A DNA stretch of 64,000 nucleotides from an uncultured Pseudomonadota bacterium (lineage in GTDB: Bacteria > Pseudomonadota > Gammaproteobacteria > Steroidobacterales > Steroidobacteraceae), in assembly GCA_903884235.1 (NCBI GenBank), contig CAISEB010000049.1, positions 1 through 64,000 of the forward strand, in the 5' to 3' direction. The translations under genes were made by a program, and so were the position numbers. Numbering within the stretch: the stretch's first letter is position 1; every line of letters begins with the position of its first letter. Below, in pieces: positions 1-64,000 of this stretch. The notes below the pieces were generated by a model. The model saw only the letters and a program-made list of their open reading frames with translations. It was not told the origin of the DNA and did no database searches.

Positions 1-137
1 CGAGATCGAGCGGCTGTTCCGAAGGCTCAAGGGCTTTCGCCGCATCTTCAGCCGCTTCGATAAGCTCGATACCATGTTCATGGCGTTCCTGTGCTTCGCC
101 CTCGTGGTCGAAGCACTTCGTTAGTGTGAACAGGCCC
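1..137 (+). mobile_element. IS5-family element, 3' end only (window edge)
   Basis: This is the right-hand end of an insertion sequence closely related to the complete copy at 45460-46264. It ends in the same terminal inverted repeat (read outward-in as GGGCCTGTTCACACTA) followed by TA at 138-139. Over the shared 137 bases it differs from the other copy at five positions, all synonymous in the transposase. The rest of the element lies before the window. Confidence 0.93.
2..124 (+). CDS. IS5-family transposase, C-terminal fragment
   Basis: These are the last 40 codons of a DDE transposase, in frame from base 2 and ending with TAG at 122-124. The protein begins with EIERLFRRLKGFRRI, which contains the catalytic glutamate of the DDE triad, and ends VVEALR. 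It matches the C-terminus of the frameshifted transposase at 45473-46242 residue for residue. The gene is cut by the window start, so whether this copy is intact upstream cannot be judged here. Confidence 0.93.
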   Translation, partial: EIERLFRRLKGFRRIFSRFDKLDTMFMAFLCFALVVEALR

Positions 138-2272
138 TAGGGCGCCGCGACCTGCGCGCGCGTCGCCAGGTCCTTGTAGATGGCATCTGCCGCCCTGATG
201 CGGGGCAGCAGCAGCTTCTGCTGCCGAGGCCACTCGCGGACGAGCAGCTTGCGGGTGACGAACGCCTCGAGGTCCTCTGACGGCACGAGCGGCTTCGTGA
301 CGAGCTCGTCCAGGATCGCCCGCTCGCGCTCCACGATGCACGGTACGTCGGTCCGCTTCCACGTGGGTTGGTCGTCGACGACGACGTAGATCGCCGCGCT
401 GTGCGCCGCCGTCGTGTTCCACTCCGACTGCCGGGCGCCGTAGGCGCGCACGGCAAGCCATTGGCTGTGGTCGGCGACCAGCCGAGTCGTGATCCGGGCG
501 TGATCTGCGCCGCCGGAGGCACGCTCTGTCGCCACCACGTCGCCGAGCACCACGAGCTCGAGGCGATCGAGCTCGTCGACGTCGGGGTTCATCTCTGCGC
601 TCGCAACCACGTCCAGCGGCGCACCGCGGGCCACGTGGATCTCGTCGCCCATCGGATGGCCGTTCACGGTGAACTCGAGGAACGGGCCGTTGGTGACGTA
701 GGTGTGCCCGGCGCGTAGCGAGACGTACCACGCGTCGGGATCGTTCTGGCCATCGACGTGGGTATAGACCCGTACGACGCCGGGCAGGTCGGTGTAGGGG
801 AAGTCTGAACCCGCCGAAGGCGCGATCCGGTAGCCGAGATTCAGGAAGTCGTACCAGGAGTCGAGCGACAGCTTGCCGGCCTGGAAGATCTCCAGGAAAT
901 CGACCTTGCCGGTCGGAATGTCGAGGGCCAGCCCGCGTCGCGCATTGAACCAGCCGGCATTGATGTGCGCGTAGCCCGAAATTCCGCCCTGGCGATGCGA
1001 CTGATCGAAAACGCGGTCGTAGAGGAAGTAACGCTCGGCGCTCGGATGTATCGGGGCGGTCAGGTTCTGATGGATGGTATGGCCGATGTGGCCCGTGCGG
1101 GGGTCCTCCTGGCCGGACGCGATCAGGTATCCGCCCTGCTCGAAGCGGCCGGCCCTGCCCCATGCGGGCTGCTCGAAGTACACGCCGGTGATGTTTCCCA
1201 TCTGCAGCAGGTTGCCGACGTGCACATCCTCGGCCGCGACTTGAGTCCAAACGGCCTGGTCGCGGGTTACATCGCGCGCGAGGTGAATGTGATCATCACC
1301 CGAGTACCATCCGCGGGCCGGCAGGTCCGCGAAGCGTTCGAGCGCGACCGACAGGTGGGCCACTTCATCCTTATGGACGTCGATGTGGCCGTGGTAGGCG
1401 TGGAACTCCGGTCCGTGCGTGACCGCAACCTCGTACCGCCCCACCGGCACACGTCCGGAGTAACGGCCGTTGACGTAGAACGCGACGCGACTCTCCGACG
1501 GCCAGAACGCCCTTGGATCGACGGCGAGATGCCGCACCTTGTCGGCGAAGCGTTCCACCAGCAACGCATCGGTCGATGGCAGCGGCGCGCGGCCGGTGGC
1601 GTCGTAGATGCCGACGCGCGCCGGAACCTGCGCGCCGGTGCCGCCGTCCCTGACTTCGAACTCGATGGTGCCGAAATCAGTGGGCGTCGCCCGTTTCGCG
1701 GGACGCTCCAGGCGGACGCCGCATACGGCAACCTGGCCGTCGGGCAACCCGCCCTCCTTGTCGTCCGCCGTCGAGATGGCGAGATCCACCCCTCGGGTCC
1801 CGAACTTCGCGAACCGGGCCCGGTCGAGCGTCAGCGTCGCCGTGCGGAATGTCGCGCCCGGTTCGACCTTGATCCGGGCCTCGCCGCGACCCACGCCGCC
1901 ATTCTGGTTCCACTGCACCATCAGCGGACCGGTCGTCGACCCGGGCGCATAGGTGACCGTGAGTTCGACGGGCTCATCGATGTCGTAGGCAAACGCCGTG
2001 TCGACGTCGAAAGCGACCATGTTGCCGACCGCGCAACGTCGCCCGGCGATCGTCTTCATCTGGGTGTGGCTGACGTCGAAGTCGTGGCCGAGCTCCGCAT
2101 AACCCATGCCGTAGATCCGGGAGAAGTGCGGCAACTGCCACGGCAGCGGCTGGATGTACCGGGCTTCGACGTTGTGTGCAACGGCCGGGGCCCCGAGCGA
2201 CGTTGCAGCCAGGAGTGCCGCCAGGGCCAGCAGGTGGCGTGAGGCGGTGCGGTCTTTGGCGTTCAGCGGCAT
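137..2272 (-). CDS. CehA/McbA family metallohydrolase, secreted
   Basis: A 711-residue protein. The ATG at 2272 was chosen over an upstream TTG because it is followed directly by a basic n-region and a hydrophobic stretch ending in APAVAHN, a signal peptide. The C-terminal half carries a PHP-like metal-binding motif, GDDHIHLARD at about residues 325-334, and further His-rich segments such as GYAHIN. These are typical of CehA/McbA-type hydrolases, named after carbaryl/carbofuran esterases, although most members have unknown substrates. The N-terminal half looks like beta-sandwich domains. The stop codon (137-139) is formed partly by the end of the insertion sequence, so the original C-terminus may have been longer. 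The LysR gene at 2418 is divergent and may regulate it. Confidence 0.82.
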   Translation of the reverse strand: MPLNAKDRTASRHLLALAALLAATSLGAPAVAHNVEARYIQPLPWQLPHFSRIYGMGYAELGHDFDVSHTQMKTIAGRRCAVGNMVAFDVDTAFAYDIDEPVELTVTYAPGSTTGPLMVQWNQNGGVGRGEARIKVEPGATFRTATLTLDRARFAKFGTRGVDLAISTADDKEGGLPDGQVAVCGVRLERPAKRATPTDFGTIEFEVRDGGTGAQVPARVGIYDATGRAPLPSTDALLVERFADKVRHLAVDPRAFWPSESRVAFYVNGRYSGRVPVGRYEVAVTHGPEFHAYHGHIDVHKDEVAHLSVALERFADLPARGWYSGDDHIHLARDVTRDQAVWTQVAAEDVHVGNLLQMGNITGVYFEQPAWGRAGRFEQGGYLIASGQEDPRTGHIGHTIHQNLTAPIHPSAERYFLYDRVFDQSHRQGGISGYAHINAGWFNARRGLALDIPTGKVDFLEIFQAGKLSLDSWYDFLNLGYRIAPSAGSDFPYTDLPGVVRVYTHVDGQNDPDAWYVSLRAGHTYVTNGPFLEFTVNGHPMGDEIHVARGAPLDVVASAEMNPDVDELDRLELVVLGDVVATERASGGADHARITTRLVADHSQWLAVRAYGARQSEWNTTAAHSAAIYVVVDDQPTWKRTDVPCIVERERAILDELVTKPLVPSEDLEAFVTRKLLVREWPRQQKLLLPRIRAADAIYKDLATRAQVAAP

Positions 2273-2417
2273 GGCCAACCTGCAAATTTGCGTGTAGATG
2301 GCGGCCGATGGGATCGGCCGGCCGAATGGGAGCCGAGGGGGATTCAATCACCGTCGGAACGATAAGGAAAGCGAGTCTTTCTTGACTAATCGATGAATTA
2401 TTTTCTTTAATGAACGC
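2273..2417. promoter_or_regulatory. Divergent promoter region, metallohydrolase / LysR
   Basis: This is the intergenic space between divergent genes. The part just before the LysR start (about 2365-2415) is unusually AT-rich for this genome and includes the run ATTATTTTCTTTAATG. This is the usual place for LysR binding sites and both promoters. No exact T-N11-A operator can be assigned by eye. Confidence 0.45.
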
Positions 2418-3320
2418 ATGCCAGCGGCCCTCAACTCCAGTCTCAGCACACTGCGCGGCTTCGAGGCCGCCGCGCGTCTGGGCAGCTTCGCGAGGGCCGC
2501 CGACGAGCTGCGCCTGACGCAATCCGCGATCAGCCATCAGGTTCGCTCCCTCGAGCATGAACTCGGCCAGCCGCTCTTTCGAAGGGTGGCACGAACGGTG
2601 GTGCTCACGGACGCCGGAACGGACTTCGCGCAGACCGTGACGCGGGCGCTGCGATCCCTTGACGATGGTGTCGCGCGCCTGTCGCCGTACCGCAAGCCGC
2701 GATCGGTGATCGTCTACACCAGTTCGGCGTTCGCCCGCGGCTACCTGCTCCCTCGACTCGCCTGCTTCCAGGCGTTGCACCCCGACATCGACGTCTGGCT
2801 GGATACATCCGAGCGGCCGATCGACTTCGACGTCGACGAGGTCGATATCCTGGTCTCCTCACGAGGCGATGCCCGAGGGCCCCATGCCATCGATCGCCCA
2901 TTGCTCGCCGACTGCAGGCTCCCCCTCGCCGCGCCATCGCTCGTTTCCGCGCGCGGCGGCCAACTGCCGACCACCGAGCAGCTCCCGCAGTGGCCCCTGC
3001 TACACGACGAGGGATCCGTAAGTTGGCGGGAGTGGTTCGTCCGGGCGGGCGTGCCGCCCGGCGACGCCGAGGCAGGTCCGGCATTCTCGGACCACGCGCT
3101 TGCGCTGGAAGCCGCCGCGTCCGGACTCGGGGTGGTGCTGGGCTCCGTGGTCGCGGCCGACGGTCTCCTCAGAAGCGGCGCCCTGCGCGTCGTCGCGCCC
3201 GGCGAGATCCCGCAGGACACGTTCCAGATCTATTGCGATCGCCGGCAGATCACTGAAAGCCACGTCCGCAGCGTATACGACTGGCTGATCGACATCGCCG
3301 CAGAGGCACGACCGGTCTAG
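2418..3320 (+). CDS. LysR family transcriptional regulator
   Basis: A 300-residue protein of standard LysR length. The N-terminal winged helix-turn-helix spans about residues 5-65, with the family pattern of AAR.GSF.RAA.EL..TQSAISHQ and then LE..LG.PLFRR. It is followed by a periplasmic-binding-like effector domain (residues ~95-295). The gene is divergent from the metallohydrolase, the classical LysR arrangement, so that gene is the most likely target. The effector is unknown. Confidence 0.93.
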   Translation: MPAALNSSLSTLRGFEAAARLGSFARAADELRLTQSAISHQVRSLEHELGQPLFRRVARTVVLTDAGTDFAQTVTRALRSLDDGVARLSPYRKPRSVIVYTSSAFARGYLLPRLACFQALHPDIDVWLDTSERPIDFDVDEVDILVSSRGDARGPHAIDRPLLADCRLPLAAPSLVSARGGQLPTTEQLPQWPLLHDEGSVSWREWFVRAGVPPGDAEAGPAFSDHALALEAAASGLGVVLGSVVAADGLLRSGALRVVAPGEIPQDTFQIYCDRRQITESHVRSVYDWLIDIAAEARPV

Positions 3321-3378
3321 GCAGTCCATCACGGGTCATGCCGGGATCCCGACTGGCGATACCAGGCCGACGCCGGAA

Positions 3379-4050
3379 TCAGCGTCCACGATCCGATCCA
3401 GACCCGCGTCGCCGCAGCATTGCCGGCGCGACGACGAGCCCGATCAGGTCGATGACGCCATGGGACGCAATGCACGCCCACAGATCGCGCGTGGACACGA
3501 ACAGGACCGTCAGCACGATCGCAGCCCAGAGGACCGACGCCATGTGCGTGATGCCCCAGCGATAATGGGCGCCCACGAATGCCACGAGCGACAATGCAAT
3601 GGCTGCGGGCGCGCTGCCAAGGATCTGTCCGCCCACGCCGATGGCGAAGCCCCGGTAGAGGATCTCCTCCGTGACGGCTGCGGTCACGACGAGGAACAGG
3701 CGATACGACAGCGGCTGCGCAACGATCTCGCGGAAGGCGTCGCTCTGCAGCGTCGATGTCGCGCCGGCACGCGTCTGTAGGCGCTGCGCGAGCGGCCACG
3801 CCGCCAATGTCATGACGACCGCGACGCCGGCACCAATCGCGCCGTGCCAGGTGGGCAGCAGCATCCCGAGCGCAACCTGCGCATCGGGTGTCGCGGATCG
3901 CGCGGCTTCGAGCGCAATTCCGGCCATTGCCCAGAGCGAAAGCCGAAATGGAAGCCCGAGGCTGCTTCCACCGGAACGCTTGATGACGAGCAACAGGAGC
4001 GGCGCACCGAATAGCGCCAGCGCAAGAGCAAGTTCAGGAATGGCCGACAC
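3379..4050 (-). CDS. CPBP family intramembrane metalloprotease
   Basis: About 223 residues from a GTG at 4050; the frame stays open to a GTG at 4131, but the extra N-terminus looks non-membrane and unlike the family. The protein is strongly hydrophobic, with several membrane segments. It has the CPBP (CAAX protease and bacteriocin-processing, Abi) signature EEILYRG, plus two later histidines in GAHYRWG and ASHGVID, which together form the expected metal and active site within the membrane. Its substrate is unknown. It converges with the LysR gene, and no operon partner is obvious. Confidence 0.82.
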   Translation of the reverse strand: MSAIPELALALALFGAPLLLLVIKRSGGSSLGLPFRLSLWAMAGIALEAARSATPDAQVALGMLLPTWHGAIGAGVAVVMTLAAWPLAQRLQTRAGATSTLQSDAFREIVAQPLSYRLFLVVTAAVTEEILYRGFAIGVGGQILGSAPAAIALSLVAFVGAHYRWGITHMASVLWAAIVLTVLFVSTRDLWACIASHGVIDLIGLVVAPAMLRRRGSGSDRGR

Positions 4051-4167
4051 GTTCGACAGTCCGGGTTGGCAGACTGGATCCGCACCTCGGCAAACCCACG
4101 GGATCGTCGCCGCAGCGTGCTTGACCAACACCCGCGACGAGGTCTGCCCGGACCGATCGGTCCATCA

Positions 4168-4563
4168 TCACATCCCGGTCACGGATTCCGGCTCGATCTT
4201 GAAAAGCACCCGCCGCTCGCCCGGCTGCCGATATGGATACGGCGTACCGAGATACTTCTGGGCCATGTGCTCGATATGCGCATCGGCACCCTCCTCCGTA
4301 CGCTCCGCAACGTGGCCGCGCACTTCGATGTAGCGGTACGGATTCTCGGGATCCGTGATCGACAGCGCGACGCGCCCGTCGCGGACCAGGTTGCGGTCCT
4401 TCTGGCGACCGACGGCCGTGTTGAACAGCACGTACCGACCATCGAATTCGATCCACACCGGCGTCACCTGCGGACGGCCATCCGGCATCAGCGTCGCGAG
4501 GTGCGCGAATGACTTCTTGTTGAAGAGGTCCACCAGGCCGTCCGGGATTACGTGGCTCATCAT
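4168..4563 (-). CDS. PPOX-class flavin/F420-dependent oxidoreductase fold protein
   Basis: A 131-residue protein of the pyridoxamine-5'-phosphate-oxidase-like split barrel family. The N-terminal part (HLATLMPDGRPQVTPVW) and the DGRVALSITDP segment are typical of the PPOX class 'F420-dependent TIGR03618' type. It probably binds FMN or F420 as a dimer and reduces an unknown substrate. A close paralogue lies at 21381-21776. RNA from the metal-sensor gene upstream (start 5025) could read into it, but a gap of nearly 180 bases makes an operon uncertain. Confidence 0.85.
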   Translation of the reverse strand: MMSHVIPDGLVDLFNKKSFAHLATLMPDGRPQVTPVWIEFDGRYVLFNTAVGRQKDRNLVRDGRVALSITDPENPYRYIEVRGHVAERTEEGADAHIEHMAQKYLGTPYPYRQPGERRVLFKIEPESVTGM

Positions 4564-4740
4564 GACTCTCCTGTTGATTCGGGACTTGGCGCCGTGCGTG
4601 GCGGATCGGCGAAGGTCGCCGATCGCATCACGCGGCCAAAGGATGGAGGCAATGCTGTCGGATCCAGGACCCGCTGCGACCTGCTTTCGGGATGGGTCCG
4701 GATAACCGACAGATGGAGACGCCCCGGGACGATCTCAAGG

Positions 4741-5025
4741 TCACTTCCGCAGGTAGGCGTGGACGATCCCGATCAGTTCCTCGGCCGCGACCGTCCGGCG
4801 ATCGGATGGCTTTGCCTCGCCATCGATCATGTGATCGCGGATGTGGTCCTCGATGACCTCCGCGATGAACCCATCGAGCGCGCCGCGGCAGGACGTCGCC
4901 TGCTGCAACACGTTCGAGCACTCCTCGTCTGCATCGACCGCACGCTCGAGCGCCTCGACCTGCCCCCTCAGTCGGCGCAGTCGATTGAGCAGCTTCACCT
5001 TTTCCTTCGCGACGTGTCCGGTCAT
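4741..5025 (-). CDS. RcnR-like metal-responsive repressor (CsoR/RcnR/FrmR family)
   Basis: A 94-residue all-helical DUF156 protein. The visible ligand set is His4, Cys36, His61 and His65, matching by spacing the His3/Cys35/His60/His64 nickel-cobalt site of E. coli RcnR rather than the two-Cys copper site of CsoR. A strong AGGAGG ribosome site lies at 5030-5035. The start codon is 20 bases from a perfect palindrome with a six-G tract (5045-5063), the kind of site bound by RcnR-type repressors. The gene is therefore probably autoregulated and also controls the divergent porin. Nickel or cobalt sensing is inferred from ligand spacing; formaldehyde sensing (FrmR-like) is the main alternative. Confidence 0.88.
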   Translation of the reverse strand: MTGHVAKEKVKLLNRLRRLRGQVEALERAVDADEECSNVLQQATSCRGALDGFIAEVIEDHIRDHMIDGEAKPSDRRTVAAEELIGIVHAYLRK

Positions 5026-5037
5026 CTCGGCCTCCTG

Positions 5038-5065
5038 TTGACACTATAGGGGGGTACCCTATACG
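5038..5065 (+). promoter_or_regulatory. Porin promoter with overlapping RcnR/CsoR-type operator
   Basis: A consensus -35 TTGACA (5038-5043) is followed after 16-17 bases by a -10 TATACG. Between and over them lies the perfect palindrome TATAGGGGGGTACCCTATA (5045-5063), which contains a G6 tract like known RcnR operators (TACT-G6-N-AGTA). A repressor bound here would block the rightward promoter. On the other strand, TATAGT (5043-5048) could serve as the -10 of the repressor gene. Confidence 0.75.
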
Positions 5066-5177
5066 GTTGCAACCCGTTCGCAGCACCCCCCCGGGATGGG
5101 CCAACCATCCTGTAACGATCCGGCGGGTAGCATGCGGCGGGACCCTTGTCCTTGGACCGCAGCGGAGTCGCAGCAGG

Positions 5178-6503
5178 ATGGGCAACGTCATGATCGGATC
5201 GCACCTCGCGGTCGCCGCGCTGCTGGCATGCCTGCTGCCCGCGTCGGCGCGGGCGATCGGGGAGGTCCGGACTGAATCCAGCGCCCTGCACGGCCAGCTG
5301 ACCTACGTCGAGCAGGAGACGAACGGCTTCGCCTCGCCCTATCGTGGCCCGAACAGCCTGAGCCCGGGCATCGGTCGCGAGACCTTCGATATCACGCTCT
5401 ACCTCGGCACCCGGCTCTGGTCGGGCGCCGAGGCCTGGCTGGATCCTGAGCTCGACCAGGGCTTCGGCCTCGACAACACGCTTGGTGCCGCCGGCTTCCC
5501 GAGTGGTGAGGCGTACAAGGTCGGCCGGGCCCGCCCCTACCTGCGGCTGCCGCGCGCGTTCGTGCGCCAGACCGTCGACCTAGGCACTGCCCTTGAGCCG
5601 GTCGAAGGCGCTGCCAACCAGTTGGCCGGCAGCCGTGGGTGCGATCGCGTCGTCCTCACCGCCGGAAAGTTCGGAGTCGGCGACGTGTTCGATGCGAGTC
5701 CGTATGCGCACGACCCGCGGACGGACTTCCTCAACTGGACGGCGATCGATGCAGGCTCCTTCGACTACGCCGCCGACGCGTGGGGGTACACGATCGGCGC
5801 GAGCGTGGAGTGGTACCACGGGGCGTGGACACTGCGCGCCGGTGGCTTCGCGCTGTCCACTGTCCCGAACAGCGCCCATCTCGCGCCGGGCGGCCACGCG
5901 TTCCAGCTGCTCGCCGAGCTGGAGCGCCGGTATTCGATCGGGGAGCGGACGGGCCGCGTGCTCGTCACCGGCTACGACAGCCGGGCGCGGATAGCCCGGC
6001 TCGCCGACGCGCTCGCGCTCGCATCGGCCGGAGAAACCGCCAACATCGACGCGATCCGACGCTATCGCGGGCGGACCGGGGCGCATCTGCTCATCGAGCA
6101 GCAGCTGGACCGGGACCTCGCCCTCTTCGCCCGATTGGGTGGCGCATCCGGCAACGTCGAGGCCTACGAGTTCACGGACATCGACCGTGCAGTGGAAGTT
6201 GGCACCTCGCTGACCGGGTCGCGATGGGGACGCCAGCGCGACACGATCGGCATCGCGGCGATGACGAACGCCATCTCCCCGGTCCGGCAGCGCTACCTCG
6301 ATGCAGGGCTGCTCGGCATCCTGGTCGGCGACGGCCGGCTGCCGCACCCGGCGGCCGAGCGCATCGCGGAGGCGTACTACAGCCTGGCGCTGGGCGACTG
6401 GGGCACGCTGACCGCCGACTACCAGCACATCCGCAACCCGGCCTACAACGCCGATCGCGGTCCTGCGTCCGTCTTCGCGGTGCGCCTGCACGCGCAGTTC
6501 TGA
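5178..6503 (+). CDS. OprB-family carbohydrate-selective porin
   Basis: About 441 residues, starting at ATG 5178 (or 5190). The start is chosen because a signal peptide ending at ASARA follows; the frame is open further upstream but without one. The mature part consists of amphipathic beta strands, with segments such as GETFDITLYLGTRLW and AGKFGVGDVFD and a C-terminal aromatic residue (HAQF), as expected for an outer-membrane beta barrel of the OprB type. The solute is unknown. Its promoter overlaps the operator of the divergent RcnR-like repressor, which suggests metal-dependent expression. This is unusual for an OprB porin and may mean that it admits a metal chelate. Confidence 0.78.
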   Translation: MGNVMIGSHLAVAALLACLLPASARAIGEVRTESSALHGQLTYVEQETNGFASPYRGPNSLSPGIGRETFDITLYLGTRLWSGAEAWLDPELDQGFGLDNTLGAAGFPSGEAYKVGRARPYLRLPRAFVRQTVDLGTALEPVEGAANQLAGSRGCDRVVLTAGKFGVGDVFDASPYAHDPRTDFLNWTAIDAGSFDYAADAWGYTIGASVEWYHGAWTLRAGGFALSTVPNSAHLAPGGHAFQLLAELERRYSIGERTGRVLVTGYDSRARIARLADALALASAGETANIDAIRRYRGRTGAHLLIEQQLDRDLALFARLGGASGNVEAYEFTDIDRAVEVGTSLTGSRWGRQRDTIGIAAMTNAISPVRQRYLDAGLLGILVGDGRLPHPAAERIAEAYYSLALGDWGTLTADYQHIRNPAYNADRGPASVFAVRLHAQF

Positions 6504-6542
6504 CGGTCCGGCCCCCGATCGCGCGGGTGCGGGACGTCGGCG

Positions 6543-7835
6543 CTACGGACGATCGAGCCTGCGCAGTGCACCGAGCAGCACGTTGGCGCCGTTCTCGATG
6601 TCCCCCGGCGTCGAATACTCCTTTGGCGAGTGGCTGATGCCGCCGACGCTCGGCACGAAGATCATCCCGACCGGGCCGACGGCCGCCATCTCCTGGGCAT
6701 CGTGTCCGGCACCGCTCGGCATGCGCTTCGTCGACAGTGCAAGGCCGCGCGCCGTGTCCTCGATCAGCGTCTGGAGCCCGGCGTCGGTGAGTGCCGGCGC
6801 GGGCGGCGCATGGGGATCGAACTTGAATGTCGTGCCACTGGCGCGCCCGATCGTGTCGGCCGCGGTGCGGATTCGCGCGTAGAGATCCTGGATCTTCCCC
6901 GCATCCAGGTCCCGCAGCTCGAGGCCGAGGGCGACCCGTCCCGGCACGACGTTGTAGGCACCTGGCTGGGCACGGATCCAGCCGACGGTCCCGACCTGGC
7001 GCCCGGGCACGGACGTCACGATCTCGTTGACCTTCTGCACGAACGCGGACGCGGCCAGCAATGCATCATGGCGCTGGTTCATCGGAGTCGTGCCGGCGTG
7101 GTTGGCGAACCCGTCGACCGTGACCTCGCAGTCGAGGATGCCGACGATCCCTTGGACGACCCCGATCTGCAGGTGTGCCTGCTCGAGCAACGCGCCCTGC
7201 TCGATGTGCAGCTCGAGATACGCTTCGATGCTGCCCGGCGCCATCCTCGACTCCGCGAGCCGATCCGGGTCGCCGCCGATGAAACGGACACCGTCCCGCA
7301 CCCGCTTGCCGCTCTGCGACACGCTGTCGAGCCGCGCCTGGTCCACGATGGAGCCGACGGCCGAACTGCCGAGCATCGCGCCTTCCTCGTTCTCGAAGAT
7401 GATCACTTCGAGCGGATGACGCAGCGTCAGGTGCTGCTCGTTCAGCACCTGCGCCACCTCGATCGCGGACAGCGACCCCACGTCGCCGTCGTAGTTGCCG
7501 CCCTCGGGCACCGAATCGATGTGAGATCCGATGAGGATCGGCTTGAGGCCGGGCTCCGACCCCGGCCGGATGCCGATGAGGTTGCCGGCCGTGTCCATCC
7601 GGACCGCGAGACCGGCGGCGGTCATCAATCCGAGCACGTATTCGCGTCCCGCCCTGTCGGCATCGGAATAGGCAACCCGGCTGACCCCGCCCTGCGGGTT
7701 CCTGCCGAAGGCCGACAGCGCCTCGAGGTGCTGGACGATGCGGGCGCCGTTGACCTTCAGCACGACGGGCGTCGCCGCGATCGACGAGGCCCCGCCGCCG
7801 CAGGCGAGGAGGATCAAAAGGGCGATGCGCTTCAT
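6543..7835 (-). CDS. M20-family hydantoinase/carbamoylase-type amidohydrolase, lipoprotein
   Basis: A 430-residue protein. The start at 7835 is supported by a signal peptide with lipobox LLAC (Cys about residue 12), giving a predicted lipoprotein. The rest matches the Zn-dependent hydantoinase/carbamoylase branch of peptidase family M20: GSHIDSVPEGGNYDGD supplies metal-binding His/Asp, FENEEGA the catalytic and metal acidic residues, ELHIEQG a metal His, and SGAGHDAQ a later His. Relatives are N-carbamoyl-L-amino-acid hydrolase and allantoate amidohydrolase, which are cytoplasmic. Export of this one suggests periplasmic release of ammonia or amino acids from ureido compounds. It is divergent from metY. 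Confidence 0.85.
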   Translation of the reverse strand: MKRIALLILLACGGGASSIAATPVVLKVNGARIVQHLEALSAFGRNPQGGVSRVAYSDADRAGREYVLGLMTAAGLAVRMDTAGNLIGIRPGSEPGLKPILIGSHIDSVPEGGNYDGDVGSLSAIEVAQVLNEQHLTLRHPLEVIIFENEEGAMLGSSAVGSIVDQARLDSVSQSGKRVRDGVRFIGGDPDRLAESRMAPGSIEAYLELHIEQGALLEQAHLQIGVVQGIVGILDCEVTVDGFANHAGTTPMNQRHDALLAASAFVQKVNEIVTSVPGRQVGTVGWIRAQPGAYNVVPGRVALGLELRDLDAGKIQDLYARIRTAADTIGRASGTTFKFDPHAPPAPALTDAGLQTLIEDTARGLALSTKRMPSGAGHDAQEMAAVGPVGMIFVPSVGGISHSPKEYSTPGDIENGANVLLGALRRLDRP

Positions 7836-7975
7836 GGCCGGACCTCTGGATTGGCGGAGCCCGAGGATCCGGGTATTCCGCCGGCGATGCAAATGCAGGC
7901 ATCGTCGCAGCCCGCCGTCTCGCACGGACGCCACGATCCCGCCAAAGCGGGCGTGATTAATGCGAAAATCCGGCG

Positions 7976-8014
7976 GCTGGTGCACCCGCAGGCACCCACC
8001 GAGACGTGCAGGAG
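7976..8014 (+). promoter_or_regulatory. metY leader with alternative small stems and Shine-Dalgarno
   Basis: GGTGC (7979-7983) can pair with GCACC (7992-7996). Alternatively, TGCAC (7981-7985) can pair with GTGCA (8006-8010), which lies directly beside the ribosome site AGGAG (8010-8014). The two pairings exclude each other. It does not match the SAM-II consensus that precedes some met genes. This is a weak structural observation only. Confidence 0.25.
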
Positions 8015-8021
8015 TCATACG

Positions 8022-9317
8022 ATGGCAGCCCCCACCCCTCCGGGGTTCGAGACACTGAGCCTCCACGCAGGGCACCACCCGGACCCGGTCCACGGCGCGC
8101 GCGCCGTCCCCATCTACCAGACCTCGTCCTATGTCTTCGACGATACCGAGCATGCCGCGGCGCTGTTCAACCTCGAACGCCCGGGCTACGTCTACAGCCG
8201 CATCTCGAACCCGACCGTGGCGGTCCTCGAGGAGCGCCTCGCGGCGCTCGAAGGCGGCGTCGGCGCGGTCTGCACCGCGAGCGGAATGGCGGCGATGCAT
8301 GTCGCGATCGCGACGCTGCTCGGCGCGGGCGACCACATCGTCGCGTCCGCGTCCCTGTATGGCGGCACGGTCAACCTGCTCTCGCACACATTGCCCCGCT
8401 TCGGCATCACGACGACATTCGTGAAGCCGCGCGACCTCGACGGCTTCAAGGCCGCGATGCAGCCGAACACGCGCCTCGTCATCGGCGAGACGATCGGCAA
8501 CCCGGGACTCGAGGTGCTGGACATCGCCTCGCTCGCCGCGATCGCTCACGAGGCGGGCGTGCCACTGCTGATCGACAGCACGTTCACGACACCGTACCTG
8601 TGCCGCCCGTTCGATCTCGGCGCCGACATCGTGATGCATTCGATCACCAAGTGGATCGGCGGCCATGGCATCGCGATCGGTGGCGCGGTGATCGACAGCG
8701 GTCGCTTCGACTGGGAGGCATCCGGGCGATACCCGATGCTCACCGAGCCCGTGCAGGGCTACCAGGGCATCGTATTCAGCGAGCAGTTCGGGCCGGCAGC
8801 GTTCACGATGCGCGCGCGGACCGAGGGCCTGCGCCAGTTCGGCGTCTGCCTCTCCCCGACCAACGCGTTCCACCTGCTGCAGGGCGTCGAGACACTCGGG
8901 CTGCGGATGCAGCGGCACATCGAGAACACGCACGCGGTGCTCAAGTTCCTTGCTGGCCACAAGGCGGTCGCCTGGGTCACCCACCCGGACCTACCTGATC
9001 ACCCGGACCACGAGCTCGCGAAGCGAATGCTCCCGCGGGGCGCGGGCTCGATGATCAGCTTCGGCATCAAGGGTGGACGCCCGGCAGGCGCGAAGTTCAT
9101 CGACACGCTGCGACTTGCGAGCCATCTCGCGAATGTCGGTGACGCGAAGACGCTCGTGATCCATCCCGCGAGCACCACTCACCAGCAGATGAGCGCCGCC
9201 CAGCTCGCGACGGCTGGCATTGGCGAGGACATGGTGCGACTGTCGGTCGGCATCGAATCGGTCGAGGACATCGTCCGCGACCTAGACCAGGCCCTCCGGG
9301 CCGCTCTGAAAGTCTGA
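8022..9317 (+). CDS. metY: O-acetylhomoserine sulfhydrylase (MetY)
   Basis: A 431-residue cytoplasmic PLP enzyme of the Cys/Met-metabolism family, full length for MetY. It makes homocysteine from O-acetylhomoserine and sulfide, with side activity as cysteine synthase. Visible features are IYQTSSYVF near the N-terminus, YSRISNPT, the PLP-binding lysine in SITKWIGGHG, and the C-terminal HPASTTHQQ and VRLSVGIE motifs of the family. AGGAG at 8010-8014 fixes the ATG at 8022. The alpha/beta hydrolase gene follows after 11 bases, so the two are probably co-transcribed. Family members that act on O-succinylhomoserine are a less likely alternative. Confidence 0.92.
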   Translation: MAAPTPPGFETLSLHAGHHPDPVHGARAVPIYQTSSYVFDDTEHAAALFNLERPGYVYSRISNPTVAVLEERLAALEGGVGAVCTASGMAAMHVAIATLLGAGDHIVASASLYGGTVNLLSHTLPRFGITTTFVKPRDLDGFKAAMQPNTRLVIGETIGNPGLEVLDIASLAAIAHEAGVPLLIDSTFTTPYLCRPFDLGADIVMHSITKWIGGHGIAIGGAVIDSGRFDWEASGRYPMLTEPVQGYQGIVFSEQFGPAAFTMRARTEGLRQFGVCLSPTNAFHLLQGVETLGLRMQRHIENTHAVLKFLAGHKAVAWVTHPDLPDHPDHELAKRMLPRGAGSMISFGIKGGRPAGAKFIDTLRLASHLANVGDAKTLVIHPASTTHQQMSAAQLATAGIGEDMVRLSVGIESVEDIVRDLDQALRAALKV

Positions 9318-9328
9318 CGGGGGCGCGC

Positions 9329-10141
9329 GTGAACTTCCTGATCAATGGACTGAAGGTCCATGCCGCCACCGGCGGCCGTCCCCACGCCGCCGAGCGACCG
9401 CTCGCGGTGTTCGTGCACGGTGCCGGCCTCGACCACACGGTCTGGGCGCTGCAGAGTCGTTGGCTCGCGTTCCGCGGCTGGAACGTCCTCGCGGTCGACC
9501 TGCCGGGCCATGGCCAATCCGAGGGCCCGGCACTCGCCGACATCGGCGCGATGGCGGACTGGGTGGGTGCCGTCATCGACGCGGCAGGAGCGTCGGCCGC
9601 GGCGCTGGTCGGGCACTCGATGGGATCGCTGGTCGTGCTCGAGGCCGCTGCCCGCACGCCGTCGAAGGTGCAGGCGCTGCTGCTCGTCGGCACTGCCGCG
9701 GCCATGCCGGTCCATCCGGATCTGCTCGCGGCCGCGGCCGCGAATTCGCAGGACGCGATCGACATGGTGAACCTGTGGGGCTACGGCTACCGCGCCGGTC
9801 TCGGCGGCAGCGCCGCACCGGGCGTCTGGATGACCGGCGCCGGCGACAGCATCCTGCGTCGCGCCCGACCCGGCATCCTGCACTCGGATCTCGCGGCGTG
9901 CGATGGCTACAAGACCGCACTCGACGCTGCCGCGCGGGTCACGGCCCCGACCCTGATCGTCGCCGGCCAGCTCGACCAGATGACGCCGCTCAAGAGTGCG
10001 CGCATTCTCGCGGCGGCCATCGCAGGATCGACGCTCACGGTCCTGAAAGGCGCGGGCCACATGCTGCTCGCCGAGGAGCCCGACGCGTTGATCGACGCGA
10101 TGGGTGACCACCTGGTCCGGCGCGCGACTCGCGCTCCCTGA
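9329..10141 (+). CDS. Alpha/beta-fold hydrolase
   Basis: A 270-residue protein starting at a GTG 11 bases after metY. The fold is clear: an oxyanion HGAG motif at residues ~30-33, the nucleophile elbow GHSMG with Ser97, a late Asp in GQLDQMTP, and a catalytic His in GAGHML. There is no signal peptide, so it acts in the cytoplasm. The tight spacing points to an operon with metY. A homoserine acetyltransferase role is not supported, since the protein is shorter and has the esterase-type elbow. The substrate is unknown. Confidence 0.88.
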   Translation: MNFLINGLKVHAATGGRPHAAERPLAVFVHGAGLDHTVWALQSRWLAFRGWNVLAVDLPGHGQSEGPALADIGAMADWVGAVIDAAGASAAALVGHSMGSLVVLEAAARTPSKVQALLLVGTAAAMPVHPDLLAAAAANSQDAIDMVNLWGYGYRAGLGGSAAPGVWMTGAGDSILRRARPGILHSDLAACDGYKTALDAAARVTAPTLIVAGQLDQMTPLKSARILAAAIAGSTLTVLKGAGHMLLAEEPDALIDAMGDHLVRRATRAP

Positions 10142-10157
10142 GACAGAGGCGCGCCGT

Positions 10158-11072
10158 TCAGATTTCGTGCCCGTCGGGCGCCCCGTTCGGACTGATCGCA
10201 GGATCCGCCTCGACCCGCGACAGGAGGTAGGACGCGGACAGGATCACGACCCCGCTGACCAGCGTTCGGGACGAGATCGGCTCGCGGAAGATCAGCGCCG
10301 CGAACGTGATCGCGTAGACAGGTTCCATTGCCACGAACGCGCCGCAACTGCTCGCCGACAGGTGCCGCAGGGCGTACAGGTACAGCTGCGAGGCCAATGC
10401 CGTATTGATCGCGCCGAACCAGACGAGCCAGCCCCACTCGGCAAGATGGATCGGCGGGCGTGATACGAATGGCAGGAGCGGCAGCATCGTCAGCGCGATC
10501 AACGCACTCTGGCTGATCGTGACCATGGTCTCCGACAGCGCGGGCCTGAGCGACCGGCCGAGGTGCCAGTAGAGCGCGTACAGCATCGCCGAGCCGAGCC
10601 CGGCTAGGACCCACCAGTACGTGCCGGACGAGCGCGACGGGTCGACGACGAGGTAGACCGCCGCGAAGATCGCGCCGGTCGCGAGGATCTCCACCAGCCG
10701 TGGCCGGCGCTTCATGTGCCACGAATCCACCAGCAGCGCGAACAGCGGAAAGGTCGAGAAGGTTAGCGTCGCGACGGCGACGCCGCCGTACTGCACCGTC
10801 GAGTAGAAGAGCACCCAGCTGAGGCTCATCACCACGGCACTTCCGGCGATCGCGGGCCAGTGCCGCCTCGGGATCGCCGCCAGCTCCCGCGTCAGGGATC
10901 CCCACACCACCATGGTGAGAGTCGCGACGAGCGTGCGGACCCCGATGATCCACAGCGGCGAGACCGGCAGCTTCCCGAACAGAGCCGCCGTGCCGAAGAT
11001 CACGCCCGTGACGTTGATGGCCACGAGGCCGCGCATGCGGCCGGAGCCGGACGCGCCGGTGGACAAGGTCAT
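10158..11072 (-). CDS. EamA/DMT-family membrane transporter
   Basis: A 304-residue protein with about ten hydrophobic segments in two repeats of five, the organisation of the drug/metabolite transporter superfamily (EamA domains at ~15-150 and ~165-295). Typical features are PLFALLVD at the end of the first repeat and SASSCGAFVAMEPVYA in the second. The ATG at 11072 overlaps the TGA of the dehydrogenase gene (ATGA), indicating translational coupling. It probably exports or imports a small metabolite related to that enzyme, perhaps a 2-hydroxy acid or amino acid; the substrate cannot be read from the sequence. Confidence 0.88.
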   Translation of the reverse strand: MTLSTGASGSGRMRGLVAINVTGVIFGTAALFGKLPVSPLWIIGVRTLVATLTMVVWGSLTRELAAIPRRHWPAIAGSAVVMSLSWVLFYSTVQYGGVAVATLTFSTFPLFALLVDSWHMKRRPRLVEILATGAIFAAVYLVVDPSRSSGTYWWVLAGLGSAMLYALYWHLGRSLRPALSETMVTISQSALIALTMLPLLPFVSRPPIHLAEWGWLVWFGAINTALASQLYLYALRHLSASSCGAFVAMEPVYAITFAALIFREPISSRTLVSGVVILSASYLLSRVEADPAISPNGAPDGHEI

Positions 11073-12052
11073 GCGCGGACGCGCGTCCCGCGCACGAGGT
11101 CGAACTCGTTCGGCAGCGGTTCGCCGCGTTGCCACGCGACGAGGTTGCGGACCAGGATCTCGATTGTCGCGTCGTTGACCGTATCCGGATCGTCCGCCGA
11201 CATGTGTGGCGTGACGACGAGGTTCGGGGTCGTCCACGCCCGGTACGCCGGTGGCAGCGGTTCCTCCTCGAACACGTCGAGCACGGCACCAGCGAGCCGA
11301 CCGGCCTCGAGCAGGTCACACATCGCCGCTTCGTCGATCGTGCGACCACGGCCTACGTTGACGATGCCCGCGCGTGCGGGCAGCAGCGCCAGGCGGCGCC
11401 GGTCGAGGAGGTGGTGCGTCGATGGCGAGTGCGGCAGCGCCAGGGCAACGAAATCCGCCGTCGGGAGCACGGCGTCCAGTGCGTCGAGACCGACGACGAC
11501 CTCGCAGTCCGGATGCGGCCGCGGAGTCGATCGTACCCCCGTGACGCGCATCCCGACCTTGCGGGCCAGCGTCGCCGTCGCGCCGCCGATCGCGCCGAGG
11601 CCGACGACCACGAGGTGGCCACCAGCGAGCGTGCGTCCAACCGCGGGGATCCAGCGATGCTCCGCCTGGGCGCGGGCGAGTGCCGGCATGCTGTTCTTGA
11701 GCATCAGCATCCCCATCACGACGTATTCCGCGGCCTTGAGCGCATGGGCGCCACTGTTGTTGAGCACGATGACCCCGGGCGGCACCCAGTCGTAGGGCGC
11801 GAGGCGATCGAGTCCCGCCCACGTCACGAACAGGAGTCGCAGGTGCGGTGTCGCTAGCGGCAGGAGGTCCCGGATGCCCATCGGCGAGGCGACCAGCACC
11901 TCGACCTGCGGCGCGTGGATCCGGAACTGCGCAGGATCGGACCCGAACAGCGGCCTGCCCTCGGGCCGAAGGCCCTGCGCGTGACGCTGCCATTCGCCCT
12001 CGGTGAGCGGGGCCGCGGCATCGGCGCTGTGATTGTGAAAATAGATCTGCAT
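11069..12052 (-). CDS. D-2-hydroxyacid dehydrogenase (NAD-dependent)
   Basis: A 327-residue enzyme. The ATG at 12052 gives an N-terminus starting MQIYFHNHS; the frame is open upstream but not convincing. The Rossmann motif GLGAIGG lies at about residues 165-171. The catalytic Arg is in NVGRGRTID, the Glu in VLDVFEEEPLP and the His in VTPHMS. These are the residues of the D-isomer-specific 2-hydroxyacid dehydrogenase (phosphoglycerate/glyoxylate reductase-like) family, which reduces 2-keto acids with NADH or NADPH. It is translationally coupled to the EamA transporter gene, so the pair may make and move one compound. Confidence 0.9.
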   Translation of the reverse strand: MQIYFHNHSADAAAPLTEGEWQRHAQGLRPEGRPLFGSDPAQFRIHAPQVEVLVASPMGIRDLLPLATPHLRLLFVTWAGLDRLAPYDWVPPGVIVLNNSGAHALKAAEYVVMGMLMLKNSMPALARAQAEHRWIPAVGRTLAGGHLVVVGLGAIGGATATLARKVGMRVTGVRSTPRPHPDCEVVVGLDALDAVLPTADFVALALPHSPSTHHLLDRRRLALLPARAGIVNVGRGRTIDEAAMCDLLEAGRLAGAVLDVFEEEPLPPAYRAWTTPNLVVTPHMSADDPDTVNDATIEILVRNLVAWQRGEPLPNEFDLVRGTRVRA

Positions 12053-12390
12053 CGGGGGCGACGTCCTCGCATCAGGTTCCGGACGATACCAGCGCATCGG
12101 GGTTGGCGACGAGGCCGCAGCCGGCGTCCCGTGGACCAGCCTTGCCGCGCACCGTAGCCGGTGAAGTTTCGACGTGAATTCAGCGACTTAACAATACGAA
12201 GCCGACCCTGCACGGACGACCTGCGCGACGGGCGAGGAATTGACCGACACGCTCGACCCTCCGCGAGCGCGAGGGCACCGCGGCAGCGTGCACCTGCACA
12301 CCGAGGCGAGGCGGGCAGATCCGGGTAAACTGCCCCTGCCTGGGATCGCCGCACGGCGACCCGCCCATCCCCCGTCCAGGCTCAGGTTGC
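12053..12390. other. Divergent intergenic region before the phytochrome operon
   Basis: 338 bases separate the dehydrogenase gene and bphO. No open frame looks real. The segment around 12175-12200 (GACTTAACAATACG) is relatively AT-rich and TTGACC occurs at 12239-12244, but no well-spaced sigma-70 promoter could be assigned by eye. This region should hold the control elements of the bphO-bphP-bphR operon. Confidence 0.4.
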
Positions 12391-13038
12391 GTGAGTGTCC
12401 GTCCCGTGAACATCGAGCTTGACGCACCCCTCCCCTGCGTGCAGGAAACACCCGCGCAGCCGAGCGCGATTGCGGCGCTGCGCGCCGCGACATGGCCGAG
12501 CCACCAGCAGCTCGAGAAGCGCATCGACGTGAAGTCCCGCTTCGGCAACCTGGTCGCCTATCGGGCGCATCTCGAGAACCTGTACGGCTTCTGCGCTGCA
12601 CTCGAGGCGCGCGTGGCGCCCGACACGTTCGGTGACGCCCTCCCCGACTACCCCTCGCGCCGCAAGCTCGTGCTGCTGGCACGCGACCTCGCCTCGCTCG
12701 GCCTCGGGCCCGACACGATCGCGACGCTGCCATGCTGCGGGGACATGCCGGCGATCGACTCCATCGCCAGCGCGTTCGGCTGCGTCTACGTGCTCGAAGG
12801 CGCGACGCTCGGTGGTCGGACGTTGCTGCCGGTCGTCGCGGCCCGCGTCGGCGTGACGCCAGACCGGGGAGCCGCCTTCCTCGCCAGCTACGGTGACGGC
12901 GTCGCGACGATGTGGAGTCGCTTCGGCGCCGCGCTCGATGCATGGTGCCGCGATCCGAAGCGTCGTGCCGCCGCCGAGTCGACCGCGGTCGCCACCTTCG
13001 ATGCGCTGCAGAGATGGCTGTGCCGGGTGCCAGGATGA
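12391..13038 (+). CDS. bphO: Biliverdin-producing heme oxygenase
   Basis: A 215-residue protein starting at GTG 12391. LRAATWPSHQQLEKRID (residues ~30-46) contains the proximal heme-ligand histidine (His38) in the place expected for bacterial BphO heme oxygenases, and the length is right. The function is opening of heme to biliverdin IX-alpha, CO and Fe, supplying the chromophore of the phytochrome encoded next. Its TGA (13036-13038) overlaps the ATG of bphP, so the two are translationally coupled. The GC-rich, helix-forming remainder shows no further motif. The family assignment rests on the His region plus the neighbour. Confidence 0.88.
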   Translation: MSVRPVNIELDAPLPCVQETPAQPSAIAALRAATWPSHQQLEKRIDVKSRFGNLVAYRAHLENLYGFCAALEARVAPDTFGDALPDYPSRRKLVLLARDLASLGLGPDTIATLPCCGDMPAIDSIASAFGCVYVLEGATLGGRTLLPVVAARVGVTPDRGAAFLASYGDGVATMWSRFGAALDAWCRDPKRRAAAESTAVATFDALQRWLCRVPG

Positions 13039-15314
13039 GCTCGCCTGCAGTCCGCTTCGGCGAGGCGGACCTGACGACGTGCGATCGGGAACCCATCCAC
13101 ATCCCGGGGTCGATCCAGCCGCACGGCATCCTGCTCGTGCTCGATCGGCGCACCGGGATGGTCGAGCAGACCGCCGGCGACACGCGCTTCCTGCTGGGGC
13201 GCGGGACCGCGCAGCTGGTCGGCGTCGCGCTGGCGAGCATCCTTGAACCCGAAGCCGAAGCGTTCGTGCGCGCGTGCCTCGACGTGCCGGCGCGGGCCGT
13301 CGCCCCGTCCGTGCGTCTTGGCATCCGCTCGCGGAGTGGTGCGCTGCCGCTCGACCTCACGATCCACGCCGACGCGACGACGGCACTGCTCGAGCTCGAA
13401 CCTGCCCGGCGCACCGCGACGACCGCCGGCGATCCGATCGCCGTGCTGAAGTCGCTGCTCGCGGCCGTGCAGTCGACCGCCAGCGTAGATGAATCCTGCG
13501 CCGCGGCAGCCATCGCGCTGCGCGCCGCGACCGGCTTCGACCGGGCGATGGTGTACCGCTTCCAGCCGGATGACAGCGGCGTGATCGTCGCCGAGGACAA
13601 GGTCGCGCACCTCGAGTCCTACCTCGGGCTGCACTACCCCGCTTCGGACATCCCGGCGCAGGCGCGTGAGCTGTACCGTCGCAACTGGCTGCGGGTGATC
13701 CCCGACATCGACTACGTGCCGGCGCCGCTCGAGCCGCCGGCGAATGACCGGCTCGAGAAGCCGATCGACATGAGCCACTGCTCGCTGCGCAGCGTGTCGC
13801 CCATCCACATCGAATACCTGCGCAACATGGGCATCAGCGCCTCGCTGTCCGCCTCCATCGTCTGCCAGGATCGGCTGTGGGGCATGCTCGTGATGCACAA
13901 TTATTCGCCGCGCCACGTGTCGGCCGACCTGCGCGTCGCCTGCGAGACGTTCGCGCAGGTGTTTTCGCTGCACGTCGAGGCGAAGACGCAGGCCGAGACG
14001 TCGGCGCTGCGCCTCGAGGCGCGTCGGATCCGCGAGGAGCTCATCGGCCGCCTCAACGGTGTCGTCGACGTTGGGCGCCTGATCGCGGAGTGGGACCTGC
14101 TGTCCTATGTCGATGCCCGCGGCGCCGCCGTGCTGCTCGACGGTGTGATGCACCGGGTCGGCGAGACACCATCTCCCGCGCAGATCGGGCAGCTGGCGCA
14201 GTGGCTGACGAGTCTCAACCAGCCGAGATTCACGAGCGACCAGCTCTCGGCCCAGTTCGCTCCGGCCGCGGAGTATCCGGAGCTGGCAAGCGGCCTGCTC
14301 GCGGTCGGCCTCTCCCGCGAGCCACGGGACTACGTGCTGTGGTTCCGGCCCGAGATTGGCCAGACCGTGCGCTGGGCCGGCGACCCCTCGTCATCGGTCA
14401 AGTCCGGCCCGCTCGGCTCGCGGCTGACGCCGCGCGGCTCGTTCACGGAGTGGCTCGAGGTCACGAAGGGAACGTCGGCGCCGTGGTCGATGGTCGACAT
14501 CGAGGCCGCCGAGGCCCTGCGGGTCGTCCTGCTCGAGGTCGTGCTGCGGATGGTCGACCTCGAGCACCGCGAACGGGCATTCGCCGAAACCCGCGCGATG
14601 GCCGACGAACTCGAGGTCCGCGTCGTGCAACGCACCGAGCAGCTGCGACGCCTCGCCGCCGATCTCGAAGCCGCCGAGGAACGCGAGCGTCGCCAGATCG
14701 CGAGTGACCTGCATGACGACCTGGGCCAGACGCTTGCCGCGGCACGCATCCGCCTCACCGGCCTTCTCGGCCATGAGCGCGACGACGTGCGCGCGATGGC
14801 CGACAAGGTCGGCGACCTGATCGACCGCGCCACCCTGTCGACACGTTCGCTCGCCTCGCAGCTAGCACCGGCCGTGCTGCACGAACTCGGGCTGTCGCCC
14901 GCGCTCGACGTCCTCGGCGAGGAGATCGAGCGCACCTTCGGCCTCAAGGTCACCGTCACGGACGACGGCCTGCCGAAGCCCCTGTCCCACGAGTTGCGCT
15001 CGATCCTGTATCGCGCCGTTCGCGAACTGCTCATCAACGTGGCCAAGCACGCGAAGGCCGACCGCGCGCTCGTCGAATGCGTCGCGAAGGATGGCCAGGT
15101 CGTGGTGCGAGTCGCCGACCGGGGCGCGGGCTACGATCCGCTGAAGGAGCACGACAGCACACGCCGCGGGCAGGGGCTCGTGACGCTGCGCGAGCGCCTG
15201 TCGCTCGTCGGTGGCACAGTCGAAGTCAATACGGCGCCGGGCGCCGGCACCATCGTCCTGCTCGCCGCGCCGCTCGCGGCCAGCGAACCCCACCCGTCGG
15301 AGCGACGTCGATGA
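13035..15314 (+). CDS. bphP: Bacteriophytochrome sensor histidine kinase (NarL-type kinase core)
   Basis: A 759-residue red/far-red photoreceptor. The domain order is an N-terminal PAS with the biliverdin-binding Cys16 (LTTCDREPIH); a GAF domain with PASDIP at ~202-207 and conserved LRSVSPIHIEYL at ~251-262; a PHY domain with the tongue motif PRGSF at 467-471; a coiled linker at ~505-555; and a HisKA_3-type dimerisation domain with phospho-acceptor His560 (SDLHDDLGQTL). Last is an HATPase with N-box Asn668 and G-boxes DRGAGYDP and GQGLVTL. Most phytochromes use a HisKA or HWE core, so the NarL/DesK-type core is notable. It fits the LuxR-type regulator encoded next, whose ATG overlaps this stop codon. 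Confidence 0.95.
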   Translation: MSSPAVRFGEADLTTCDREPIHIPGSIQPHGILLVLDRRTGMVEQTAGDTRFLLGRGTAQLVGVALASILEPEAEAFVRACLDVPARAVAPSVRLGIRSRSGALPLDLTIHADATTALLELEPARRTATTAGDPIAVLKSLLAAVQSTASVDESCAAAAIALRAATGFDRAMVYRFQPDDSGVIVAEDKVAHLESYLGLHYPASDIPAQARELYRRNWLRVIPDIDYVPAPLEPPANDRLEKPIDMSHCSLRSVSPIHIEYLRNMGISASLSASIVCQDRLWGMLVMHNYSPRHVSADLRVACETFAQVFSLHVEAKTQAETSALRLEARRIREELIGRLNGVVDVGRLIAEWDLLSYVDARGAAVLLDGVMHRVGETPSPAQIGQLAQWLTSLNQPRFTSDQLSAQFAPAAEYPELASGLLAVGLSREPRDYVLWFRPEIGQTVRWAGDPSSSVKSGPLGSRLTPRGSFTEWLEVTKGTSAPWSMVDIEAAEALRVVLLEVVLRMVDLEHRERAFAETRAMADELEVRVVQRTEQLRRLAADLEAAEERERRQIASDLHDDLGQTLAAARIRLTGLLGHERDDVRAMADKVGDLIDRATLSTRSLASQLAPAVLHELGLSPALDVLGEEIERTFGLKVTVTDDGLPKPLSHELRSILYRAVRELLINVAKHAKADRALVECVAKDGQVVVRVADRGAGYDPLKEHDSTRRGQGLVTLRERLSLVGGTVEVNTAPGAGTIVLLAAPLAASEPHPSERRR

Positions 15315-15946
15315 AGATCCGAGTCGTCCTGGCCGACGATCACCGCATGGTGCGCGAGGCCCTGCGCGAGGTGCTGACGAAGGTCGAGGACATCGAAGTC
15401 GTCGGCGAGGCCGGTGATGGCGCGGAAGCGCTGGCGATGGCGACCGACCTCGCGCCGGACGTGATCGTCCTCGACATCGGCCTGCCGGACCAGAATGGTA
15501 TCGAAGTCGCAACCAAGCTGCGCGACGCGGGTAGCGAAGCGAAGGTCGTGGCGCTGTCCGCCTTCTCCGACAAGCGGTTCATCACGGCGATGGTGAAGGC
15601 CGGTGCGCTCGCCTACATCACCAAGGGCTCGGCAGGCACCGAGCTCGTGCTCGCGATCCGCGCCGTCGCCGCCGGCCACGGCTACTTCCCGCCCGACATC
15701 GCCGGGGCGCTCGCCGAGGAGATGCGCGAGGGCACGACGGACGATGGCCCGAAGCTCGCGCCGCGCGAACGCGAAGTGCTGCGGTTGCTCGCCGAGGGCG
15801 GGCGCTCGGCGGCAATCGCAGAGGCGATGCAGGTGACGGTCGCGACAGTCGACGTGCACCGACGCAACATCATGCGCAAGCTGGGACTGCGCACGGTCGC
15901 GGAACTCACTCGCTACGCGGTACGCGAAGGGATCGTCGTGCCATGA
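15311..15946 (+). CDS. LuxR/NarL-type response regulator, partner of BphP
   Basis: A 211-residue two-domain regulator. The receiver domain (1-120) has the acidic pair Asp9/Asp10, phospho-acceptor Asp55 in VIVLDIGLPD, a Ser in ALSAFSD, and a Lys in YITKGS. The C-terminal LuxR helix-turn-helix (~148-205) has LAPREREVLRLLAEG, then ATVDVHRRNIMRKLGLRT. The ATG overlaps the bphP stop (ATGA), so kinase and regulator are coupled and almost certainly a cognate pair: light state controls phosphorylation and DNA binding. The targets are unknown; the promoters before the AerR-like gene (17034-17062) and motA (19178-19204) are candidates. Confidence 0.93.
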   Translation: MKIRVVLADDHRMVREALREVLTKVEDIEVVGEAGDGAEALAMATDLAPDVIVLDIGLPDQNGIEVATKLRDAGSEAKVVALSAFSDKRFITAMVKAGALAYITKGSAGTELVLAIRAVAAGHGYFPPDIAGALAEEMREGTTDDGPKLAPREREVLRLLAEGGRSAAIAEAMQVTVATVDVHRRNIMRKLGLRTVAELTRYAVREGIVVP

Positions 15947-15955
15947 TCCGCGCGT

Positions 15956-15977
15956 CCCGGCCGGTCCACCGGCCGGG
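15956..15977 (+). terminator. Perfect GC hairpin 1 downstream of the bph response regulator
   Basis: CCCGGCCGG pairs perfectly with CCGGCCGGG across the four-base loop TCCA, ten bases after the stop codon. There is no T-run, so it may pause or attenuate transcription, or protect the 3' end, rather than act as a simple intrinsic terminator. Confidence 0.5.
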
Positions 15978-16002
15978 CGTTCGGGCCCTGAGGAACAGGA
16001 AC

Positions 16003-16025
16003 TCCGCCGGCCACAGGCCGGCGGA
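16003..16025 (+). terminator. Perfect GC hairpin 2 downstream of the bph response regulator
   Basis: TCCGCCGGCC pairs perfectly with GGCCGGCGGA across the three-base loop ACA. It lies 25 bases after hairpin 1, and again without a T-run. Together the two hairpins separate the bph operon from the PAS protein gene and may lower read-through. Confidence 0.5.
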
Positions 16026-16127
16026 CCACAGCAGGACAGACATGTCGACGCCGTACATCGGCCCAAGCAGCCCCGAGGCCGCGCCACCTGCGGCCGGGAC
16101 GGGCGACCGTGTGCCCGCGGGGCACCC

Positions 16128-16961
16128 ATGCCGGTGAAGCGGCTCACCCAACTGCTGCGGGCGTTGCGGGTCGCGAAGGACCCGGCGTCGGCGGCGATGT
16201 CGCCCGGGCTCTCGATCGCCGAGCTGTACGACGCATCGCCCGAGGCGACGCTGATCATCGACGCGACGAACGGCACGGTGATCGAGGCGAATCCGGCGAG
16301 CGCGGAACTGCTGTGTCGACCGCTCGAGCGGCTGGTCGGCGGCCCCTGGCTCGGCGCGTTCTCGGCGACGAGCGTGCTCGCGCTCACGAAGCTGGAGTCG
16401 GTGGCGCACGCAACCGGCACCGCCTCGCCGATCCGGGCGGTCCTGCGCGACTCCGAGCGCGAGGTCGACGTCGCGCTCTCCCTCGTGCGCTCGCCGCCGG
16501 CCGAGTTCCTGCTCGCGCACATCACCGCCACGGACGCATTCCCGGCCTCGGGCGCTGCGGCCGACCCGGGCGCGGCGGCGGCCGAATTCCTCGCACGGGC
16601 CGCGGATGGTTTCGTCGTCACGGATCCGGGCCTGAAGATCCTCTACGCCAACCACGCGTTCGCGCGCCTCGTCGGACCCAAATCCTCGGCCGGGGTCGTC
16701 GGCAAGTCACTGACCCGCTGGGTGGAGTTCACCCAGGAGGACATGACGCTGCTGACGCGACAGATGGAGACCCGGGAAGCCGTGTCGGCCATACGCACCT
16801 CGCTGAAATCCAGCGACGCGAAGGCAGCCCCACGGAGGGTCGAACTGACCGCAGTCGCGGTCCCGGACGAGCCCCAGCGCTGCTTCGGGTTCTGGGTCAC
16901 CGATCAGGGTGAGGCCGGCGCAGAACCTGCGTCGGGCCCCGACGTGCGGGGGGAGCCCTAA
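16128..16961 (+). CDS. PpsR-like tandem PAS protein lacking a DNA-binding domain
   Basis: A 277-residue protein with two PAS domains, at about residues 29-135 and 152-260. Their wording resembles the central and C-terminal PAS domains of the photosynthesis repressor PpsR/CrtJ: EATLIIDATNGTVIEANPAS and LERLVG in the first, ADGFVVTDPGLKILYANHAF and VAVPDEPQRCFGF in the second. PpsR is normally about 460-480 residues, with a further N-terminal PAS, a Q-linker and a Fis-type helix-turn-helix at the C-terminus. Here the protein ends in a short acidic Gly/Pro tail and has no such helix. It lies directly after the phytochrome operon. PpsR2 proteins bind bacteriophytochromes in some phototrophs, so a role as a PAS interaction partner or titrating anti-repressor is plausible. 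PpsR homology is judged by eye. Confidence 0.72.
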   Translation: MPVKRLTQLLRALRVAKDPASAAMSPGLSIAELYDASPEATLIIDATNGTVIEANPASAELLCRPLERLVGGPWLGAFSATSVLALTKLESVAHATGTASPIRAVLRDSEREVDVALSLVRSPPAEFLLAHITATDAFPASGAAADPGAAAAEFLARAADGFVVTDPGLKILYANHAFARLVGPKSSAGVVGKSLTRWVEFTQEDMTLLTRQMETREAVSAIRTSLKSSDAKAAPRRVELTAVAVPDEPQRCFGFWVTDQGEAGAEPASGPDVRGEP

Positions 16962-17033
16962 GGGCTCTCCGAAAGGCGCACTGCAGCATTCCGGCCCGGA
17001 ATGCCGACTACCGGTTTTTCGGTATACATAGCG

Positions 17034-17062
17034 TTGACATCTGGTAGTCCAGAGGACTTAAA
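17034..17062 (+). promoter_or_regulatory. Candidate sigma-70 promoter of the AerR-like gene
   Basis: A perfect -35 TTGACA (17034-17039) is followed by a 17-base spacer and CTTAAA (or TTAAAT one base later) as a moderate -10. The surrounding sequence is AT-rich for this genome. It lies about 75-100 bases before the start at 17138. Confidence 0.55.
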
Positions 17063-17130
17063 TCCCCTACGCACAACGACCGGACGAGTCGAGCGGGGCC
17101 CCGGACGTACGGCGCCGCAGGATTTAGGGG
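17059..17130 (+). promoter_or_regulatory. Leader with two mutually exclusive pairings at the ribosome site
   Basis: TAAATCC (17059-17065) can pair with GGATTTA (17120-17126), while the overlapping CCCCTA (17064-17069) can pair with TAGGGG (17125-17130). The second pairing would hide the G-rich ribosome site before the ATG at 17138; the first would leave most of it open. The complementarity is seen directly; a switching role is inference. Confidence 0.35.
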
Positions 17131-17137
17131 GGCCTGG

Positions 17138-17614
17138 ATGATTGGGACGCTGCGCACTGTGATGGCCAGACTGACGGAGGGCATTGCCCGTCGTCGGGCA
17201 GCCCGTCGCCACGCGCGACTGCTCGCGGTCATCGAAGGCCAGATCCTGCCGCGACTCGTGATCGCCACGGGCTCCCAGGTCGCCAACGGACACCATGGCG
17301 CGGACCTGGATCCCACCCCGGAGAACGTCGTCGAACTCGCCCGGCTCCTGATCGAGCATGATCCCTCGGTGGCGAGCGAATACCTGCAGGTCCTGCGCAC
17401 CCAGGGGGCGTCGATCGAGTCGCTTTGGATGCAGCTCGTCGCGCCGACCGCGCGGCACCTGAATCAGCTGGCGTCATCGGGCAGGATCGACGCCCGGCGC
17501 ATCGCGCAGGCGCAGCAAAGCCTCCATACCCTGCTCGACGAGCTCGAGACCCGCCACAGTCGCGAGCGTCCGGTCTCCTCGCAACCGGCGGGCGAGTTCA
17601 GCCACGGCGCATAG
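17138..17614 (+). CDS. AerR/PpaA-like helical protein lacking the cobalamin-binding domain
   Basis: A 158-residue, mostly helical protein. EGQILPRLVIA (33-43) and the segment VVELARLLIEHDP to LWMQLVAPTARHLNQL (64-111) follow the pattern of the N-terminal helical domain of AerR/PpaA photosynthesis anti-repressors (ILPRL..., then LEALRARG..LE.LYLDLLAP.ARRLG). Full AerR continues into a Rossmann-type B12-binding domain with a DxHxxG motif. Here the protein ends about 45 residues after the LAPTAR segment in a polar tail, and the W..D.C positions of the helical domain are absent. It therefore cannot bind cobalamin in the usual way. It lies next to the PpsR-like gene, as aerR/ppaA lies next to ppsR in phototrophs, which supports the call. 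Confidence 0.65.
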   Translation: MIGTLRTVMARLTEGIARRRAARRHARLLAVIEGQILPRLVIATGSQVANGHHGADLDPTPENVVELARLLIEHDPSVASEYLQVLRTQGASIESLWMQLVAPTARHLNQLASSGRIDARRIAQAQQSLHTLLDELETRHSRERPVSSQPAGEFSHGA

Positions 17615-17808
17615 CGCCGGACGCGGGTCCTGGTTCCGGATCCACCGCCCCGGGGACCCGGGTCGCCGCGGAGCATCCCGGTCCCCCGCGCTCCCTGCCG
17701 CCAGCCCCGCGCCAGAACTGTGACGCATTGCGCGCAGCGCGCCGACGCCGCTGCCGACAACAAGGAGTGGCACGCCGCGAATGAAGCCGGCCGGAGCACT
17801 CGACCGTC

Positions 17809-19011
17809 ATGGATGATTCGCAAGTCGCCCTCGCCCGCCAGCCGATCCTGGCGGCCGACGGCACCCTGTACGCCTATGAACTCCTGCACCGCGGCGGGCC
17901 GCGCGAGGACGCCGGCAACGCAGCCTCGCGCAGCGCGCGTGTCGTCTGCGAACTGCTCGGCGCGATCGGCCTGGACCGCCTCGCCGGCGACGCCCGGGTG
18001 TTCGTGAATTTCGAGCAGGAGCTGCTCGAAACCGACCTGCCGACCATCCTCGTCCCCAACCGTTCGGTCGTCGAGATCCTGGAGGACGTCGAGCCGCGCC
18101 CGGCCGTCTTCGCGACGCTCGCTCAGCTGCGCCAGCGGGGCATCGGAATCGCGCTCGATGATTTCGTCCTGCAGGACAACCTGCTGCCATTCCTGCCGCA
18201 CGTCGACTACGTCAAGATCGACATCCTGGAGGCCCGTGAGCAGCTCGAGTCGATCGTGGACATGCTGAAGGAGCATCGGGTACTCCTGCTCGCCGAGAAG
18301 GTCGAGACGCACGAGCAGTTCGAGCGCTGCAAGGCGCTCGGCTTCCATTACTTCCAGGGCTACTACTTCGCGCGGCCCGAACCGATGGCGAAGCGCAGCC
18401 TCGGGGCAATGGAGATCAGCGTCCTCACGCTGATGGCGAGGCTCGAGAACCGCAACGTGACGGCCGCCCAGCTGACCGACACGATCAGCGTCGATGTCGC
18501 CCTCGTCCACCAGATCCTCGTGCTCGCGAACAGCGGCGCGTTCTACCGCGGGCGGCCGATCACCTCGATCCACGAAGCGGTCACGATGCCCGGCCAGAAC
18601 CTCATCCGCCAGTGGGCATCGCTGCTGCTGCTGACGCGCATGGGACTGCACAAGCCGACGGAGCTGCTGAAGCTCGCCGTCACGCGCGCCCGGCTCTGCC
18701 AGACCCTCGGAGCTCCGCACCACGAGCTCGACCCGCAGGAGCTGTTCACGGCCGGATTGCTGTCGATCCTGGATGCGCTGTTCGACAGACCGATGGGCGC
18801 GGTCCTCGAGGCGCTGCCGCTCGCGCCAGGCCTCAAGGACGCACTCTGTGGCCGTTCGACAGACACGCTGGCGACGACGCTGCGCCGGGCGATCGACTAC
18901 GGTTCAGGGGCGTGGGTCAGCGCAGGAACCGCCGCCACCAGCGGGACCGGGTTCGATTTCGAGACCTACCTCGACGCGGTCGAATTCGCGGACAACGCGC
19001 TCTGCGCCTGA
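17809..19011 (+). CDS. EAL-HDOD signalling protein (YuxH-like)
   Basis: A 400-residue cytoplasmic protein with an N-terminal EAL domain (about 1-205) and an HDOD domain (about 205-370). The EAL signature is the YELLHR variant typical of the YuxH/CdgJ group. Several catalytic-type residues remain (VNF, LDDF, VKID, AEKVET, FQGYYF), but loop 6 reads DDFVLQDN instead of DDFGTG, which in this group usually means no c-di-GMP hydrolysis. Such proteins act by protein contacts in motility and biofilm control (CdgJ in Vibrio). It sits between the light-sensing genes and motAB, which fits a link from light signals to motility. A GC-rich imperfect hairpin follows at about 19057-19078. Confidence 0.88.
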   Translation: MDDSQVALARQPILAADGTLYAYELLHRGGPREDAGNAASRSARVVCELLGAIGLDRLAGDARVFVNFEQELLETDLPTILVPNRSVVEILEDVEPRPAVFATLAQLRQRGIGIALDDFVLQDNLLPFLPHVDYVKIDILEAREQLESIVDMLKEHRVLLLAEKVETHEQFERCKALGFHYFQGYYFARPEPMAKRSLGAMEISVLTLMARLENRNVTAAQLTDTISVDVALVHQILVLANSGAFYRGRPITSIHEAVTMPGQNLIRQWASLLLLTRMGLHKPTELLKLAVTRARLCQTLGAPHHELDPQELFTAGLLSILDALFDRPMGAVLEALPLAPGLKDALCGRSTDTLATTLRRAIDYGSGAWVSAGTAATSGTGFDFETYLDAVEFADNALCA

Positions 19012-19459
19012 GACGCGCAACCGGCCACCCCGTACCCCGCTCCACCACTCCAATCCGGGCGTACCCCGGTACGCGCCCGGCACGCAGGCTCGCGGCAGCG
19101 GGGCCTTCGCCGCAGGCCCGCCAACGCCGGCACGCGTCAAAAATGCGACCGACTCGACGCAATTGAGGGCTGGTACGTCAAGGATCCCGAGTCGCGGTCG
19201 ATACCGTCTGTGCGGATTCGTCGTGGCGGGTGGTCTCGAGGGAACCGCGCGACCGAGGCGTTCGTCGACGGCCGCCCAGGTACACGGCATGAGGCAACAC
19301 GATGGCATGAACGCTTCGACCGCGAACTGAACGCGGTGGGATCCCCTCCGGGACCGCGATGCGGATGCCCGGTTCCGTCGGACTTGCCCCGACGGGTTCC
19401 GATCCGCCGCGACGATGTCCCACTGCCCGACCCTTCGGAACTTCCCCAGAGAATCCACC
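19012..19459. other. Long intergenic region before motA
   Basis: 448 bases without a convincing gene. At 19057-19078 a GC-rich imperfect hairpin (GGGCGTACC against GGTACGCGCCC) probably ends EAL-HDOD transcription. A sigma-28-like promoter follows at 19178-19204, leaving an untranslated leader of about 250 bases before motA. I looked for a c-di-GMP-I riboswitch core in the leader and saw none. Confidence 0.5.
19178..19204 (+). promoter_or_regulatory. FliA (sigma-28)-like promoter upstream of motAB
   Basis: TCAAGGAT, 11 bases, then GTCGATAC. The spacing equals that of the sigma-28 consensus TAAAGTTT-N11-GCCGATAA, with 5 of 8 and 6 of 8 matches, and the TCAAG half agrees with the form seen in pseudomonads. 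motAB are classic FliA-dependent genes. The distance to motA (about 250 bases) is longer than usual. Confidence 0.5.
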
Positions 19460-20323
19460 GTGCTCGCAATCATCGGCTCACTGATCGTCCTCGGCAGCGT
19501 GATCGGCGGGTTCCTCATGGGCGGCAGCAGCATCCTGCTGCTCTGGCACCCCCTCGAGGTCGTGATCATCATCGGCGCCGCGCTCGGCGCGTTCCTGATC
19601 AGCAACCCGATGAAGGTCGTGAAGGACTCGTTCCGCGGCGCGATCGGGCTCGTCAAGGGCAGTCGCTACGGTAGCGCGGAGTACGTCCAGCTCCTGAAGC
19701 TGCTGTACGACCTGCTCGTGTTCGCGCGGCGCGAAGGCCTGCTCGGCATCGAGCGGCACATCGAGAACCCAGACAAGAGCGACATCTTCACCAAGTACCC
19801 GACGGTGACTACCGACCATCACATGATGGAGTTCATCACCGACTGCCTGCGCCTGATCGCAGGCGGCAACCTCGACCCCCACGAACTCGAGAGCCTGCTC
19901 GAGTACGAGCTCGAGACCCACCACCACGAGGCGCTGGAGCCCACCCACGCCGTGCAGAAGGTCGCCGACGCGCTGCCCGGCTTCGGCATCGTCGCCGCCG
20001 TGCTCGGCATCGTCCAGACGATGTCGAGCATCGACGGCGCGAGCACCTCCGAGATCGGCCACCACGTCGGGGCTGCGCTGGTCGGCACGTTCCTCGGCAT
20101 CCTCGTGGCGTATGGCTTCGTGGGCCCGATCGCGGCGGCGATGGAAGCGCGCGCAAACGAGGAAGCGAAGGCCTTCGAGGTGGTCAAGATGGCGCTCGTC
20201 GCCAACGTCCGCGGCTACCCGCCGCCGGTTGCAGTGGAGTTCGCGCGCAAGCTGCTGTTCAGCACCGTGCGACCGAACTTCAAGGATCTCGAGCAGGAAC
20301 TGCGCGCCAAGAAGGCCGGGTAG
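19460..20323 (+). CDS. motA: Flagellar motor stator protein MotA
   Basis: A 287-residue inner-membrane protein. The GTG at 19460 is preferred over the upstream ATG at 19415 because it gives the family N-terminus (LAIIGSLIVLGSVIGGFLMGG). Four membrane segments are visible: two near the N-terminus and two at ~155-215 (ALPGFGIVAAVLGIV and GAALVGTFLGILVAYGF), separated by a large cytoplasmic loop with ERHIENP and EYELETHHHEA. With MotB it forms the proton-driven stator that turns the flagellum. motB follows after six bases. Confidence 0.95.
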   Translation: MLAIIGSLIVLGSVIGGFLMGGSSILLLWHPLEVVIIIGAALGAFLISNPMKVVKDSFRGAIGLVKGSRYGSAEYVQLLKLLYDLLVFARREGLLGIERHIENPDKSDIFTKYPTVTTDHHMMEFITDCLRLIAGGNLDPHELESLLEYELETHHHEALEPTHAVQKVADALPGFGIVAAVLGIVQTMSSIDGASTSEIGHHVGAALVGTFLGILVAYGFVGPIAAAMEARANEEAKAFEVVKMALVANVRGYPPPVAVEFARKLLFSTVRPNFKDLEQELRAKKAG

Positions 20324-20329
20324 CCCGGG

Positions 20330-21295
20330 ATGTCGCAGACCGACAAGCGGCCGATCATCGTCGTCAAGCGCAAGCGCGGCGCGGCCGCGCACCATGGCGG
20401 TGCCTGGAAGGTCGCGTACGCCGACTTCGTCACCGCGATGATGGCCTTCTTCATGGTCATGTGGCTGGTCGCCTCGGTCTCGAAGGAGCAGCGTGCGGCG
20501 CTGTTCGAGTACTTCAAGAATCCAAGCATGGAGCAGGGCAAGAGCACGAAGGCGGCGCCGGGCCAGGCCGGCCCGGGTGGCGCCAGCACAGCCGTGATCA
20601 ACCTGCACGGCGGGCTCGATGCACCGAAATCGGCGGATGCGAAGCAGAACGAGGGTCTCGGCAAGGCGAGCAGCGCCGACGAAGCGCGCAAGCTCGCCGA
20701 GGAAGACGAGAAGAAGCAGCTCGAGTCCCTGCAGCAGCAGCTGCGCGAGGCGATCGACAAGAGCCAGGCGCTGGCGCCGTACAAGGACCAGCTGCTGCTC
20801 GACATCACGCCCGAGGGCCTGCGCATCCAGATCGTCGACAAGCTCAACCGGACGATGTTCGAGAGCGGCAGCTCGTCGCTGAAGAACTACACGACGGAGA
20901 TCCTCGTGGAGCTCGCCAAGTACATCAATTCGGTGCCGAACCGCATCAGCCTGACCGGCCACACGGACGACAAGCCGTACGCGGGCCGCAACGGCTACAC
21001 GAATTGGGAACTGTCCAGCGAACGGGCGAACGCGGCCCGGCGCGCCCTCGTCAGCGGCGGGCTGACGGAAGCCAAGATCGCCCGCGTCGTCGGGCTCGCG
21101 GCAGCCGTGCCGTTCATGAAGGCGGATCCGCTCAACCCGATCAACCGCCGCATCAGCATCATCGTCATGACCAAGCATGCCGAAGAAGCCGCGCTCGCAA
21201 CCGATTCTCCGCAGATCGCGCCGGGTGGCGCGGCGGACCCCGCGACGCCGGAGGCGTCAACGGGCGGCGCGCCCGCGGAATCGATCCCCAGATAG
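20330..21295 (+). CDS. motB: Flagellar motor stator protein MotB
   Basis: A 321-residue protein with a basic N-terminus (KRPIIVVKRKR), a single membrane helix containing the proton-carrying Asp32 (AYADFVTAMMAFFMVMW), and a charged helical linker with plug region. A C-terminal OmpA-like peptidoglycan-binding domain (~165-285) has LTGHTDDKPYAG and NRRISIIVM. A Pro/Ala-rich tail follows. It anchors the MotA channel to the cell wall. No other flagellar genes are nearby, so motAB form a detached operon, as in many gammaproteobacteria. Confidence 0.95.
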   Translation: MSQTDKRPIIVVKRKRGAAAHHGGAWKVAYADFVTAMMAFFMVMWLVASVSKEQRAALFEYFKNPSMEQGKSTKAAPGQAGPGGASTAVINLHGGLDAPKSADAKQNEGLGKASSADEARKLAEEDEKKQLESLQQQLREAIDKSQALAPYKDQLLLDITPEGLRIQIVDKLNRTMFESGSSSLKNYTTEILVELAKYINSVPNRISLTGHTDDKPYAGRNGYTNWELSSERANAARRALVSGGLTEAKIARVVGLAAAVPFMKADPLNPINRRISIIVMTKHAEEAALATDSPQIAPGGAADPATPEASTGGAPAESIPR

Positions 21296-21380
21296 GCGAA
21301 CTTCCCGGGGCGTCGCGCGTGGCGGCCCTGGCAAACCGACGGCCCCGTGGGGTCTGCAGCGCACGCGCGACTCGCGACGG

Positions 21381-21776
21381 CTAGCCCATGGTCGTGACGG
21401 ATTCGGGTTCGATCCTGAAGAGCACGCGCTTCTCTCCGGCCTGGCGATACGGATATTTGGTGCCCAGGTACTTCTGCGCCAGGTGGTCGATGTGCGCGTC
21501 GGCGCCCACCTCGGTCCGCTCCGCCACCCGACCGCGCACCTCGATGTAGCGGTAGGGATTGTCGGGGTCGGTGATCGACAGCGCGACTCTGCCGTCGTGA
21601 ACGAGGTTCTTGTCCTTCTGCCGGCCGATCGCCGTGTTGATCAGGACCTGGCGTCCGTCGTATTCACACCAGACCGGCGTGACCTGCGGTCGGCCATCGG
21701 GCATCAGCGTGGCGAGGCTCGCCAGGGCTTTCTTCTTGAACAGGTCGACGAACTTGTCCGGTATCACGTTGGCCAT
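21381..21776 (-). CDS. PPOX-class flavin/F420-dependent oxidoreductase fold protein, paralogue
   Basis: A 131-residue split-barrel protein that aligns with the product of 4168-4563 along its whole length without gaps, from VIPD.VDLF.KK to ...EPESVT. Both keep DGRVALSITDP and the VEGADAH-like loop before QKYLGT.YPYRQ. The clear divergence between them points to an old duplication or separate acquisition. It converges with motB and stands alone. Its substrate and cofactor (FMN or F420) cannot be told from the sequence. Confidence 0.85.
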   Translation of the reverse strand: MANVIPDKFVDLFKKKALASLATLMPDGRPQVTPVWCEYDGRQVLINTAIGRQKDKNLVHDGRVALSITDPDNPYRYIEVRGRVAERTEVGADAHIDHLAQKYLGTKYPYRQAGEKRVLFRIEPESVTTMG

Positions 21777-22170
21777 CGTCGTTCTCCACGGTCATGGGGC
21801 CGCCCGATCGCGTCCCGAATCTAGGTCCGCCCACTTGCCCTGCGGCACGGTGCGGACTCGTCGCCGGGCGTCAAGCGCAGATAGTGTCCGAAGAAGTCGG
21901 CCACGGCGGACGGGCACGCGGGCGGCACGAGCTCCGCGTGGTCGGCCGCAGCAACCGCAGCCGCACCAACGATCACACCCTAGCCCGCCGCACACCGTTC
22001 GGTGACAGACATTCGCGTCGCCGGACGCCGACAGTCGGCCGGCCGGCACAGCCGGGCATGCCGGGCGACGAGCCGCTGTGTTCTGCGCCGCACAGTGCGG
22101 CGCCACTGGCGCGTCATACTCGCCGCCTGATGGCCTCTCGTGCGCAGAACTGCCGTAGCGCGAACTCGCG
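21777..22170. other. Intergenic region between PPOX gene and PLD gene
   Basis: 394 bases between divergent genes. A short reverse-strand frame (about 51 codons, from a GTG near 21977 to TAG at about 21823) gives a mixed, Ala-rich sequence with ADFFGHYLRL. It has no ribosome site or family match, so I do not call it a gene. The promoters of the flanking genes should lie here. Confidence 0.35.
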
Positions 22171-23778
22171 ATGATCAACGGCGTCGGCACGTTCGCCCGT
22201 TCGGCATCGGTCCTGGCAGCAGCGCTGCTCGTGTCCTGCGCCGGCTTGCCGCCGGGCGCCGCCTTCCCGCGCCGAGAGTCCGTGGCGCTCGAGGATCTCC
22301 AGGGCACCACGCTCGGCGCGCACTTCTCCAAGCTCTCGGACGATCACCCGGACCGCTCCGGGTTCCGCGTCCTGTCGGTTGGCGTCGACGGGTTCGTGGC
22401 CCGGATCCGGATGGTGGAGATGGCCGAGCGGGCGCTCGACCTGCAGTACTACATCTTTCGCGGCGACGAGACGGGTGTCCTGCTGATGACCGCCCTGGTC
22501 GGTGCTGCGGATCGTGGCGTGCGCGTGCGGATCCTCGTCGATGACGGCGACAAGGTCGACGGCGACGAGCGGCTCGCGCGCCTGGACGGCTACAAGGGAA
22601 TCGAAGTCCGGATCTTCAATCCGTTCCGGTACCGTGGCAGCAGCCGGTTCTTTCGTGCGCTCGAATTCATCGGCAATTCCCGCCGCCTTGACTACCGCAT
22701 GCACAACAAGCTGATCGTTGCAGACAACGCGGTGGCACTCATTGGTGGCCGCAATGTCGGCGACCAGTATTTCCAGACGCAGCCGGAGACCCAGTTCGCC
22801 GACGACGATGTCTTCGTCGCCGGCCCTGCCGTCCGCGCGCTGTCCACAACGTTCGACAGGTTCTGGAACGATGGCCTGTCCATTCCGGCAGCCGCATTGC
22901 GCGTCGCATCCGCACCGACCGCGGCAGCGGAACTGCTCGCGCCCGCGCCGCGGAGACACCGCCACGCTCCCGCGGCGGTCGCGAGCGGGATCGACTATGG
23001 AGAGCGAGTCGCAGCGGGAGCGCCCATTGCCGGCATCATGGACGGAACCCTCACGCTCGTCTGGGCGCCGGCCAGCGTCTACGCGGATCCCCCGGACAAG
23101 CGACGCGCCCTGGGCACGCGGACCGGTGGTCGGGTCGTCGCAGATGCAGTCGCCGTCGCCGCGGGCAGGACGCAGGCCGATCTCCTGATCGTCACCCCCT
23201 ACCTCGTGCCGGCTGCGGAGGAACTCGAGACCCTGCATTCACTGCGTCGACGGAACGCCACCGTCCGCGTGCTGACGAACTCGCTCGCCTCCACGCGTGA
23301 CGTGATCGCGTTCGCAGGCTACGCGCGGATCCGAGGCTCATTGGCAATGGACGGGATAGGACTTTTTGAAACCCGCGCGAACCTGGCGGATGCCCGCGGC
23401 AGCGGGCAGACGATGCACATGTCCCGCTATGGGAACTATGGGCTGCACGCGAAACTCTGGGTGTTCGATGACGAGCTAGTATTCATAGGATCGATGAACT
23501 TCGACCAGCGGTCGAAGCGCACCAACACCGAGGTCGGCCTCATCATCGACAGCCCGGAACTCGCCTCGCAGGTCACGGCGCGCTTCGAACGCATGATCGT
23601 GCCCGGGAACGCCTACGCCGTGACGATGCGGGACATGGGCCATGGCGTGCACCGCCTGTCCTGGGAGACATCCGAGGCAGGGACCCCAGCCAATTACAGC
23701 GTCGATCCCGCCACGTCAGTCTGGCGCCGGTGGGCCGTCCGGCTACTGTCGGTCGTTCCGCTCGATCGGGAACTCTAG
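22171..23778 (+). CDS. Phospholipase D-family lipoprotein, cardiolipin-synthase-like
   Basis: A 535-residue protein with a lipobox LLVSC (Cys23). It has two HKD motifs, HNKLIVAD at 178-185 and HAKLWVFD at 426-433, each followed by a Gly-rich IGGRN or IGSMN turn. Two HKD sites form one active site that works through a phosphohistidine. The length, the LQYYIFRGDETG segment and FDQRSKRTNTE resemble ClsC-type cardiolipin synthases and related periplasmic PLD proteins. It is probably anchored in the envelope and transfers or hydrolyses phospholipid head groups. It stands alone; no partner such as ymdB is next to it. Confidence 0.85.
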   Translation: MINGVGTFARSASVLAAALLVSCAGLPPGAAFPRRESVALEDLQGTTLGAHFSKLSDDHPDRSGFRVLSVGVDGFVARIRMVEMAERALDLQYYIFRGDETGVLLMTALVGAADRGVRVRILVDDGDKVDGDERLARLDGYKGIEVRIFNPFRYRGSSRFFRALEFIGNSRRLDYRMHNKLIVADNAVALIGGRNVGDQYFQTQPETQFADDDVFVAGPAVRALSTTFDRFWNDGLSIPAAALRVASAPTAAAELLAPAPRRHRHAPAAVASGIDYGERVAAGAPIAGIMDGTLTLVWAPASVYADPPDKRRALGTRTGGRVVADAVAVAAGRTQADLLIVTPYLVPAAEELETLHSLRRRNATVRVLTNSLASTRDVIAFAGYARIRGSLAMDGIGLFETRANLADARGSGQTMHMSRYGNYGLHAKLWVFDDELVFIGSMNFDQRSKRTNTEVGLIIDSPELASQVTARFERMIVPGNAYAVTMRDMGHGVHRLSWETSEAGTPANYSVDPATSVWRRWAVRLLSVVPLDREL

Positions 23779-23827
23779 GGGCATCCTGGGATCGATCCGT
23801 GGCCAGCTGCGACCGTCAAACGCAGAC

Positions 23828-23869
23828 GGCAAGGCGCAAGGCGCAAGGCGCTGGGCGCTTGCGCTTGCC
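23828..23869. repeat. Triple AAGGCGC repeat with a bulged hairpin
   Basis: Three tandem AAGGCGC units (23831-23851) are followed after three bases by GCGCTTGCGCTTGCC, which can pair with them leaving one unpaired G per unit. It lies between the convergent PLD and BON genes and could work as a bidirectional terminator. There is no T-run. Confidence 0.5.
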
Positions 23870-23900
23870 GGATCGCTGGTCGACTTGCGCCGCAGGCGTG

Positions 23901-24233
23901 TCAGTCGTCCTTCTTCACGCGAATGTCGTTGTGCACCTTGCGGACATGCTCGGTACCCTCCGCAATCGACACCGCCCTTTCGACGGCCTCGTTCGTGTGC
24001 GCAGTACCCGACAACCAGACGACGCCATCCTTGTCGGTATCGACGTGGATGTTGCCGAGGCTGCCCATATGTTCTGCCGCGAGCTTGGCCTTGATCTTCG
24101 TGGTGATCGCGGAATCCTGGACGAATTCCTTCGGGTGATCGCGATCGGTGTCGGTGCCTTCCGCAGCGAGGGCCATGCAGGGGCCGGCCAGGGCTGCTGA
24201 CACGACCAGCGCGACGATATGTGATCTCTTCAT
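23901..24233 (-). CDS. Periplasmic BON-domain protein
   Basis: A 110-residue protein with a signal peptide (MKRSHIVALVVSAALAGPCMALA) and a single BON domain (about 38-106: DSAITTKIKAKL to VRKVHNDIRV, with the central LSGTAHTNEAVERA turn). OsmY-like BON proteins bind membranes or outer-membrane components and are usually induced by osmotic or stationary-phase stress. It converges with the PLD-family gene. The C-terminus ends in a charged KKDD. Confidence 0.87.
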   Translation of the reverse strand: MKRSHIVALVVSAALAGPCMALAAEGTDTDRDHPKEFVQDSAITTKIKAKLAAEHMGSLGNIHVDTDKDGVVWLSGTAHTNEAVERAVSIAEGTEHVRKVHNDIRVKKDD

Positions 24234-24386
24234 GGGAAATGTCTCCGTGCTTGTATGCGGGCAAAGCGTACGAGATCCATCACGGCGGCTCGGTCTGGCA
24301 GCGCACCGACGGCGCCGCGCGGCACTGGCGGCAATGCTGTCGCCAGCACGTCGGCGGGGCTCAGCCGCGCGTGGCGACCATGGGCT

Positions 24387-25268
24387 TCACATCGTCACCG
24401 CTGCGTGCTCGTCCGCGAGGTTTCCGGCGAATGGCCACTCCGGGGCTTCGTCGATCTCGTCACGGGTCCAGCTCGTCGGTAGCGGCAACGGCTGGTCCGT
24501 CAATGCCGCCGCGAGGGCGGCATTCGTCAGCGCGATCGAGTCGAACGGCGTTCCGTGCCGGGACCCGCGCACGACCAGCAGCCGGGCCCCGATGCGAAGG
24601 GCAAGGGCCTGCTTTTCGGCGAGCGGCGTGTAGTCGTGTTCGGCGGCGATGATCAGGGTTCGGCACTGCAACAGATCGAGGCGCTCGGTGGCGCTCCAAT
24701 GCTGCAGGCCCCGCCCCATGCCGAGGTATGCATCCGGGGGCACCGAGCCAAGCACCGAGATCGTGCGATCACGCAGGCGCTGTTGCCAGGGCTCGGGAAA
24801 GACCCGCGCGGCAGTGAGCCGCGCGGTGCGCTTCATTCCGAGCAACCGCACCAGCGCCACCGGGATCCGGGCTTCGAGCCACTTGCGCCAGTCATCGACG
24901 CGATACGTCGCGAGGCTGTTGATCAGCACGAGGCGCGGCACGCAGACGGGACGCTGCAGCGCCATCTCAAGCGCGACGGCACCGCCGAGCGAGAACCCGA
25001 CGATATTGGCATGCGCCAATCCGAGCTCGTCGAGCAACGCCCAGAGCGTCTCGGCGAAACCGGCAACGGTATAGCGACCCGTGGGGGGATCGCTGTGGCC
25101 ACTACCCGGCAGGTCCGGGACGATGACATGGAACCCGTGTTCGAGGACCGGCAGCTGGAAGGCCCAGTCCGCCCCACTCGAGCCGAGCCCGTGAATGAGC
25201 AGCAGCGGTTCGCCGGCGCCGCGAACCAGGTAATGGAGGGCATCGCCTCCGTTGCGAAAGACGGGCAC
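24387..25268 (-). CDS. Alpha/beta-fold hydrolase
   Basis: A 293-residue cytoplasmic hydrolase with the canonical elements: IHGLGSSG oxyanion loop (25-32), PDLPGSGHSD, nucleophile elbow GFSLGG with Ser93, Asp in AEHDYTP and His in GSRHGTP. The cap-domain region is basic and Arg-rich. It resembles esterases and haloalkane-dehalogenase-like enzymes, but the substrate cannot be given. It is alone on this strand between the BON gene and the YflT-like gene. Confidence 0.87.
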   Translation of the reverse strand: MPVFRNGGDALHYLVRGAGEPLLLIHGLGSSGADWAFQLPVLEHGFHVIVPDLPGSGHSDPPTGRYTVAGFAETLWALLDELGLAHANIVGFSLGGAVALEMALQRPVCVPRLVLINSLATYRVDDWRKWLEARIPVALVRLLGMKRTARLTAARVFPEPWQQRLRDRTISVLGSVPPDAYLGMGRGLQHWSATERLDLLQCRTLIIAAEHDYTPLAEKQALALRIGARLLVVRGSRHGTPFDSIALTNAALAAALTDQPLPLPTSWTRDEIDEAPEWPFAGNLADEHAAVTM

Positions 25269-25362
25269 GGCCGCGGTGCCGACTAACCGCGCCGGACCGC
25301 GACGTCGCGGGCCGGCCAGTGCCGAGCGAGGTTGCCACTCGGCGCGTGCTGCGCCGGCCGGA

Positions 25363-25929
25363 TCATGTCAGCACGCCTGCGCCGCCGAACGGCGCGGCGT
25401 CCGGCGCAACTGCGACCGGCGCACGATGGGCCGGCGGGTCGATGTTGCAGCGGGCCAGCGCCGCGCGCGCCTTCGCGACTTCCTCTGCGCTGCCGTGCAG
25501 CACCAGCACGTAGCGGTCTGCCTTCAGGGCCGCCTCGTACTTGACGACCAGCTCGCGCGGCACGCCGATCGTCGTGAGCGCCGCGCCGAGGGCCGAAAGT
25601 CCACCCACGACCACCGCCCCTTCAAGCGCGCCGAACAGCGCCGAGACCACGGGGCCCGCCATCGCGACGAGCCCGAGCCCTGGCAGGACGAACGCCGCCG
25701 GCGCGAGCGGGAGGCCCCAGAACCCACCCCACAGGGCGCCAGTGCGCCCCCAGGACAGGATCCGGTCGCCGGCCGTGTACAGGCCGAGCACGTGCTCCTC
25801 GCTGTGGTAGCCATGACCGACCAGCGACAGCTTGGTCACGTCGATGCCACACCGGCTGAGCGCACCGATCACCCGGTCGGCGTCGGCGTGCGTCTTTGAG
25901 ACGCACAGTAGCGAGTCATTGGTATCCAT
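25363..25929 (-). CDS. YflT/DUF1269-like membrane stress protein
   Basis: A 188-residue protein starting at ATG 25929. The N-terminal ~50 residues form a general-stress-protein-17M-like alpha/beta module (CVSKTHADADRVIGAL, then LSLVGHGYHSEEH). A Gly-rich hydrophobic core follows (TGALWGGFWGLPLAPAAF, then two more membrane-like stretches), and then a second alpha/beta piece with KADRYVLVLHG. This arrangement is seen in DUF1269/YflT-like proteins of unknown function associated with stress. The frame is open to 26220, but that part has no coding character. Confidence 0.7.
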   Translation of the reverse strand: MDTNDSLLCVSKTHADADRVIGALSRCGIDVTKLSLVGHGYHSEEHVLGLYTAGDRILSWGRTGALWGGFWGLPLAPAAFVLPGLGLVAMAGPVVSALFGALEGAVVVGGLSALGAALTTIGVPRELVVKYEAALKADRYVLVLHGSAEEVAKARAALARCNIDPPAHRAPVAVAPDAAPFGGAGVLT

Positions 25930-26253
25930 GCTGTTCCTCGGGCTGGTCTCATCGGCGCGGTGAGACGTGAAGAATCGGACCACGGCGGGCCGGGGACGGT
26001 GAGGCGCGATCGGCTGGGCTCGTCCGCGCCGGCCCGTGGTGCGCGCCTGCGCAGCCGCGACTGCCGGCTCTAGTTCGAGTGACACCACCCTCTGCATGCT
26101 CGTGTCCCCATTGCGTGACCACCTCGTACTGTGGCGGATGCGACTGGGCTCCGCCGTTCGCGACCGTACAGAGCGGGCGTTAAGTGGGTCATGGGGTCGC
26201 CGCTGACGCCGCTCCGGCATCGGTTACGGATCGACACCACGGGAGGTCGCGCG
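25930..26253. other. Intergenic region, YflT-like gene / MacB permease
   Basis: 324 bases. This is the upstream region of the YflT-like gene and the downstream region of the macAB-type operon (both on the reverse strand). No gene, strong hairpin with T-run or clear promoter was seen. Confidence 0.4.
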
Positions 26254-27470
<1,217 letters not shown>

Positions 27471-27471
<1 letters not shown>

Positions 27472-28211
27472 CAGACGGTCTCGGTACTGCCGACCGCGGC
27501 CGGCATCGACAGCGTCGGGTTCGGGTTCGGCGCGTCCTTCGCGATCTGGCCGTCCACGAAATGCACCATGCGTCGGGCATAGGCGGCCATGTCCGGCTCG
27601 TGGGTCACCATCAGCACCGTGATCCCGTGGTCGCGGTTGAGCGCGACCAGCAGTTGCATGATTTCGTGGCTGCGCTGGGTGTCGAGATTGCCGGTGGGCT
27701 CGTCGGCGAGCACGACCGCAGGCGCCGTGACGATCGCGCGCGCGATCGCGACGCGCTGCTGCTGCCCACCCGACAGCTCCGCTGGCGTGTGATGTTCCCA
27801 GCCGTGCAGGCCCACCGAGTCGAGGGCCTGGCGCGCTGCGGCACGCCTGACCGCGGGCCGGTCGCCGCGATAGAGCAGCGGCAGCTCCACGTTCTCCTCG
27901 GCCGACGTCCGTGCGAGCAGGTTGAACCCCTGGAAGACGAAGCCGAGGAATCGCCGCCGCAGGCGCGCGCGCTGGTCGCGCGTCAGCGCCTCGACGTGGG
28001 CGCCCTTGAACAGGTACTGGCCCGCTGTCGGCGTGTCGAGGCAGCCGAGGATGTTCATCGCGGTGGACTTCCCGGAGCCGCTTGGGCCCATGATCGCGAT
28101 GAACTCGCCGGCGGTAATGTCGAGGTTGATGCCCTTGAGCGCGAGGAGCTCCGCGGCCCCGGCGCCGTACCGCTTGGTGACGCCCCGAAGCTGGATGAGC
28201 GGGACGGTCAC
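27471..28211 (-). CDS. MacB-type ABC transporter ATP-binding subunit
   Basis: A 246-residue ATPase of the LolD/MacB group. It has Walker A GPSGSGKST (about 42-50), the signature LSGGQQQR, Walker B VVLADEPTGNLD, and the H-loop in MVTHEPDMA. It energises the permease encoded directly downstream. Its ATG overlaps the adaptor stop (ATGA), so the operon order adaptor-ATPase-permease is translationally coupled throughout. Confidence 0.94.
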
Positions 28212-29647
28212 GGCTTCGCGGCGGACTTCTGGTCGGTGATCACCAGCATGCCGGCCTCGAGTTCGCCGCTGGTGATCTCGGTCATGTGACCGTCGCTGAT
28301 CCCGGGCGTCACGGCAACCACCTGCGCAGTTCCGTCGCGGAGTACCCAGACCTGCTTGGCCATCGAGGTGCTCGCGCCGGAGGCCGCTGACTTACGGACG
28401 ACGCTGCTCGGCATCCGCGGCAGCAGGCTCGAGGCGACGCTCTTGCCCTTGGCGGGCGAGGCGTCGGCCGCAGTCGGCGTGAACCGCAGCGCCGTGTTCG
28501 GCACCAGCAGGACGTTGGTCCTCTGGGTTGCAGTGATCGTGGCGGTCGCCGTCATGCCCGGGCGCAGGCTGAGGTCCGAGTTGTCGACGTCGAGGTAGGT
28601 GAGGTAGGTCACGACGTTGTCCGTGATCGTCGACCCGAATCCGACGCGCGTGATGCGCGCTGGGAACTTGCGGCTCAGGTAGGCGCTGACGGTGAACGTC
28701 GCGTCCTGCCCGACCTGCACCGCACCGACATCCGCCTCATCGACGTAGACCCACAGTCGCAGCTGGTGCAGGTCCTCAGCGATCGTGAACAGCGTGACGG
28801 CCTGGAGGGAGGCCGCGACGGTGTTGCCCGGATCGACCGTGCGGGTCAACACGATGCCGTCCGCCGGCGCCGAGATCGAGGCCTTCGACAGGTTGATCTG
28901 GTCCGTCGACAGCGCCGCCTTGGCGTCGCTGACGCCGGCATGCGCCGAGGCATCGTCCGCGTTCGCCCGCGCAAGCGTCGCGCGCCCCGCATCGAGTTCG
29001 GACTTGGACGGGACCTTTCCACCGGACAGCGTTGCGACCTCCTTGAGGCGACCATACGCGGCCTGCGCCTCGAGTACCGTCGCCTGGGTCTGCGCGACCT
29101 TCCCCTGGGCTGCGGCGAGCGTCGCCTGCGATCGCAGGATCTGGTCTTGCAGCTTGGCGGTGTCGAGCACGACGAGGACCTCGCCCTTCGTCACCTGGTC
29201 GTTGACGTCGACCTTGACCTCGCGCACGGTCCCCGAGAGTTCACTGCCGATGCTGATCGAGAGGGTCGGCTGGATGGTGCCGTTCGCCGTGATGAGCAGC
29301 GTGAGGTTGCCACGCGCCACGGCGACCGTGTTGTAGACCGGTGCGGCGTTCGCATTGCGGTGCACCCACCACCAGCCGCCGCCGATGACCAGCACGACGG
29401 CGAGCGCTGTCAGTGCCCAGACCGACCGTCGCCGGTACCACGCCTGCGTTGCGGGCTCGCCGAGGAGCGCGCCGATGCCGGCCTCGGCCTCCCCCGCGAC
29501 GGGGACGGCCGGTGCCTGCCCCGCTGCCGGTGCAGCTGCAGTTGCAGTTGCGGGTGCCGCAGCCGATGCCGGTGCGGTGGGTGCGACCGGTTCCGGCGCC
29601 GCCGCCGGCACGGGCACCTCGACTGCGGAGTTGGGCTCCTTGCTCAT
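28208..29647 (-). CDS. MacA-like periplasmic adaptor (HlyD/RND-MFP family)
   Basis: A 479-residue membrane-fusion protein. Residues 1-65 are an unusual Ala/Pro-rich cytoplasmic tail. They are followed by one membrane helix (ALTALAVVLVIGGGWWWV), a lipoyl/barrel-sandwich half-motif (GSELSGTVREVKVDVNDQV), a coiled-coil hairpin (about 150-235), the second lipoyl half (SAPADGIVLTRTV), and beta-barrel and membrane-proximal domains. It links the inner-membrane ABC unit to the NodT outer-membrane channel. Overlaps of 4 bases with both neighbours show tight coupling. Confidence 0.92.
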   Translation of the reverse strand: MSKEPNSAVEVPVPAAAPEPVAPTAPASAAAPATATAAAPAAGQAPAVPVAGEAEAGIGALLGEPATQAWYRRRSVWALTALAVVLVIGGGWWWVHRNANAAPVYNTVAVARGNLTLLITANGTIQPTLSISIGSELSGTVREVKVDVNDQVTKGEVLVVLDTAKLQDQILRSQATLAAAQGKVAQTQATVLEAQAAYGRLKEVATLSGGKVPSKSELDAGRATLARANADDASAHAGVSDAKAALSTDQINLSKASISAPADGIVLTRTVDPGNTVAASLQAVTLFTIAEDLHQLRLWVYVDEADVGAVQVGQDATFTVSAYLSRKFPARITRVGFGSTITDNVVTYLTYLDVDNSDLSLRPGMTATATITATQRTNVLLVPNTALRFTPTAADASPAKGKSVASSLLPRMPSSVVRKSAASGASTSMAKQVWVLRDGTAQVVAVTPGISDGHMTEITSGELEAGMLVITDQKSAAKP

Positions 29648-31113
29648 GGCGTCGCGCGGCGCGCGGCATCGTCGGTGAGGAGGGCCGATACGTCGCGATC
29701 CCGCCAGCCGCCGCCCAGTGCGGTGTACAGGTGCACCTGATCGGTGCTCACGTCCGCGAACGCCCCGGCGAGGCCGTCCTGCGTCCCGAGCTGCACCCGC
29801 TGCGTGTCGAGGACGGTCTGGAAATCGACGAGGCCACTCCGGAAGCGCTGGCCTGCGAGCGTGGCCGCATCGGTCGCCGCCGTCGCGGCATGGTCGAGGC
29901 TCACGAGCCGCTGGCGGTCACCCGCCAGCGCCGCCAGCGTGTCCTCGACGTCGGCCAGCGCCGCAAGCACGATCGCGACGTAGGTCACCCGGGCCTGCTC
30001 GAGCGCGGCCTCCTGCAGGCGGACCTGGGCCCGTCGTGCGCCGCCGTCAAGGAGCGGCAGCGTCACGCCGGCGAGCAGGCTGGCGATCGACGCGGCGCGA
30101 TGCGACAGGTCGGCGACGTGGGCGCCGCTGGCGCCGATCGAGCCGCTGAGCGTGAACCCGGGCCAACGCGCCGCCTTCGCCTGCGACACGCGGGCGAGCG
30201 CGCTCCTGACCTGGCTTTCGGCCGCGCGGACATCCGCACGCTGGCGTAGGGTCTCGGTCGGGATGCTCGCGACAAGTGCGTCATCCGCCTTCGGCACCGG
30301 CGCCACGACCTCGAGCGTACCGGCCAGCGCCGCGGGGCTCCGCCCCGTCAGCACCGCGAGCGCATGGCTGGACCGTGAGATGCTCGTCTGCAGAACCGGA
30401 ATCGCCGCAGCCGTCTGGTCGGCGAGCGCCTGGGCCTGGGCCACCTCGAGTTCGGTGACGAGCCCGGCCTGCCGGCGCCACGTCGTGATCTGCAGCGTTT
30501 CCTGCTGGCTCGCCAGGTTGCCTGCGGCGATCGCCAGACGTGCCTGGGCGCTGCGCAGGAGGATGTACGTCGTGGCCGCTTCACCGGCGATCGACACCTG
30601 CGCATCGCCGAGCGTCGCGCCGCTCGCCTCGAGCGCCGCCGCCGCCGCGGCAAGCCCGCTGCGATTCCCACCGAACACGTCGGGGACCCAGCTGGCGTCG
30701 AGCCCGGCCTGCACGACCCTCCCGGTCCGGATGCCGGCCGCCGTTCCGTCCGACACCGAGGCGGACGCCCCGAGCACCGGCCACAACGTGGCGGCGGCAA
30801 TGTCACGCTCGGCACGGGCACTCTTCAGGGAGGCGACCGCGCCGCCGAGCGTCGTGTTGTGCGCGAGCGCGTCGCCGAGCAGCTTCGTCAGCGTCGGATC
30901 GTTGAAGCGCAACCACCACTCGACCAGCGAGGTGCCCTGCTGCGCCGTCGCGATCCCGGGAATCGACCACTGGTCCGGAATTGAGACCGGATCCGCGAGC
31001 GGCCGCGGCGTCGTGGTCGAGCAGCCACTCAGCGTGAGCACGAGCGCCGCGGCGACGACCCGACGGCATCGCGCCGCGGGATGCGGGGCTCGGCGGGAAT
31101 CGGTCTGCATCAT
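29644..31113 (-). CDS. NodT-family outer-membrane efflux lipoprotein (MacAB partner)
   Basis: A 489-residue TolC-like channel subunit starting at ATG 31113 (or 31110). A lipobox LTLSGC marks it as a lipoprotein. Two OEP repeats of long helices and beta strands follow, with family phrases ARLAIAAGNLASQQETLQIT, ITTWRRQAGLVTELEV and ALARVSQAKAARWPGFTLSGSIG. It gives the exit duct for the MacAB-type pump encoded downstream. It is the first gene of the four-gene operon 31113-26254, so the operon promoter should lie in 31114-31358. Confidence 0.92.
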   Translation of the reverse strand: MMQTDSRRAPHPAARCRRVVAAALVLTLSGCSTTTPRPLADPVSIPDQWSIPGIATAQQGTSLVEWWLRFNDPTLTKLLGDALAHNTTLGGAVASLKSARAERDIAAATLWPVLGASASVSDGTAAGIRTGRVVQAGLDASWVPDVFGGNRSGLAAAAAALEASGATLGDAQVSIAGEAATTYILLRSAQARLAIAAGNLASQQETLQITTWRRQAGLVTELEVAQAQALADQTAAAIPVLQTSISRSSHALAVLTGRSPAALAGTLEVVAPVPKADDALVASIPTETLRQRADVRAAESQVRSALARVSQAKAARWPGFTLSGSIGASGAHVADLSHRAASIASLLAGVTLPLLDGGARRAQVRLQEAALEQARVTYVAIVLAALADVEDTLAALAGDRQRLVSLDHAATAATDAATLAGQRFRSGLVDFQTVLDTQRVQLGTQDGLAGAFADVSTDQVHLYTALGGGWRDRDVSALLTDDAARRATP

Positions 31114-31358
31114 GGCGTCCGGTGAATGATCGGGGTCTACCCAGCGCGACGATCGGCCTGGCACGCGGTGGGCCCCGGTCTGTCCGGGGAGGCGAGGATG
31201 GACGGCCAGTTCGCGATGCGATCCGGCGCATTCGCCGAGGTACAGCCCGGCGGACGCTACTCCTGGGCGCGAGTGCGGGCGGTGCGCTTGCGCACCAAGG
31301 CTCGCCCGGGCCGCCGTGCCTCGACGACGGCCACGTCGCGCTCAGGCGCAACCGTGGG

Positions 31359-32021
31359 TCACTGACCTTCGCCGACGCGCAGCCAGATCTCGTTGCGGCG
31401 CATGAACCACGGCGTGAACGGCGGGTTGTAGCGCGAGTACACGGGCTCCCCGGATGGGGTCAGCGATGCGGCCTTGAGCGCGTCACGCAGGGTCGCGAGG
31501 TGCTCCTCGTAGTTCGCCTCGGACCAGAATCCCGAAAACCGGATGACCGCCACGCGGCTTGGCGGGACGCCACGCAACTGCACGCGGGCATCGAGCGGCT
31601 CCGGCGCATCGGCGACCGACACGCCCTTGGGGAGCACGAACTGCACCCGGAAGCCACCGGGTGCCTCGACCTGGGTGACCGGCGCAGTCATCGGAAACTT
31701 GACCGGTGCGGCCTCCTGCGTGACCGGCGCGGTCATGGCGAATTTTCGCGCGCCCTTGTTCTTGCCGAAGATGTAGCCCGCGAGGATCGGGAACGCCTGG
31801 TTGCCCGCATCGCCCGCAGGACCGGGGACGACGATCTCGGCCACCGTGTACCCCGGGTACAGGCGCACCTCGAACTTCCCGTACCTATGGACCACCTGGT
31901 ACACGGGTTCCTCCGTTGCCTCCAGGAGGGTCGGTATGCCGACGAGCGCGAGTGTCGACAGCACGGCGGCGCCGGTCGCGACGATCGCGCCGGTTCGCTT
32001 CTGGGTGACGGGTCGGTTCAT
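31359..32021 (-). CDS. SOUL family heme-binding protein
   Basis: A 220-residue protein with one N-terminal hydrophobic segment (signal anchor or signal peptide) and a SOUL domain. EEPVYQVVHRYGKFEVRLYPGYTVAE and FAMTAPVTQE are typical, with the APVT phrase repeated nearby, and a late PW..RRNE. GGAGGG just before the ATG at 32021 supports the start. SOUL proteins bind heme or tetrapyrroles loosely; a role in heme or chromophore handling is possible. The catalase gene begins upstream on the same strand with only about 50 bases between them, so they may be co-transcribed. Confidence 0.85.
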   Translation of the reverse strand: MNRPVTQKRTGAIVATGAAVLSTLALVGIPTLLEATEEPVYQVVHRYGKFEVRLYPGYTVAEIVVPGPAGDAGNQAFPILAGYIFGKNKGARKFAMTAPVTQEAAPVKFPMTAPVTQVEAPGGFRVQFVLPKGVSVADAPEPLDARVQLRGVPPSRVAVIRFSGFWSEANYEEHLATLRDALKAASLTPSGEPVYSRYNPPFTPWFMRRNEIWLRVGEGQ

Positions 32022-32072
32022 GCGATTCCCTCCAATTGAGCACGCGGTCCAGGCACGCCTCGCGCGCACGGA

Positions 32073-33551
32073 TCAGGCCGGGACACGGCCCGAAAATTCC
32101 TCGACCGGGATCCCGAGACCGGCGGCGACGCGCGCGCCGTACTCGGGATCCGCCTTGTAGAAGTGCCCCAGCTGGCGCACCTGGATTGCCCGCGGCACGG
32201 TCCGCAGCGGCGTGAGGAGATTGCCGATCAGCTGTGCCCGCTGCTCCTCGCTCATCAGGCGATAGAGATCGCCCGCCTGGGAGTAGTCATCGCAGCCGCC
32301 CGGTTCGTCGCGCGGGGCATAGTGGCCCGCGTCCCCGTCCAGCCGCCACGGCGGCTCGCGCGCGCCCGGATCCTGGACGGGACCGCCGAAGCTGTTGGGC
32401 TCGTAGTTGACGGCGCCGCCTCCGTTCGAGTCGAAGCGACCCTGTCCGTCCCGATGGTAGGTGTGAACGGGGGACAGCGGGCGGTTGATCGGGAGCGCGG
32501 CATAGTTCACGCCAATACGGTACCGATGCGCATCGGGATAGGACAACAGCCGCGCCTGCAGCACTTTGTCCGGCGAGGCGCCGATGCCGGGCGGCATGTT
32601 GCCGGGCTCGAACGCGGCCTGCTCGACCTCGGCGTAGTAATTCTCCGGATTGCGGTTGAGCACGAACTCTCCCACCTCGACCACCGGGTAGTCGCGGTGC
32701 GGCCAGACCTTGGTGAGGTCGAACGGGTGGATCCGGTAGGTGTCGGCATCACGCTCGGGCATCAGCTGCACCTGTACCCGCCAGCGCGGGAAGTCTCCCC
32801 GCCGAATTGCCTCGTGCAGGTCCCGTCGGTGGAAATCGAGGTCCAGGCCGGCAATGTTCGCCGCGCCCTCGTTGGTCAGCGTCTTGATGCCCTGCATCGT
32901 CTTGAAGTGCCATTTCACCCAATGGCGCTCGCCGGCGGCGTTCCAGAGGCTGTAGGTGTGGCTTGAGTAGCCGTTCATGTGGCGCAGGGTCGCCGGGATG
33001 CCGCGATCCGAGAACAACGTCGTGACCTGGTGCAGGGACTCCGGCGACAGGCTCCAGTAATCCCACTGCATGCGGTTGTCACGCAGGCCAGTGGCGGGGT
33101 CGCGCTTCTGGGAATGGATGAAGTCCGAGAATTTCAACGCGTCGCGCACGAAGAAGACCGGCGTGTTGTTCCCCACCAGGTCCCAGTTGCCCTCCTCCGT
33201 GTAGAACTTGAGCGAGAAGCCCCGCGGGTCGCGCGCCGTGTCGGCGGAGCCGGATTCGCCCGCGACGGTCGAGAAGCGCGCGAACATCGGACAGGTGTTG
33301 CCGGACCGGGCGAAGAGCTTCGCCCGGGTGTAGCGGGCGAGATCCTTCCGGATCGTCAGCACTCCGTGGGCCCCCGCTCCCTTGGCGTGCACGACCCGTT
33401 CCGGCGCCCGCTCGCGGTTGAACTGGGCCATTTTCTCCATCAGCTGGTAGTCGTGCATCAGCACCGGGCCGCGTGGGCCTGCGGTGAGCGAATTCTGGTT
33501 GTCGGCCACCGGTGTTCCGGCCGCCGTGGTCATGACGGGGCATTTTTTCAC
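32073..33551 (-). CDS. katA: Monofunctional heme catalase (small-subunit type)
   Basis: A 492-residue catalase starting at GTG 33551 with a GGGAGA ribosome site. Catalytic His55 ([13 protein letters not shown]) and Asn128 (VGNNTPVFF) are present, and the heme-ligand Tyr lies in [14 protein letters not shown]. The length fits clade 3 small-subunit catalases, which bind NADPH. It converts hydrogen peroxide to water and oxygen in the cytoplasm. SOUL is the next gene on the same strand. The MscS gene is divergent; the 150-base gap should carry the promoter, but no OxyR site could be identified by eye. Confidence 0.96.
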
Positions 33552-33702
33552 GAACGTCTCCCACGATGATCAACTGCCGGCCCGATGCGCATCGAGCGCA
33601 CTGTGCGCGGCTGCAGGCGAATGGTCCGTGCGCTGTGGTACCGATCGGCCCCACTCTCAGGCGGTGCGCGTTCGAACGCGTACAGACGGCGGCGGGTCGT
33701 CG

Positions 33703-34839
33703 GTGGAACATGGGCGGCTGCATCCATCGATCCGAGCGGGAACCTCCCCGCGTATCCGCGAGTACTCCGACCATGCCCCGCTCAGTCAATTCGTTCGACG
33801 GCTCGCCGCCGAGCCGCGACGGACGCCGCCCTTGATAGGCTGGACCACGCTCTGGATCCTCGCGAGCGCCCTCGTCCTGCTGCTGGCGGGATTCATCGTG
33901 CGCCTGCGACTGTACCGCTCCGTGCTGTGGGGATCCTCGGCGCTGCTACTGATCTCTTCACTACGCCCGCGTCCGGGCAATGATCTCGGTCAATACCTGC
34001 TGGGCGGCGCGGCGGAATCGGCACGACTCCCGTCCGAGCTCTTCGGCATCGCGTGGTGGGTTCTCGGCGCGTGGATCATCAATGGCGTCCTCGAGCTGGT
34101 CATGCGCCGGACACTGTTCCCGAACGACAACCAGCCCCATGCGCGGCGGCTGTTCGTCGACCTCGCCTCGGGCCTGATCTACATCGTCGCGTTCGTCGGC
34201 ATCATGGAAACGGTGATCAAGCAGCCCATCGGCGGCGTGCTCGCGACCTCCGGCATCCTCGCGATCGTGCTCGGGTTTGCACTGCAGAACACGCTTTCGG
34301 ACCTGCTGTCCGGGCTCGCCCTGAACATTGACCGGCCGTTCGGCGCCGGCGACTGGATCCTGCTGTCCGGCGATGTCGAGGGCCAGGTCATGCAGATCAA
34401 CTGGCGCAGCACCCGGATCCAGACCTGGCTGCACGACATCGTGGTGGTTCCGAACAGCATCGTCGCGAAGGCGGTCGTGACCAATCACTCGCATGGACGG
34501 ATCGACCACGCAGCGGTCCACAGGCTGACCGTCGACAGCTCGATCCCTCCCGAGCGGGTGATCGCGACGATCGAGGCCGCCCTCGAGGAAGCCGTGGATC
34601 CGAGGGTCGTCGCGACTCGGGCCTATGCGCGCGCCACCGGCGAAGCCGTGATCACCTATGAGGTGAAGTACGGGATCTCGGACTTCGGCCAGCTGCCCGG
34701 CATTCGGTCGAGCGTGATCGCGCGAATCGCGGCGGCATTCGCGGCGCAGTCGATTCCATTCGGGGCGATCGCGACGACCGTGCGCATCGTGGCGCTGCCT
34801 CCCGATTCCGCGCGCGCGGAGGCGCCCCCCGCCCATTGA
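33703..34839 (+). CDS. Small-conductance mechanosensitive channel (MscS family)
   Basis: About 378 residues from a GTG at 33703; the frame is open from 33484, and a TTG at 33832 is another possible start, so the N-terminus is uncertain. Four membrane segments are followed by the MscS pore helix and beta domain: LATSGILAIVLGFALQNTLSDLLSGLAL, then IDRPFGAGDWILLSG, INWRSTRIQTW and VVVPNSIVAKAVVTN. These channels release solutes on hypo-osmotic shock. It is divergent from catalase. Confidence 0.88.
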   Translation: MEHGRLHPSIRAGTSPRIREYSDHAPLSQFVRRLAAEPRRTPPLIGWTTLWILASALVLLLAGFIVRLRLYRSVLWGSSALLLISSLRPRPGNDLGQYLLGGAAESARLPSELFGIAWWVLGAWIINGVLELVMRRTLFPNDNQPHARRLFVDLASGLIYIVAFVGIMETVIKQPIGGVLATSGILAIVLGFALQNTLSDLLSGLALNIDRPFGAGDWILLSGDVEGQVMQINWRSTRIQTWLHDIVVVPNSIVAKAVVTNHSHGRIDHAAVHRLTVDSSIPPERVIATIEAALEEAVDPRVVATRAYARATGEAVITYEVKYGISDFGQLPGIRSSVIARIAAAFAAQSIPFGAIATTVRIVALPPDSARAEAPPAH

Positions 34840-34976
34840 GGGTTATCCCGTGGCAAGCCCCGGTGGCACCCATCGGCCGCGCCAGATCCATCATGGCCGG
34901 ACCCTTCGCGCCGGGATTGGTCGCATCCCAGCACATCCAAGCGAGCGACGTCGCCGGCCGCGCCGGGACGGATCAG

Positions 34977-35432
34977 CTAGTCCGGGGCGCGCCCGCGTGG
35001 CAAGGCGTCGCCGAAGTGAGCGCGTACCTTCGCGACGACCTGGCCTTCGGTGAGCGCCCCCGCGCTCTCGATGGCGGAGATCCGAGGCCCCTGCCGATGC
35101 TTCAACAGCCTCGCTTGGAGCTCGCCCTTGGCCTCGCCCGGCCCGAACACGAGCAGCCGTCCATAGGCCTGCAATTCGTCGATGACGAGGTCGTAGTAGC
35201 CATCGAGCTCGCCCGTCAGCGCGCGCTGGCGACTGTCGTCCGCCGGCACCTGGCGAGCCTCGTAGGGTCCCTTCAGCGGCGAATCGCCGCCTCGATTGAG
35301 GTGCTTCTCGACGTTGGACTCGATCGTCTTCGTCACAGGCCCGTCCGCCGTCAGGCCGACGATCTGGGCGCGTCGGTGGTCGATCCAGACGCCCGCGTCG
35401 GGATGGATCCTAGGGGCGGTCTTCGTCGTCAC
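34977..35432 (-). CDS. Bacterial eRF1-like (baeRF/host-attachment-like) protein
   Basis: About 151 residues from a GTG at 35432. GVWIDHRRAQIVGL near the N-terminus, YYDLVIDEL in the middle and LLVFGPGEAKGELQARLLKH resemble small bacterial proteins related to eRF1 domains, annotated as 'translational machinery' or host-attachment-like proteins, whose role is unknown. Its start overlaps the end of the acidic ORF by 23 bases, making it the third gene of a small overlapping operon. The assignment is moderate. Confidence 0.65.
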   Translation of the reverse strand: MTTKTAPRIHPDAGVWIDHRRAQIVGLTADGPVTKTIESNVEKHLNRGGDSPLKGPYEARQVPADDSRQRALTGELDGYYDLVIDELQAYGRLLVFGPGEAKGELQARLLKHRQGPRISAIESAGALTEGQVVAKVRAHFGDALPRGRAPD

Positions 35433-35787
35433 GTTCGAACTCCTCGGGCGCCTCGGTGCGATCACTCGACGCGCGCTCCGCAGCCTCGTTCTCGCCTTCG
35501 TGCTCGTCTTCGGGCTCGTCGTCGTCGTCCACCGTTCCCGTGGAACGGAGCGGCTCGGTGTATTCCCGTGGAACCGCGACGGGAAGTTCCGCGGCGATGT
35601 CGCCCGGTGCGCGCGGATGCGCGCCACGGGCCCGTCGGTGGGCAGTGCTTCGTTGTTTCATGGGCACGATGTTACCGGCTCTGTTGAGTTCGTCCGTACG
35701 CCAGCCCACGGCTTCGCGGACCAGGATGTCGATTCGACTCTGCCGGCCGCCGGACTGGAATCTCGGGGTTGGTGCCCGGGTGATCAT
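35410..35787 (-). CDS. Small hypothetical protein with acidic C-terminus
   Basis: A possible 125-residue protein whose ATG (35787) overlaps the TGA of the preceding small gene (ATGA). A second ATG at 35661 would give 83 residues. The N-terminal half is basic (QSGGRQSRIDILVREAVGW). The C-terminal ~45 residues are very acidic (VDDDDEPEDEHEGENEAAE) and would be intrinsically disordered. No family is recognised. The coupling overlaps on both sides are the main support that it is real. Confidence 0.5.
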   Translation of the reverse strand: MITRAPTPRFQSGGRQSRIDILVREAVGWRTDELNRAGNIVPMKQRSTAHRRARGAHPRAPGDIAAELPVAVPREYTEPLRSTGTVDDDDEPEDEHEGENEAAERASSDRTEAPEEFERDDEDRP

Positions 35788-36032
35788 GGTGCGATCTCCA
35801 CGAAGTTCATCTTCCGCTCGCTTCCGAGCACGGACCATTCGCAGCGAAGGCGGTAGCCATCCTTGGCATGCACTTCGGACCAGCCGGCGGCTCCGTGAAA
35901 CCGATCTCCCTCATGCTCCTGGTCCCGCGCGGCACCGCCGTGGCGCGCCAGGAATCCACGCACTCGCTCCTCGCCGTCAATCGTCACCACGGTCGGTATG
36001 GGCGACGAGAAGTTGACGCGTTCATCGGTCAT
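35784..36032 (-). CDS. Small hypothetical protein
   Basis: An 82-residue protein starting at ATG 36032. It reads as a compact soluble domain (VNFSSPIPTVVTIDGEERV, then YRLRCEWSVLG and MNFVEIAP) without Cys, signal peptide or membrane segment. No family is recognised. It is the first gene of a three-gene overlapping set on the reverse strand that ends with the eRF1-like protein, so the three probably act together, perhaps under stress. Confidence 0.6.
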   Translation of the reverse strand: MTDERVNFSSPIPTVVTIDGEERVRGFLARHGGAARDQEHEGDRFHGAAGWSEVHAKDGYRLRCEWSVLGSERKMNFVEIAP

Positions 36033-36204
36033 GTCCGGCCGCTCCTGTCGCAACGTTCAGGCCACGACTCTATTGGAAACATGCGCTTCGTTCGGTTGGG
36101 TGAAGCACCCACGCGTTGCACGAACTATGTACGGGATCGCACCGAGCATGTGTCCGGCGAGGGGGTAGCTTGGACGCAGATCGCTTTCGTCACGAGGAGC
36201 CCGG

Positions 36205-36780
36205 GTGCGCAACACGACAGCCGAAATCGGGTACCGCGCGGGTGCCGCCCGGCACGATCTACACGCGGCCGTGACGGTCGAGGATCACCGTCGTGGCGCG
36301 ATGCGGCCCCGGGTGACGGTCGTCGAGTACGGCGACTTCGCATCGCCCGCGTGTCGCGCCGCCGAACCTGCGGTCCGCCTGCTGCTGGCGAGCTACCCGG
36401 ACACCGTGCAACTCGTCTTCCGCCACTTCCCGGTCGAGTACGCCAACCCGCTCGCGATGACGGCCGCAGAGGCGACCGAGGCGGCCGCCGCACAAGGGAA
36501 ATTCTGGGAGATGCACGACCTGCTTCTCGAGGAGGGCGCGTCGCTGGCCCGCACGTCTCTCGAACTCGCGGCGCGCAGGATCGGCCTGGACGTCGTCCGG
36601 TTCAATGCGTCGATGGGGGGCGAAAGCGCCCGGCAACGCGTTCTTGAACATCGCGTGGAGGCGATCCGGAGCCACATTCGGGCCTCGCCAGAATTCTTCG
36701 TGAATGGCGCCGTGTGCGACGTGACGTTCGGGCTCGCGCAGCTGGAGTGCGCCGTCCGCGCCGCCCTGCAGGGCGATTGA
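36205..36780 (+). CDS. DsbA-like thioredoxin-fold protein with SPAC active site
   Basis: A 191-residue protein starting at GTG 36205, with a good ribosome site GAGGAG at 36194-36199. VTVVEYGDFASPACRAAEP (residues ~37-55) matches the strand and active-site turn of the DsbA/DsbG-like thioredoxin fold, but the first Cys of CxxC is Ser47 (SPAC, Cys50 kept). Further family features are LVFRHFPVEYANPLAM, QGKFWEMHDLL and the cis-Pro loop ASPEFFVNG. With no signal peptide and one Cys, it is unlikely to be a standard oxidase. A glutathione- or bacillithiol-type transfer role, or a structural role, is possible. Confidence 0.8.
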   Translation: MRNTTAEIGYRAGAARHDLHAAVTVEDHRRGAMRPRVTVVEYGDFASPACRAAEPAVRLLLASYPDTVQLVFRHFPVEYANPLAMTAAEATEAAAAQGKFWEMHDLLLEEGASLARTSLELAARRIGLDVVRFNASMGGESARQRVLEHRVEAIRSHIRASPEFFVNGAVCDVTFGLAQLECAVRAALQGD

Positions 36781-37118
36781 GGACACCATCGCCCCGATTC
36801 GGCAGTCCGGACTCGGCATCGCACGATCCGGATGTCGAGGGGCCGTCGCCTCGAGTTCCACAGTCCACGCGGGCCCGCATCGCCCAGTCCGGCCCGATCT
36901 CGAAAGCGGCAGGATCCGGCCAATCCGTTGAGCGTGCGCTGACCGCGCACGTGCGTGGAGGCCGCTGAGCCCGGATTTCCGCGCAGCCACGCGCCACCCC
37001 GACCCGCGGCCCGTGCCGACCCTGTCGTACAGGACAGGCTTTGCAAATCATAACAATCTATATCGTCTCGTTCGTTATGATTCCCGGTCTGCGTGGCCTG
37101 CTTGCAAGGACCCGATCC
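36781..37118. other. Intergenic region before the marR-RND operon
   Basis: 338 bases. CCTGTC and GACAGG (37021-37038) form a small hairpin, followed by the AT-rich inverted repeat described separately. The first 230 bases show no gene or signal. Confidence 0.4.
37046..37082. promoter_or_regulatory. Candidate MarR operator: 9-bp inverted repeat
   Basis: AATCATAAC (37046-37054) and GTTATGATT (37074-37082) are perfect inverted copies 19 bases apart. They lie in the only AT-rich stretch of the region, just before the MarR gene. The arms are farther apart than in most MarR sites (which are near-continuous palindromes), so two regulator dimers or a looped site are possible. Autoregulation of the efflux operon is inferred. 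Confidence 0.55.
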
Positions 37119-37637
37119 GTGACCCGCCTGCGAACCTTCGGGTTCCTGCTCAAGGACATCAGCCGCCGCTATGTCCACCGCTTCGAGGAACGCGCCCGCT
37201 CGCTCGGCCTGACGCTGCCGCAGTGCCGCGTGCTCGTGCAGCTCTCGAAGCAGGAGGGCATCAGCCAGGCCGAGCTCGCAGGACTCGTGGACCTGGAACC
37301 CATGACGCTGGTGCGCGTGCTCGACCGCATGGAGGCCGACGGATGGCTCGAGCGGCGCAGCGATCCGGCGGATCGGCGCGCCCGCTGCCTCTACCTGACT
37401 GCGGCGGGCCGACCCCTCGTGGCGGACGTCTGGACTCTCGTGGACCTGACGCGCTCGGAAAGCGTCGCGGGCCTCTCGCCGGCAGAAACCGAGCAGTTCA
37501 TCGGCTTCATGGAAGCCATCCACGCCAACCTCACGGCGGTCGAGCCGATCCGCGTACCGGAGCCGGCCGACCAGGATGGCGCGCCTGTCCGTCCACCCAC
37601 CGTGGCGCGACCCCCGCGTCGCGGGACCCGGACCTGA
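37119..37637 (+). CDS. MarR family transcriptional regulator
   Basis: A 172-residue regulator. The GTG at 37119 is preferred because AAGGA lies 8 bases before it; the frame is open to 37041. The winged helix-turn-helix is clear: LTLPQCRVLVQLSKQEGISQAELA, then LEPMTLVRVLDRMEADGWLERRSDPADRRAR. A Pro/Arg-rich tail follows. It is 39 bases upstream of an RND efflux gene, so it is most likely the local repressor, released by a small aromatic or drug-like ligand. Confidence 0.92.
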   Translation: MTRLRTFGFLLKDISRRYVHRFEERARSLGLTLPQCRVLVQLSKQEGISQAELAGLVDLEPMTLVRVLDRMEADGWLERRSDPADRRARCLYLTAAGRPLVADVWTLVDLTRSESVAGLSPAETEQFIGFMEAIHANLTAVEPIRVPEPADQDGAPVRPPTVARPPRRGTRT

Positions 37638-37676
37638 GCCGTGACTGTCGCCCCGCGCACCTAGAGCACACCCGCC

Positions 37677-40600
37677 ATGTGGATCGTCCGAATCGCACTG
37701 CAGCGCCCCTACACGTTCATCGTGATGGCGATCATGATCCTGCTGATGGGGGCGTTCTCGATCGCGCGCACCGCGGTCGACATCTTCCCGAACATCAACA
37801 TCCCGATCGTGGCCGCGATCTGGAGCTACGGCGGCCTGCAGCCGGACGAGATGTCGACCCGCATCGTGCTGCAGGCCGAGCGGTCGGCGCAGACGACAGT
37901 CAACGACATCGAACACAGCGAATCCCAGTCGCTGACCGGCATCTCGATCATCAAGTTCTTCTTCCAGCCGACCGCAAAGGAAGAGCTGTCGTACTCGCAG
38001 GTGACTGGCGTGAGCCAGTCGATGCTGCGCTTCATGCCACCGGGCACGACGCCGCCGTTCATCCTCGCGTTCAACGCCTCGACCGTGCCGATCATGCAGC
38101 TCGCGCTGTCGAGCGACGAGCTATCCGAGGCGGAGCTCTTCGACCTGTCGCAGTCTGTGGTCCGCCCCGCACTGTCGACCGTCGCCGGCGCGGCGACGCC
38201 GTGGCCCTACGGCGGCAAGCAGCGCCAGGTGCAGGTGGACCTCGATCCCGCGGCGCTCCGGGCGCACAATCTGTCCGGCAACGACGTCGTCAGCGCGATC
38301 GGCGCCGAGAACCTGATCCTGCCGGCCGGCACGCAGAAGATCGGCGACACCGAGTTCTTCGTCGGGATCAACGCCAGCCCGCTGCGCATCGACGACCTCA
38401 ACAACATCCCCGTCGTCAACCGCAATGGCAACCTCATCTACGTACGAGACGTCGCGCACGTCCGCGACGGCTCCCCGCCGCAGACCAACATCGCACGACG
38501 CGAAGGCCGCCGCGCGGTGGTCATGAGCGTCATGAAGACCGGCGCTGCCTCGACGCTCGAAGTCATCAACGGCATCAAGCAGCGACTGCCGCAGGTCCGC
38601 GCAGCGGCGCCCCCGAGCATGAAGATCGAGCCGCTCGGCGACCAGTCGCTGTTCGTGCGCGCCGCCGTCGATGGCGTCGTGCGCGAGGCGGTGATCGCCG
38701 CGGCGCTGACCGGACTCATGATCCTGCTGTTCCTCGGCAGCTGGCGCAGCACGCTGATCATCTCGGTATCGATCCCGCTATCCATCCTCGCCTCGATCGG
38801 CGCGCTGTCCGCGCTGGGCGAGACGATCAACATCATGACCCTCGGCGGGCTCGCGCTCGCGGTCGGCATCCTCGTCGACGACGCGACCGTCACGATCGAG
38901 AACATCAACTGGCATCTCGAGCACGGCGCGACCGTCGAGCAGGCGATCCTCGATGGCGCCGAGCAGATCGCACTCCCGGCGCTCGTCTCGACGCTCGCGA
39001 TCTGCATCGTGTTCATCCCGATGTTCCTGCTGGGCGGGATCGCCAAGTACCTGTTCGTGCCGCTCGCCGAGGCGGTCGTGTTCGCGATGCTCGCCTCGTA
39101 CGTGCTGTCGCGGACGCTCGTACCGACCCTCGCCAAATATTGGCTCGAGCCGCACCACAGCCACGCTGACGTGCCCTCGCCCCGCCCCCTCAAGCGCCTG
39201 CAGCTGCGCTTCGAGGCGCGCTTCCTGCGCATCCGGGCTGGCTACGAGGCACTCTTGACCCAGTCGCTCGCGCACGGCCGGCCGGTGGTCGTCGGCTTCT
39301 TCGCGGCAGCGGCCGCATCCGCCCTGCTCGCGTTCCCGCTCGGCCGCTGGCTGCCGGGGCTCGGGCAGGACTTCTTCCCGAACGTGGACTCCGGGCAGAT
39401 CAAGCTGCACCTGAGGGCACGCACCGGACTTCGGATCGAGGACACGGCCGCCCTGACGGACCAGGTCGAGGACGCGGTGCGCCAGGTGATCCCGGCCGAC
39501 GAAATCGCCAGCATCGTCGACAATGTCGGCCTCCCGTACAGCGGCATCAACCTCGCCTACAGCATCTCGGCGCCAGTCGGCCCTGGGGATGCGGACGTGT
39601 TCGTCACGCTGAAGGCCGATCATCGGCCGACCGCGAACTACGTGCGCGACCTGCGCCGCAGGTTGCCCGCAGCCTTCCCGTCGACGACGTTCATGTTCCT
39701 GCCGGCGGACATCGTCAGCCAGACCCTGAACTTCGGCCTGCCGAGCCCGATCGACGTGCAGGTGATCGGTTCGAACGTCGAGGCCAACCACGCGTTCACC
39801 AATGCATTGTTCCAGAAGCTCCGCGCCATCCCGGGTCTCGTCGACCTGCGGGTCCAGCAGGCCCGCGACTATCCGAAGATCGAGGTCGAGGTCGACCGCA
39901 ACAAGGCCCAGCTAGTCGGCCTCACGGAGCACGACGTCGCCGCCAACATGCTCGTGTCGCTCTCCGGCAGCGTGCAGACCGCACCCTCCTTCTGGATCGA
40001 TCCGAAGACCGGCACCCAGTACAGCGTCGGCACGCAGACGCCGCAGTACCGGCTCGACACGCCCAATGCACTCGCACTGACGCCGATCACGAACGGGATG
40101 GGCGGCCAGGCGCAGGTCCTCGCGAACCTGGCGACGTTCCGGCACGCCGTCGGACCGGCGGTCGTGAGCCACTACGACGCGTCCAATGTGTTCGACATCT
40201 ACGGCTCGGTGCAGGACACGGACCTTGGCTTCGTCGCACGCGAGGTCGATCGAGTCGTCGACGCGGCGCGGGCCGACCTGCCCCGCGGCACGCGCCTCGC
40301 TGTGCGCGGCCAGGTGCAGACGATGAAGAGTTCGTTCAATGGACTGCTGTTCGGCCTGCTCGCCGCGGTCGTGCTCGTCTACCTGCTGATCGTCGTCAAC
40401 TTCCAGTCGTGGACCGATCCCCTGATCGTCATCACCGCACTGCCCGTCGCGCTCGCCGGCATCGTCTGGATGCTGTTCCTGACGCACACGACGGTCAGCG
40501 TGCCGGCACTCACGGGCGCGATCATGTGCATGGGCGTCGCGACCGCCAACAGCGTGCTCGTCATCAGCTTCGCGCGGGAGCGTCTCAACGCCGGCATCGC

Positions 40601-40865
40601 GGCGGCCGGCGCCGCGCTCGAGGCCGGCGTGACGCGCTTCCGGCCGGTGCTGATGACCGCGCTGGCGATGATCATCGGAATGGTGCCGATGGCACTGGGG
40701 CTCGGCGACGGCGGCGAGCAGAACGCGCCGCTCGGCCGCGCCGTGATCGGCGGATTGCTGCTCGCGACGGTCGCGACGCTGTTCCTCGTGCCGACGATGT
40801 TCGCGCTGATTCACGGCTGGCGGGCCCGCCAAGCCAGCCACGGGCAGGGAGATCGAGATGAATGA
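37677..40865 (+). CDS. RND multidrug efflux permease (HAE1-like)
   Basis: A 1062-residue inner-membrane protein, full length, with the duplicated RND plan. The first helix lies at ~8-30 (IALQRPYTFIVMAIMILLMG), a large periplasmic loop follows with VDIFPNINIPIV, and the TM4 region has ALAVGILVDDATVTIENI with the proton-relay Asp pair. A second helix bundle from ~530 and a second periplasmic loop follow. The C-terminal part has GRAVIGGLLLATVATLFLVPTMFAL. It pumps drugs or metabolites out using the proton gradient. The adaptor gene overlaps its 3' end by 8 bases. Confidence 0.95.
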   Translation: MWIVRIALQRPYTFIVMAIMILLMGAFSIARTAVDIFPNINIPIVAAIWSYGGLQPDEMSTRIVLQAERSAQTTVNDIEHSESQSLTGISIIKFFFQPTAKEELSYSQVTGVSQSMLRFMPPGTTPPFILAFNASTVPIMQLALSSDELSEAELFDLSQSVVRPALSTVAGAATPWPYGGKQRQVQVDLDPAALRAHNLSGNDVVSAIGAENLILPAGTQKIGDTEFFVGINASPLRIDDLNNIPVVNRNGNLIYVRDVAHVRDGSPPQTNIARREGRRAVVMSVMKTGAASTLEVINGIKQRLPQVRAAAPPSMKIEPLGDQSLFVRAAVDGVVREAVIAAALTGLMILLFLGSWRSTLIISVSIPLSILASIGALSALGETINIMTLGGLALAVGILVDDATVTIENINWHLEHGATVEQAILDGAEQIALPALVSTLAICIVFIPMFLLGGIAKYLFVPLAEAVVFAMLASYVLSRTLVPTLAKYWLEPHHSHADVPSPRPLKRLQLRFEARFLRIRAGYEALLTQSLAHGRPVVVGFFAAAAASALLAFPLGRWLPGLGQDFFPNVDSGQIKLHLRARTGLRIEDTAALTDQVEDAVRQVIPADEIASIVDNVGLPYSGINLAYSISAPVGPGDADVFVTLKADHRPTANYVRDLRRRLPAAFPSTTFMFLPADIVSQTLNFGLPSPIDVQVIGSNVEANHAFTNALFQKLRAIPGLVDLRVQQARDYPKIEVEVDRNKAQLVGLTEHDVAANMLVSLSGSVQTAPSFWIDPKTGTQYSVGTQTPQYRLDTPNALALTPITNGMGGQAQVLANLATFRHAVGPAVVSHYDASNVFDIYGSVQDTDLGFVAREVDRVVDAARADLPRGTRLAVRGQVQTMKSSFNGLLFGLLAAVVLVYLLIVVNFQSWTDPLIVITALPVALAGIVWMLFLTHTTVSVPALTGAIMCMGVATANSVLVISFARERLNAGIAAAGAALEAGVTRFRPVLMTALAMIIGMVPMALGLGDGGEQNAPLGRAVIGGLLLATVATLFLVPTMFALIHGWRARQASHGQGDRDE

Positions 40866-42039
40866 CCCGACGGGACCTGAGACCGGCGCCTTGCCGCGCC
40901 CGGTGCGACGCTGGCCGTACGCGGGCGTCGTGCTCATCGCGCTGCTCGCACTCTGGGGGATCGCGAGCCGCGTGCTCGACCACCGCGCGCTCGCTCGCGA
41001 GGCGGACATCGCTGCCGTACCGTCCGTCGCAGTCCGGGTGCCGGACCATGCGGAGGCCGCCGAGAGCCTAGTGCTGCCGGCGACGGTGATGCCCTACGTC
41101 GAGGCCCCGATCTACGCGCGGACCAGCGGCTACCTGCGCGCCTGGCATGCCGATCTCGGGTCACGGGTGAAGAAGGGCCAGCTGCTCGCGGAGATCGACG
41201 CCCCTGAGATCGACCAGCAGCTCCGCCAGGCGACCGCGGACCTCGCACTGGCCGAGGCCAATGCCGAGCTCGCCCGCACCACCAACGAGCGCTGGAAGGA
41301 CCTGCTGCGCACCAGTTCCGTGTCCCAGCAGGACGCGGACGCCAAGGCCGGCGATGCCTTGGCGAAGCGTGCGGCCGTCGACTCGGCACGTGCGAACCTC
41401 GCCCGGCTGCGCGAGCTGGAATCGTTCAAGCGGGTCGTTGCCCCGTTCGATGGGGTCGTGATCCAGCGCAGCACGGATGTCGGGGCCCTCATCAATGCCG
41501 GCCAGAGTGCCGGCTCCGCACTGTTCCAGCTCGCGGACACCCGGCGACTGCGGGTGTACGTGCAGGTGCCGGAGCCGTACGCGCCCCTCGTGAAGGCCGG
41601 GCTCGAGGCCGATGTCGTCGTCGCCGGCGGCAGTGCGGCCGGGTTCCCTGCGAAGGTCGTCCGCACCGCCGATGCGCTCGATGCGGGCCTGCGCACGCTG
41701 CAGGTGGAACTCGAGATCGCCCGCGGCGCGGACCTGCCGCTGTCCGGCGCGTACGCGGAGGCGCATTTCCACCTGAGGCCGGACGCGCAGGGGCTGCGCG
41801 TCCCGATCAATGCGCTGCTCTTCCACGGCGCCGGCCTGCAGGTGGCCACGGTCGTGGCGGGCGACAAGGTGCACCTGAAGTCGTTCGTCGCCGGACGCGA
41901 CTTCGGCACCGCGATCGAAGCGGTGTCCGGTCTCGAGGCCAGCGATCGCATCATCATCAATCCGCCGGATTCCATCGCCGAGGGCATGGCGGTGCGCGTG
42001 GTCGCACCCGCCGCCAAGGCGCCGAAGGCAACGCCGTGA
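40858..42039 (+). CDS. RND periplasmic adaptor protein (MFP)
   Basis: A 393-residue membrane-fusion protein. One N-terminal membrane helix (WPYAGVVLIALLALWGIASRVL) is followed by PYVEAPIYARTSGYLRAWHADLGSRVKKGQLLAEID (first lipoyl half), a helical hairpin (~115-180), RVVAPFDGVVIQRSTDVG (second half) and beta-barrel domains. It bridges the RND pump and the NodT channel. The gene order permease-adaptor-channel differs from the more common adaptor-first order. The NodT gene starts within its stop codon (GTGA). Confidence 0.93.
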   Translation: MNDPTGPETGALPRPVRRWPYAGVVLIALLALWGIASRVLDHRALAREADIAAVPSVAVRVPDHAEAAESLVLPATVMPYVEAPIYARTSGYLRAWHADLGSRVKKGQLLAEIDAPEIDQQLRQATADLALAEANAELARTTNERWKDLLRTSSVSQQDADAKAGDALAKRAAVDSARANLARLRELESFKRVVAPFDGVVIQRSTDVGALINAGQSAGSALFQLADTRRLRVYVQVPEPYAPLVKAGLEADVVVAGGSAAGFPAKVVRTADALDAGLRTLQVELEIARGADLPLSGAYAEAHFHLRPDAQGLRVPINALLFHGAGLQVATVVAGDKVHLKSFVAGRDFGTAIEAVSGLEASDRIIINPPDSIAEGMAVRVVAPAAKAPKATP

Positions 42040-43454
42040 CGATCCGGCACGCGTTCCTCGTCGGCCTCGCGACGGCGGCGACGGGCTGCACGCTCGCCCC
42101 TGCCTACCGTCCACCGTCGGTCGCACCGACCCCCACGGCATTCCACGAGGCGGGCGATTGGATCGAGGCGCATCCCGCGGATGACCAGAGCCGCCGGGAC
42201 TGGTGGCTCGCATTCGAGGATCCGGGCCTCGACGCGCTCGAGCAGCGGGCCGCCGCGGCGAACCAGGACCTGAAGTCGGCGTACGCGCGACTCGAGCAGG
42301 CGCGCGCGGCGACCCGGGTTGCCCGCGCGAGCCTCCTGCCGACCATCACAGTCGTGCCGTCCGCGACCCGCTACCGAACCTCGGCGAATTCCCCGGCCTA
42401 CTCGAGTGCGAGGCCGGCGGTCGCCAACGACTTCGTGCTGGACGCCGACGTCTCCTACGAGCTCGACCTGTGGGGCCGCGTGCGCAGCCTCGCGACCGCC
42501 GCGCGCGCGAACGAGCGCGCGTCCGCCGGTGACTACGCATCGTTCCGACTCGGCGTGCAGGCGGAGGTCGCAATCGACTACTTCGCGCTGCGCAGTGCCG
42601 ACACCCGTCAGGCGCTGCTCGAGCGGACCGTCGCCGACTATGGTCGTGCGGCAAAGCTGACGCGCAACCTGTACGAGGGCGGTGCCGCGGCACTCGGCGA
42701 CGCCGAGCAGGCGGAGGCGCAACTGCGCACGGCGGAGACCGAATCCGCCGACAACCAGCTGCGCCGCGCGCAACTCGAGCACGCGCTCGCGACCCTCGTC
42801 GGGGAGTCCGCCTCGACGTTTCACATGGATCCCGCGCCGCTCGCGGTCGGCGCGGCGCCGCCGCGCACGGAGCCCGGGCTGCCCTCGACGCTGCTCGAGC
42901 GACGTCCCGACGTCGCGGCGGCAGAGCGGCGCGTCGCGGCCGCCAACGCCAACATCGGCGCGGCACGCGCGGCGTACTTCCCGATGTTCAGTCTGGGCGG
43001 AGCGGTGGGCCGCGAGAGCACCTCGTCCTCGACCTGGATGACGGCCCCGAGCCGCCTCTGGTCAGCGGGCGCCTCGGCGGCATTCACGGTGTTCGACGCC
43101 GGACGACACCGGGCGCAGTCGACCGCGAGCCACGCGGCGTTCGACGATGCGGTCGCCAGCTACCGCGCAACCGTGCTGCGGGCGTACCAGGAAGTCGAGG
43201 ACGAACTGGCCGCGCTGCGCCAGCTCGCGCTCGAGGCGCAGCGCGAGGAGCAGGTCGTGCGTGCGACCGACGGCGTGCTGCGCCAGGCGCAGGCTCGCTA
43301 CGAGGCCGGGGCCGTGACGTACCTCGAGGTGGTGTCCGCCGAGCAGGCGGCCCTGGTCGCGAAGACCGCGGCCGACGACATCCAGCTGCGCCGCCTGACC
43401 GCCGCCGTCGCGCTGATCAAGGCGCTCGGCGGCGGCTGGACTCCGGCTGCCTGA
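42036..43454 (+). CDS. NodT-family outer-membrane efflux lipoprotein (RND partner)
   Basis: A 472-residue TolC-like protein with lipobox ATGC (Cys18), WIEAHPADDQSRRDWWLAFEDPGLDALE and two OEP repeats (ALLERTVADYGRAAKLT, then ERRPDVAAAERRVAAANANIGAARAAYFP). It is the exit duct of the RND pump. GTG at 42036 overlaps the adaptor stop, so all three pump genes are translationally linked. Confidence 0.93.
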   Translation: MTIRHAFLVGLATAATGCTLAPAYRPPSVAPTPTAFHEAGDWIEAHPADDQSRRDWWLAFEDPGLDALEQRAAAANQDLKSAYARLEQARAATRVARASLLPTITVVPSATRYRTSANSPAYSSARPAVANDFVLDADVSYELDLWGRVRSLATAARANERASAGDYASFRLGVQAEVAIDYFALRSADTRQALLERTVADYGRAAKLTRNLYEGGAAALGDAEQAEAQLRTAETESADNQLRRAQLEHALATLVGESASTFHMDPAPLAVGAAPPRTEPGLPSTLLERRPDVAAAERRVAAANANIGAARAAYFPMFSLGGAVGRESTSSSTWMTAPSRLWSAGASAAFTVFDAGRHRAQSTASHAAFDDAVASYRATVLRAYQEVEDELAALRQLALEAQREEQVVRATDGVLRQAQARYEAGAVTYLEVVSAEQAALVAKTAADDIQLRRLTAAVALIKALGGGWTPAA

Positions 43455-43531
43455 CGTCGCGGCCGTGACGCAGGTCCCGGGCGCGGCTGCGCCCACCTGC
43501 CCGGCCGTTCCGAGGGCCGTCGCCGCCTCGA

Positions 43532-44365
43532 CTACCGACCGTGTCCCGCGTGCAGTCGCGTCGGTTCCCGGGACCAGTACCCGGTGCGTCCGTAGTAGTC
43601 GAACATGCCGATCTCCTCCTCGCGGCTCACCATGACGGCCGGATCATAGGCCGGTGCGTCCCGGATCTGCTCGCGCGTGAGGCCGACGTAGACCTTGGAC
43701 TCGTCCCAGCTCACGTCGTCGATCCAGGTCGGCGCGACGAGGACGGAGTGCCCGAGCCACCAGTTGCTGGTGCTGACGATCAGGTAGCGGATCGCCCATG
43801 ATTCCTCGTCGACGAGCATCCCCTTCACGTGGCCGATGTCGCCGTCCGTGGCATGGACGTGATAGTCGATCACGGCCTTGCACGAGCGCAGATGGACGTC
43901 GTCCTTGGCGTGGCGGGCAGCGGCAGCGCGGGCATAGCCCCGATCGGCGGCCGGCAGGTTCGACTCGAGTCCGGACGAGAATCCGCCGAGGTCCGGTTGC
44001 ATCATGTAGGGATACAACCCGCCGCCCCACAGGCCGGCACCCTCCCAGTAGTACGGATACCCGTAGTACCCAAGCCACTGGATCTCGTGCTGGCGCGAAA
44101 CCGGGCGCTGGGTATCGACGTCGGGACTGTCGCGCACCTGCGCCATCGTCAACGACACCGGCAGCAGCTTTTCGTCCCAGCGGGGAATGCCAAGCGACAG
44201 CGGCGAGATCAGCACCCGTCGATCCAACAACCAGCTTCCCGTGTCGACGACGAGATAGCGAACGACCCACGAATCGTCGTCGAAGTAGAAGTCCGACACC
44301 TCGCCGATCTCGCCGTCGGTGGCGCGAATGGCGAAGCCATTCATGTCCTTGGTAGTGCGTAGCAC
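43532..44365 (-). CDS. Two-PRC-barrel domain protein
   Basis: A 277-residue cytoplasmic protein with two PRC-barrel domains, at about 1-75 (KDMNGFAIRATDGEIGEVSDFYFDD, VRYLVVDTGSW) and 155-235 (VIDYHVHATDGDIGHVKGMLVDEE, IRYLIVSTSNWW). A Tyr/Gly-rich linker lies between them (GYYGYPYYWEGAGLWGGGLYPYM). The photosynthetic reaction-centre H subunit shares this fold, but here the pattern is the stress-type protein found in many soil bacteria. The BON protein gene lies upstream on the same strand. Confidence 0.88.
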   Translation of the reverse strand: MLRTTKDMNGFAIRATDGEIGEVSDFYFDDDSWVVRYLVVDTGSWLLDRRVLISPLSLGIPRWDEKLLPVSLTMAQVRDSPDVDTQRPVSRQHEIQWLGYYGYPYYWEGAGLWGGGLYPYMMQPDLGGFSSGLESNLPAADRGYARAAAARHAKDDVHLRSCKAVIDYHVHATDGDIGHVKGMLVDEESWAIRYLIVSTSNWWLGHSVLVAPTWIDDVSWDESKVYVGLTREQIRDAPAYDPAVMVSREEEIGMFDYYGRTGYWSREPTRLHAGHGR

Positions 44366-44429
44366 AGCAGCATCTCCTGAACTTGGGAATTGGGTAGGAG
44401 TCGGTCTCTGGCGGAACGAAGCCGTCTGC

Positions 44430-45083
44430 TCAGAAGCTGACGTTGAGGTTGTTGACCACGTGGTGGACGCCCGGCGTTCCCCAGGCCGACTGCCGGGCGA
44501 GCTCGCGCGCCCAGAGGCTGTGGACGGTGCCAGTCAACGTCACATCGCCATCCTCGACCGACACTGAAATGTCCTGGCCGTCGTATTCGGCGTGGCGCTT
44601 CATCGCGGCCTGGATGTCGGCCTTGACGCCCGTCGCGGAGGCGCGTGACTTCAGTTCCACTTCATTGCTGACGCCCTTGACGCCCATCAGGTAGCGGACC
44701 GCGCTCACGGCAGTCTGGCGCTGGTAGTCCCACTCCACGGATCCCGACAAGGTGACCCAGCCCTTCTCGACCATGACCTTGACGGCATCCGTCGGCATGT
44801 ACGACACCCAATGCAGCGCCTGCTCCGCCGCGAGCGCGATGTCCGCGTCGGTCCTCACGGACGAGCCCGGGATCTTCACGTCGATTTCGACGGCAAGGGC
44901 CTTCACGCCCGCGACGCGCTGGGTCGCGCGTTCCGCATGCCACTTCTCGCCGAAGCTCGCGACATGGCCGGCGAGCGTCACGATGCCGCCGCTGACCTCC
45001 ACGCCCACCTTCGAGGCATCGACCGACGGCTCCCACTTCAGTTCGGCGAGGACGTCACTCTTGAGTTGTGCATCTGTCTTCAT
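44430..45083 (-). CDS. Three-BON-domain protein (OsmY-like, no signal peptide)
   Basis: A 217-residue protein starting at ATG 45083. Three BON domains follow one another: about 1-70 (GIVTLAGHVASFGEKWHAERA), 75-145 (GWVTLSGSVEWDYQRQTAVSAV) and 148-217 (GDVTLTGTVHSLWARELARQ). No signal peptide is visible, unlike the BON protein at 23901. Such triple-BON proteins commonly sit with PRC-barrel genes and are thought to be stress-related. It lies 64 bases before the PRC-barrel gene and is probably co-transcribed. Confidence 0.88.
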   Translation of the reverse strand: MKTDAQLKSDVLAELKWEPSVDASKVGVEVSGGIVTLAGHVASFGEKWHAERATQRVAGVKALAVEIDVKIPGSSVRTDADIALAAEQALHWVSYMPTDAVKVMVEKGWVTLSGSVEWDYQRQTAVSAVRYLMGVKGVSNEVELKSRASATGVKADIQAAMKRHAEYDGQDISVSVEDGDVTLTGTVHSLWARELARQSAWGTPGVHHVVNNLNVSF

Positions 45084-45459
45084 GATCGGTACTCTGGTTT
45101 GGTGACGGCGGCCAGACTGCCCGATGGAGAGGCCCGGCGCGGTACGCGAACGCACAAAACGCCGCCTGTCTGATCGGTCACCGCGAATCGCAAGAATCGC
45201 AACCGCGGGTCGTTGGGGAGTGCAGCGTCACGAGTGAGGGCGGAAGGCTCGCTTCCCGCCCAGGACGGATCGCGCGCGACATCGTGGAAGGGCGCGGGCT
45301 GCGCAGGCGGGTGGCGGCGCTTGATCCGCGCGCACATCGATTGAGTTCGTAGCGGCGCGAGGAGCGAAAGGGCCCGACCACGCGGGTTCCGGGCCTGCAG
45401 GTGTCCTGCAGGCCCGGAACGCCATCCTCGGATTATCGGGTGGAGTCGCGATTACGCTA
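45084..45459. other. Intergenic region between BON gene and insertion sequence
   Basis: 376 bases. It holds the promoter region of the BON-PRC gene pair and, near its end, the perfect 16-base-pair hairpin at 45386-45420, then the TA target duplicate (45458-45459) of the insertion sequence. No gene is seen. Confidence 0.45.
45386..45420. repeat. Perfect 16-bp inverted repeat with 3-base loop
   Basis: GTTCCGGGCCTGCAGG and CCTGCAGGCCCGGAAC are exact inverse copies separated by TGT. The hairpin would be very stable on either strand. It lacks a T-run and lies 39 bases from the left end of the insertion sequence. It may be a terminator, a REP-like element or a protein site. Confidence 0.85.
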
Positions 45460-45472
45460 GGGCCTGTTCACA

Positions 45473-46242
45473 CTAACGAAGTGCTTCGACCACGAGGGCG
45501 AAGCACAGGAATGCCATGAACATGGTATCGAGCTTGTCGAAGCGGCTGAAGATGCGGCGGAAGCCCTTGAGCCTGCGGAACAGCCGCTCGATTTCGTTTC
45601 TGCGGCGATACCAGGCCTTGCTGTACGTCCAGGGCTCGACCCGTGTCGAGAGCGGCGGAACGACCGGGGTGAGGCCGAGATCAAAGGCGAGCTGGCGGGT
45701 TTCATTGCCTTCATACGCTCTATCCATGATGACGCGGCAGCGCGCTGGCAGCTCGGGCAAGGTCCGCATCAGGTCGCGGCCGGCTGGAGCATCGCCAGCC
45801 TGCCCGCCCGTCAGGGAGAACGCGATGGCGGTCCGAGCATCCGCGGCAACCATATGAATTTTGGTGGTCCATCCGGCTCGGGACTTGCCGATGGCCTGGG
45901 GGCCGTTTTTTTTAGAGCGCCGGTGCCATCCGGGTGCACCTTGACGATCGTGCTGTCGAGGCTGACCGACTCGATCTTGATGCGGATGAGCTGCTGATGC
46001 TGCATTTCCTCGAACAAGCGATCGAGGACGCCGGCCTTGGCCCAGCGGTTCATGCGCGTATAGATCGTGTGCCAGTTGCCGAATCGCTTCGGCAGACTGC
46101 GCCACTTGCAGCCGTTCTCCGCGACGTACAGGATCGCGTTGATCACTTGGAGGTTGCTGAGCGAGACGTTGCCGCGCTGTACCGGCAGAAACGCCTCGAT
46201 CCGACTGAACTGCTCTGCGCTGATTTCCATGTCGCATAGCAT
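45473..46242 (-). CDS. IS5-family DDE transposase (OrfAB, made by -1 frameshift)
   Basis: The full transposase needs a -1 shift at the eight-A run (45906-45913), from frame A (cta aaa aaa acg) to frame B (aaa aaa aac). The fused protein would have about 256 residues. The DDE triad is visible: Asp in VSLDSTIVKVH (frame A), Asp in VIMDRAYEG and Glu in EIERLFRRLKG (frame B). All catalytic positions are kept, so the element looks functional. The stop is at 45473-45475. Confidence 0.9.
45811..46242 (-). CDS. IS5-family transposase OrfA (unshifted product)
   Basis: The 143-codon upstream frame (from ATG 46242 or 46230). It encodes the N-terminal DUF4096-type helix-turn-helix region (MEISAEQFSRIEAFLP, CKWRSLPKRFGNWHTIY) and the first catalytic Asp. 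Without frameshifting it runs on past the A8 tract for about 27 unrelated residues and ends. In the IS427 group this short product can act as an inhibitor. Confidence 0.85.
   Translation of the reverse strand: MLCDMEISAEQFSRIEAFLPVQRGNVSLSNLQVINAILYVAENGCKWRSLPKRFGNWHTIYTRMNRWAKAGVLDRLFEEMQHQQLIRIKIESVSLDSTIVKVHPDGTGALKKTAPRPSASPEPDGPPKFIWLPRMLGPPSRSP
45906..45913 (-). other. Programmed -1 frameshift site (A8) in the transposase
   Basis: Eight consecutive A on the coding strand, read CTA AAA AAA ACG in frame A. Slippage by -1 gives AAA AAA AAC and continues into the frame with the last two catalytic residues. Frames A and B overlap around this point, as expected for IS427-type elements. Confidence 0.8.
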
Positions 46243-46303
46243 ATCACATAGTGTTAACAGGCCCTAGGCCGACGCCAAGGAGGTCCTCCGGAACGGCGCC
46301 GAC

Positions 46304-46331
46304 GCCATCCGGTCTGCTGGCGCCGGATGGC
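46304..46331 (-). terminator. Hairpin after the secreted-protein gene
   Basis: GCCATCCGG (46304-46312) pairs with CCGGATGGC (46323-46331) across a ten-base loop, just after the stop of the reverse-strand gene at 46341. No T-run is present, so its strength as a terminator is uncertain. Confidence 0.45.
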
Positions 46332-46340
46332 CGGGCGCCA

Positions 46341-47045
46341 CTACTGCATCTGCAGGAACTTCGAGTACTCCGCGACGTCCCAGCCTTCGCTCGACAGGTC
46401 GATGACGATCTGCCGGACCTTCGTTTCCTCGCCCTTGACGACGGACTTCATCGTCGGGAAGGCGGCCTGGACGTCGGGCGAATTCGCCCAGCTCTCGATG
46501 TGCGCCGTCTTGACCGTGTAGTAGACGAACGCAGCCTGGTACTCGCCGAGCGCGATGGGGCCCTTCCACTTGACGATGCGATCCAGCTCCCCTCGGGCAT
46601 AGCAGATCGAAGGACCCTGGGAGACCGCGAGGCCCTTCGCCGTGCGACGGTATGTCACGTTGCGCACGACCTTGCCGTTGACCTCCCGGGTTGACTCGAT
46701 CCCCGAGACGAGGCCCGCGGCCTCGAGCGACTTGAGCTGGGACGTGGGGCTCGTGCCGACTCCTGCGCCGACGACCGGCCCCTCCGCGTCCGGATTCACC
46801 ACCGTGGTGTCGTTCACGACATCCCCGTATCCGAACAGCGGCGGCAGACAGATATTCAGGCCCGGCATTGAAGCGATGAACTTCTGCAGCACCTGGGTGA
46901 AGATCGGACCGTACTCCGCCTTGGCGCGGGCGTCGTACCTGGCCGCGGGCGCGGCAGCGCCGGGCGTCACATAACACACGAGTCCTGCGAGCATCGCGAT
47001 CAACCCGATCTTCCGGGCCATTGCAAGCTCAGGGGCATTCTTCAT
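46341..47045 (-). CDS. Secreted protein of unknown function
   Basis: A 234-residue protein starting at ATG 47045, with AGAGGTG as ribosome site. The signal peptide is clear (KIGLIAMLAGLVCYVTPGAAA). The mature part has one Cys in NICLPP and another in SICYARG, and a middle section that reads like a small winged-helix or repeat fold (SQLKSLEAAGLVSG, then NVTYRRTAKGLAV). No family is recognised. The next genes on this strand belong to peptide uptake, but a link is not shown. Confidence 0.7.
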   Translation of the reverse strand: MKNAPELAMARKIGLIAMLAGLVCYVTPGAAAPAARYDARAKAEYGPIFTQVLQKFIASMPGLNICLPPLFGYGDVVNDTTVVNPDAEGPVVGAGVGTSPTSQLKSLEAAGLVSGIESTREVNGKVVRNVTYRRTAKGLAVSQGPSICYARGELDRIVKWKGPIALGEYQAAFVYYTVKTAHIESWANSPDVQAAFPTMKSVVKGEETKVRQIVIDLSSEGWDVAEYSKFLQMQ

Positions 47046-47267
47046 TGAAGGCACCTCTCGATCGGCACGCCGCCGCCCGGACGATCCTACTCCCGAACGT
47101 CGGCTCCGGCACCCGCGAGCGGGCCCAGATGTGTCAGCCGCTGCCGGCGGGCACAACGCTCACGACGAGGCACGGCGGCACTTGCGGGACTGCACCGTGC
47201 GACTCCGACTCCCGGGCCTGGTCCAGGACCGCGACCGGGCGCGGCCGTTCGCGCTCGGTCGCATCCG

Positions 47268-49265
47268 TCACGGGGAGAGATAGTGATCGAACCACTCCGG
47301 AACCCGGCGTCGCAGGTCCTTGACCTGCGCCGGGGCGTGCAGCCAGTGGCCGGCGCCCGGGTAGACGATGAGCTGCGTCGGAACGCCGAGCGCCGTGAGG
47401 GCGTGCCAGAACTCGAAGGACTGCGGCGCCGGGCACTCCACGTCGAGCTCGCCCACGTACATCAGCGTCGGCGTCCGCGCCTGCTTGATCGACTCGATCG
47501 GCGAGGCCGCCCGGTAGATCGCCGGATCATCGTAGGCCGACGCGCCGAAGAACGGGATCATCCACTGGTCGATGCCGTTCTCGCCGTAATAGCTGATCCA
47601 GTTGGCGATGCCGGCACCGGCCACCGCGGCCTTGAAGCGCTCTGTGTGGGTCACGGCCCACATCGTCATGAAGCCACCGTAGCTGTGACCGTAGACGCCG
47701 AGGCGCGCGTCGTCGACCGGCGCCACCTTGAGCACCGCGTCGACCCCGGCGAGGATGTCGCGCAGGTCCCCACCGCCGAAGTCGCGGATGTTGGCCCGGG
47801 TGAATGCCTCTCCCTGTCCGTAGCTGCCGCGGGGATTCGGCAGGAACACGTAGTACCCGCGTGCGACCCAGGCACGGACCGGTGTCTCGAAGTCGTTGTC
47901 CCGTCCGAAGCTCGGCGGCATGGCCCAGCTCGGACCGCCATGCACCTGGACGATCATGGGATAACGCTTGCCGGACACGGGCTCACGCGGGCCCACGAGC
48001 CAGCCCTGCACGGCGTTCCCGTCGCTCGTCCAGGTGAGGCTGCGGATGTCGAGCGGAACCTCGAGCGCGTCGTTGTCGTGGGTGATCGTGCGCATCGCCC
48101 CCGGCGGCCCGGCGATCACCGCGGGCGCGTGGCCGAAGTCCTCGACCACGGTCGCAGCACGTTCGGCGTTGGCACTCAGCACCACCACCGGCTCCACCTC
48201 GCCCGCCGCATCATCGCCCGTACTGGCCGAGACGGCCGACGACCACAGCACCTCGGGCTCGCGCACGTGCTCGTCGAATCGCAGCAGCGTGGCGCGATCC
48301 ACCACCAGCGCCGTGCCGTAGAGGCGCCCGCCCCGCCAGGCGAGCGACATGAACGAGCCGCGGAATCCGGGCGTGAGGCTCGCCGGGGCGCCGCCCTCGA
48401 GCGACACCTGATAGACCTCGCCACCCACTGCGCCGAAATCACTCATCAGGCCGCCGATGAAGACGACGCTCCTGCCGTCGGGAGCCGCGCGCGGCATCGA
48501 GATCTGGAAGCCGGGCTGGGCGATCGTACGGCTGCGACCCTCCTCGAGTCCGATCGCGACGAGCTTGGCGACCCACCAGTTGCTGTCGCCGTTCCCCTTC
48601 GCCGCGGTCGCGACGAAGCCGCGACCATCCGGCAGCCAGTCATATTCATAGACGTAGGTGTCGGCCGCCGACACCAGCCGGACTGCGCCGCCCGAAGTCG
48701 GCACGACGGCGAGGCGCTGCTCGTCCGGCGCAGAGCCGATCTCGCCGGTCTGGGGCGCGCCGGCCTCGAGCGCACCGGCCTTCTTCCTCGCGCCGACGGT
48801 GACGAGGAGCGCAAGCGTCGACCCATCCGGCGACCAGCGGGGCGTGCTCGCCACGCCCCGGATCGTCGCGAGGGTGACGGTGGGTCCCGGCTTGCCGGCG
48901 GCAACGGGCACCGTCAGAAGCTCGACCCGAACGCGCCCGTTCCGCTCGTCGGTGGCGAGGAAGGCCAGTCGTGCGCTGTCCGGGGACCAGGCGAGGCCGG
49001 AGTAGCGGCACTGCGGGCACGGATCGAAGCGACCGAGAACCCGCCCGTCGTCCACGCCACGAACCACCACGGGCCCGCGCGGCTCGACGTCCTTCGGGCC
49101 TGCCGCAACGGGCTCGACCATCGCCAGTCGCCGCCCATCGGGCGCGAGGTCGAGTGAACTGTATTCCTGCAGGGGCCGGGCCTGGTCGTCGCGCGCGTGC
49201 GCGACCGGGATGGCGCCGAGGCAGCATCCAAGTACCGTGGCGGCGATCAGGGCGGGCTTCGCCAT
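47268..49265 (-). CDS. S9-family prolyl oligopeptidase-like peptidase, secreted
   Basis: A 665-residue protein starting at ATG 49265 with AAGGAGC before it and a signal peptide (MAKPALIAATVLGCCLGAIPVAHA). The N-terminal ~380 residues form a WD/PD40-like beta propeller with repeated SPD or SPDG turns (LDLAPDGRRLA, LAWSPDSARLAFL, PRWSPDGSTLALL). The C-terminal alpha/beta-hydrolase domain has the nucleophile in YGHSYGGFMTM, the Asp after GELDVECP and the His in GAGHWLH. It resembles acylaminoacyl-peptidase and dipeptidyl-peptidase types that trim short peptides in the periplasm. Peptide and amino-acid transporters are encoded next to it. Confidence 0.93.
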   Translation of the reverse strand: MAKPALIAATVLGCCLGAIPVAHARDDQARPLQEYSSLDLAPDGRRLAMVEPVAAGPKDVEPRGPVVVRGVDDGRVLGRFDPCPQCRYSGLAWSPDSARLAFLATDERNGRVRVELLTVPVAAGKPGPTVTLATIRGVASTPRWSPDGSTLALLVTVGARKKAGALEAGAPQTGEIGSAPDEQRLAVVPTSGGAVRLVSAADTYVYEYDWLPDGRGFVATAAKGNGDSNWWVAKLVAIGLEEGRSRTIAQPGFQISMPRAAPDGRSVVFIGGLMSDFGAVGGEVYQVSLEGGAPASLTPGFRGSFMSLAWRGGRLYGTALVVDRATLLRFDEHVREPEVLWSSAVSASTGDDAAGEVEPVVVLSANAERAATVVEDFGHAPAVIAGPPGAMRTITHDNDALEVPLDIRSLTWTSDGNAVQGWLVGPREPVSGKRYPMIVQVHGGPSWAMPPSFGRDNDFETPVRAWVARGYYVFLPNPRGSYGQGEAFTRANIRDFGGGDLRDILAGVDAVLKVAPVDDARLGVYGHSYGGFMTMWAVTHTERFKAAVAGAGIANWISYYGENGIDQWMIPFFGASAYDDPAIYRAASPIESIKQARTPTLMYVGELDVECPAPQSFEFWHALTALGVPTQLIVYPGAGHWLHAPAQVKDLRRRVPEWFDHYLSP

Positions 49266-49344
49266 GGGAGCGCTCCTTGATGCGTGGCGGACTGCGACCG
49301 GGGTCGTGACCGGAGGGCGATGGACCCGCGGCGTCGGATGTGCA

Positions 49345-50859
49345 TCAGCCCTTCGTGACCGCGTGCGATGCGAGCGTGCCGATCTGGTGGCGGCCACGCA
49401 GCGCGTACCAGATGAGCCCTGAACCCAGGATCACCGCGATGTAGACGAAGGCACCCCAGGTGTTATACCAGGGCAGGCCGTAGACGGCCTCGCGCGGCCA
49501 GGCGAGGTTGAGCGCGAAGCCCGCGCCCCACAGCACTGCGACGACGTTGACGAGCAGGCCCCAGCGACCCATCGTGAAGTAACCGCCGGCCGCGAGATCC
49601 GCCGGGGGCCATTGCCCCCGCAGCCGCTTCATCAGCAGCGGCGCGGTCACCATCAGGTAGGCGAGGTAGATCATGATGACCGCGATCGAGGTCAGCACCG
49701 TGAAGATCTTCGGCTGGCCGACGTTCACCACGAGGATCAGCGCCGCGATCAGTCCGATCAGCACGGCGGGCAGGATCGGCGTCTGCGTGTTGGGGTTCAC
49801 CTCGGCAAGCTTTTCCGCAAAGGGCAGTGCGTTGTCGCGTGCCATCGCGAAACTCAGCCGGATGGCCGCCGTGTGCACCGCGAGGGCGCACACCGTGACG
49901 GCAACCACGATGCAGACGAGGAAGATCTTGCCGAGAGGGCCCCACATCACCTGCTCGACGATGTACTGCAGGCCGCCGCTGCTGCTGCCGATCATCGGAT
50001 CGGCGAGGTTGGGGGCCGCCATCACCGCGAACACGAGGATCGCGCCGCCGATGACGAACGACGCCAGGATCGCCCGCAGGATGGCGCGCGGCGCCGTGCG
50101 ACGCGGCTCCAGCGTCTCCTCGCCGAGCGAGCTCGCCGTGTCGAAGCCATACATCACGTAACCGGACGCCAGCGATGCGACCAGGAACGCGCCGAGATAG
50201 CCGCCGCCGCCACCATAGCCGGTGGTGGTGAAGAAGACCTCGGGCCCGCGGGTCGCATGCAGCCCGAGGATGATCGCGATGAGACACGCCGCGATCAGTT
50301 CGATGAAGACGCCCGCGCTGTTGATCATCGTCATCAGTCGCACACCGAGGGCGTTGATGAGCGTCGTGATCACGATCAACACCGTCCCGAGCACCACGGC
50401 ATTGGTGGCGAAGTCGTAGGGGCCCGTGCCGTCACCGACCACCTGGAAGCCGCTCCAGAGGCGTGGCAGGTTCAGCTGCAGTGCGAGCACGACGGCCGAC
50501 AGGCTCACGATCGACGCGGTGAGCATCAGCCAGCCCGAGCACCAGCCCACGACCTGGCTGCCGAGCAGCTTGGACCAGTTGTAGACGGATCCGGCGATCG
50601 GGTACTTCGCGGCGAGCTCCATGAAGCACAGCGCCACCGCCAGCTGGCCAACGAGCACCAGCGGCCACGACCACAGGTAGGCGGGCCCCGCGGTGCCGTA
50701 GCCGAAGTAGAACAGCTGGAACGTGCCGGTGAGGATCGAGATGTAGCTGACACCCGCCGCGAAGCTGCCGAATGCGCCGATGCTGCGGCTGAGCGACTCC
50801 TTGTAGCCGAAGTGCTCCATGCCGCTGTCAGTCCGCCCGGCCGCTTCGTCATGCGCCAT
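49345..50859 (-). CDS. APC-family amino acid permease
   Basis: A 504-residue membrane protein starting at ATG 50859 (GGGGGAC ahead). About 12 hydrophobic segments are visible. TM1 carries the unwound-helix region (SRSIGAFGSFAAGVSYISILTG), followed by FMELAAKYPIAGSVYNWSKLLG and GFDTASSLGEETLEPRRTAPRAI, the APC signature, like the GABA and amino-acid permeases of the AAT/ACT group. It imports amino acids or amines. It lies between the S9 peptidase and the POT transporter on the same strand, consistent with peptide use. Confidence 0.92.
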   Translation of the reverse strand: MAHDEAAGRTDSGMEHFGYKESLSRSIGAFGSFAAGVSYISILTGTFQLFYFGYGTAGPAYLWSWPLVLVGQLAVALCFMELAAKYPIAGSVYNWSKLLGSQVVGWCSGWLMLTASIVSLSAVVLALQLNLPRLWSGFQVVGDGTGPYDFATNAVVLGTVLIVITTLINALGVRLMTMINSAGVFIELIAACLIAIILGLHATRGPEVFFTTTGYGGGGGYLGAFLVASLASGYVMYGFDTASSLGEETLEPRRTAPRAILRAILASFVIGGAILVFAVMAAPNLADPMIGSSSGGLQYIVEQVMWGPLGKIFLVCIVVAVTVCALAVHTAAIRLSFAMARDNALPFAEKLAEVNPNTQTPILPAVLIGLIAALILVVNVGQPKIFTVLTSIAVIMIYLAYLMVTAPLLMKRLRGQWPPADLAAGGYFTMGRWGLLVNVVAVLWGAGFALNLAWPREAVYGLPWYNTWGAFVYIAVILGSGLIWYALRGRHQIGTLASHAVTKG

Positions 50860-51306
50860 GTCATCGTCCCCCTTGAAGTCACGTTCCGTCGCCAATGCTA
50901 CTAGGTCTGGCCAGATCCCGCCCGGCGTGCCGGCCTTTGTGCGGCCGGAACGCGCCGCGGCGCCTGTCCGGCCTCCCGTCGGCATTGGACCGGGCACCGT
51001 GACTCGCACGGGTGCAGCGGACTTCGTGGAACGGGCATCGGGCGGGAGGGATGGCCGGCCTGTGACCGGGGTCGCCTTGCTGTGGACGTCGGTTAGGCTG
51101 TCGGCGTGCACGTCGCAAACGCCGCCGCCACCGGGCGGGCCGCGACTGGATCCACGTCAATGGCGCTCGCGACTGCGCTCGATGTGCTCCGGAACGTGAC
51201 TCCAGGAACGGCCTGCAATCGCCACGGAGCTCCGGGACCCGAACGACCCGGGACCGGGCGCGCAGCGTGGCAGTGCAGCAGCTGATCGCCAGCGCGGATG
51301 TCGAGA
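50860..51306. other. Intergenic region between APC and POT transporter genes
   Basis: 447 bases. The frames of both neighbours extend into it without coding character. I saw no gene, repeat, strong hairpin or well-spaced promoter. The promoter of the APC gene must lie here. Confidence 0.4.
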
Positions 51307-52671
51307 TCAGTTCGCGGCAACGCGGCGCACGGCGCGCCCGAACACGGGCAGCAGCAGGCCGGCCGCGGCGACGACGCCTGCGTGCAGCAGCCAAAAATTC
51401 GTGGCTGACCAGTGATCGTAGAATCCGCCCAGCCGGCCGCTGGCCAGTCCGCCGAAGAAGATGGCGAGGAAGTAGACGCCGATCATCATCGCCTTCATGG
51501 ACGGTGGCGCCATCCGCGCGAACAGCGCGATCGCCACGGGCTGCACATGCAGGTAGGCGAAACTCTCGCCGAGCGTATTGAACACGACCCACGCCAGCGG
51601 AACCTGGTGCGGCGCTCGGAATACCAGCGTTGACAGCCCATCAAGCGCCGTGAAGGCACCCATGGCGAGGCACCCGAACGTCAGCTTGCCGATGTCGTCC
51701 GGCTCCCGCCCGATGGCTGCGAGCCCGCGCCAGAGCAGCAGCACGACCGGCACCAGCGCGAAGCAGGCGAGGCCGTTCACGGACTGCACCCAGGCGACGG
51801 GCATGTGCCAGCCCAGCACCGACAGGTCGACGTGATCGCGCACCCACAGGTTGTATGCGTTCCATTCCTGGGTGTTGACGACCCAGTACAGCGTCAGCAG
51901 CGGCATCAGCAGGAGAAGTGCCATGACGGCCTGGCGCTCGGGTCCCGCCAGCCGCGCGCCCGTGGCGGCGGCGCGGGTGGGTTGCCCGGCAGGAAGCCGT
52001 GCCGCACCGGTCGCGTAGAGGATGAGCCCGAGCAGCATGCCGAACCCGGCGAAGCCGAAGCCATAGTGCCAGCCGTAGCGCTGGCCGAGGGCCCCGGTGA
52101 TCAGTGGCGCGACGAACATGCCGATGTTGACCATCGAATAGTAGATCTGGATCGCGTGCGAGCGGCGCGCATCGCCCTCGTCGTAGAGCGCGCCGACCTG
52201 CGCGATCAGGTTGCCGCGCAGGAACCCGGCCCCGAGGATCAACAGCAGCAGCGCGAGCAGGAACGACTGGTCGAAGGCCATGCAGAAATGACCGAGTGTC
52301 ATCAGCCCGCAGCCGAGGACGACCGCGTTGCGTCGCCCGAGCACCCGATCGCCCACGAGTCCGCCGAGGACGGGCGTGAAGTAGATCAGGCCGATGTAGA
52401 GCCCGAAGGTCTGCGTCGCGAGGGCCTCGACCGACAGCGGCCCGGTGACCGACTCGAGCAGGTTCCGATAGGCCTCAAAGCCGACGATCCGTTCGATGTG
52501 GCCCGGCAACAGCAACTGTTCGGCCATGTAGAGCGTGAGCAGGGCCACCATGCCGTGGAACGAGATGCGCTCCCACAGCTCAGTGCCTGCAAGCGTCGCG
52601 AGCCCGCGGGGGTGGCCGAGGAAATCCCGGGGTGATGCGGCGGTGGCCGACGCCTGGGGCTGGACGGTCAT
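51307..52671 (-). CDS. POT-family proton-coupled peptide transporter
   Basis: A 454-residue MFS protein with 12 or more membrane segments. The POT hallmark ELWERISFHGM (ExxERF-type, about residues 31-41) is in the first helix, followed by the GLVGDRVLGRR loop and NIGMFVAPLITGALGQRYGWHYGF, the second POT signature. It imports di- and tripeptides with protons. Its place between an S9 peptidase, an amino-acid permease and a CocE-type hydrolase fits peptide feeding. Confidence 0.93.
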   Translation of the reverse strand: MTVQPQASATAASPRDFLGHPRGLATLAGTELWERISFHGMVALLTLYMAEQLLLPGHIERIVGFEAYRNLLESVTGPLSVEALATQTFGLYIGLIYFTPVLGGLVGDRVLGRRNAVVLGCGLMTLGHFCMAFDQSFLLALLLLILGAGFLRGNLIAQVGALYDEGDARRSHAIQIYYSMVNIGMFVAPLITGALGQRYGWHYGFGFAGFGMLLGLILYATGAARLPAGQPTRAAATGARLAGPERQAVMALLLLMPLLTLYWVVNTQEWNAYNLWVRDHVDLSVLGWHMPVAWVQSVNGLACFALVPVVLLLWRGLAAIGREPDDIGKLTFGCLAMGAFTALDGLSTLVFRAPHQVPLAWVVFNTLGESFAYLHVQPVAIALFARMAPPSMKAMMIGVYFLAIFFGGLASGRLGGFYDHWSATNFWLLHAGVVAAAGLLLPVFGRAVRRVAAN

Positions 52672-52869
52672 GTGGTCTTTCTTCTGGGCCGCGTGAGCGA
52701 GAGACGCCCTGGGATGCGGGCGTCACGCGGATGACGTCGTCCGAACGGCAGCGCCCCCGACCCGCATCGCCGCGTGCCCGTTCGCTCGCGCGGCAAGGCA
52801 GGTGCGGGCGCCCGGCTCACGAATTCGGCTTTGCGCATGGGGTGCGTGTGAAACCCGTGCCGTGCGCAG

Positions 52870-54819
52870 TCAGGGCACGACCGGCAGGTCGACGTAGCTT
52901 GCGAATTTTCCGGAGCGATAGACCCGCTGGCGGGCGGCGACGTAGTCGGACGGCTTCGCGTAGAAGATGTTCTCGACGAAGGTCTGCGGATTGCGGTCAT
53001 ACAGCGGGAACCAGCTCGACTGGACCTGCACCATGATGCGGTGGCCCGGCAGGAACACGTGGTCCGCGTGCGGCAGCTTCAGGCTGTAGGCGATGACCTG
53101 GTTCGCAGGCACGGCTGATGGGCGCGAGGGATCATCGCGATAGCGGCCGCGCAGGATGTCCATCGCGACCGGCAGCTCATAGCCGCCGAGCTCCAGCTGG
53201 CCCGGCACGTCGTCGGGATAGACATCGATGAGTTTGACCACCCAGTCCGAATCGGTGCCGCTGGTCGCCGCATAGAGATGGGCAACCGGCTGCCCCGCGA
53301 TGCGCACCGGGGCCTTCAGGACCTCGCTCGTATACGACAGGACATCGGTGCGATCGCCCGCGAATCGCTGGTCGTCCACCAACCAGCGATCCCACGTGGA
53401 ATCATCGGAATAGGTCGGCCGGATCGGCCTCAGCCGATAGGTGACCGGCTTGCGGGGATCCGAGACGTACTCGTCGAATCCGACCGCCTCCGTGGGCGCC
53501 GAACCGAGCGAGAGCGTGCTTCGGGCCGCGAGATAGAGCTTGCGCGATTCATAGGGGCATCCCGTCGCGCAGGACTGCGGCCATCGATCGTAGCGACGCC
53601 ACTGGTTGGATCCGGTCTCGAAGACGGTGACCGGGGCGATGTCCGCCTTCGCGCCGCCGTCCTTCAGGCGCGCATCGAGGAAGGGCCGCAGGACATTGAG
53701 CCGGAACCAGCGCCCCGTATCGCCATCGAACTTGAAGGGTCCGAGACTCGACCCGTCGCCACCCCCGCCGCCGTGGCGCCAGGGTCCGATGACGAGGAAG
53801 TTCGTGTCGTTGCGCGTGTCCTTCGGCTCCGTCGCCGCATAGGTGGCGACCGCGCCGTAGATGTCCTCCTGGTCCCACTGGCTGTGGACATACAGCGTCG
53901 GGACGATGAGCGGCTGATCGGCCAGGATCTTGTCGAGGGCCTGGCTCTGCCAGTAGTCGTCATAGGCCGGGTGGCTGACGAGGCGCTTCCAGAACGGCAG
54001 CTGGTCCATGCCGATCGAGGTGCCGAACGCGCCGGCGGATCCGGCCTCGAGCCAAGTCTCGTAGGCATCGTAGCGGGCCGGCTTCCAGTCCTGGTCGGAG
54101 CTCTTGGCCGCGGTCTGCCAGTAGATGTAGTCGGCGTAGGTCTGCCGGAATGCACCGTTGTGGAACCAGTCGTCACCCATCCATGGATCGACCATGGGAT
54201 TGAACGGCACCGCCGCCTGCAGCGCGGGATGCGGATGCACGAGGCTCATCAGCACCGTGAAGCCGGCATAGCTCGTGCCCATGGTCGCGACCCGGCCATT
54301 CGACTCCGGCACGTTCTTCACGAGCCAGTCGATCGTGTCGTAGGCATCGGTGGCATGGTCCACGCCGCTGTCGTTCAGGGGCCCGGCCAACGGTCGGGTC
54401 ATGACGTAGCTGCCCTCGGACTTGTACTTCCCGCGCACGTCCTGGGAAACGATGATATAGCCGGCGTCGGCGAGCTCGCCGTACGCGGTGGGCAGTGCCA
54501 CGGCCGCGCGCGGACTCGGCGTCGACGCCACGAACTTGGCGGCGCTGTAGGGCGTGCGCTGCAGGATGATCGGCGCGTGGGTCGCGCCGTTCGGGATGAC
54601 GATGACGGTGTACAGCTTCGTCCCGTCCCGCATCGGGATCATGACCTCCCGCTTCTCGAAGTCGGCCTGCGTGCGACTGGCTTCGAACTTGTCCGGGATG
54701 TCGCCGGTGACGCTCGCCGGCGCCGAGGGCGCTGATTGTCCAGCCGCGAATCCAACGGAAACCCAGGCAGTCATGAATCCCGCGGCGACCCGGCCGTACA
54801 GGCGAATGGAGCTCGGCAT
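52870..54819 (-). CDS. CocE/NonD family hydrolase (X-Pro dipeptidyl-peptidase S15-like), secreted
   Basis: A 649-residue protein with GGAGGG before ATG 54819 and a signal peptide (VAAGFMTAWVSVGFAAGQSA). The alpha/beta-hydrolase part has MRDGTKLYTVI, YIIVSQDVRGKYKSEG with the oxyanion Tyr region, nucleophile MGTSYAGF, Asp in SQWDQEDIYG and His in GPWRHGG. A C-terminal jelly-roll domain follows (PVRIAGQPVAHLYAATSGTDSDWVVKLID). This plan is shared by cocaine esterase, alpha-amino-acid ester hydrolase and X-Pro dipeptidyl peptidase. In this neighbourhood a peptidase or amino-acid-ester role is more likely than an esterase role. Confidence 0.92.
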   Translation of the reverse strand: MPSSIRLYGRVAAGFMTAWVSVGFAAGQSAPSAPASVTGDIPDKFEASRTQADFEKREVMIPMRDGTKLYTVIVIPNGATHAPIILQRTPYSAAKFVASTPSPRAAVALPTAYGELADAGYIIVSQDVRGKYKSEGSYVMTRPLAGPLNDSGVDHATDAYDTIDWLVKNVPESNGRVATMGTSYAGFTVLMSLVHPHPALQAAVPFNPMVDPWMGDDWFHNGAFRQTYADYIYWQTAAKSSDQDWKPARYDAYETWLEAGSAGAFGTSIGMDQLPFWKRLVSHPAYDDYWQSQALDKILADQPLIVPTLYVHSQWDQEDIYGAVATYAATEPKDTRNDTNFLVIGPWRHGGGGGDGSSLGPFKFDGDTGRWFRLNVLRPFLDARLKDGGAKADIAPVTVFETGSNQWRRYDRWPQSCATGCPYESRKLYLAARSTLSLGSAPTEAVGFDEYVSDPRKPVTYRLRPIRPTYSDDSTWDRWLVDDQRFAGDRTDVLSYTSEVLKAPVRIAGQPVAHLYAATSGTDSDWVVKLIDVYPDDVPGQLELGGYELPVAMDILRGRYRDDPSRPSAVPANQVIAYSLKLPHADHVFLPGHRIMVQVQSSWFPLYDRNPQTFVENIFYAKPSDYVAARQRVYRSGKFASYVDLPVVP

Positions 54820-55017
54820 CACGTCCCTCCTGGCGTCATCCCCCGGATCTTCCCTGTCCGAGCCGCGGCAACCCGACGTCGGCGGCACCGCAACACGGCG
54901 CGTCGCCGGCCGCGCCGATCGGACATCCGATCTTAGTCGAGGTCGAATCGGAACGTACACCGGCTGCCGCCGCCGGCATCACCGCGGCGACGGACGGGTC
55001 GACTCCAGGACGGGGAC

Positions 55018-55497
55018 GTGTCCACGAGCGCGGCCGCCCGCAACGCAGCCCGGCGCCGGGATGGCGGATTTGACGCTGCCCCAGATGGGCGTTACAGTAC
55101 CCGTGAGACACGCTTCAACTTCGCACTGAAGCGCGGTGAGCCGATCATCGGGCAGGTCGTCCGTGCCGCGACCGGCGCCATCCTGCGCGGCGAATACCGG
55201 CCCGGGCAGCCCTTCCCGTCCGTCCGCGCCATCGCGGCAGGCCTCAAGATCCATCCCAACGCCGCGCTCAAGGCCGTCCAGATCCTGATCGAGGAGCGAT
55301 GGCTCGAGTCACGCCCCGGCACCGGGACCCTCGTGTCCCACAGTCCACGGACTCCGGGCGCTGCGGCGCGCGCGGCGGTGCGCGACGAAATCGACCACCT
55401 CGTCGTGCTCGCCCGCGGACAGGGCATGGCGCTCGATGCGGTGGTCGGCGGCGTTCGAACGCGCTGGGCGGACTACGACCCAATCCACACGGAGTGA
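55018..55497 (+). CDS. GntR-family regulator, YtrA type
   Basis: A 159-residue protein with a GntR winged helix at about 38-108 (PIIGQVVRAATGAILRGEYRPGQPFPSVRAIAAGLKIHPNAALKAVQILIEE then RPGTGTLVS) and a short C-terminal dimer helix, as in YtrA. The only standard in-frame start is GTG 55018, which leaves a 32-residue Ala/Arg-rich extension before the usual N-terminus. A promoter-like sequence lies inside this extension, so translation may begin later at a non-standard codon. It is 6 bases upstream of the ABC genes and is their probable repressor. Confidence 0.85.
   Translation: MSTSAAARNAARRRDGGFDAAPDGRYSTRETRFNFALKRGEPIIGQVVRAATGAILRGEYRPGQPFPSVRAIAAGLKIHPNAALKAVQILIEERWLESRPGTGTLVSHSPRTPGAAARAAVRDEIDHLVVLARGQGMALDAVVGGVRTRWADYDPIHTE
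55070..55098 (+). promoter_or_regulatory. Candidate promoter inside the GntR reading frame
   Basis: TTGACG (55070-55075), exactly 17 bases, then TACAGT (55093-55098): a good sigma-70 match within the first codons of the annotated GntR frame. If used, the RNA would begin near 55105, just before the codons of the family N-terminus, so the mapped start of the protein would need to be revised. Confidence 0.45.
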
Positions 55498-55503
55498 CCG
55501 CGC

Positions 55504-56403
55504 GTGATCATCGAGACCCATGGACTGGGCAAGTCGTTCAAAGGCCACCGTGCACTCCAGGGAGTCTCGCTCGCGGTGCCCGAAGGCGGCATCTACGCGC
55601 TGATCGGCCCGAACGGCGCGGGCAAGACGACGATCATCAAGACGATCGTCAACATCGTGCGCCCGACGATCGGCTCCGCGACCGTGCTCGGCGTCGATTC
55701 CCGCACGCTCTCGCCGACCGAGCTAAGCCAGATCGGCTACGTCTCCGAGAACCAGCAACTGCCGGCGCGCCTGCGGGTGGATGCGTTCCTCGACTACCTG
55801 CGGCCGTTCTACCCGACGTGGGATCGCGGCTTGGAGCAGGCGATCCTGCGCGACTTTGGACTGAAGGGCGACGCCCGGATCGGCGAGCTCTCGCACGGCA
55901 CGCGCGTCAAGGTCGCCCTGACCTGCGCCCTCAGCTACCGGCCGCGACTCCTCGTGATGGACGAGCCGTTCGGCGGCCTCGATCCGCTCGTCCGGGACGA
56001 ACTGCTTGAGAAGCTGCTCGACCAGGCCGGCGAGATGACGGTGTTCGTCTCCTCCCATGAGCTCGACGACATCGAGGCGAGCACGACCTACGTTGGCTAC
56101 CTCGAGAACGGCGAACTCAAGCTGCAGGACGACCTCGCTGCCCTCAGTGCCCGCGTGCGGCGCGTCCGCGTGACGGTCCGCGGCACAGCCATGGCACCGG
56201 CGCATCCGCCGGCCCATTGGCTCGACATCACCCTGGAGCGCAGCGTGCTCGGCTTCGTCGACATCGCCTTCGCGGACGACAGGCTGCGGGCCGCGCTCGC
56301 CGGAGTCGCGGGCATCGAATCCGTCGACGTCGAGCCGGTTGCGCTGCGATCGATCTTTACGGCCCTCGCCCGCGCCGGCCGGCGCAATGCAGACGCCGCG
56401 TGA
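55504..56403 (+). CDS. ABC transporter ATP-binding protein (YtrB-like)
   Basis: A 299-residue ATPase starting at GTG 55504. It has Walker A GPNGAGKTT (about 35-43), a Q-loop in VSENQQLP, Walker B LLVMDEPFGGLD and an H-loop in VSSHELDD. The ABC signature is the variant LSHGTRVKVAL instead of LSGGQ, as often seen in GntR(YtrA)-linked ABC-2 exporters. A C-terminal ~80-residue extension follows. The permease gene starts within its stop codon (GTGA). Confidence 0.92.
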   Translation: MIIETHGLGKSFKGHRALQGVSLAVPEGGIYALIGPNGAGKTTIIKTIVNIVRPTIGSATVLGVDSRTLSPTELSQIGYVSENQQLPARLRVDAFLDYLRPFYPTWDRGLEQAILRDFGLKGDARIGELSHGTRVKVALTCALSYRPRLLVMDEPFGGLDPLVRDELLEKLLDQAGEMTVFVSSHELDDIEASTTYVGYLENGELKLQDDLAALSARVRRVRVTVRGTAMAPAHPPAHWLDITLERSVLGFVDIAFADDRLRAALAGVAGIESVDVEPVALRSIFTALARAGRRNADAA

Positions 56404-58463
56404 TCCGCCACATCGTGCGCAAGGACCTGAAGCTGCTGTGGCCGCTCGCCGCCGCCGTGGCCGCGCTGCAGATCATCACGACCGTGCTCTTGATGGTCCC
56501 CGGACCGCTCCAGCGCGCGGCAAGCATCGATAGCGGCGAGTACGGCTGGGTCTCGAACGGGCTGATGCCGTTGGTGTGCCTGCTCGGACTCATCTTCCTG
56601 GTGCTCACCGTCATCCACCAGGACCGGTTCCCCGGCACCGACCAGGACTGGCTGGTCCGACCGATCGCACGCCGCACGCTCGTGCTCGCGAAAGTCGCCT
56701 TCATCTGCATCGCGGGCCTGATGCCGATCTTTGCCTGCGACGTGGCGACGGGCCTGCTCGAACGCCTGCCGCCGGGTGCCGTGATCGAGGCGAGCGCCGC
56801 GCGCAGCCTGCTTTTGTTCGGGATCGTGGTGCTGCCCACCGCCCTGCTCGGCGTCGTGACCCGCAACCTCGCTGACGCGCTCGTGCTCGCCGTGATCATC
56901 CTGGTCGTGGTCGTGCTCGGATCCATCGCTGCTTCCGAACTGAAGTTCACACCACAACTGCTGAGTACGAGCCACGGCTGGATCATCCAACTCGCGCTGG
57001 TTTTCGCCTATGTCATCGTCGTCCCGGCGCTCGTTGCCCTACAATTCATCTGGCGCAGCACGAATGTCGTGCGCTGGCTCGTCATCGCGGTGCTGGCGCT
57101 CTCGCCGCTCGTGCTGCTGCTGCCGTATCGGCTGGCGCTCGTTGCCCAACAGTTTGCAAGCCTCGGCAGCGGAACCCCGTTCCTGTCATTCACCGCGGAT
57201 CCCAAGGACCCGGGCCAGCTGTCGTGGGACGACGAGAAAGGCGGACGTCACCTGCTTTCGGAGCCGATGGCAAGAATCGGGATCCCGATCCAGGCGACGC
57301 TCGAGGCGGGGCTCGATGGCTGGCGGATCGATCACCTGACCTATCGAATCGTGTCGCCTGACCGCGGCGTCCTCTACCAGGACGACGATCTGGCATTTGG
57401 CAGCTACCAGTTGCCGGTCGTTGACGGGCAGAACGACGCAGTCGCGAAGGCGCACGCGTTCCTGCCGGTCAGGATCGTCAAGGACGCCATCGCGCGGCAC
57501 GGGACCCTGGAGTTCACGCTCTGGCTGACGGCGTTCCAGCGCAGTTACCGGGGGCCCACGGCGACGCTGGACGGCGCGGCGCTCGATGCCTCGAGCCGCT
57601 GCCGTCGCCTCAGCGACCGGAGCGACGCCGGAACGAAGTGCACGTCGACGCACCCCATCGCCGCGTGCACGTACGTCGCAGATGACCTGGGCCGCCACCT
57701 CGAAGCATCCTGGCGGGGCAACAACTGCCGCCAGTTCCTCTACGCGCCGATGCCGATGTCCCTGTGGCGGGACCCCTACTTCACCGCCGACTATCCGGGC
57801 GCCTCGAGCACCGCGCGTCCGGATGGAATGAGCGCAGAGCGACAGTGGCTGGTGGTCAACTTCGTGCCGCGGGCCCACGCCGTGCGCGCCCTGAAGGTGG
57901 CGCTCGACGGCATGATTCCGAAGATCAACCCGGTTGCTGTCCATTCGAAGGACGGACACGGATCCGAGGCGCGCTTCGGCAATCCGTCGGCACCGGTCGC
58001 GGACCGTCAGGGCATGATCTACGTCGTGGACCGGGCCGAGAACGTCCTGAGGCGCATCACGCCCGCAGGCGAGGTGACGACGCTGGCCGGCGTTGCCGGC
58101 GAATGCGGGCGTACGGACGGCCGCGGCGCACAGGCCCGGTTTTGCCATCCGCTCGGACTCACGATCGATGCGACGGGCACCCTGTACGTCGTCGACGCCG
58201 GCAACTTGCTCATTCGACAGGTGTCGCCGACCGGTGACGTCGCGACCGTGGTCAAGATCGCCAATCCATCGACGACCCCCTATCCGGAGGAATGGCTGCA
58301 CGATGGCGAGGTCACCCGCGCGCCGGACGGCTCGACCTACATCGTCGCTCAACCTCATAGCCCGGGCGGCATCGTCGTGAGAATCGGGCCGGACGGCGCC
58401 GTCACCAAGGTAGCCGGCTACTACGACCCAAGACCCCCGCAACGACCCGGCGACTCATTTTGA
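56400..58463 (+). CDS. ABC-2-type permease fused to an NHL-type beta propeller
   Basis: A 687-residue protein starting at GTG 56400. Residues 1-245 hold about six to seven membrane helices (LLWPLAAAVAALQIITTVLLM, LMPLVCLLGLIFLVLTVIH, LLFGIVVLPTALLGVVT, and others) of an ABC-2-like exporter permease. Residues ~245-510 are a soluble, probably extracytoplasmic region with several Cys. From ~520 there are NHL/SMP-30-like propeller blades (APVADRQGMIYVVDRAENVLRRI, LGLTIDATGTLYVVDAGNLLIRQV, a third after DGSTYIV). Only three to four blades are present, so a full propeller may need dimerisation. Fusion of a permease to NHL repeats is unusual. The transported substrate is unknown. Confidence 0.8.
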   Translation: MIRHIVRKDLKLLWPLAAAVAALQIITTVLLMVPGPLQRAASIDSGEYGWVSNGLMPLVCLLGLIFLVLTVIHQDRFPGTDQDWLVRPIARRTLVLAKVAFICIAGLMPIFACDVATGLLERLPPGAVIEASAARSLLLFGIVVLPTALLGVVTRNLADALVLAVIILVVVVLGSIAASELKFTPQLLSTSHGWIIQLALVFAYVIVVPALVALQFIWRSTNVVRWLVIAVLALSPLVLLLPYRLALVAQQFASLGSGTPFLSFTADPKDPGQLSWDDEKGGRHLLSEPMARIGIPIQATLEAGLDGWRIDHLTYRIVSPDRGVLYQDDDLAFGSYQLPVVDGQNDAVAKAHAFLPVRIVKDAIARHGTLEFTLWLTAFQRSYRGPTATLDGAALDASSRCRRLSDRSDAGTKCTSTHPIAACTYVADDLGRHLEASWRGNNCRQFLYAPMPMSLWRDPYFTADYPGASSTARPDGMSAERQWLVVNFVPRAHAVRALKVALDGMIPKINPVAVHSKDGHGSEARFGNPSAPVADRQGMIYVVDRAENVLRRITPAGEVTTLAGVAGECGRTDGRGAQARFCHPLGLTIDATGTLYVVDAGNLLIRQVSPTGDVATVVKIANPSTTPYPEEWLHDGEVTRAPDGSTYIVAQPHSPGGIVVRIGPDGAVTKVAGYYDPRPPQRPGDSF

Positions 58464-58613
58464 TCCCATAGAAGCCGCCCCGGGCCATTCACCCGCGCTT
58501 GCTCGACGGGCCGGAGACGCGCTCATGCCCGTCCGCGCCCGGACACCTCAGACCGCGGCAATCCCGCCCCCCATCTAGGACCCGGACCGACGGCAAGACA
58601 CCCATCGGGAGCA

Positions 58614-59381
58614 TCAGAGCCTCTGGCGGATCCGGTCAGGCAGCAGTGCCTTGTAGCGACGACTCAACGTCAGCACCTGGCCGTCACGCAGCACCAGCTC
58701 GTAGTCGCCATGGAACAGCGGCCGCAGCTCCACGATGAATCCCATCCTGACCACGTGCGAGCGATGCACGCGCAGGAACTCGCCCGCATCGAGCTGAGCG
58801 ACGAAGTTGGCGAGGGTTTCGCGCACCAGGTGCACCTTACCGCCCGCCTGGACCTCGACATAGTTGCCGGCGGCCGAGACTTTCTCGATCGACTCCGAGT
58901 CGATGAAGAAGGCCCGGTCGCCATCGCGGACGAGGATGCGACTGGTCGCCGGCGGTCGCCCCGGCAACGCCGCCAGCAGCCGGCGAATCCGCTCATCCAC
59001 GTCGCCGCGGTCGGGTTTCAGGAGCGCCGCACGCGTCCGCTCGATGCTGTGCCTGAAACGCTCCCGGTCGAAGGGCTTCAGAAGGTAGTCGATCGCCTGC
59101 ACCTCGAACGCCCGGACGGCGTGCTCGGAATAGGCCGTCGTGAAGACGATCAGCGGCGACGCCTGGCCGCGCAGTCCATCGATCACCTCGAAGCCGCTGC
59201 GCGCACCGAGCTGCACGTCGAGGTAGAGCACGTCCGGCGTTGCCGTCGAGGCGAGCGCGATCGCCTCCTCGACCGAGGCCGCCTCCCCCACCAGCCGGAA
59301 GTCATCGATCTCGTCCAGGAAGCGCGCCAGCTTCGCGCGCGCCGGGGGCTCATCGTCCACGATGACGGCGGTATGGCTCAT
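58614..59381 (-). CDS. LytTR-type response regulator
   Basis: A 255-residue regulator. The receiver domain (1-120) has Asp9/Asp10, phospho-acceptor Asp55 (VLYLDVQLG), the Thr/Lys pair in VFTTAYSE and YLLKPFD. The C-terminal LytTR DNA-binding domain (~150-250) has KVSAAGNYVEVQ, FLRVHRSHVV and LTLSRRYKALL. Its ATG overlaps the stop of the kinase gene (ATGA), so the two form a coupled two-component pair of the LytS/AlgZ-AlgR kind. Confidence 0.94.
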   Translation of the reverse strand: MSHTAVIVDDEPPARAKLARFLDEIDDFRLVGEAASVEEAIALASTATPDVLYLDVQLGARSGFEVIDGLRGQASPLIVFTTAYSEHAVRAFEVQAIDYLLKPFDRERFRHSIERTRAALLKPDRGDVDERIRRLLAALPGRPPATSRILVRDGDRAFFIDSESIEKVSAAGNYVEVQAGGKVHLVRETLANFVAQLDAGEFLRVHRSHVVRMGFIVELRPLFHGDYELVLRDGQVLTLSRRYKALLPDRIRQRL

Positions 59382-60505
59382 CCTGCGGCCGGGAAGCTCA
59401 CCGTGACGATCGTGCCGCTCGGTTCGCGGCGTGCGAAGGCCAGGGTGTGATTGCCGGGGAACAGCAATTCGAGCCTGCGCGCGACATTCTGCAGTCCCGT
59501 GCCGGCCTTCGGCGGCAACTCCGCAAGACCGACGCCATCGTCGGAGATCGCGTAGCAGATCCGCTGTCCCGCGCGCCGGATCTCGACGTGAAGGCGGCCA
59601 CGACCGTCGCCGAGACCGTGCTTGAGCGCGTTCTCCGCGAGCGGCTGCAGCAGCAGCCGCGGCACGAGCGCACTCCCGAGCCCGTCCTCGACCTCGACTT
59701 CGAAGGACAGTTGACCGCGGAAGCGCTCCCCCATCATCGCGGCATAGTCCCGCAGCCAGCCGAGTTCCCGGTCGAGCGGAACGAGCATGTGCTGGTCCGT
59801 GTCGTAGGCGGCCCGCAGCAGGTCGCTGAGCTGGCTGATCATCCGGTCGGCCGCATCCACGTCCTCGTGCATGCGATTCGATATCGCATTCAGCGAATTG
59901 AAGAGGAAGTGCGGCTCGATCTGCGTGGTCAGGAAGCGAAGTCTCGCCTCGGCGAGTTCCGCGCCGAGCTCCGCAGCACGCAGCTCGCCGGCGCGGCGGA
60001 CCCTGAACTCCCGTAGCGCGAAGATGGCGGTCAGGATCACGACGTAGGTGATGACGTCCTTCTGCAGCTCGTAGAATCCGCCGATCAGGGCGTTGCCGTA
60101 GTCGTACGTCTGGCCAACGAGGGCATACGCGGCCTTGCGCAGCAGCACCATGCCGGTCGTGTGGACGGTCGAGAAGGCGACTGCGGCCGCGAGGTGTGCC
60201 CCGATGATTCGCTGGCGTGGGCGGCTGTCGAGGCGAAACCGCCGCTCGAATCGGACGACGGCGGGAATCAGCAATCCGATGACGAGGACGGAGCTCCACT
60301 CCCACACGAACGGCTTCCACGCGGCGAAATCGGCGCGCACCGCACGCAGTCCGATCAGCGCGTTGAGCCCCATGTAGGCGCCGAACAGCACCGCGAACAC
60401 GAGGTAGAGGGGCCATCCCAGGCGCAGCCACGACCTCGGGGTGCGCTCCGGGTGCACCTGCGCAGGCGCACTCGGCACCGCGGATGGGTCAGAGGGCATC
60501 GTCAC
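59378..60505 (-). CDS. LytS/AlgZ-type sensor histidine kinase
   Basis: A 375-residue inner-membrane kinase. Four membrane helices lie in residues ~30-165 (GWPLYLVFAVLFGAYMGLNAL, SVLVIGLLIPAVV, LAAAVAFSTVHTTGMVLL, DVITYVVILTAIFAL) with little periplasmic sequence. The His_kinase domain follows with phospho-acceptor His199 in TQIEPHFLFNSLNAI, then HATPase with LAENALKHGLG and ISDDGVGL. The signal is unknown. The acyltransferase gene just upstream (60548) may be part of the same transcript. Confidence 0.93.
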   Translation of the reverse strand: MTMPSDPSAVPSAPAQVHPERTPRSWLRLGWPLYLVFAVLFGAYMGLNALIGLRAVRADFAAWKPFVWEWSSVLVIGLLIPAVVRFERRFRLDSRPRQRIIGAHLAAAVAFSTVHTTGMVLLRKAAYALVGQTYDYGNALIGGFYELQKDVITYVVILTAIFALREFRVRRAGELRAAELGAELAEARLRFLTTQIEPHFLFNSLNAISNRMHEDVDAADRMISQLSDLLRAAYDTDQHMLVPLDRELGWLRDYAAMMGERFRGQLSFEVEVEDGLGSALVPRLLLQPLAENALKHGLGDGRGRLHVEIRRAGQRICYAISDDGVGLAELPPKAGTGLQNVARRLELLFPGNHTLAFARREPSGTIVTVSFPAAG

Positions 60506-60547
60506 TGCCGCCCCTTGCGTGGCTCTGGTACGCCCATGAATCGTACC

Positions 60548-61777
60548 CTAGTTGGTGTCCTGCGGTTGCGGCAGCGCCGCAGCCGCCAGGGCCGGCCGCG
60601 CCGCGCGTTCCCGGGCCAGGCCGAACAGCGGGCGCAGCAGTGCCACGCGACGGACGCCTTCGTAGCACAGGAAGCACACCGCGAAGGTCACGAGCGCCAG
60701 CAACAGCGCCTCGACGCCGGGATTCAGGTGCGCGGGCTTCAGGGCATGGGCGAGGACGACGATGACCGTCTGGTGGAGGATATAGACTGGGAAGATGGCG
60801 GTGGTGAGGTATCGTCGTGCAGCGCTGTCCCGGGCAAGGTGGCGACGCGCGAAGCCGAGGATGGCGACGATCGCCAGCCACTGCTCCGCCCCATAGACGA
60901 CGCGCTGGAAGGTCATGATGGCCTCGGGAGGCGGACTCGCGTCGTCGCTGTAGATGCCGAAATAGGCGCACAGGAACGCCCAGCCGACGATCGCGAACCC
61001 AAGCGCCGGCCATCGAGCGCGCTCGATCGCGTTCCACGGCGCCTCGGTGCCCGCCATCGCGAAGCCGGCGAGGAAGACAGGCAGGTAGAGCGCGTGGTTG
61101 TACCAGTCATCGACGAGCGCGTGGGTGGCCTCGAAGCGCCCGACCAGCGCGACCCGCACGATCGCGAGAAAGAGGATCGGCCAGAGCACGGCGCCCGCGC
61201 CCGCCAGGTGCCGTTCGGCGATCCGACGCGACCAGGGGATGGCCGCCGGCATGACTCGCACCACGACGTACAGCAGCAGCGTGTACACCCAGAGGTAGGC
61301 CACGAACCACAGGTGGTTCCAGGTCGGGACCAGCAGGCAATTCGTCCTGCGGCAGAAGCCGTGGTACCCGGTGATGTACAGGCGCCAGAACTCGGCGTAG
61401 CCGCCGGGATAGGCGATCTTCTCGACGACCTCCAGGTACGACTGCGGCGGGACGATCACGGCCATGCCGAAGACGAGGGGCAGGAGCAGCCGCGTCGAGC
61501 GCTGGCCCAGGAATCCGCGGACACCCTGCCGCGACAGCAGGTAACCCGTCGCGACACCGGAGACGAGAAACAGCAGCGACAGTCGCCACGGCGAGGTGAG
61601 CATCATCAGCGGCTCGAACGCGGACGAGGCGGACGGGCTCTTCACATGCCAGTCCCAGGTCACGTAGTACATGCCGACGTGGTAGAAGATCAGCAGTCCG
61701 AACGCCAGGATCCGGACCCAGTCGAGGTCGAAGCGCCGGTCTCCCAGCCGGCCACGCACCGACGTCTGGCTGCTCAT
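60548..61777 (-). CDS. Acyltransferase-3 family membrane protein
   Basis: A 409-residue protein with about ten membrane segments. The N-terminal RFDLDWVRILAFGLLIFYHVGMYY carries the conserved His (YH) of acyltransferase-3 (OafB/OpgC-like) proteins. SPWRLSLLFLVSGVATGYLL and the RSTRLLLPLVFGM segment are also typical. These enzymes move acyl groups onto extracytoplasmic sugars such as glucans or O-antigen. Its 3' end lies 42 bases before the kinase gene on the same strand, so co-transcription with the two-component pair is possible. Confidence 0.88.
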   Translation of the reverse strand: MSSQTSVRGRLGDRRFDLDWVRILAFGLLIFYHVGMYYVTWDWHVKSPSASSAFEPLMMLTSPWRLSLLFLVSGVATGYLLSRQGVRGFLGQRSTRLLLPLVFGMAVIVPPQSYLEVVEKIAYPGGYAEFWRLYITGYHGFCRRTNCLLVPTWNHLWFVAYLWVYTLLLYVVVRVMPAAIPWSRRIAERHLAGAGAVLWPILFLAIVRVALVGRFEATHALVDDWYNHALYLPVFLAGFAMAGTEAPWNAIERARWPALGFAIVGWAFLCAYFGIYSDDASPPPEAIMTFQRVVYGAEQWLAIVAILGFARRHLARDSAARRYLTTAIFPVYILHQTVIVVLAHALKPAHLNPGVEALLLALVTFAVCFLCYEGVRRVALLRPLFGLARERAARPALAAAALPQPQDTN

Positions 61778-62036
61778 GTCGCCCCCTTGAGGATTGAATG
61801 GGGCCAGCTTTGCGCGAGGCCCGGCGCCCCGCCATGACTTTGGGTCGAGCGGGACTCGCTGCGGGACCAGCGGCTTGGGCGCCTCTGCGAGACATCGGGA
61901 TCCCTGATTGCGGCGCCCTGCGATGCGCGCACGGACCGGGTATCACCGGGCGTCGCGGGAGGTCACCGACGCCAGATGTTCGTCGATGGGGCGGGTCGAT
62001 GGCACCCGGCCCCGCCGGCTCGGCTGCGACACGGGC

Positions 62037-64000
62037 CTATCGGACCGTCACGACCACCTGGTCCATTTCGCGTCCGCTCTCGTCGTGGAGCGAGAACCGC
62101 TGGCGTCCACGCTGTGGAGTCCACAGGATCGGCTGCCCAGCGCTGCCGATGACCGCGTCATTCAGCTGGACCACCCACTTCCCCGCCCCGCCATCCACGA
62201 CGATAGGCACGCGCTGGCGGGCGTCGGGGATGTCCGGGTCGATCGCGATCACCATGCCATCGACTGGGCTTGCGATTCGTGCGGCGCGCGCGCTTGGGGG
62301 CACGGGCTCGATCACGCGGCCAGGCGCAGTCCCCACGAGGAACCATTCCCTGCGCGGGCTCTCGATCGCCGTCGAGAACTGCACCGTCGCCGCCGCCACG
62401 CCCGGCGGCGGTCGGGGCGCGGGCACCGCGCCCGCGCCCTGCAGGCCGTCCATGATGTCGCGCCACACGGGCGCCGCGCCGGTCACGCCACTCACGTTCT
62501 GCATGGCGTCGCCTTCGAAATTGCCGACCCACACGGCCACCGTGACGCGCGGCGTGAAGCCGATGCACCAGTTGTCGCGCATGTCCTTGCTGGTGCCGGT
62601 CTTCACGGCGCTCCAGTACCGGGTACCGAGCGAGCTGTCGAGCCCGAATGTCGCGACGCGCGCCGCGCGGTCGCTGAGCATGTCGCTCACGACGAAACTC
62701 GCCTCGGACGTCGCCACGCGATGCCGTTCGCCGCGCGGCTCGTCGGCGCGCAACCGCAACGGCGTGGTCTCGCCACCGAGCGCGAGGGCGCGGTAGCTCT
62801 GCGCCTGCTCCCAGAGCGTGACTTCCGCCGAACCGAGCGCGAGCGCATATCCGTAGTATTCACCGCTCATGGCGATGCCGGCATAGCCGAGCGTGTGCAG
62901 CCGCTCGCGCAGCGCATCGACCCCGACCAGCATCGCCGTGCGGACGGCCGGCACATTCAGCGAGGCGGCGAGCGCGGTGCGCACGCTGACCGCGCCCTTG
63001 TAGTCGTGGTCGTAGTCCTGCGGCAGGTAGATGCCGTTCACCGTCTCGATGTTGACGGGGGAGTCGTCGAGCAGCGACGCCGCAGTGAGGTAGCGCCGCT
63101 CGATCGCAAGCTCGTACAGGAATGGCTTCAGCGTCGAGCCCGCCTGGCGTGGCGCACGCACGCCATCCACCGCCCGGGCCCGCGAGCGAGGGCCGGCGGA
63201 GCCGACGTAGGCGAGCACATCGCCGGTCGCGTTGTCGATGACCAGCGCGGCGCCGTCGCGGACGTTCCTCGCGACCAGACCGCTCAGCTGGCGGGTCAGG
63301 GCATCGAGCGCGAGGCGTTGCACCCGGGCGTCGAGTGTCGTCGAGACGCGCTCGCCTGCGGTCCTGAGGAGTGCGTGGGCGACGTGCGGCGCCAGGTGGG
63401 TGACCGACTCCGCTTCGCTGGCTCGTCCAAGGAGCGCGACGGCGGCATCGGCGATCTCGCCACAGGTGATCTGCGCGTGCACCGCGTTCGCGCGCGCACA
63501 ACCCCGCCCGGCGACGTCCGCGGCGCTCGCTCCGGGATTCGGGAGCAGCGCCGCGAGCACGCGGCTCTCGGTCGCCGACAGGCCGGAGGGAGCCTTGTGC
63601 GCCAGCACCTCGGAGACGGCGCCAACGCCCTGCAGCTCGCCACGGAAGTGGACCAGGTTCAGGTAGGCCTCGAGGATCTCCCGCTTGCTCCAGTGCCGCT
63701 CGAGCGCGAGCGCATAGCGCGCCTGACGGCGCTTCTCCTCAAGGTCGCGCGGCCCGCCGTGTACGCGCCCGGGCGCCTCGAGCAGCGAGGCAAGCTGCAT
63801 GGTGATCGTGCTCGCGCCGCGCGGCGGGCGATGCCGGATCCGGTCGCGGAGGGCGCCGGCGACACCCAGCCAGTCGACGCCCCGGTGGCTCCAGAAGCGA
63901 CGGTCCTCGCCCTCGACGACCGCCGCGAGGAGCGCGGGCGACACGTCCTCGAGGCTCGTCCAGGCAAGGCGTCGGGACTTGAATTCCATTCGCTCGGTGT
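62037..64000 (-). CDS. pbpC: Penicillin-binding protein 1C (partial, 5' end beyond the window)
   Basis: At least 653 residues are visible and the frame stays open to the window edge. The first in-window ATG (63989) falls inside the protein, because family members have a signal anchor before this point. The glycosyltransferase domain has EGEDRRFWSHRGVDWLG and GASTITMQLA. The transpeptidase domain has GSTLKPFLYE (active Ser), SLN in AASLNVPAV, and KTGTS. The C-terminal PBP1C domain follows from ~530 (IASPVDGMVIAIDPDIP). It builds peptidoglycan; PBP1C transpeptidase activity is often weak. An alpha-2-macroglobulin gene usually lies next to pbpC, and would be outside this window. Confidence 0.94.
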   Translation of the reverse strand, partial: TERMEFKSRRLAWTSLEDVSPALLAAVVEGEDRRFWSHRGVDWLGVAGALRDRIRHRPPRGASTITMQLASLLEAPGRVHGGPRDLEEKRRQARYALALERHWSKREILEAYLNLVHFRGELQGVGAVSEVLAHKAPSGLSATESRVLAALLPNPGASAADVAGRGCARANAVHAQITCGEIADAAVALLGRASEAESVTHLAPHVAHALLRTAGERVSTTLDARVQRLALDALTRQLSGLVARNVRDGAALVIDNATGDVLAYVGSAGPRSRARAVDGVRAPRQAGSTLKPFLYELAIERRYLTAASLLDDSPVNIETVNGIYLPQDYDHDYKGAVSVRTALAASLNVPAVRTAMLVGVDALRERLHTLGYAGIAMSGEYYGYALALGSAEVTLWEQAQSYRALALGGETTPLRLRADEPRGERHRVATSEASFVVSDMLSDRAARVATFGLDSSLGTRYWSAVKTGTSKDMRDNWCIGFTPRVTVAVWVGNFEGDAMQNVSGVTGAAPVWRDIMDGLQGAGAVPAPRPPPGVAAATVQFSTAIESPRREWFLVGTAPGRVIEPVPPSARAARIASPVDGMVIAIDPDIPDARQRVPIVVDGGAGKWVVQLNDAVIGSAGQPILWTPQRGRQRFSLHDESGREMDQVVVTVR

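Follow-up and report, generated by a model that had tools for sequence, protein, structure and literature searches.

In the window (the whole stretch of DNA that was analysed, 64,000 nucleotides, bases 1-64000 of contig C49), a bacteriophytochrome operon includes two short proteins, mini-PpsR and mini-AerR, that descend from the regulators PpsR and AerR. They lack the helix-turn-helix (HTH), the N-domain and the docking helix of the former, and the cobalamin domain and the cap residues of the latter. Judging from these losses, neither PpsR-like DNA binding nor AerR-like B12 sensing is expected of the two proteins, which most likely act as protein-interaction parts. The explanation that we prefer over its rivals, with a probability of roughly 45%, is a self-contained red/far-red phytochrome relay built from a duplicated and stripped ppsR-aerR pair. 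We put forward a fuller version more tentatively: a repressor/antirepressor pair would have been duplicated and would have lost the DNA-binding and cofactor domains jointly, giving a phytochrome relay whose own response regulator controls mini-AerR, which is independent of the parent regulators and which has outlived photosynthesis in one species. The module is present in the genome under study (G000; 4.12 Mb, 59 contigs, 95% complete) and in three relatives of the same genus (G006, G010 and G012); at least three of these four genomes are MAGs. The features of the window are as follows.

12391..13038, + strand: hmuO, heme oxygenase (biliverdin supply); PF01126, 45.6 bits against a cut-off of 23
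13035..15314, + strand: bphP, bacteriophytochrome histidine kinase; Pfam PAS_2-GAF-PHY-HisKA_3-HATPase
15311..15946, + strand: response regulator, receiver and LuxR/GerE DNA-binding domain; Pfam Response_reg-GerE
16128..16961, + strand: mini-PpsR, the PAS1-PAS2 part of PpsR, lacking the N-domain, the Q-linker docking helix and the HTH; Pfam, TIGR02040 and alignment
17009..17024, + strand: TACC-N8-GGTA palindrome, putative response regulator site; same gap in the four genomes
17034..17063, + strand: weak promoter-like pair TTGACA-18-TTAAAT, seen by eye
17043-17046, + strand: third GGTA; gap comparison
17138..17614, + strand: mini-AerR, the AerR helical cap, lacking the cobalamin (Rossmann) domain and the Trp/Phe cap residues; identity to the AerR of the same genome and alignment
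17809..19011, + strand: EAL-HDOD protein, a neighbour outside the conserved module; Pfam
19415..20323, + strand: motA, neighbour; Pfam MotA
20330..21295, + strand: motB, neighbour; Pfam MotB

The first three genes overlap by ATGA at 13035-13038 (hmuO/bphP) and 15311-15314 (bphP/response regulator), and the coupling described in an earlier, sequence-only reading of this DNA is borne out by the open reading frames. As predicted from domains, the bacteriophytochrome two-component set is complete here, with a PAS-GAF-PHY sensor bearing a kinase, a heme oxygenase and a response regulator (the last was submitted to Pfam from codon 2). On NF041576, a model with a different output end, BphP scores 360.7 bits versus 1040. 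Full-length bphP was matched in 4 of the 15 genomes of the genus, G000 included, the other three copies being 80, 67 and 65% identical, and hmuO adjoins bphP in all four. Following the usual biochemistry of these families, the heme oxygenase would supply biliverdin, and BphP would sense light and phosphorylate the LuxR-type response regulator.

The mini-PpsR (277 aa) had been read as a PpsR-like PAS pair without HTH, and the profile searches agree. Pfam recognises two PAS stretches and no HTH, and TIGR02040 is matched over positions 138-366 of its 442 (E 8.8e-26), with a score below the whole-protein cut-off of the model (90.9 vs. 275.4 bits). Identity to the genome's own full-length PpsR is 31% (E 9.8e-26), and the best PDB match of a profile made from the four mini-PpsR is PpsR 4hh2 (E 3.5e-17). 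Alignment with 11 full-length PpsR, from which weaker PAS matches in G019, G036, G026:C13 and G010:C8 were left out, places the C-terminal HTH in all 11 and in none of the four mini-PpsR; the N-domain is also missing from all four. Six residues of the Q-linker are named in PMC9144470 for docking to AerR/SCHIC. Among the full-length PpsR, Q133, L136 and Y147 are present in 11/11, Q140 in 10/11, R151 in 9/11 and E144 in 8/11, whereas L136 alone is kept in the four mini-PpsR, the alignment of which is gappy in this region.

The mini-AerR (158 aa) stops after the cap and matches no Pfam family. The full-length AerR of the same genome is 35% identical to it (E 1.7e-9) over the part preceding the B12 domain, as expected of the AerR-like helical protein without cobalamin domain first read from the DNA. 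The kinship proposed for both proteins thus stands, through TIGR02040 and 4hh2 for mini-PpsR and through the genome's own full-length copy for mini-AerR. Confidence in the AlphaFold models is low to middling (pLDDT 68 and 61); the mean of 68 for mini-AerR includes residues 61-140 at about 79-90. Using this model, Foldseek ranked cobalamin-domain structures of CarH/LitR best, with a probability of 1.00 and an E value of only 0.05, and returned no match at E <= 0.001. In the alignment, the B12 cap residues Trp94 and Phe101 are found in 11 and 9 of the 11 longer AerR, respectively, versus none of the four mini-AerR. Thr105, an AerR residue named in PMC9144470, is present in 10 of the longer AerR (Ser in the remaining one) and missing from the four short ones. 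Gln112 is missing as well, but only 6 of the 11 longer AerR have it. The G055 match, with stops, was left out of this alignment, and its G044 and G057 rows are not the copies adjoining ppsR.

We then consider the distribution of the module. The order hmuO-bphP-response regulator-mini-PpsR-mini-AerR occurs in 4 of the 15 genomes of the genus (G000, G006, G010 and G012), the same four that possess a full-length bphP, and no mini was found in the other 11. The conservation of the neighbourhood in relatives, which the earlier reading had left to be checked, is therefore confirmed for the mini pair, tied to the phytochrome two-component system in 4/4 genomes. Among 60 relatives, 13 gave an AerR-like match and 14 a PAS match. 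At the order level, 55 of 396 genomes had an AerR-like match, with certain minis only in the four genomes named above; at the class level, 7 of 369 genomes had a match, with no certain mini except that of G000. The other open frames measure at least 271 aa, except in G396 (156 aa, at a contig end), G554 (104 aa, a partial match) and G055 (104 aa, with stops), most of the order- and class-level frames being sorted by length and not by B12 domain. The mini-AerR frame of G010 was returned as 330 aa with a stop in the order-level search and as 179 aa in the search of relatives. A scan of 84,980 species yielded four loci, one of them an AerR of 307 aa and the other three consistent with G006, G010 and G012. 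No plasmid match was found for mini-AerR. In both trees, which are unrooted, the minis cluster as one group apart from the 11 full-length relatives (100/100).

Such stripped genes might be functionless remnants of a duplicated ppsR-aerR pair. Long branches occur in the mini groups, two mini-PpsR branches being flagged as long in the tree, and mini-PpsR shows the lowest conservation among the module proteins, with 52% identity between G000 and G006. However, both frames are open and free of stops in the four genomes, the gene order is fixed, the same parts have been lost each time and a palindrome is conserved upstream of mini-AerR. Furthermore, hand-calculated dN/dS between G000 and G006 is well under 1, at about 0.37 for mini-PpsR and 0.27 for mini-AerR, both ratios being rough as dS is near 1. 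Decay is thus very improbable. As the set also persists in G006, where photosynthesis seems to be gone, the stripped copies probably have a job of their own. A faster decay of mini-PpsR in G006, as its branch length might indicate (0.78 vs. 0.13), was not upheld by Tajima relative-rate tests between G006 and G000: the 10 tests (five proteins, two outgroups) gave P values of 0.27-1.0, from few (18-78) informative sites.

The palindrome TACC-N8-GGTA lies in the gap before mini-AerR in each of the four genomes, with central 8 bases that differ among them. The second GGTA and a third one after it are 22 nt apart in G000, G006 and G010, compared with 24 nt in G012, in which the palindrome is close to the start codon, unlike in G000 and G006. 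Genome-wide, the pattern has 35 sites in the four genomes (11, 8, 9 and 7), one per genome being in this gap. At this density of about one per 470 kb, ~0.0015 sites are expected in the 684 bases of gap, a figure to be read knowing that the pattern was chosen after inspection of the gap and that G000 and G006 are close kin. A backward-read control pattern has 19, 16, 7 and 9 sites, so that TACC-N8-GGTA is not enriched genome-wide. At a match of at least 7/8, no site was found upstream of hmuO in G000 and G006, in two other gaps of G000 or in the mini-AerR-bchE gap of G012; the window holds six such looser sites. Half-sites of the TACC/GGTA form presumably suit a NarL/LuxR-type regulator, and since the operon encodes one, the palindrome is likely the site of the response regulator, which would bind there and set the level of mini-AerR. 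A consensus promoter scanner detected no promoter in this gap at its threshold, and the gaps between the response regulator and mini-PpsR have no clear shared element. The only exact PpsR box (TGT-N12-ACA) in 12000-20500 falls within the coding sequence of the response regulator. Two other readings of the gaps were dropped: a hairpin, by eye, because loop and stem vary between genomes, and a known RNA, since Rfam gave two matches on 12000-20500, both under the gathering score.

From the missing output domains and the absence of any pigment or reaction-centre gene in the window, the sequence-only reading had suggested an output other than photosynthesis. No pigment or reaction-centre gene is indeed recognised when the open reading frames of the 64-kb window are inspected by eye. 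The genome is nevertheless phototrophic, because its contig C20 carries pufL/M, acsF, and bchE and bchG (both above model cut-off), together with a full-length ppsR (TIGR02040 487.2 bits vs. a cut-off of 275.4) adjoined by a full-length aerR. Two exact matches to the TGT-N12-ACA box lie between bchG and bchE (L026:287-330); they are separated by 8 nt, a spacing described as typical of CrtJ (PMC9144470), and this pair suggests an active PpsR regulon. On the same contig, ~17 kb of genes seemingly unrelated to photosynthesis (by eye) separate bchE from ppsR and split the photosynthesis cluster (L026:2321-19715). The module of G010 is convergent with dxs and acsF, and aerR-ppsR lies about 16 kb further; in G012, it is followed on the same strand by bchE-bchJ, with an exact PpsR box in between. 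As the module adjoins bacteriochlorophyll genes in these two genomes, its output probably includes such genes in the phototrophic members.

The minis might then be dominant-negative, microprotein-like partners of the parent proteins: mini-PpsR would form heterodimers with PpsR that do not bind DNA, mini-AerR would compete with AerR, and the phytochrome would lift or deepen PpsR repression. According to PMC3949515, PAS1 and PAS2 are dimer modules of PpsR, and PpsR without its N-domain shows no DNA binding. Full-length PpsR and AerR are present in three of the four module genomes, the module is next to acsF or bchE in two, and the box pair of G000 points to a PpsR that is at work. However, the loss of five of the six docking residues as fully conserved positions in the minis, and that of AerR Thr105 in 4/4, do not suit such competition, and G006 keeps the module, with no rate change detected, although neither PpsR nor AerR was detected there in full-length form. 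We therefore regard this alternative as unlikely.

G006 also bears on the self-contained relay. Searches of this genome (95% complete) found neither pufLM nor acsF nor full-length PpsR or AerR. A lone bchG remains (L146:1021-1902 on contig C93; 414.8 bits vs. 313), among genes seemingly unrelated to photosynthesis by eye, and it is perhaps the relic of a lost photosynthesis cluster. A DNA search with 20 kb of the photosynthesis region of G000 returned 32 scattered matches, one leading to bchG and none in bchE. The loss of the cluster is likely rather than proven, because the genome is 95% complete and bchG is kept. The five module proteins of G006 contain no stops. A true loss of the cluster would mean that the minis do not act solely via full-length PpsR and AerR. 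In the relay, mini-PpsR and mini-AerR would serve as interaction parts on each other, on BphP and its response regulator, or both, and they would act independently of the full-length regulators in at least one species.

The sequence-only reading had instead proposed that a light-sensing module was re-used for another output such as motility, since an EAL-HDOD protein and motAB follow it, as Pfam confirms in G000. Steering of swimming or c-di-GMP through these neighbours would fit their presence near the module in both G000 and G006, and LAerR of R. capsulatus is described as also activating motility genes (PMC6199135). However, their position relative to the module switches from downstream in G000 to upstream in G006, and they were found near it in these two genomes only. 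The best EAL-HDOD relative of G010 is about 1.07 Mb from the module, and no motA, motB or EAL-HDOD gene was found in the 47 kb around it. In G012, this relative and the module are on different contigs, and the 15.7-kb contig of the module contains none of the three genes; the stretches read around the EAL-HDOD relatives of G010 and G012 are also free of motA and motB. Moreover, all five module proteins are most similar between G000 and G006, so shared neighbours are expected. An output through motility is therefore improbable; the broader idea of re-use fares better, as the module persists in G006, with no rate change detected, in a genome that has no detectable pufLM, acsF or full-length ppsR/aerR. 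Two side observations concern these surroundings: in G006, two EAL-HDOD copies flank motAB (L132:2341-3543 and 6977-8179 on contig C185), and the window of G000 encodes two 131-aa proteins that resemble each other and look pyridoxamine-oxidase-like by eye, at 4168-4563 and 21381-21776.

Finally, we compared the module with known systems. Q-PAS1, a PpsR2 fragment without HTH, is paired with a phytochrome in optogenetics; mini-PpsR differs from it in being natural, in retaining PAS2 and in lacking the Q-linker residues. As in Rhodopseudomonas palustris, where far-red light is described as making BphP1 and PpsR2 bind (PMC6899989), a bacteriophytochrome here stands together with a PpsR-family protein. 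However, BphP1 has a PAS9-HOS output whereas the BphP of the module has a HisKA_3 kinase with its own response regulator, and PpsR2 comprises N, Q-linker, PAS1, PAS2 and HTH whereas mini-PpsR has no N-domain, docking helix or HTH. The four-helix cap and PAS1-PAS2 are homologous to those of AerR-CrtJ in R. capsulatus and AppA-PpsR in R. sphaeroides, as these are described in PMC9144470 and PMC3949515. Unlike these pairs, the minis have lost the cofactor domain, the Trp94/Phe101 cap, the Q-linker docking residues and the HTH. HP1 (Rru_A0625; 181 aa) of Rhodospirillum rubrum is presented in PMC10734443 as AerR/PpaA-like without recognisable cobalamin domain, located next to ppsR, regarded as the PpaA homologue of this species and having effects beyond photosynthesis. 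We liken mini-AerR to HP1 by domain content and context; mini-AerR, in contrast, belongs to a phytochrome operon, where its neighbour is a stripped PpsR, and 3/4 genomes also encode a longer AerR. A cobalamin-less AerR-like protein and a phytochrome-PpsR contact are thus already known. Among the matches listed in a search of the open literature, no paper describes a PpsR without HTH that is paired with an AerR without B12 domain.

If our explanation is true, the PpsR-AerR pair can shed its output domains jointly and live on in a light-signalling operon purely for protein interaction, which would be a natural counterpart to engineered phytochrome-PpsR fragment pairs. The module allows a direct test of what the PAS domains and the helical cap do without DNA or B12, and of whether a phytochrome relay can outlive photosynthesis.
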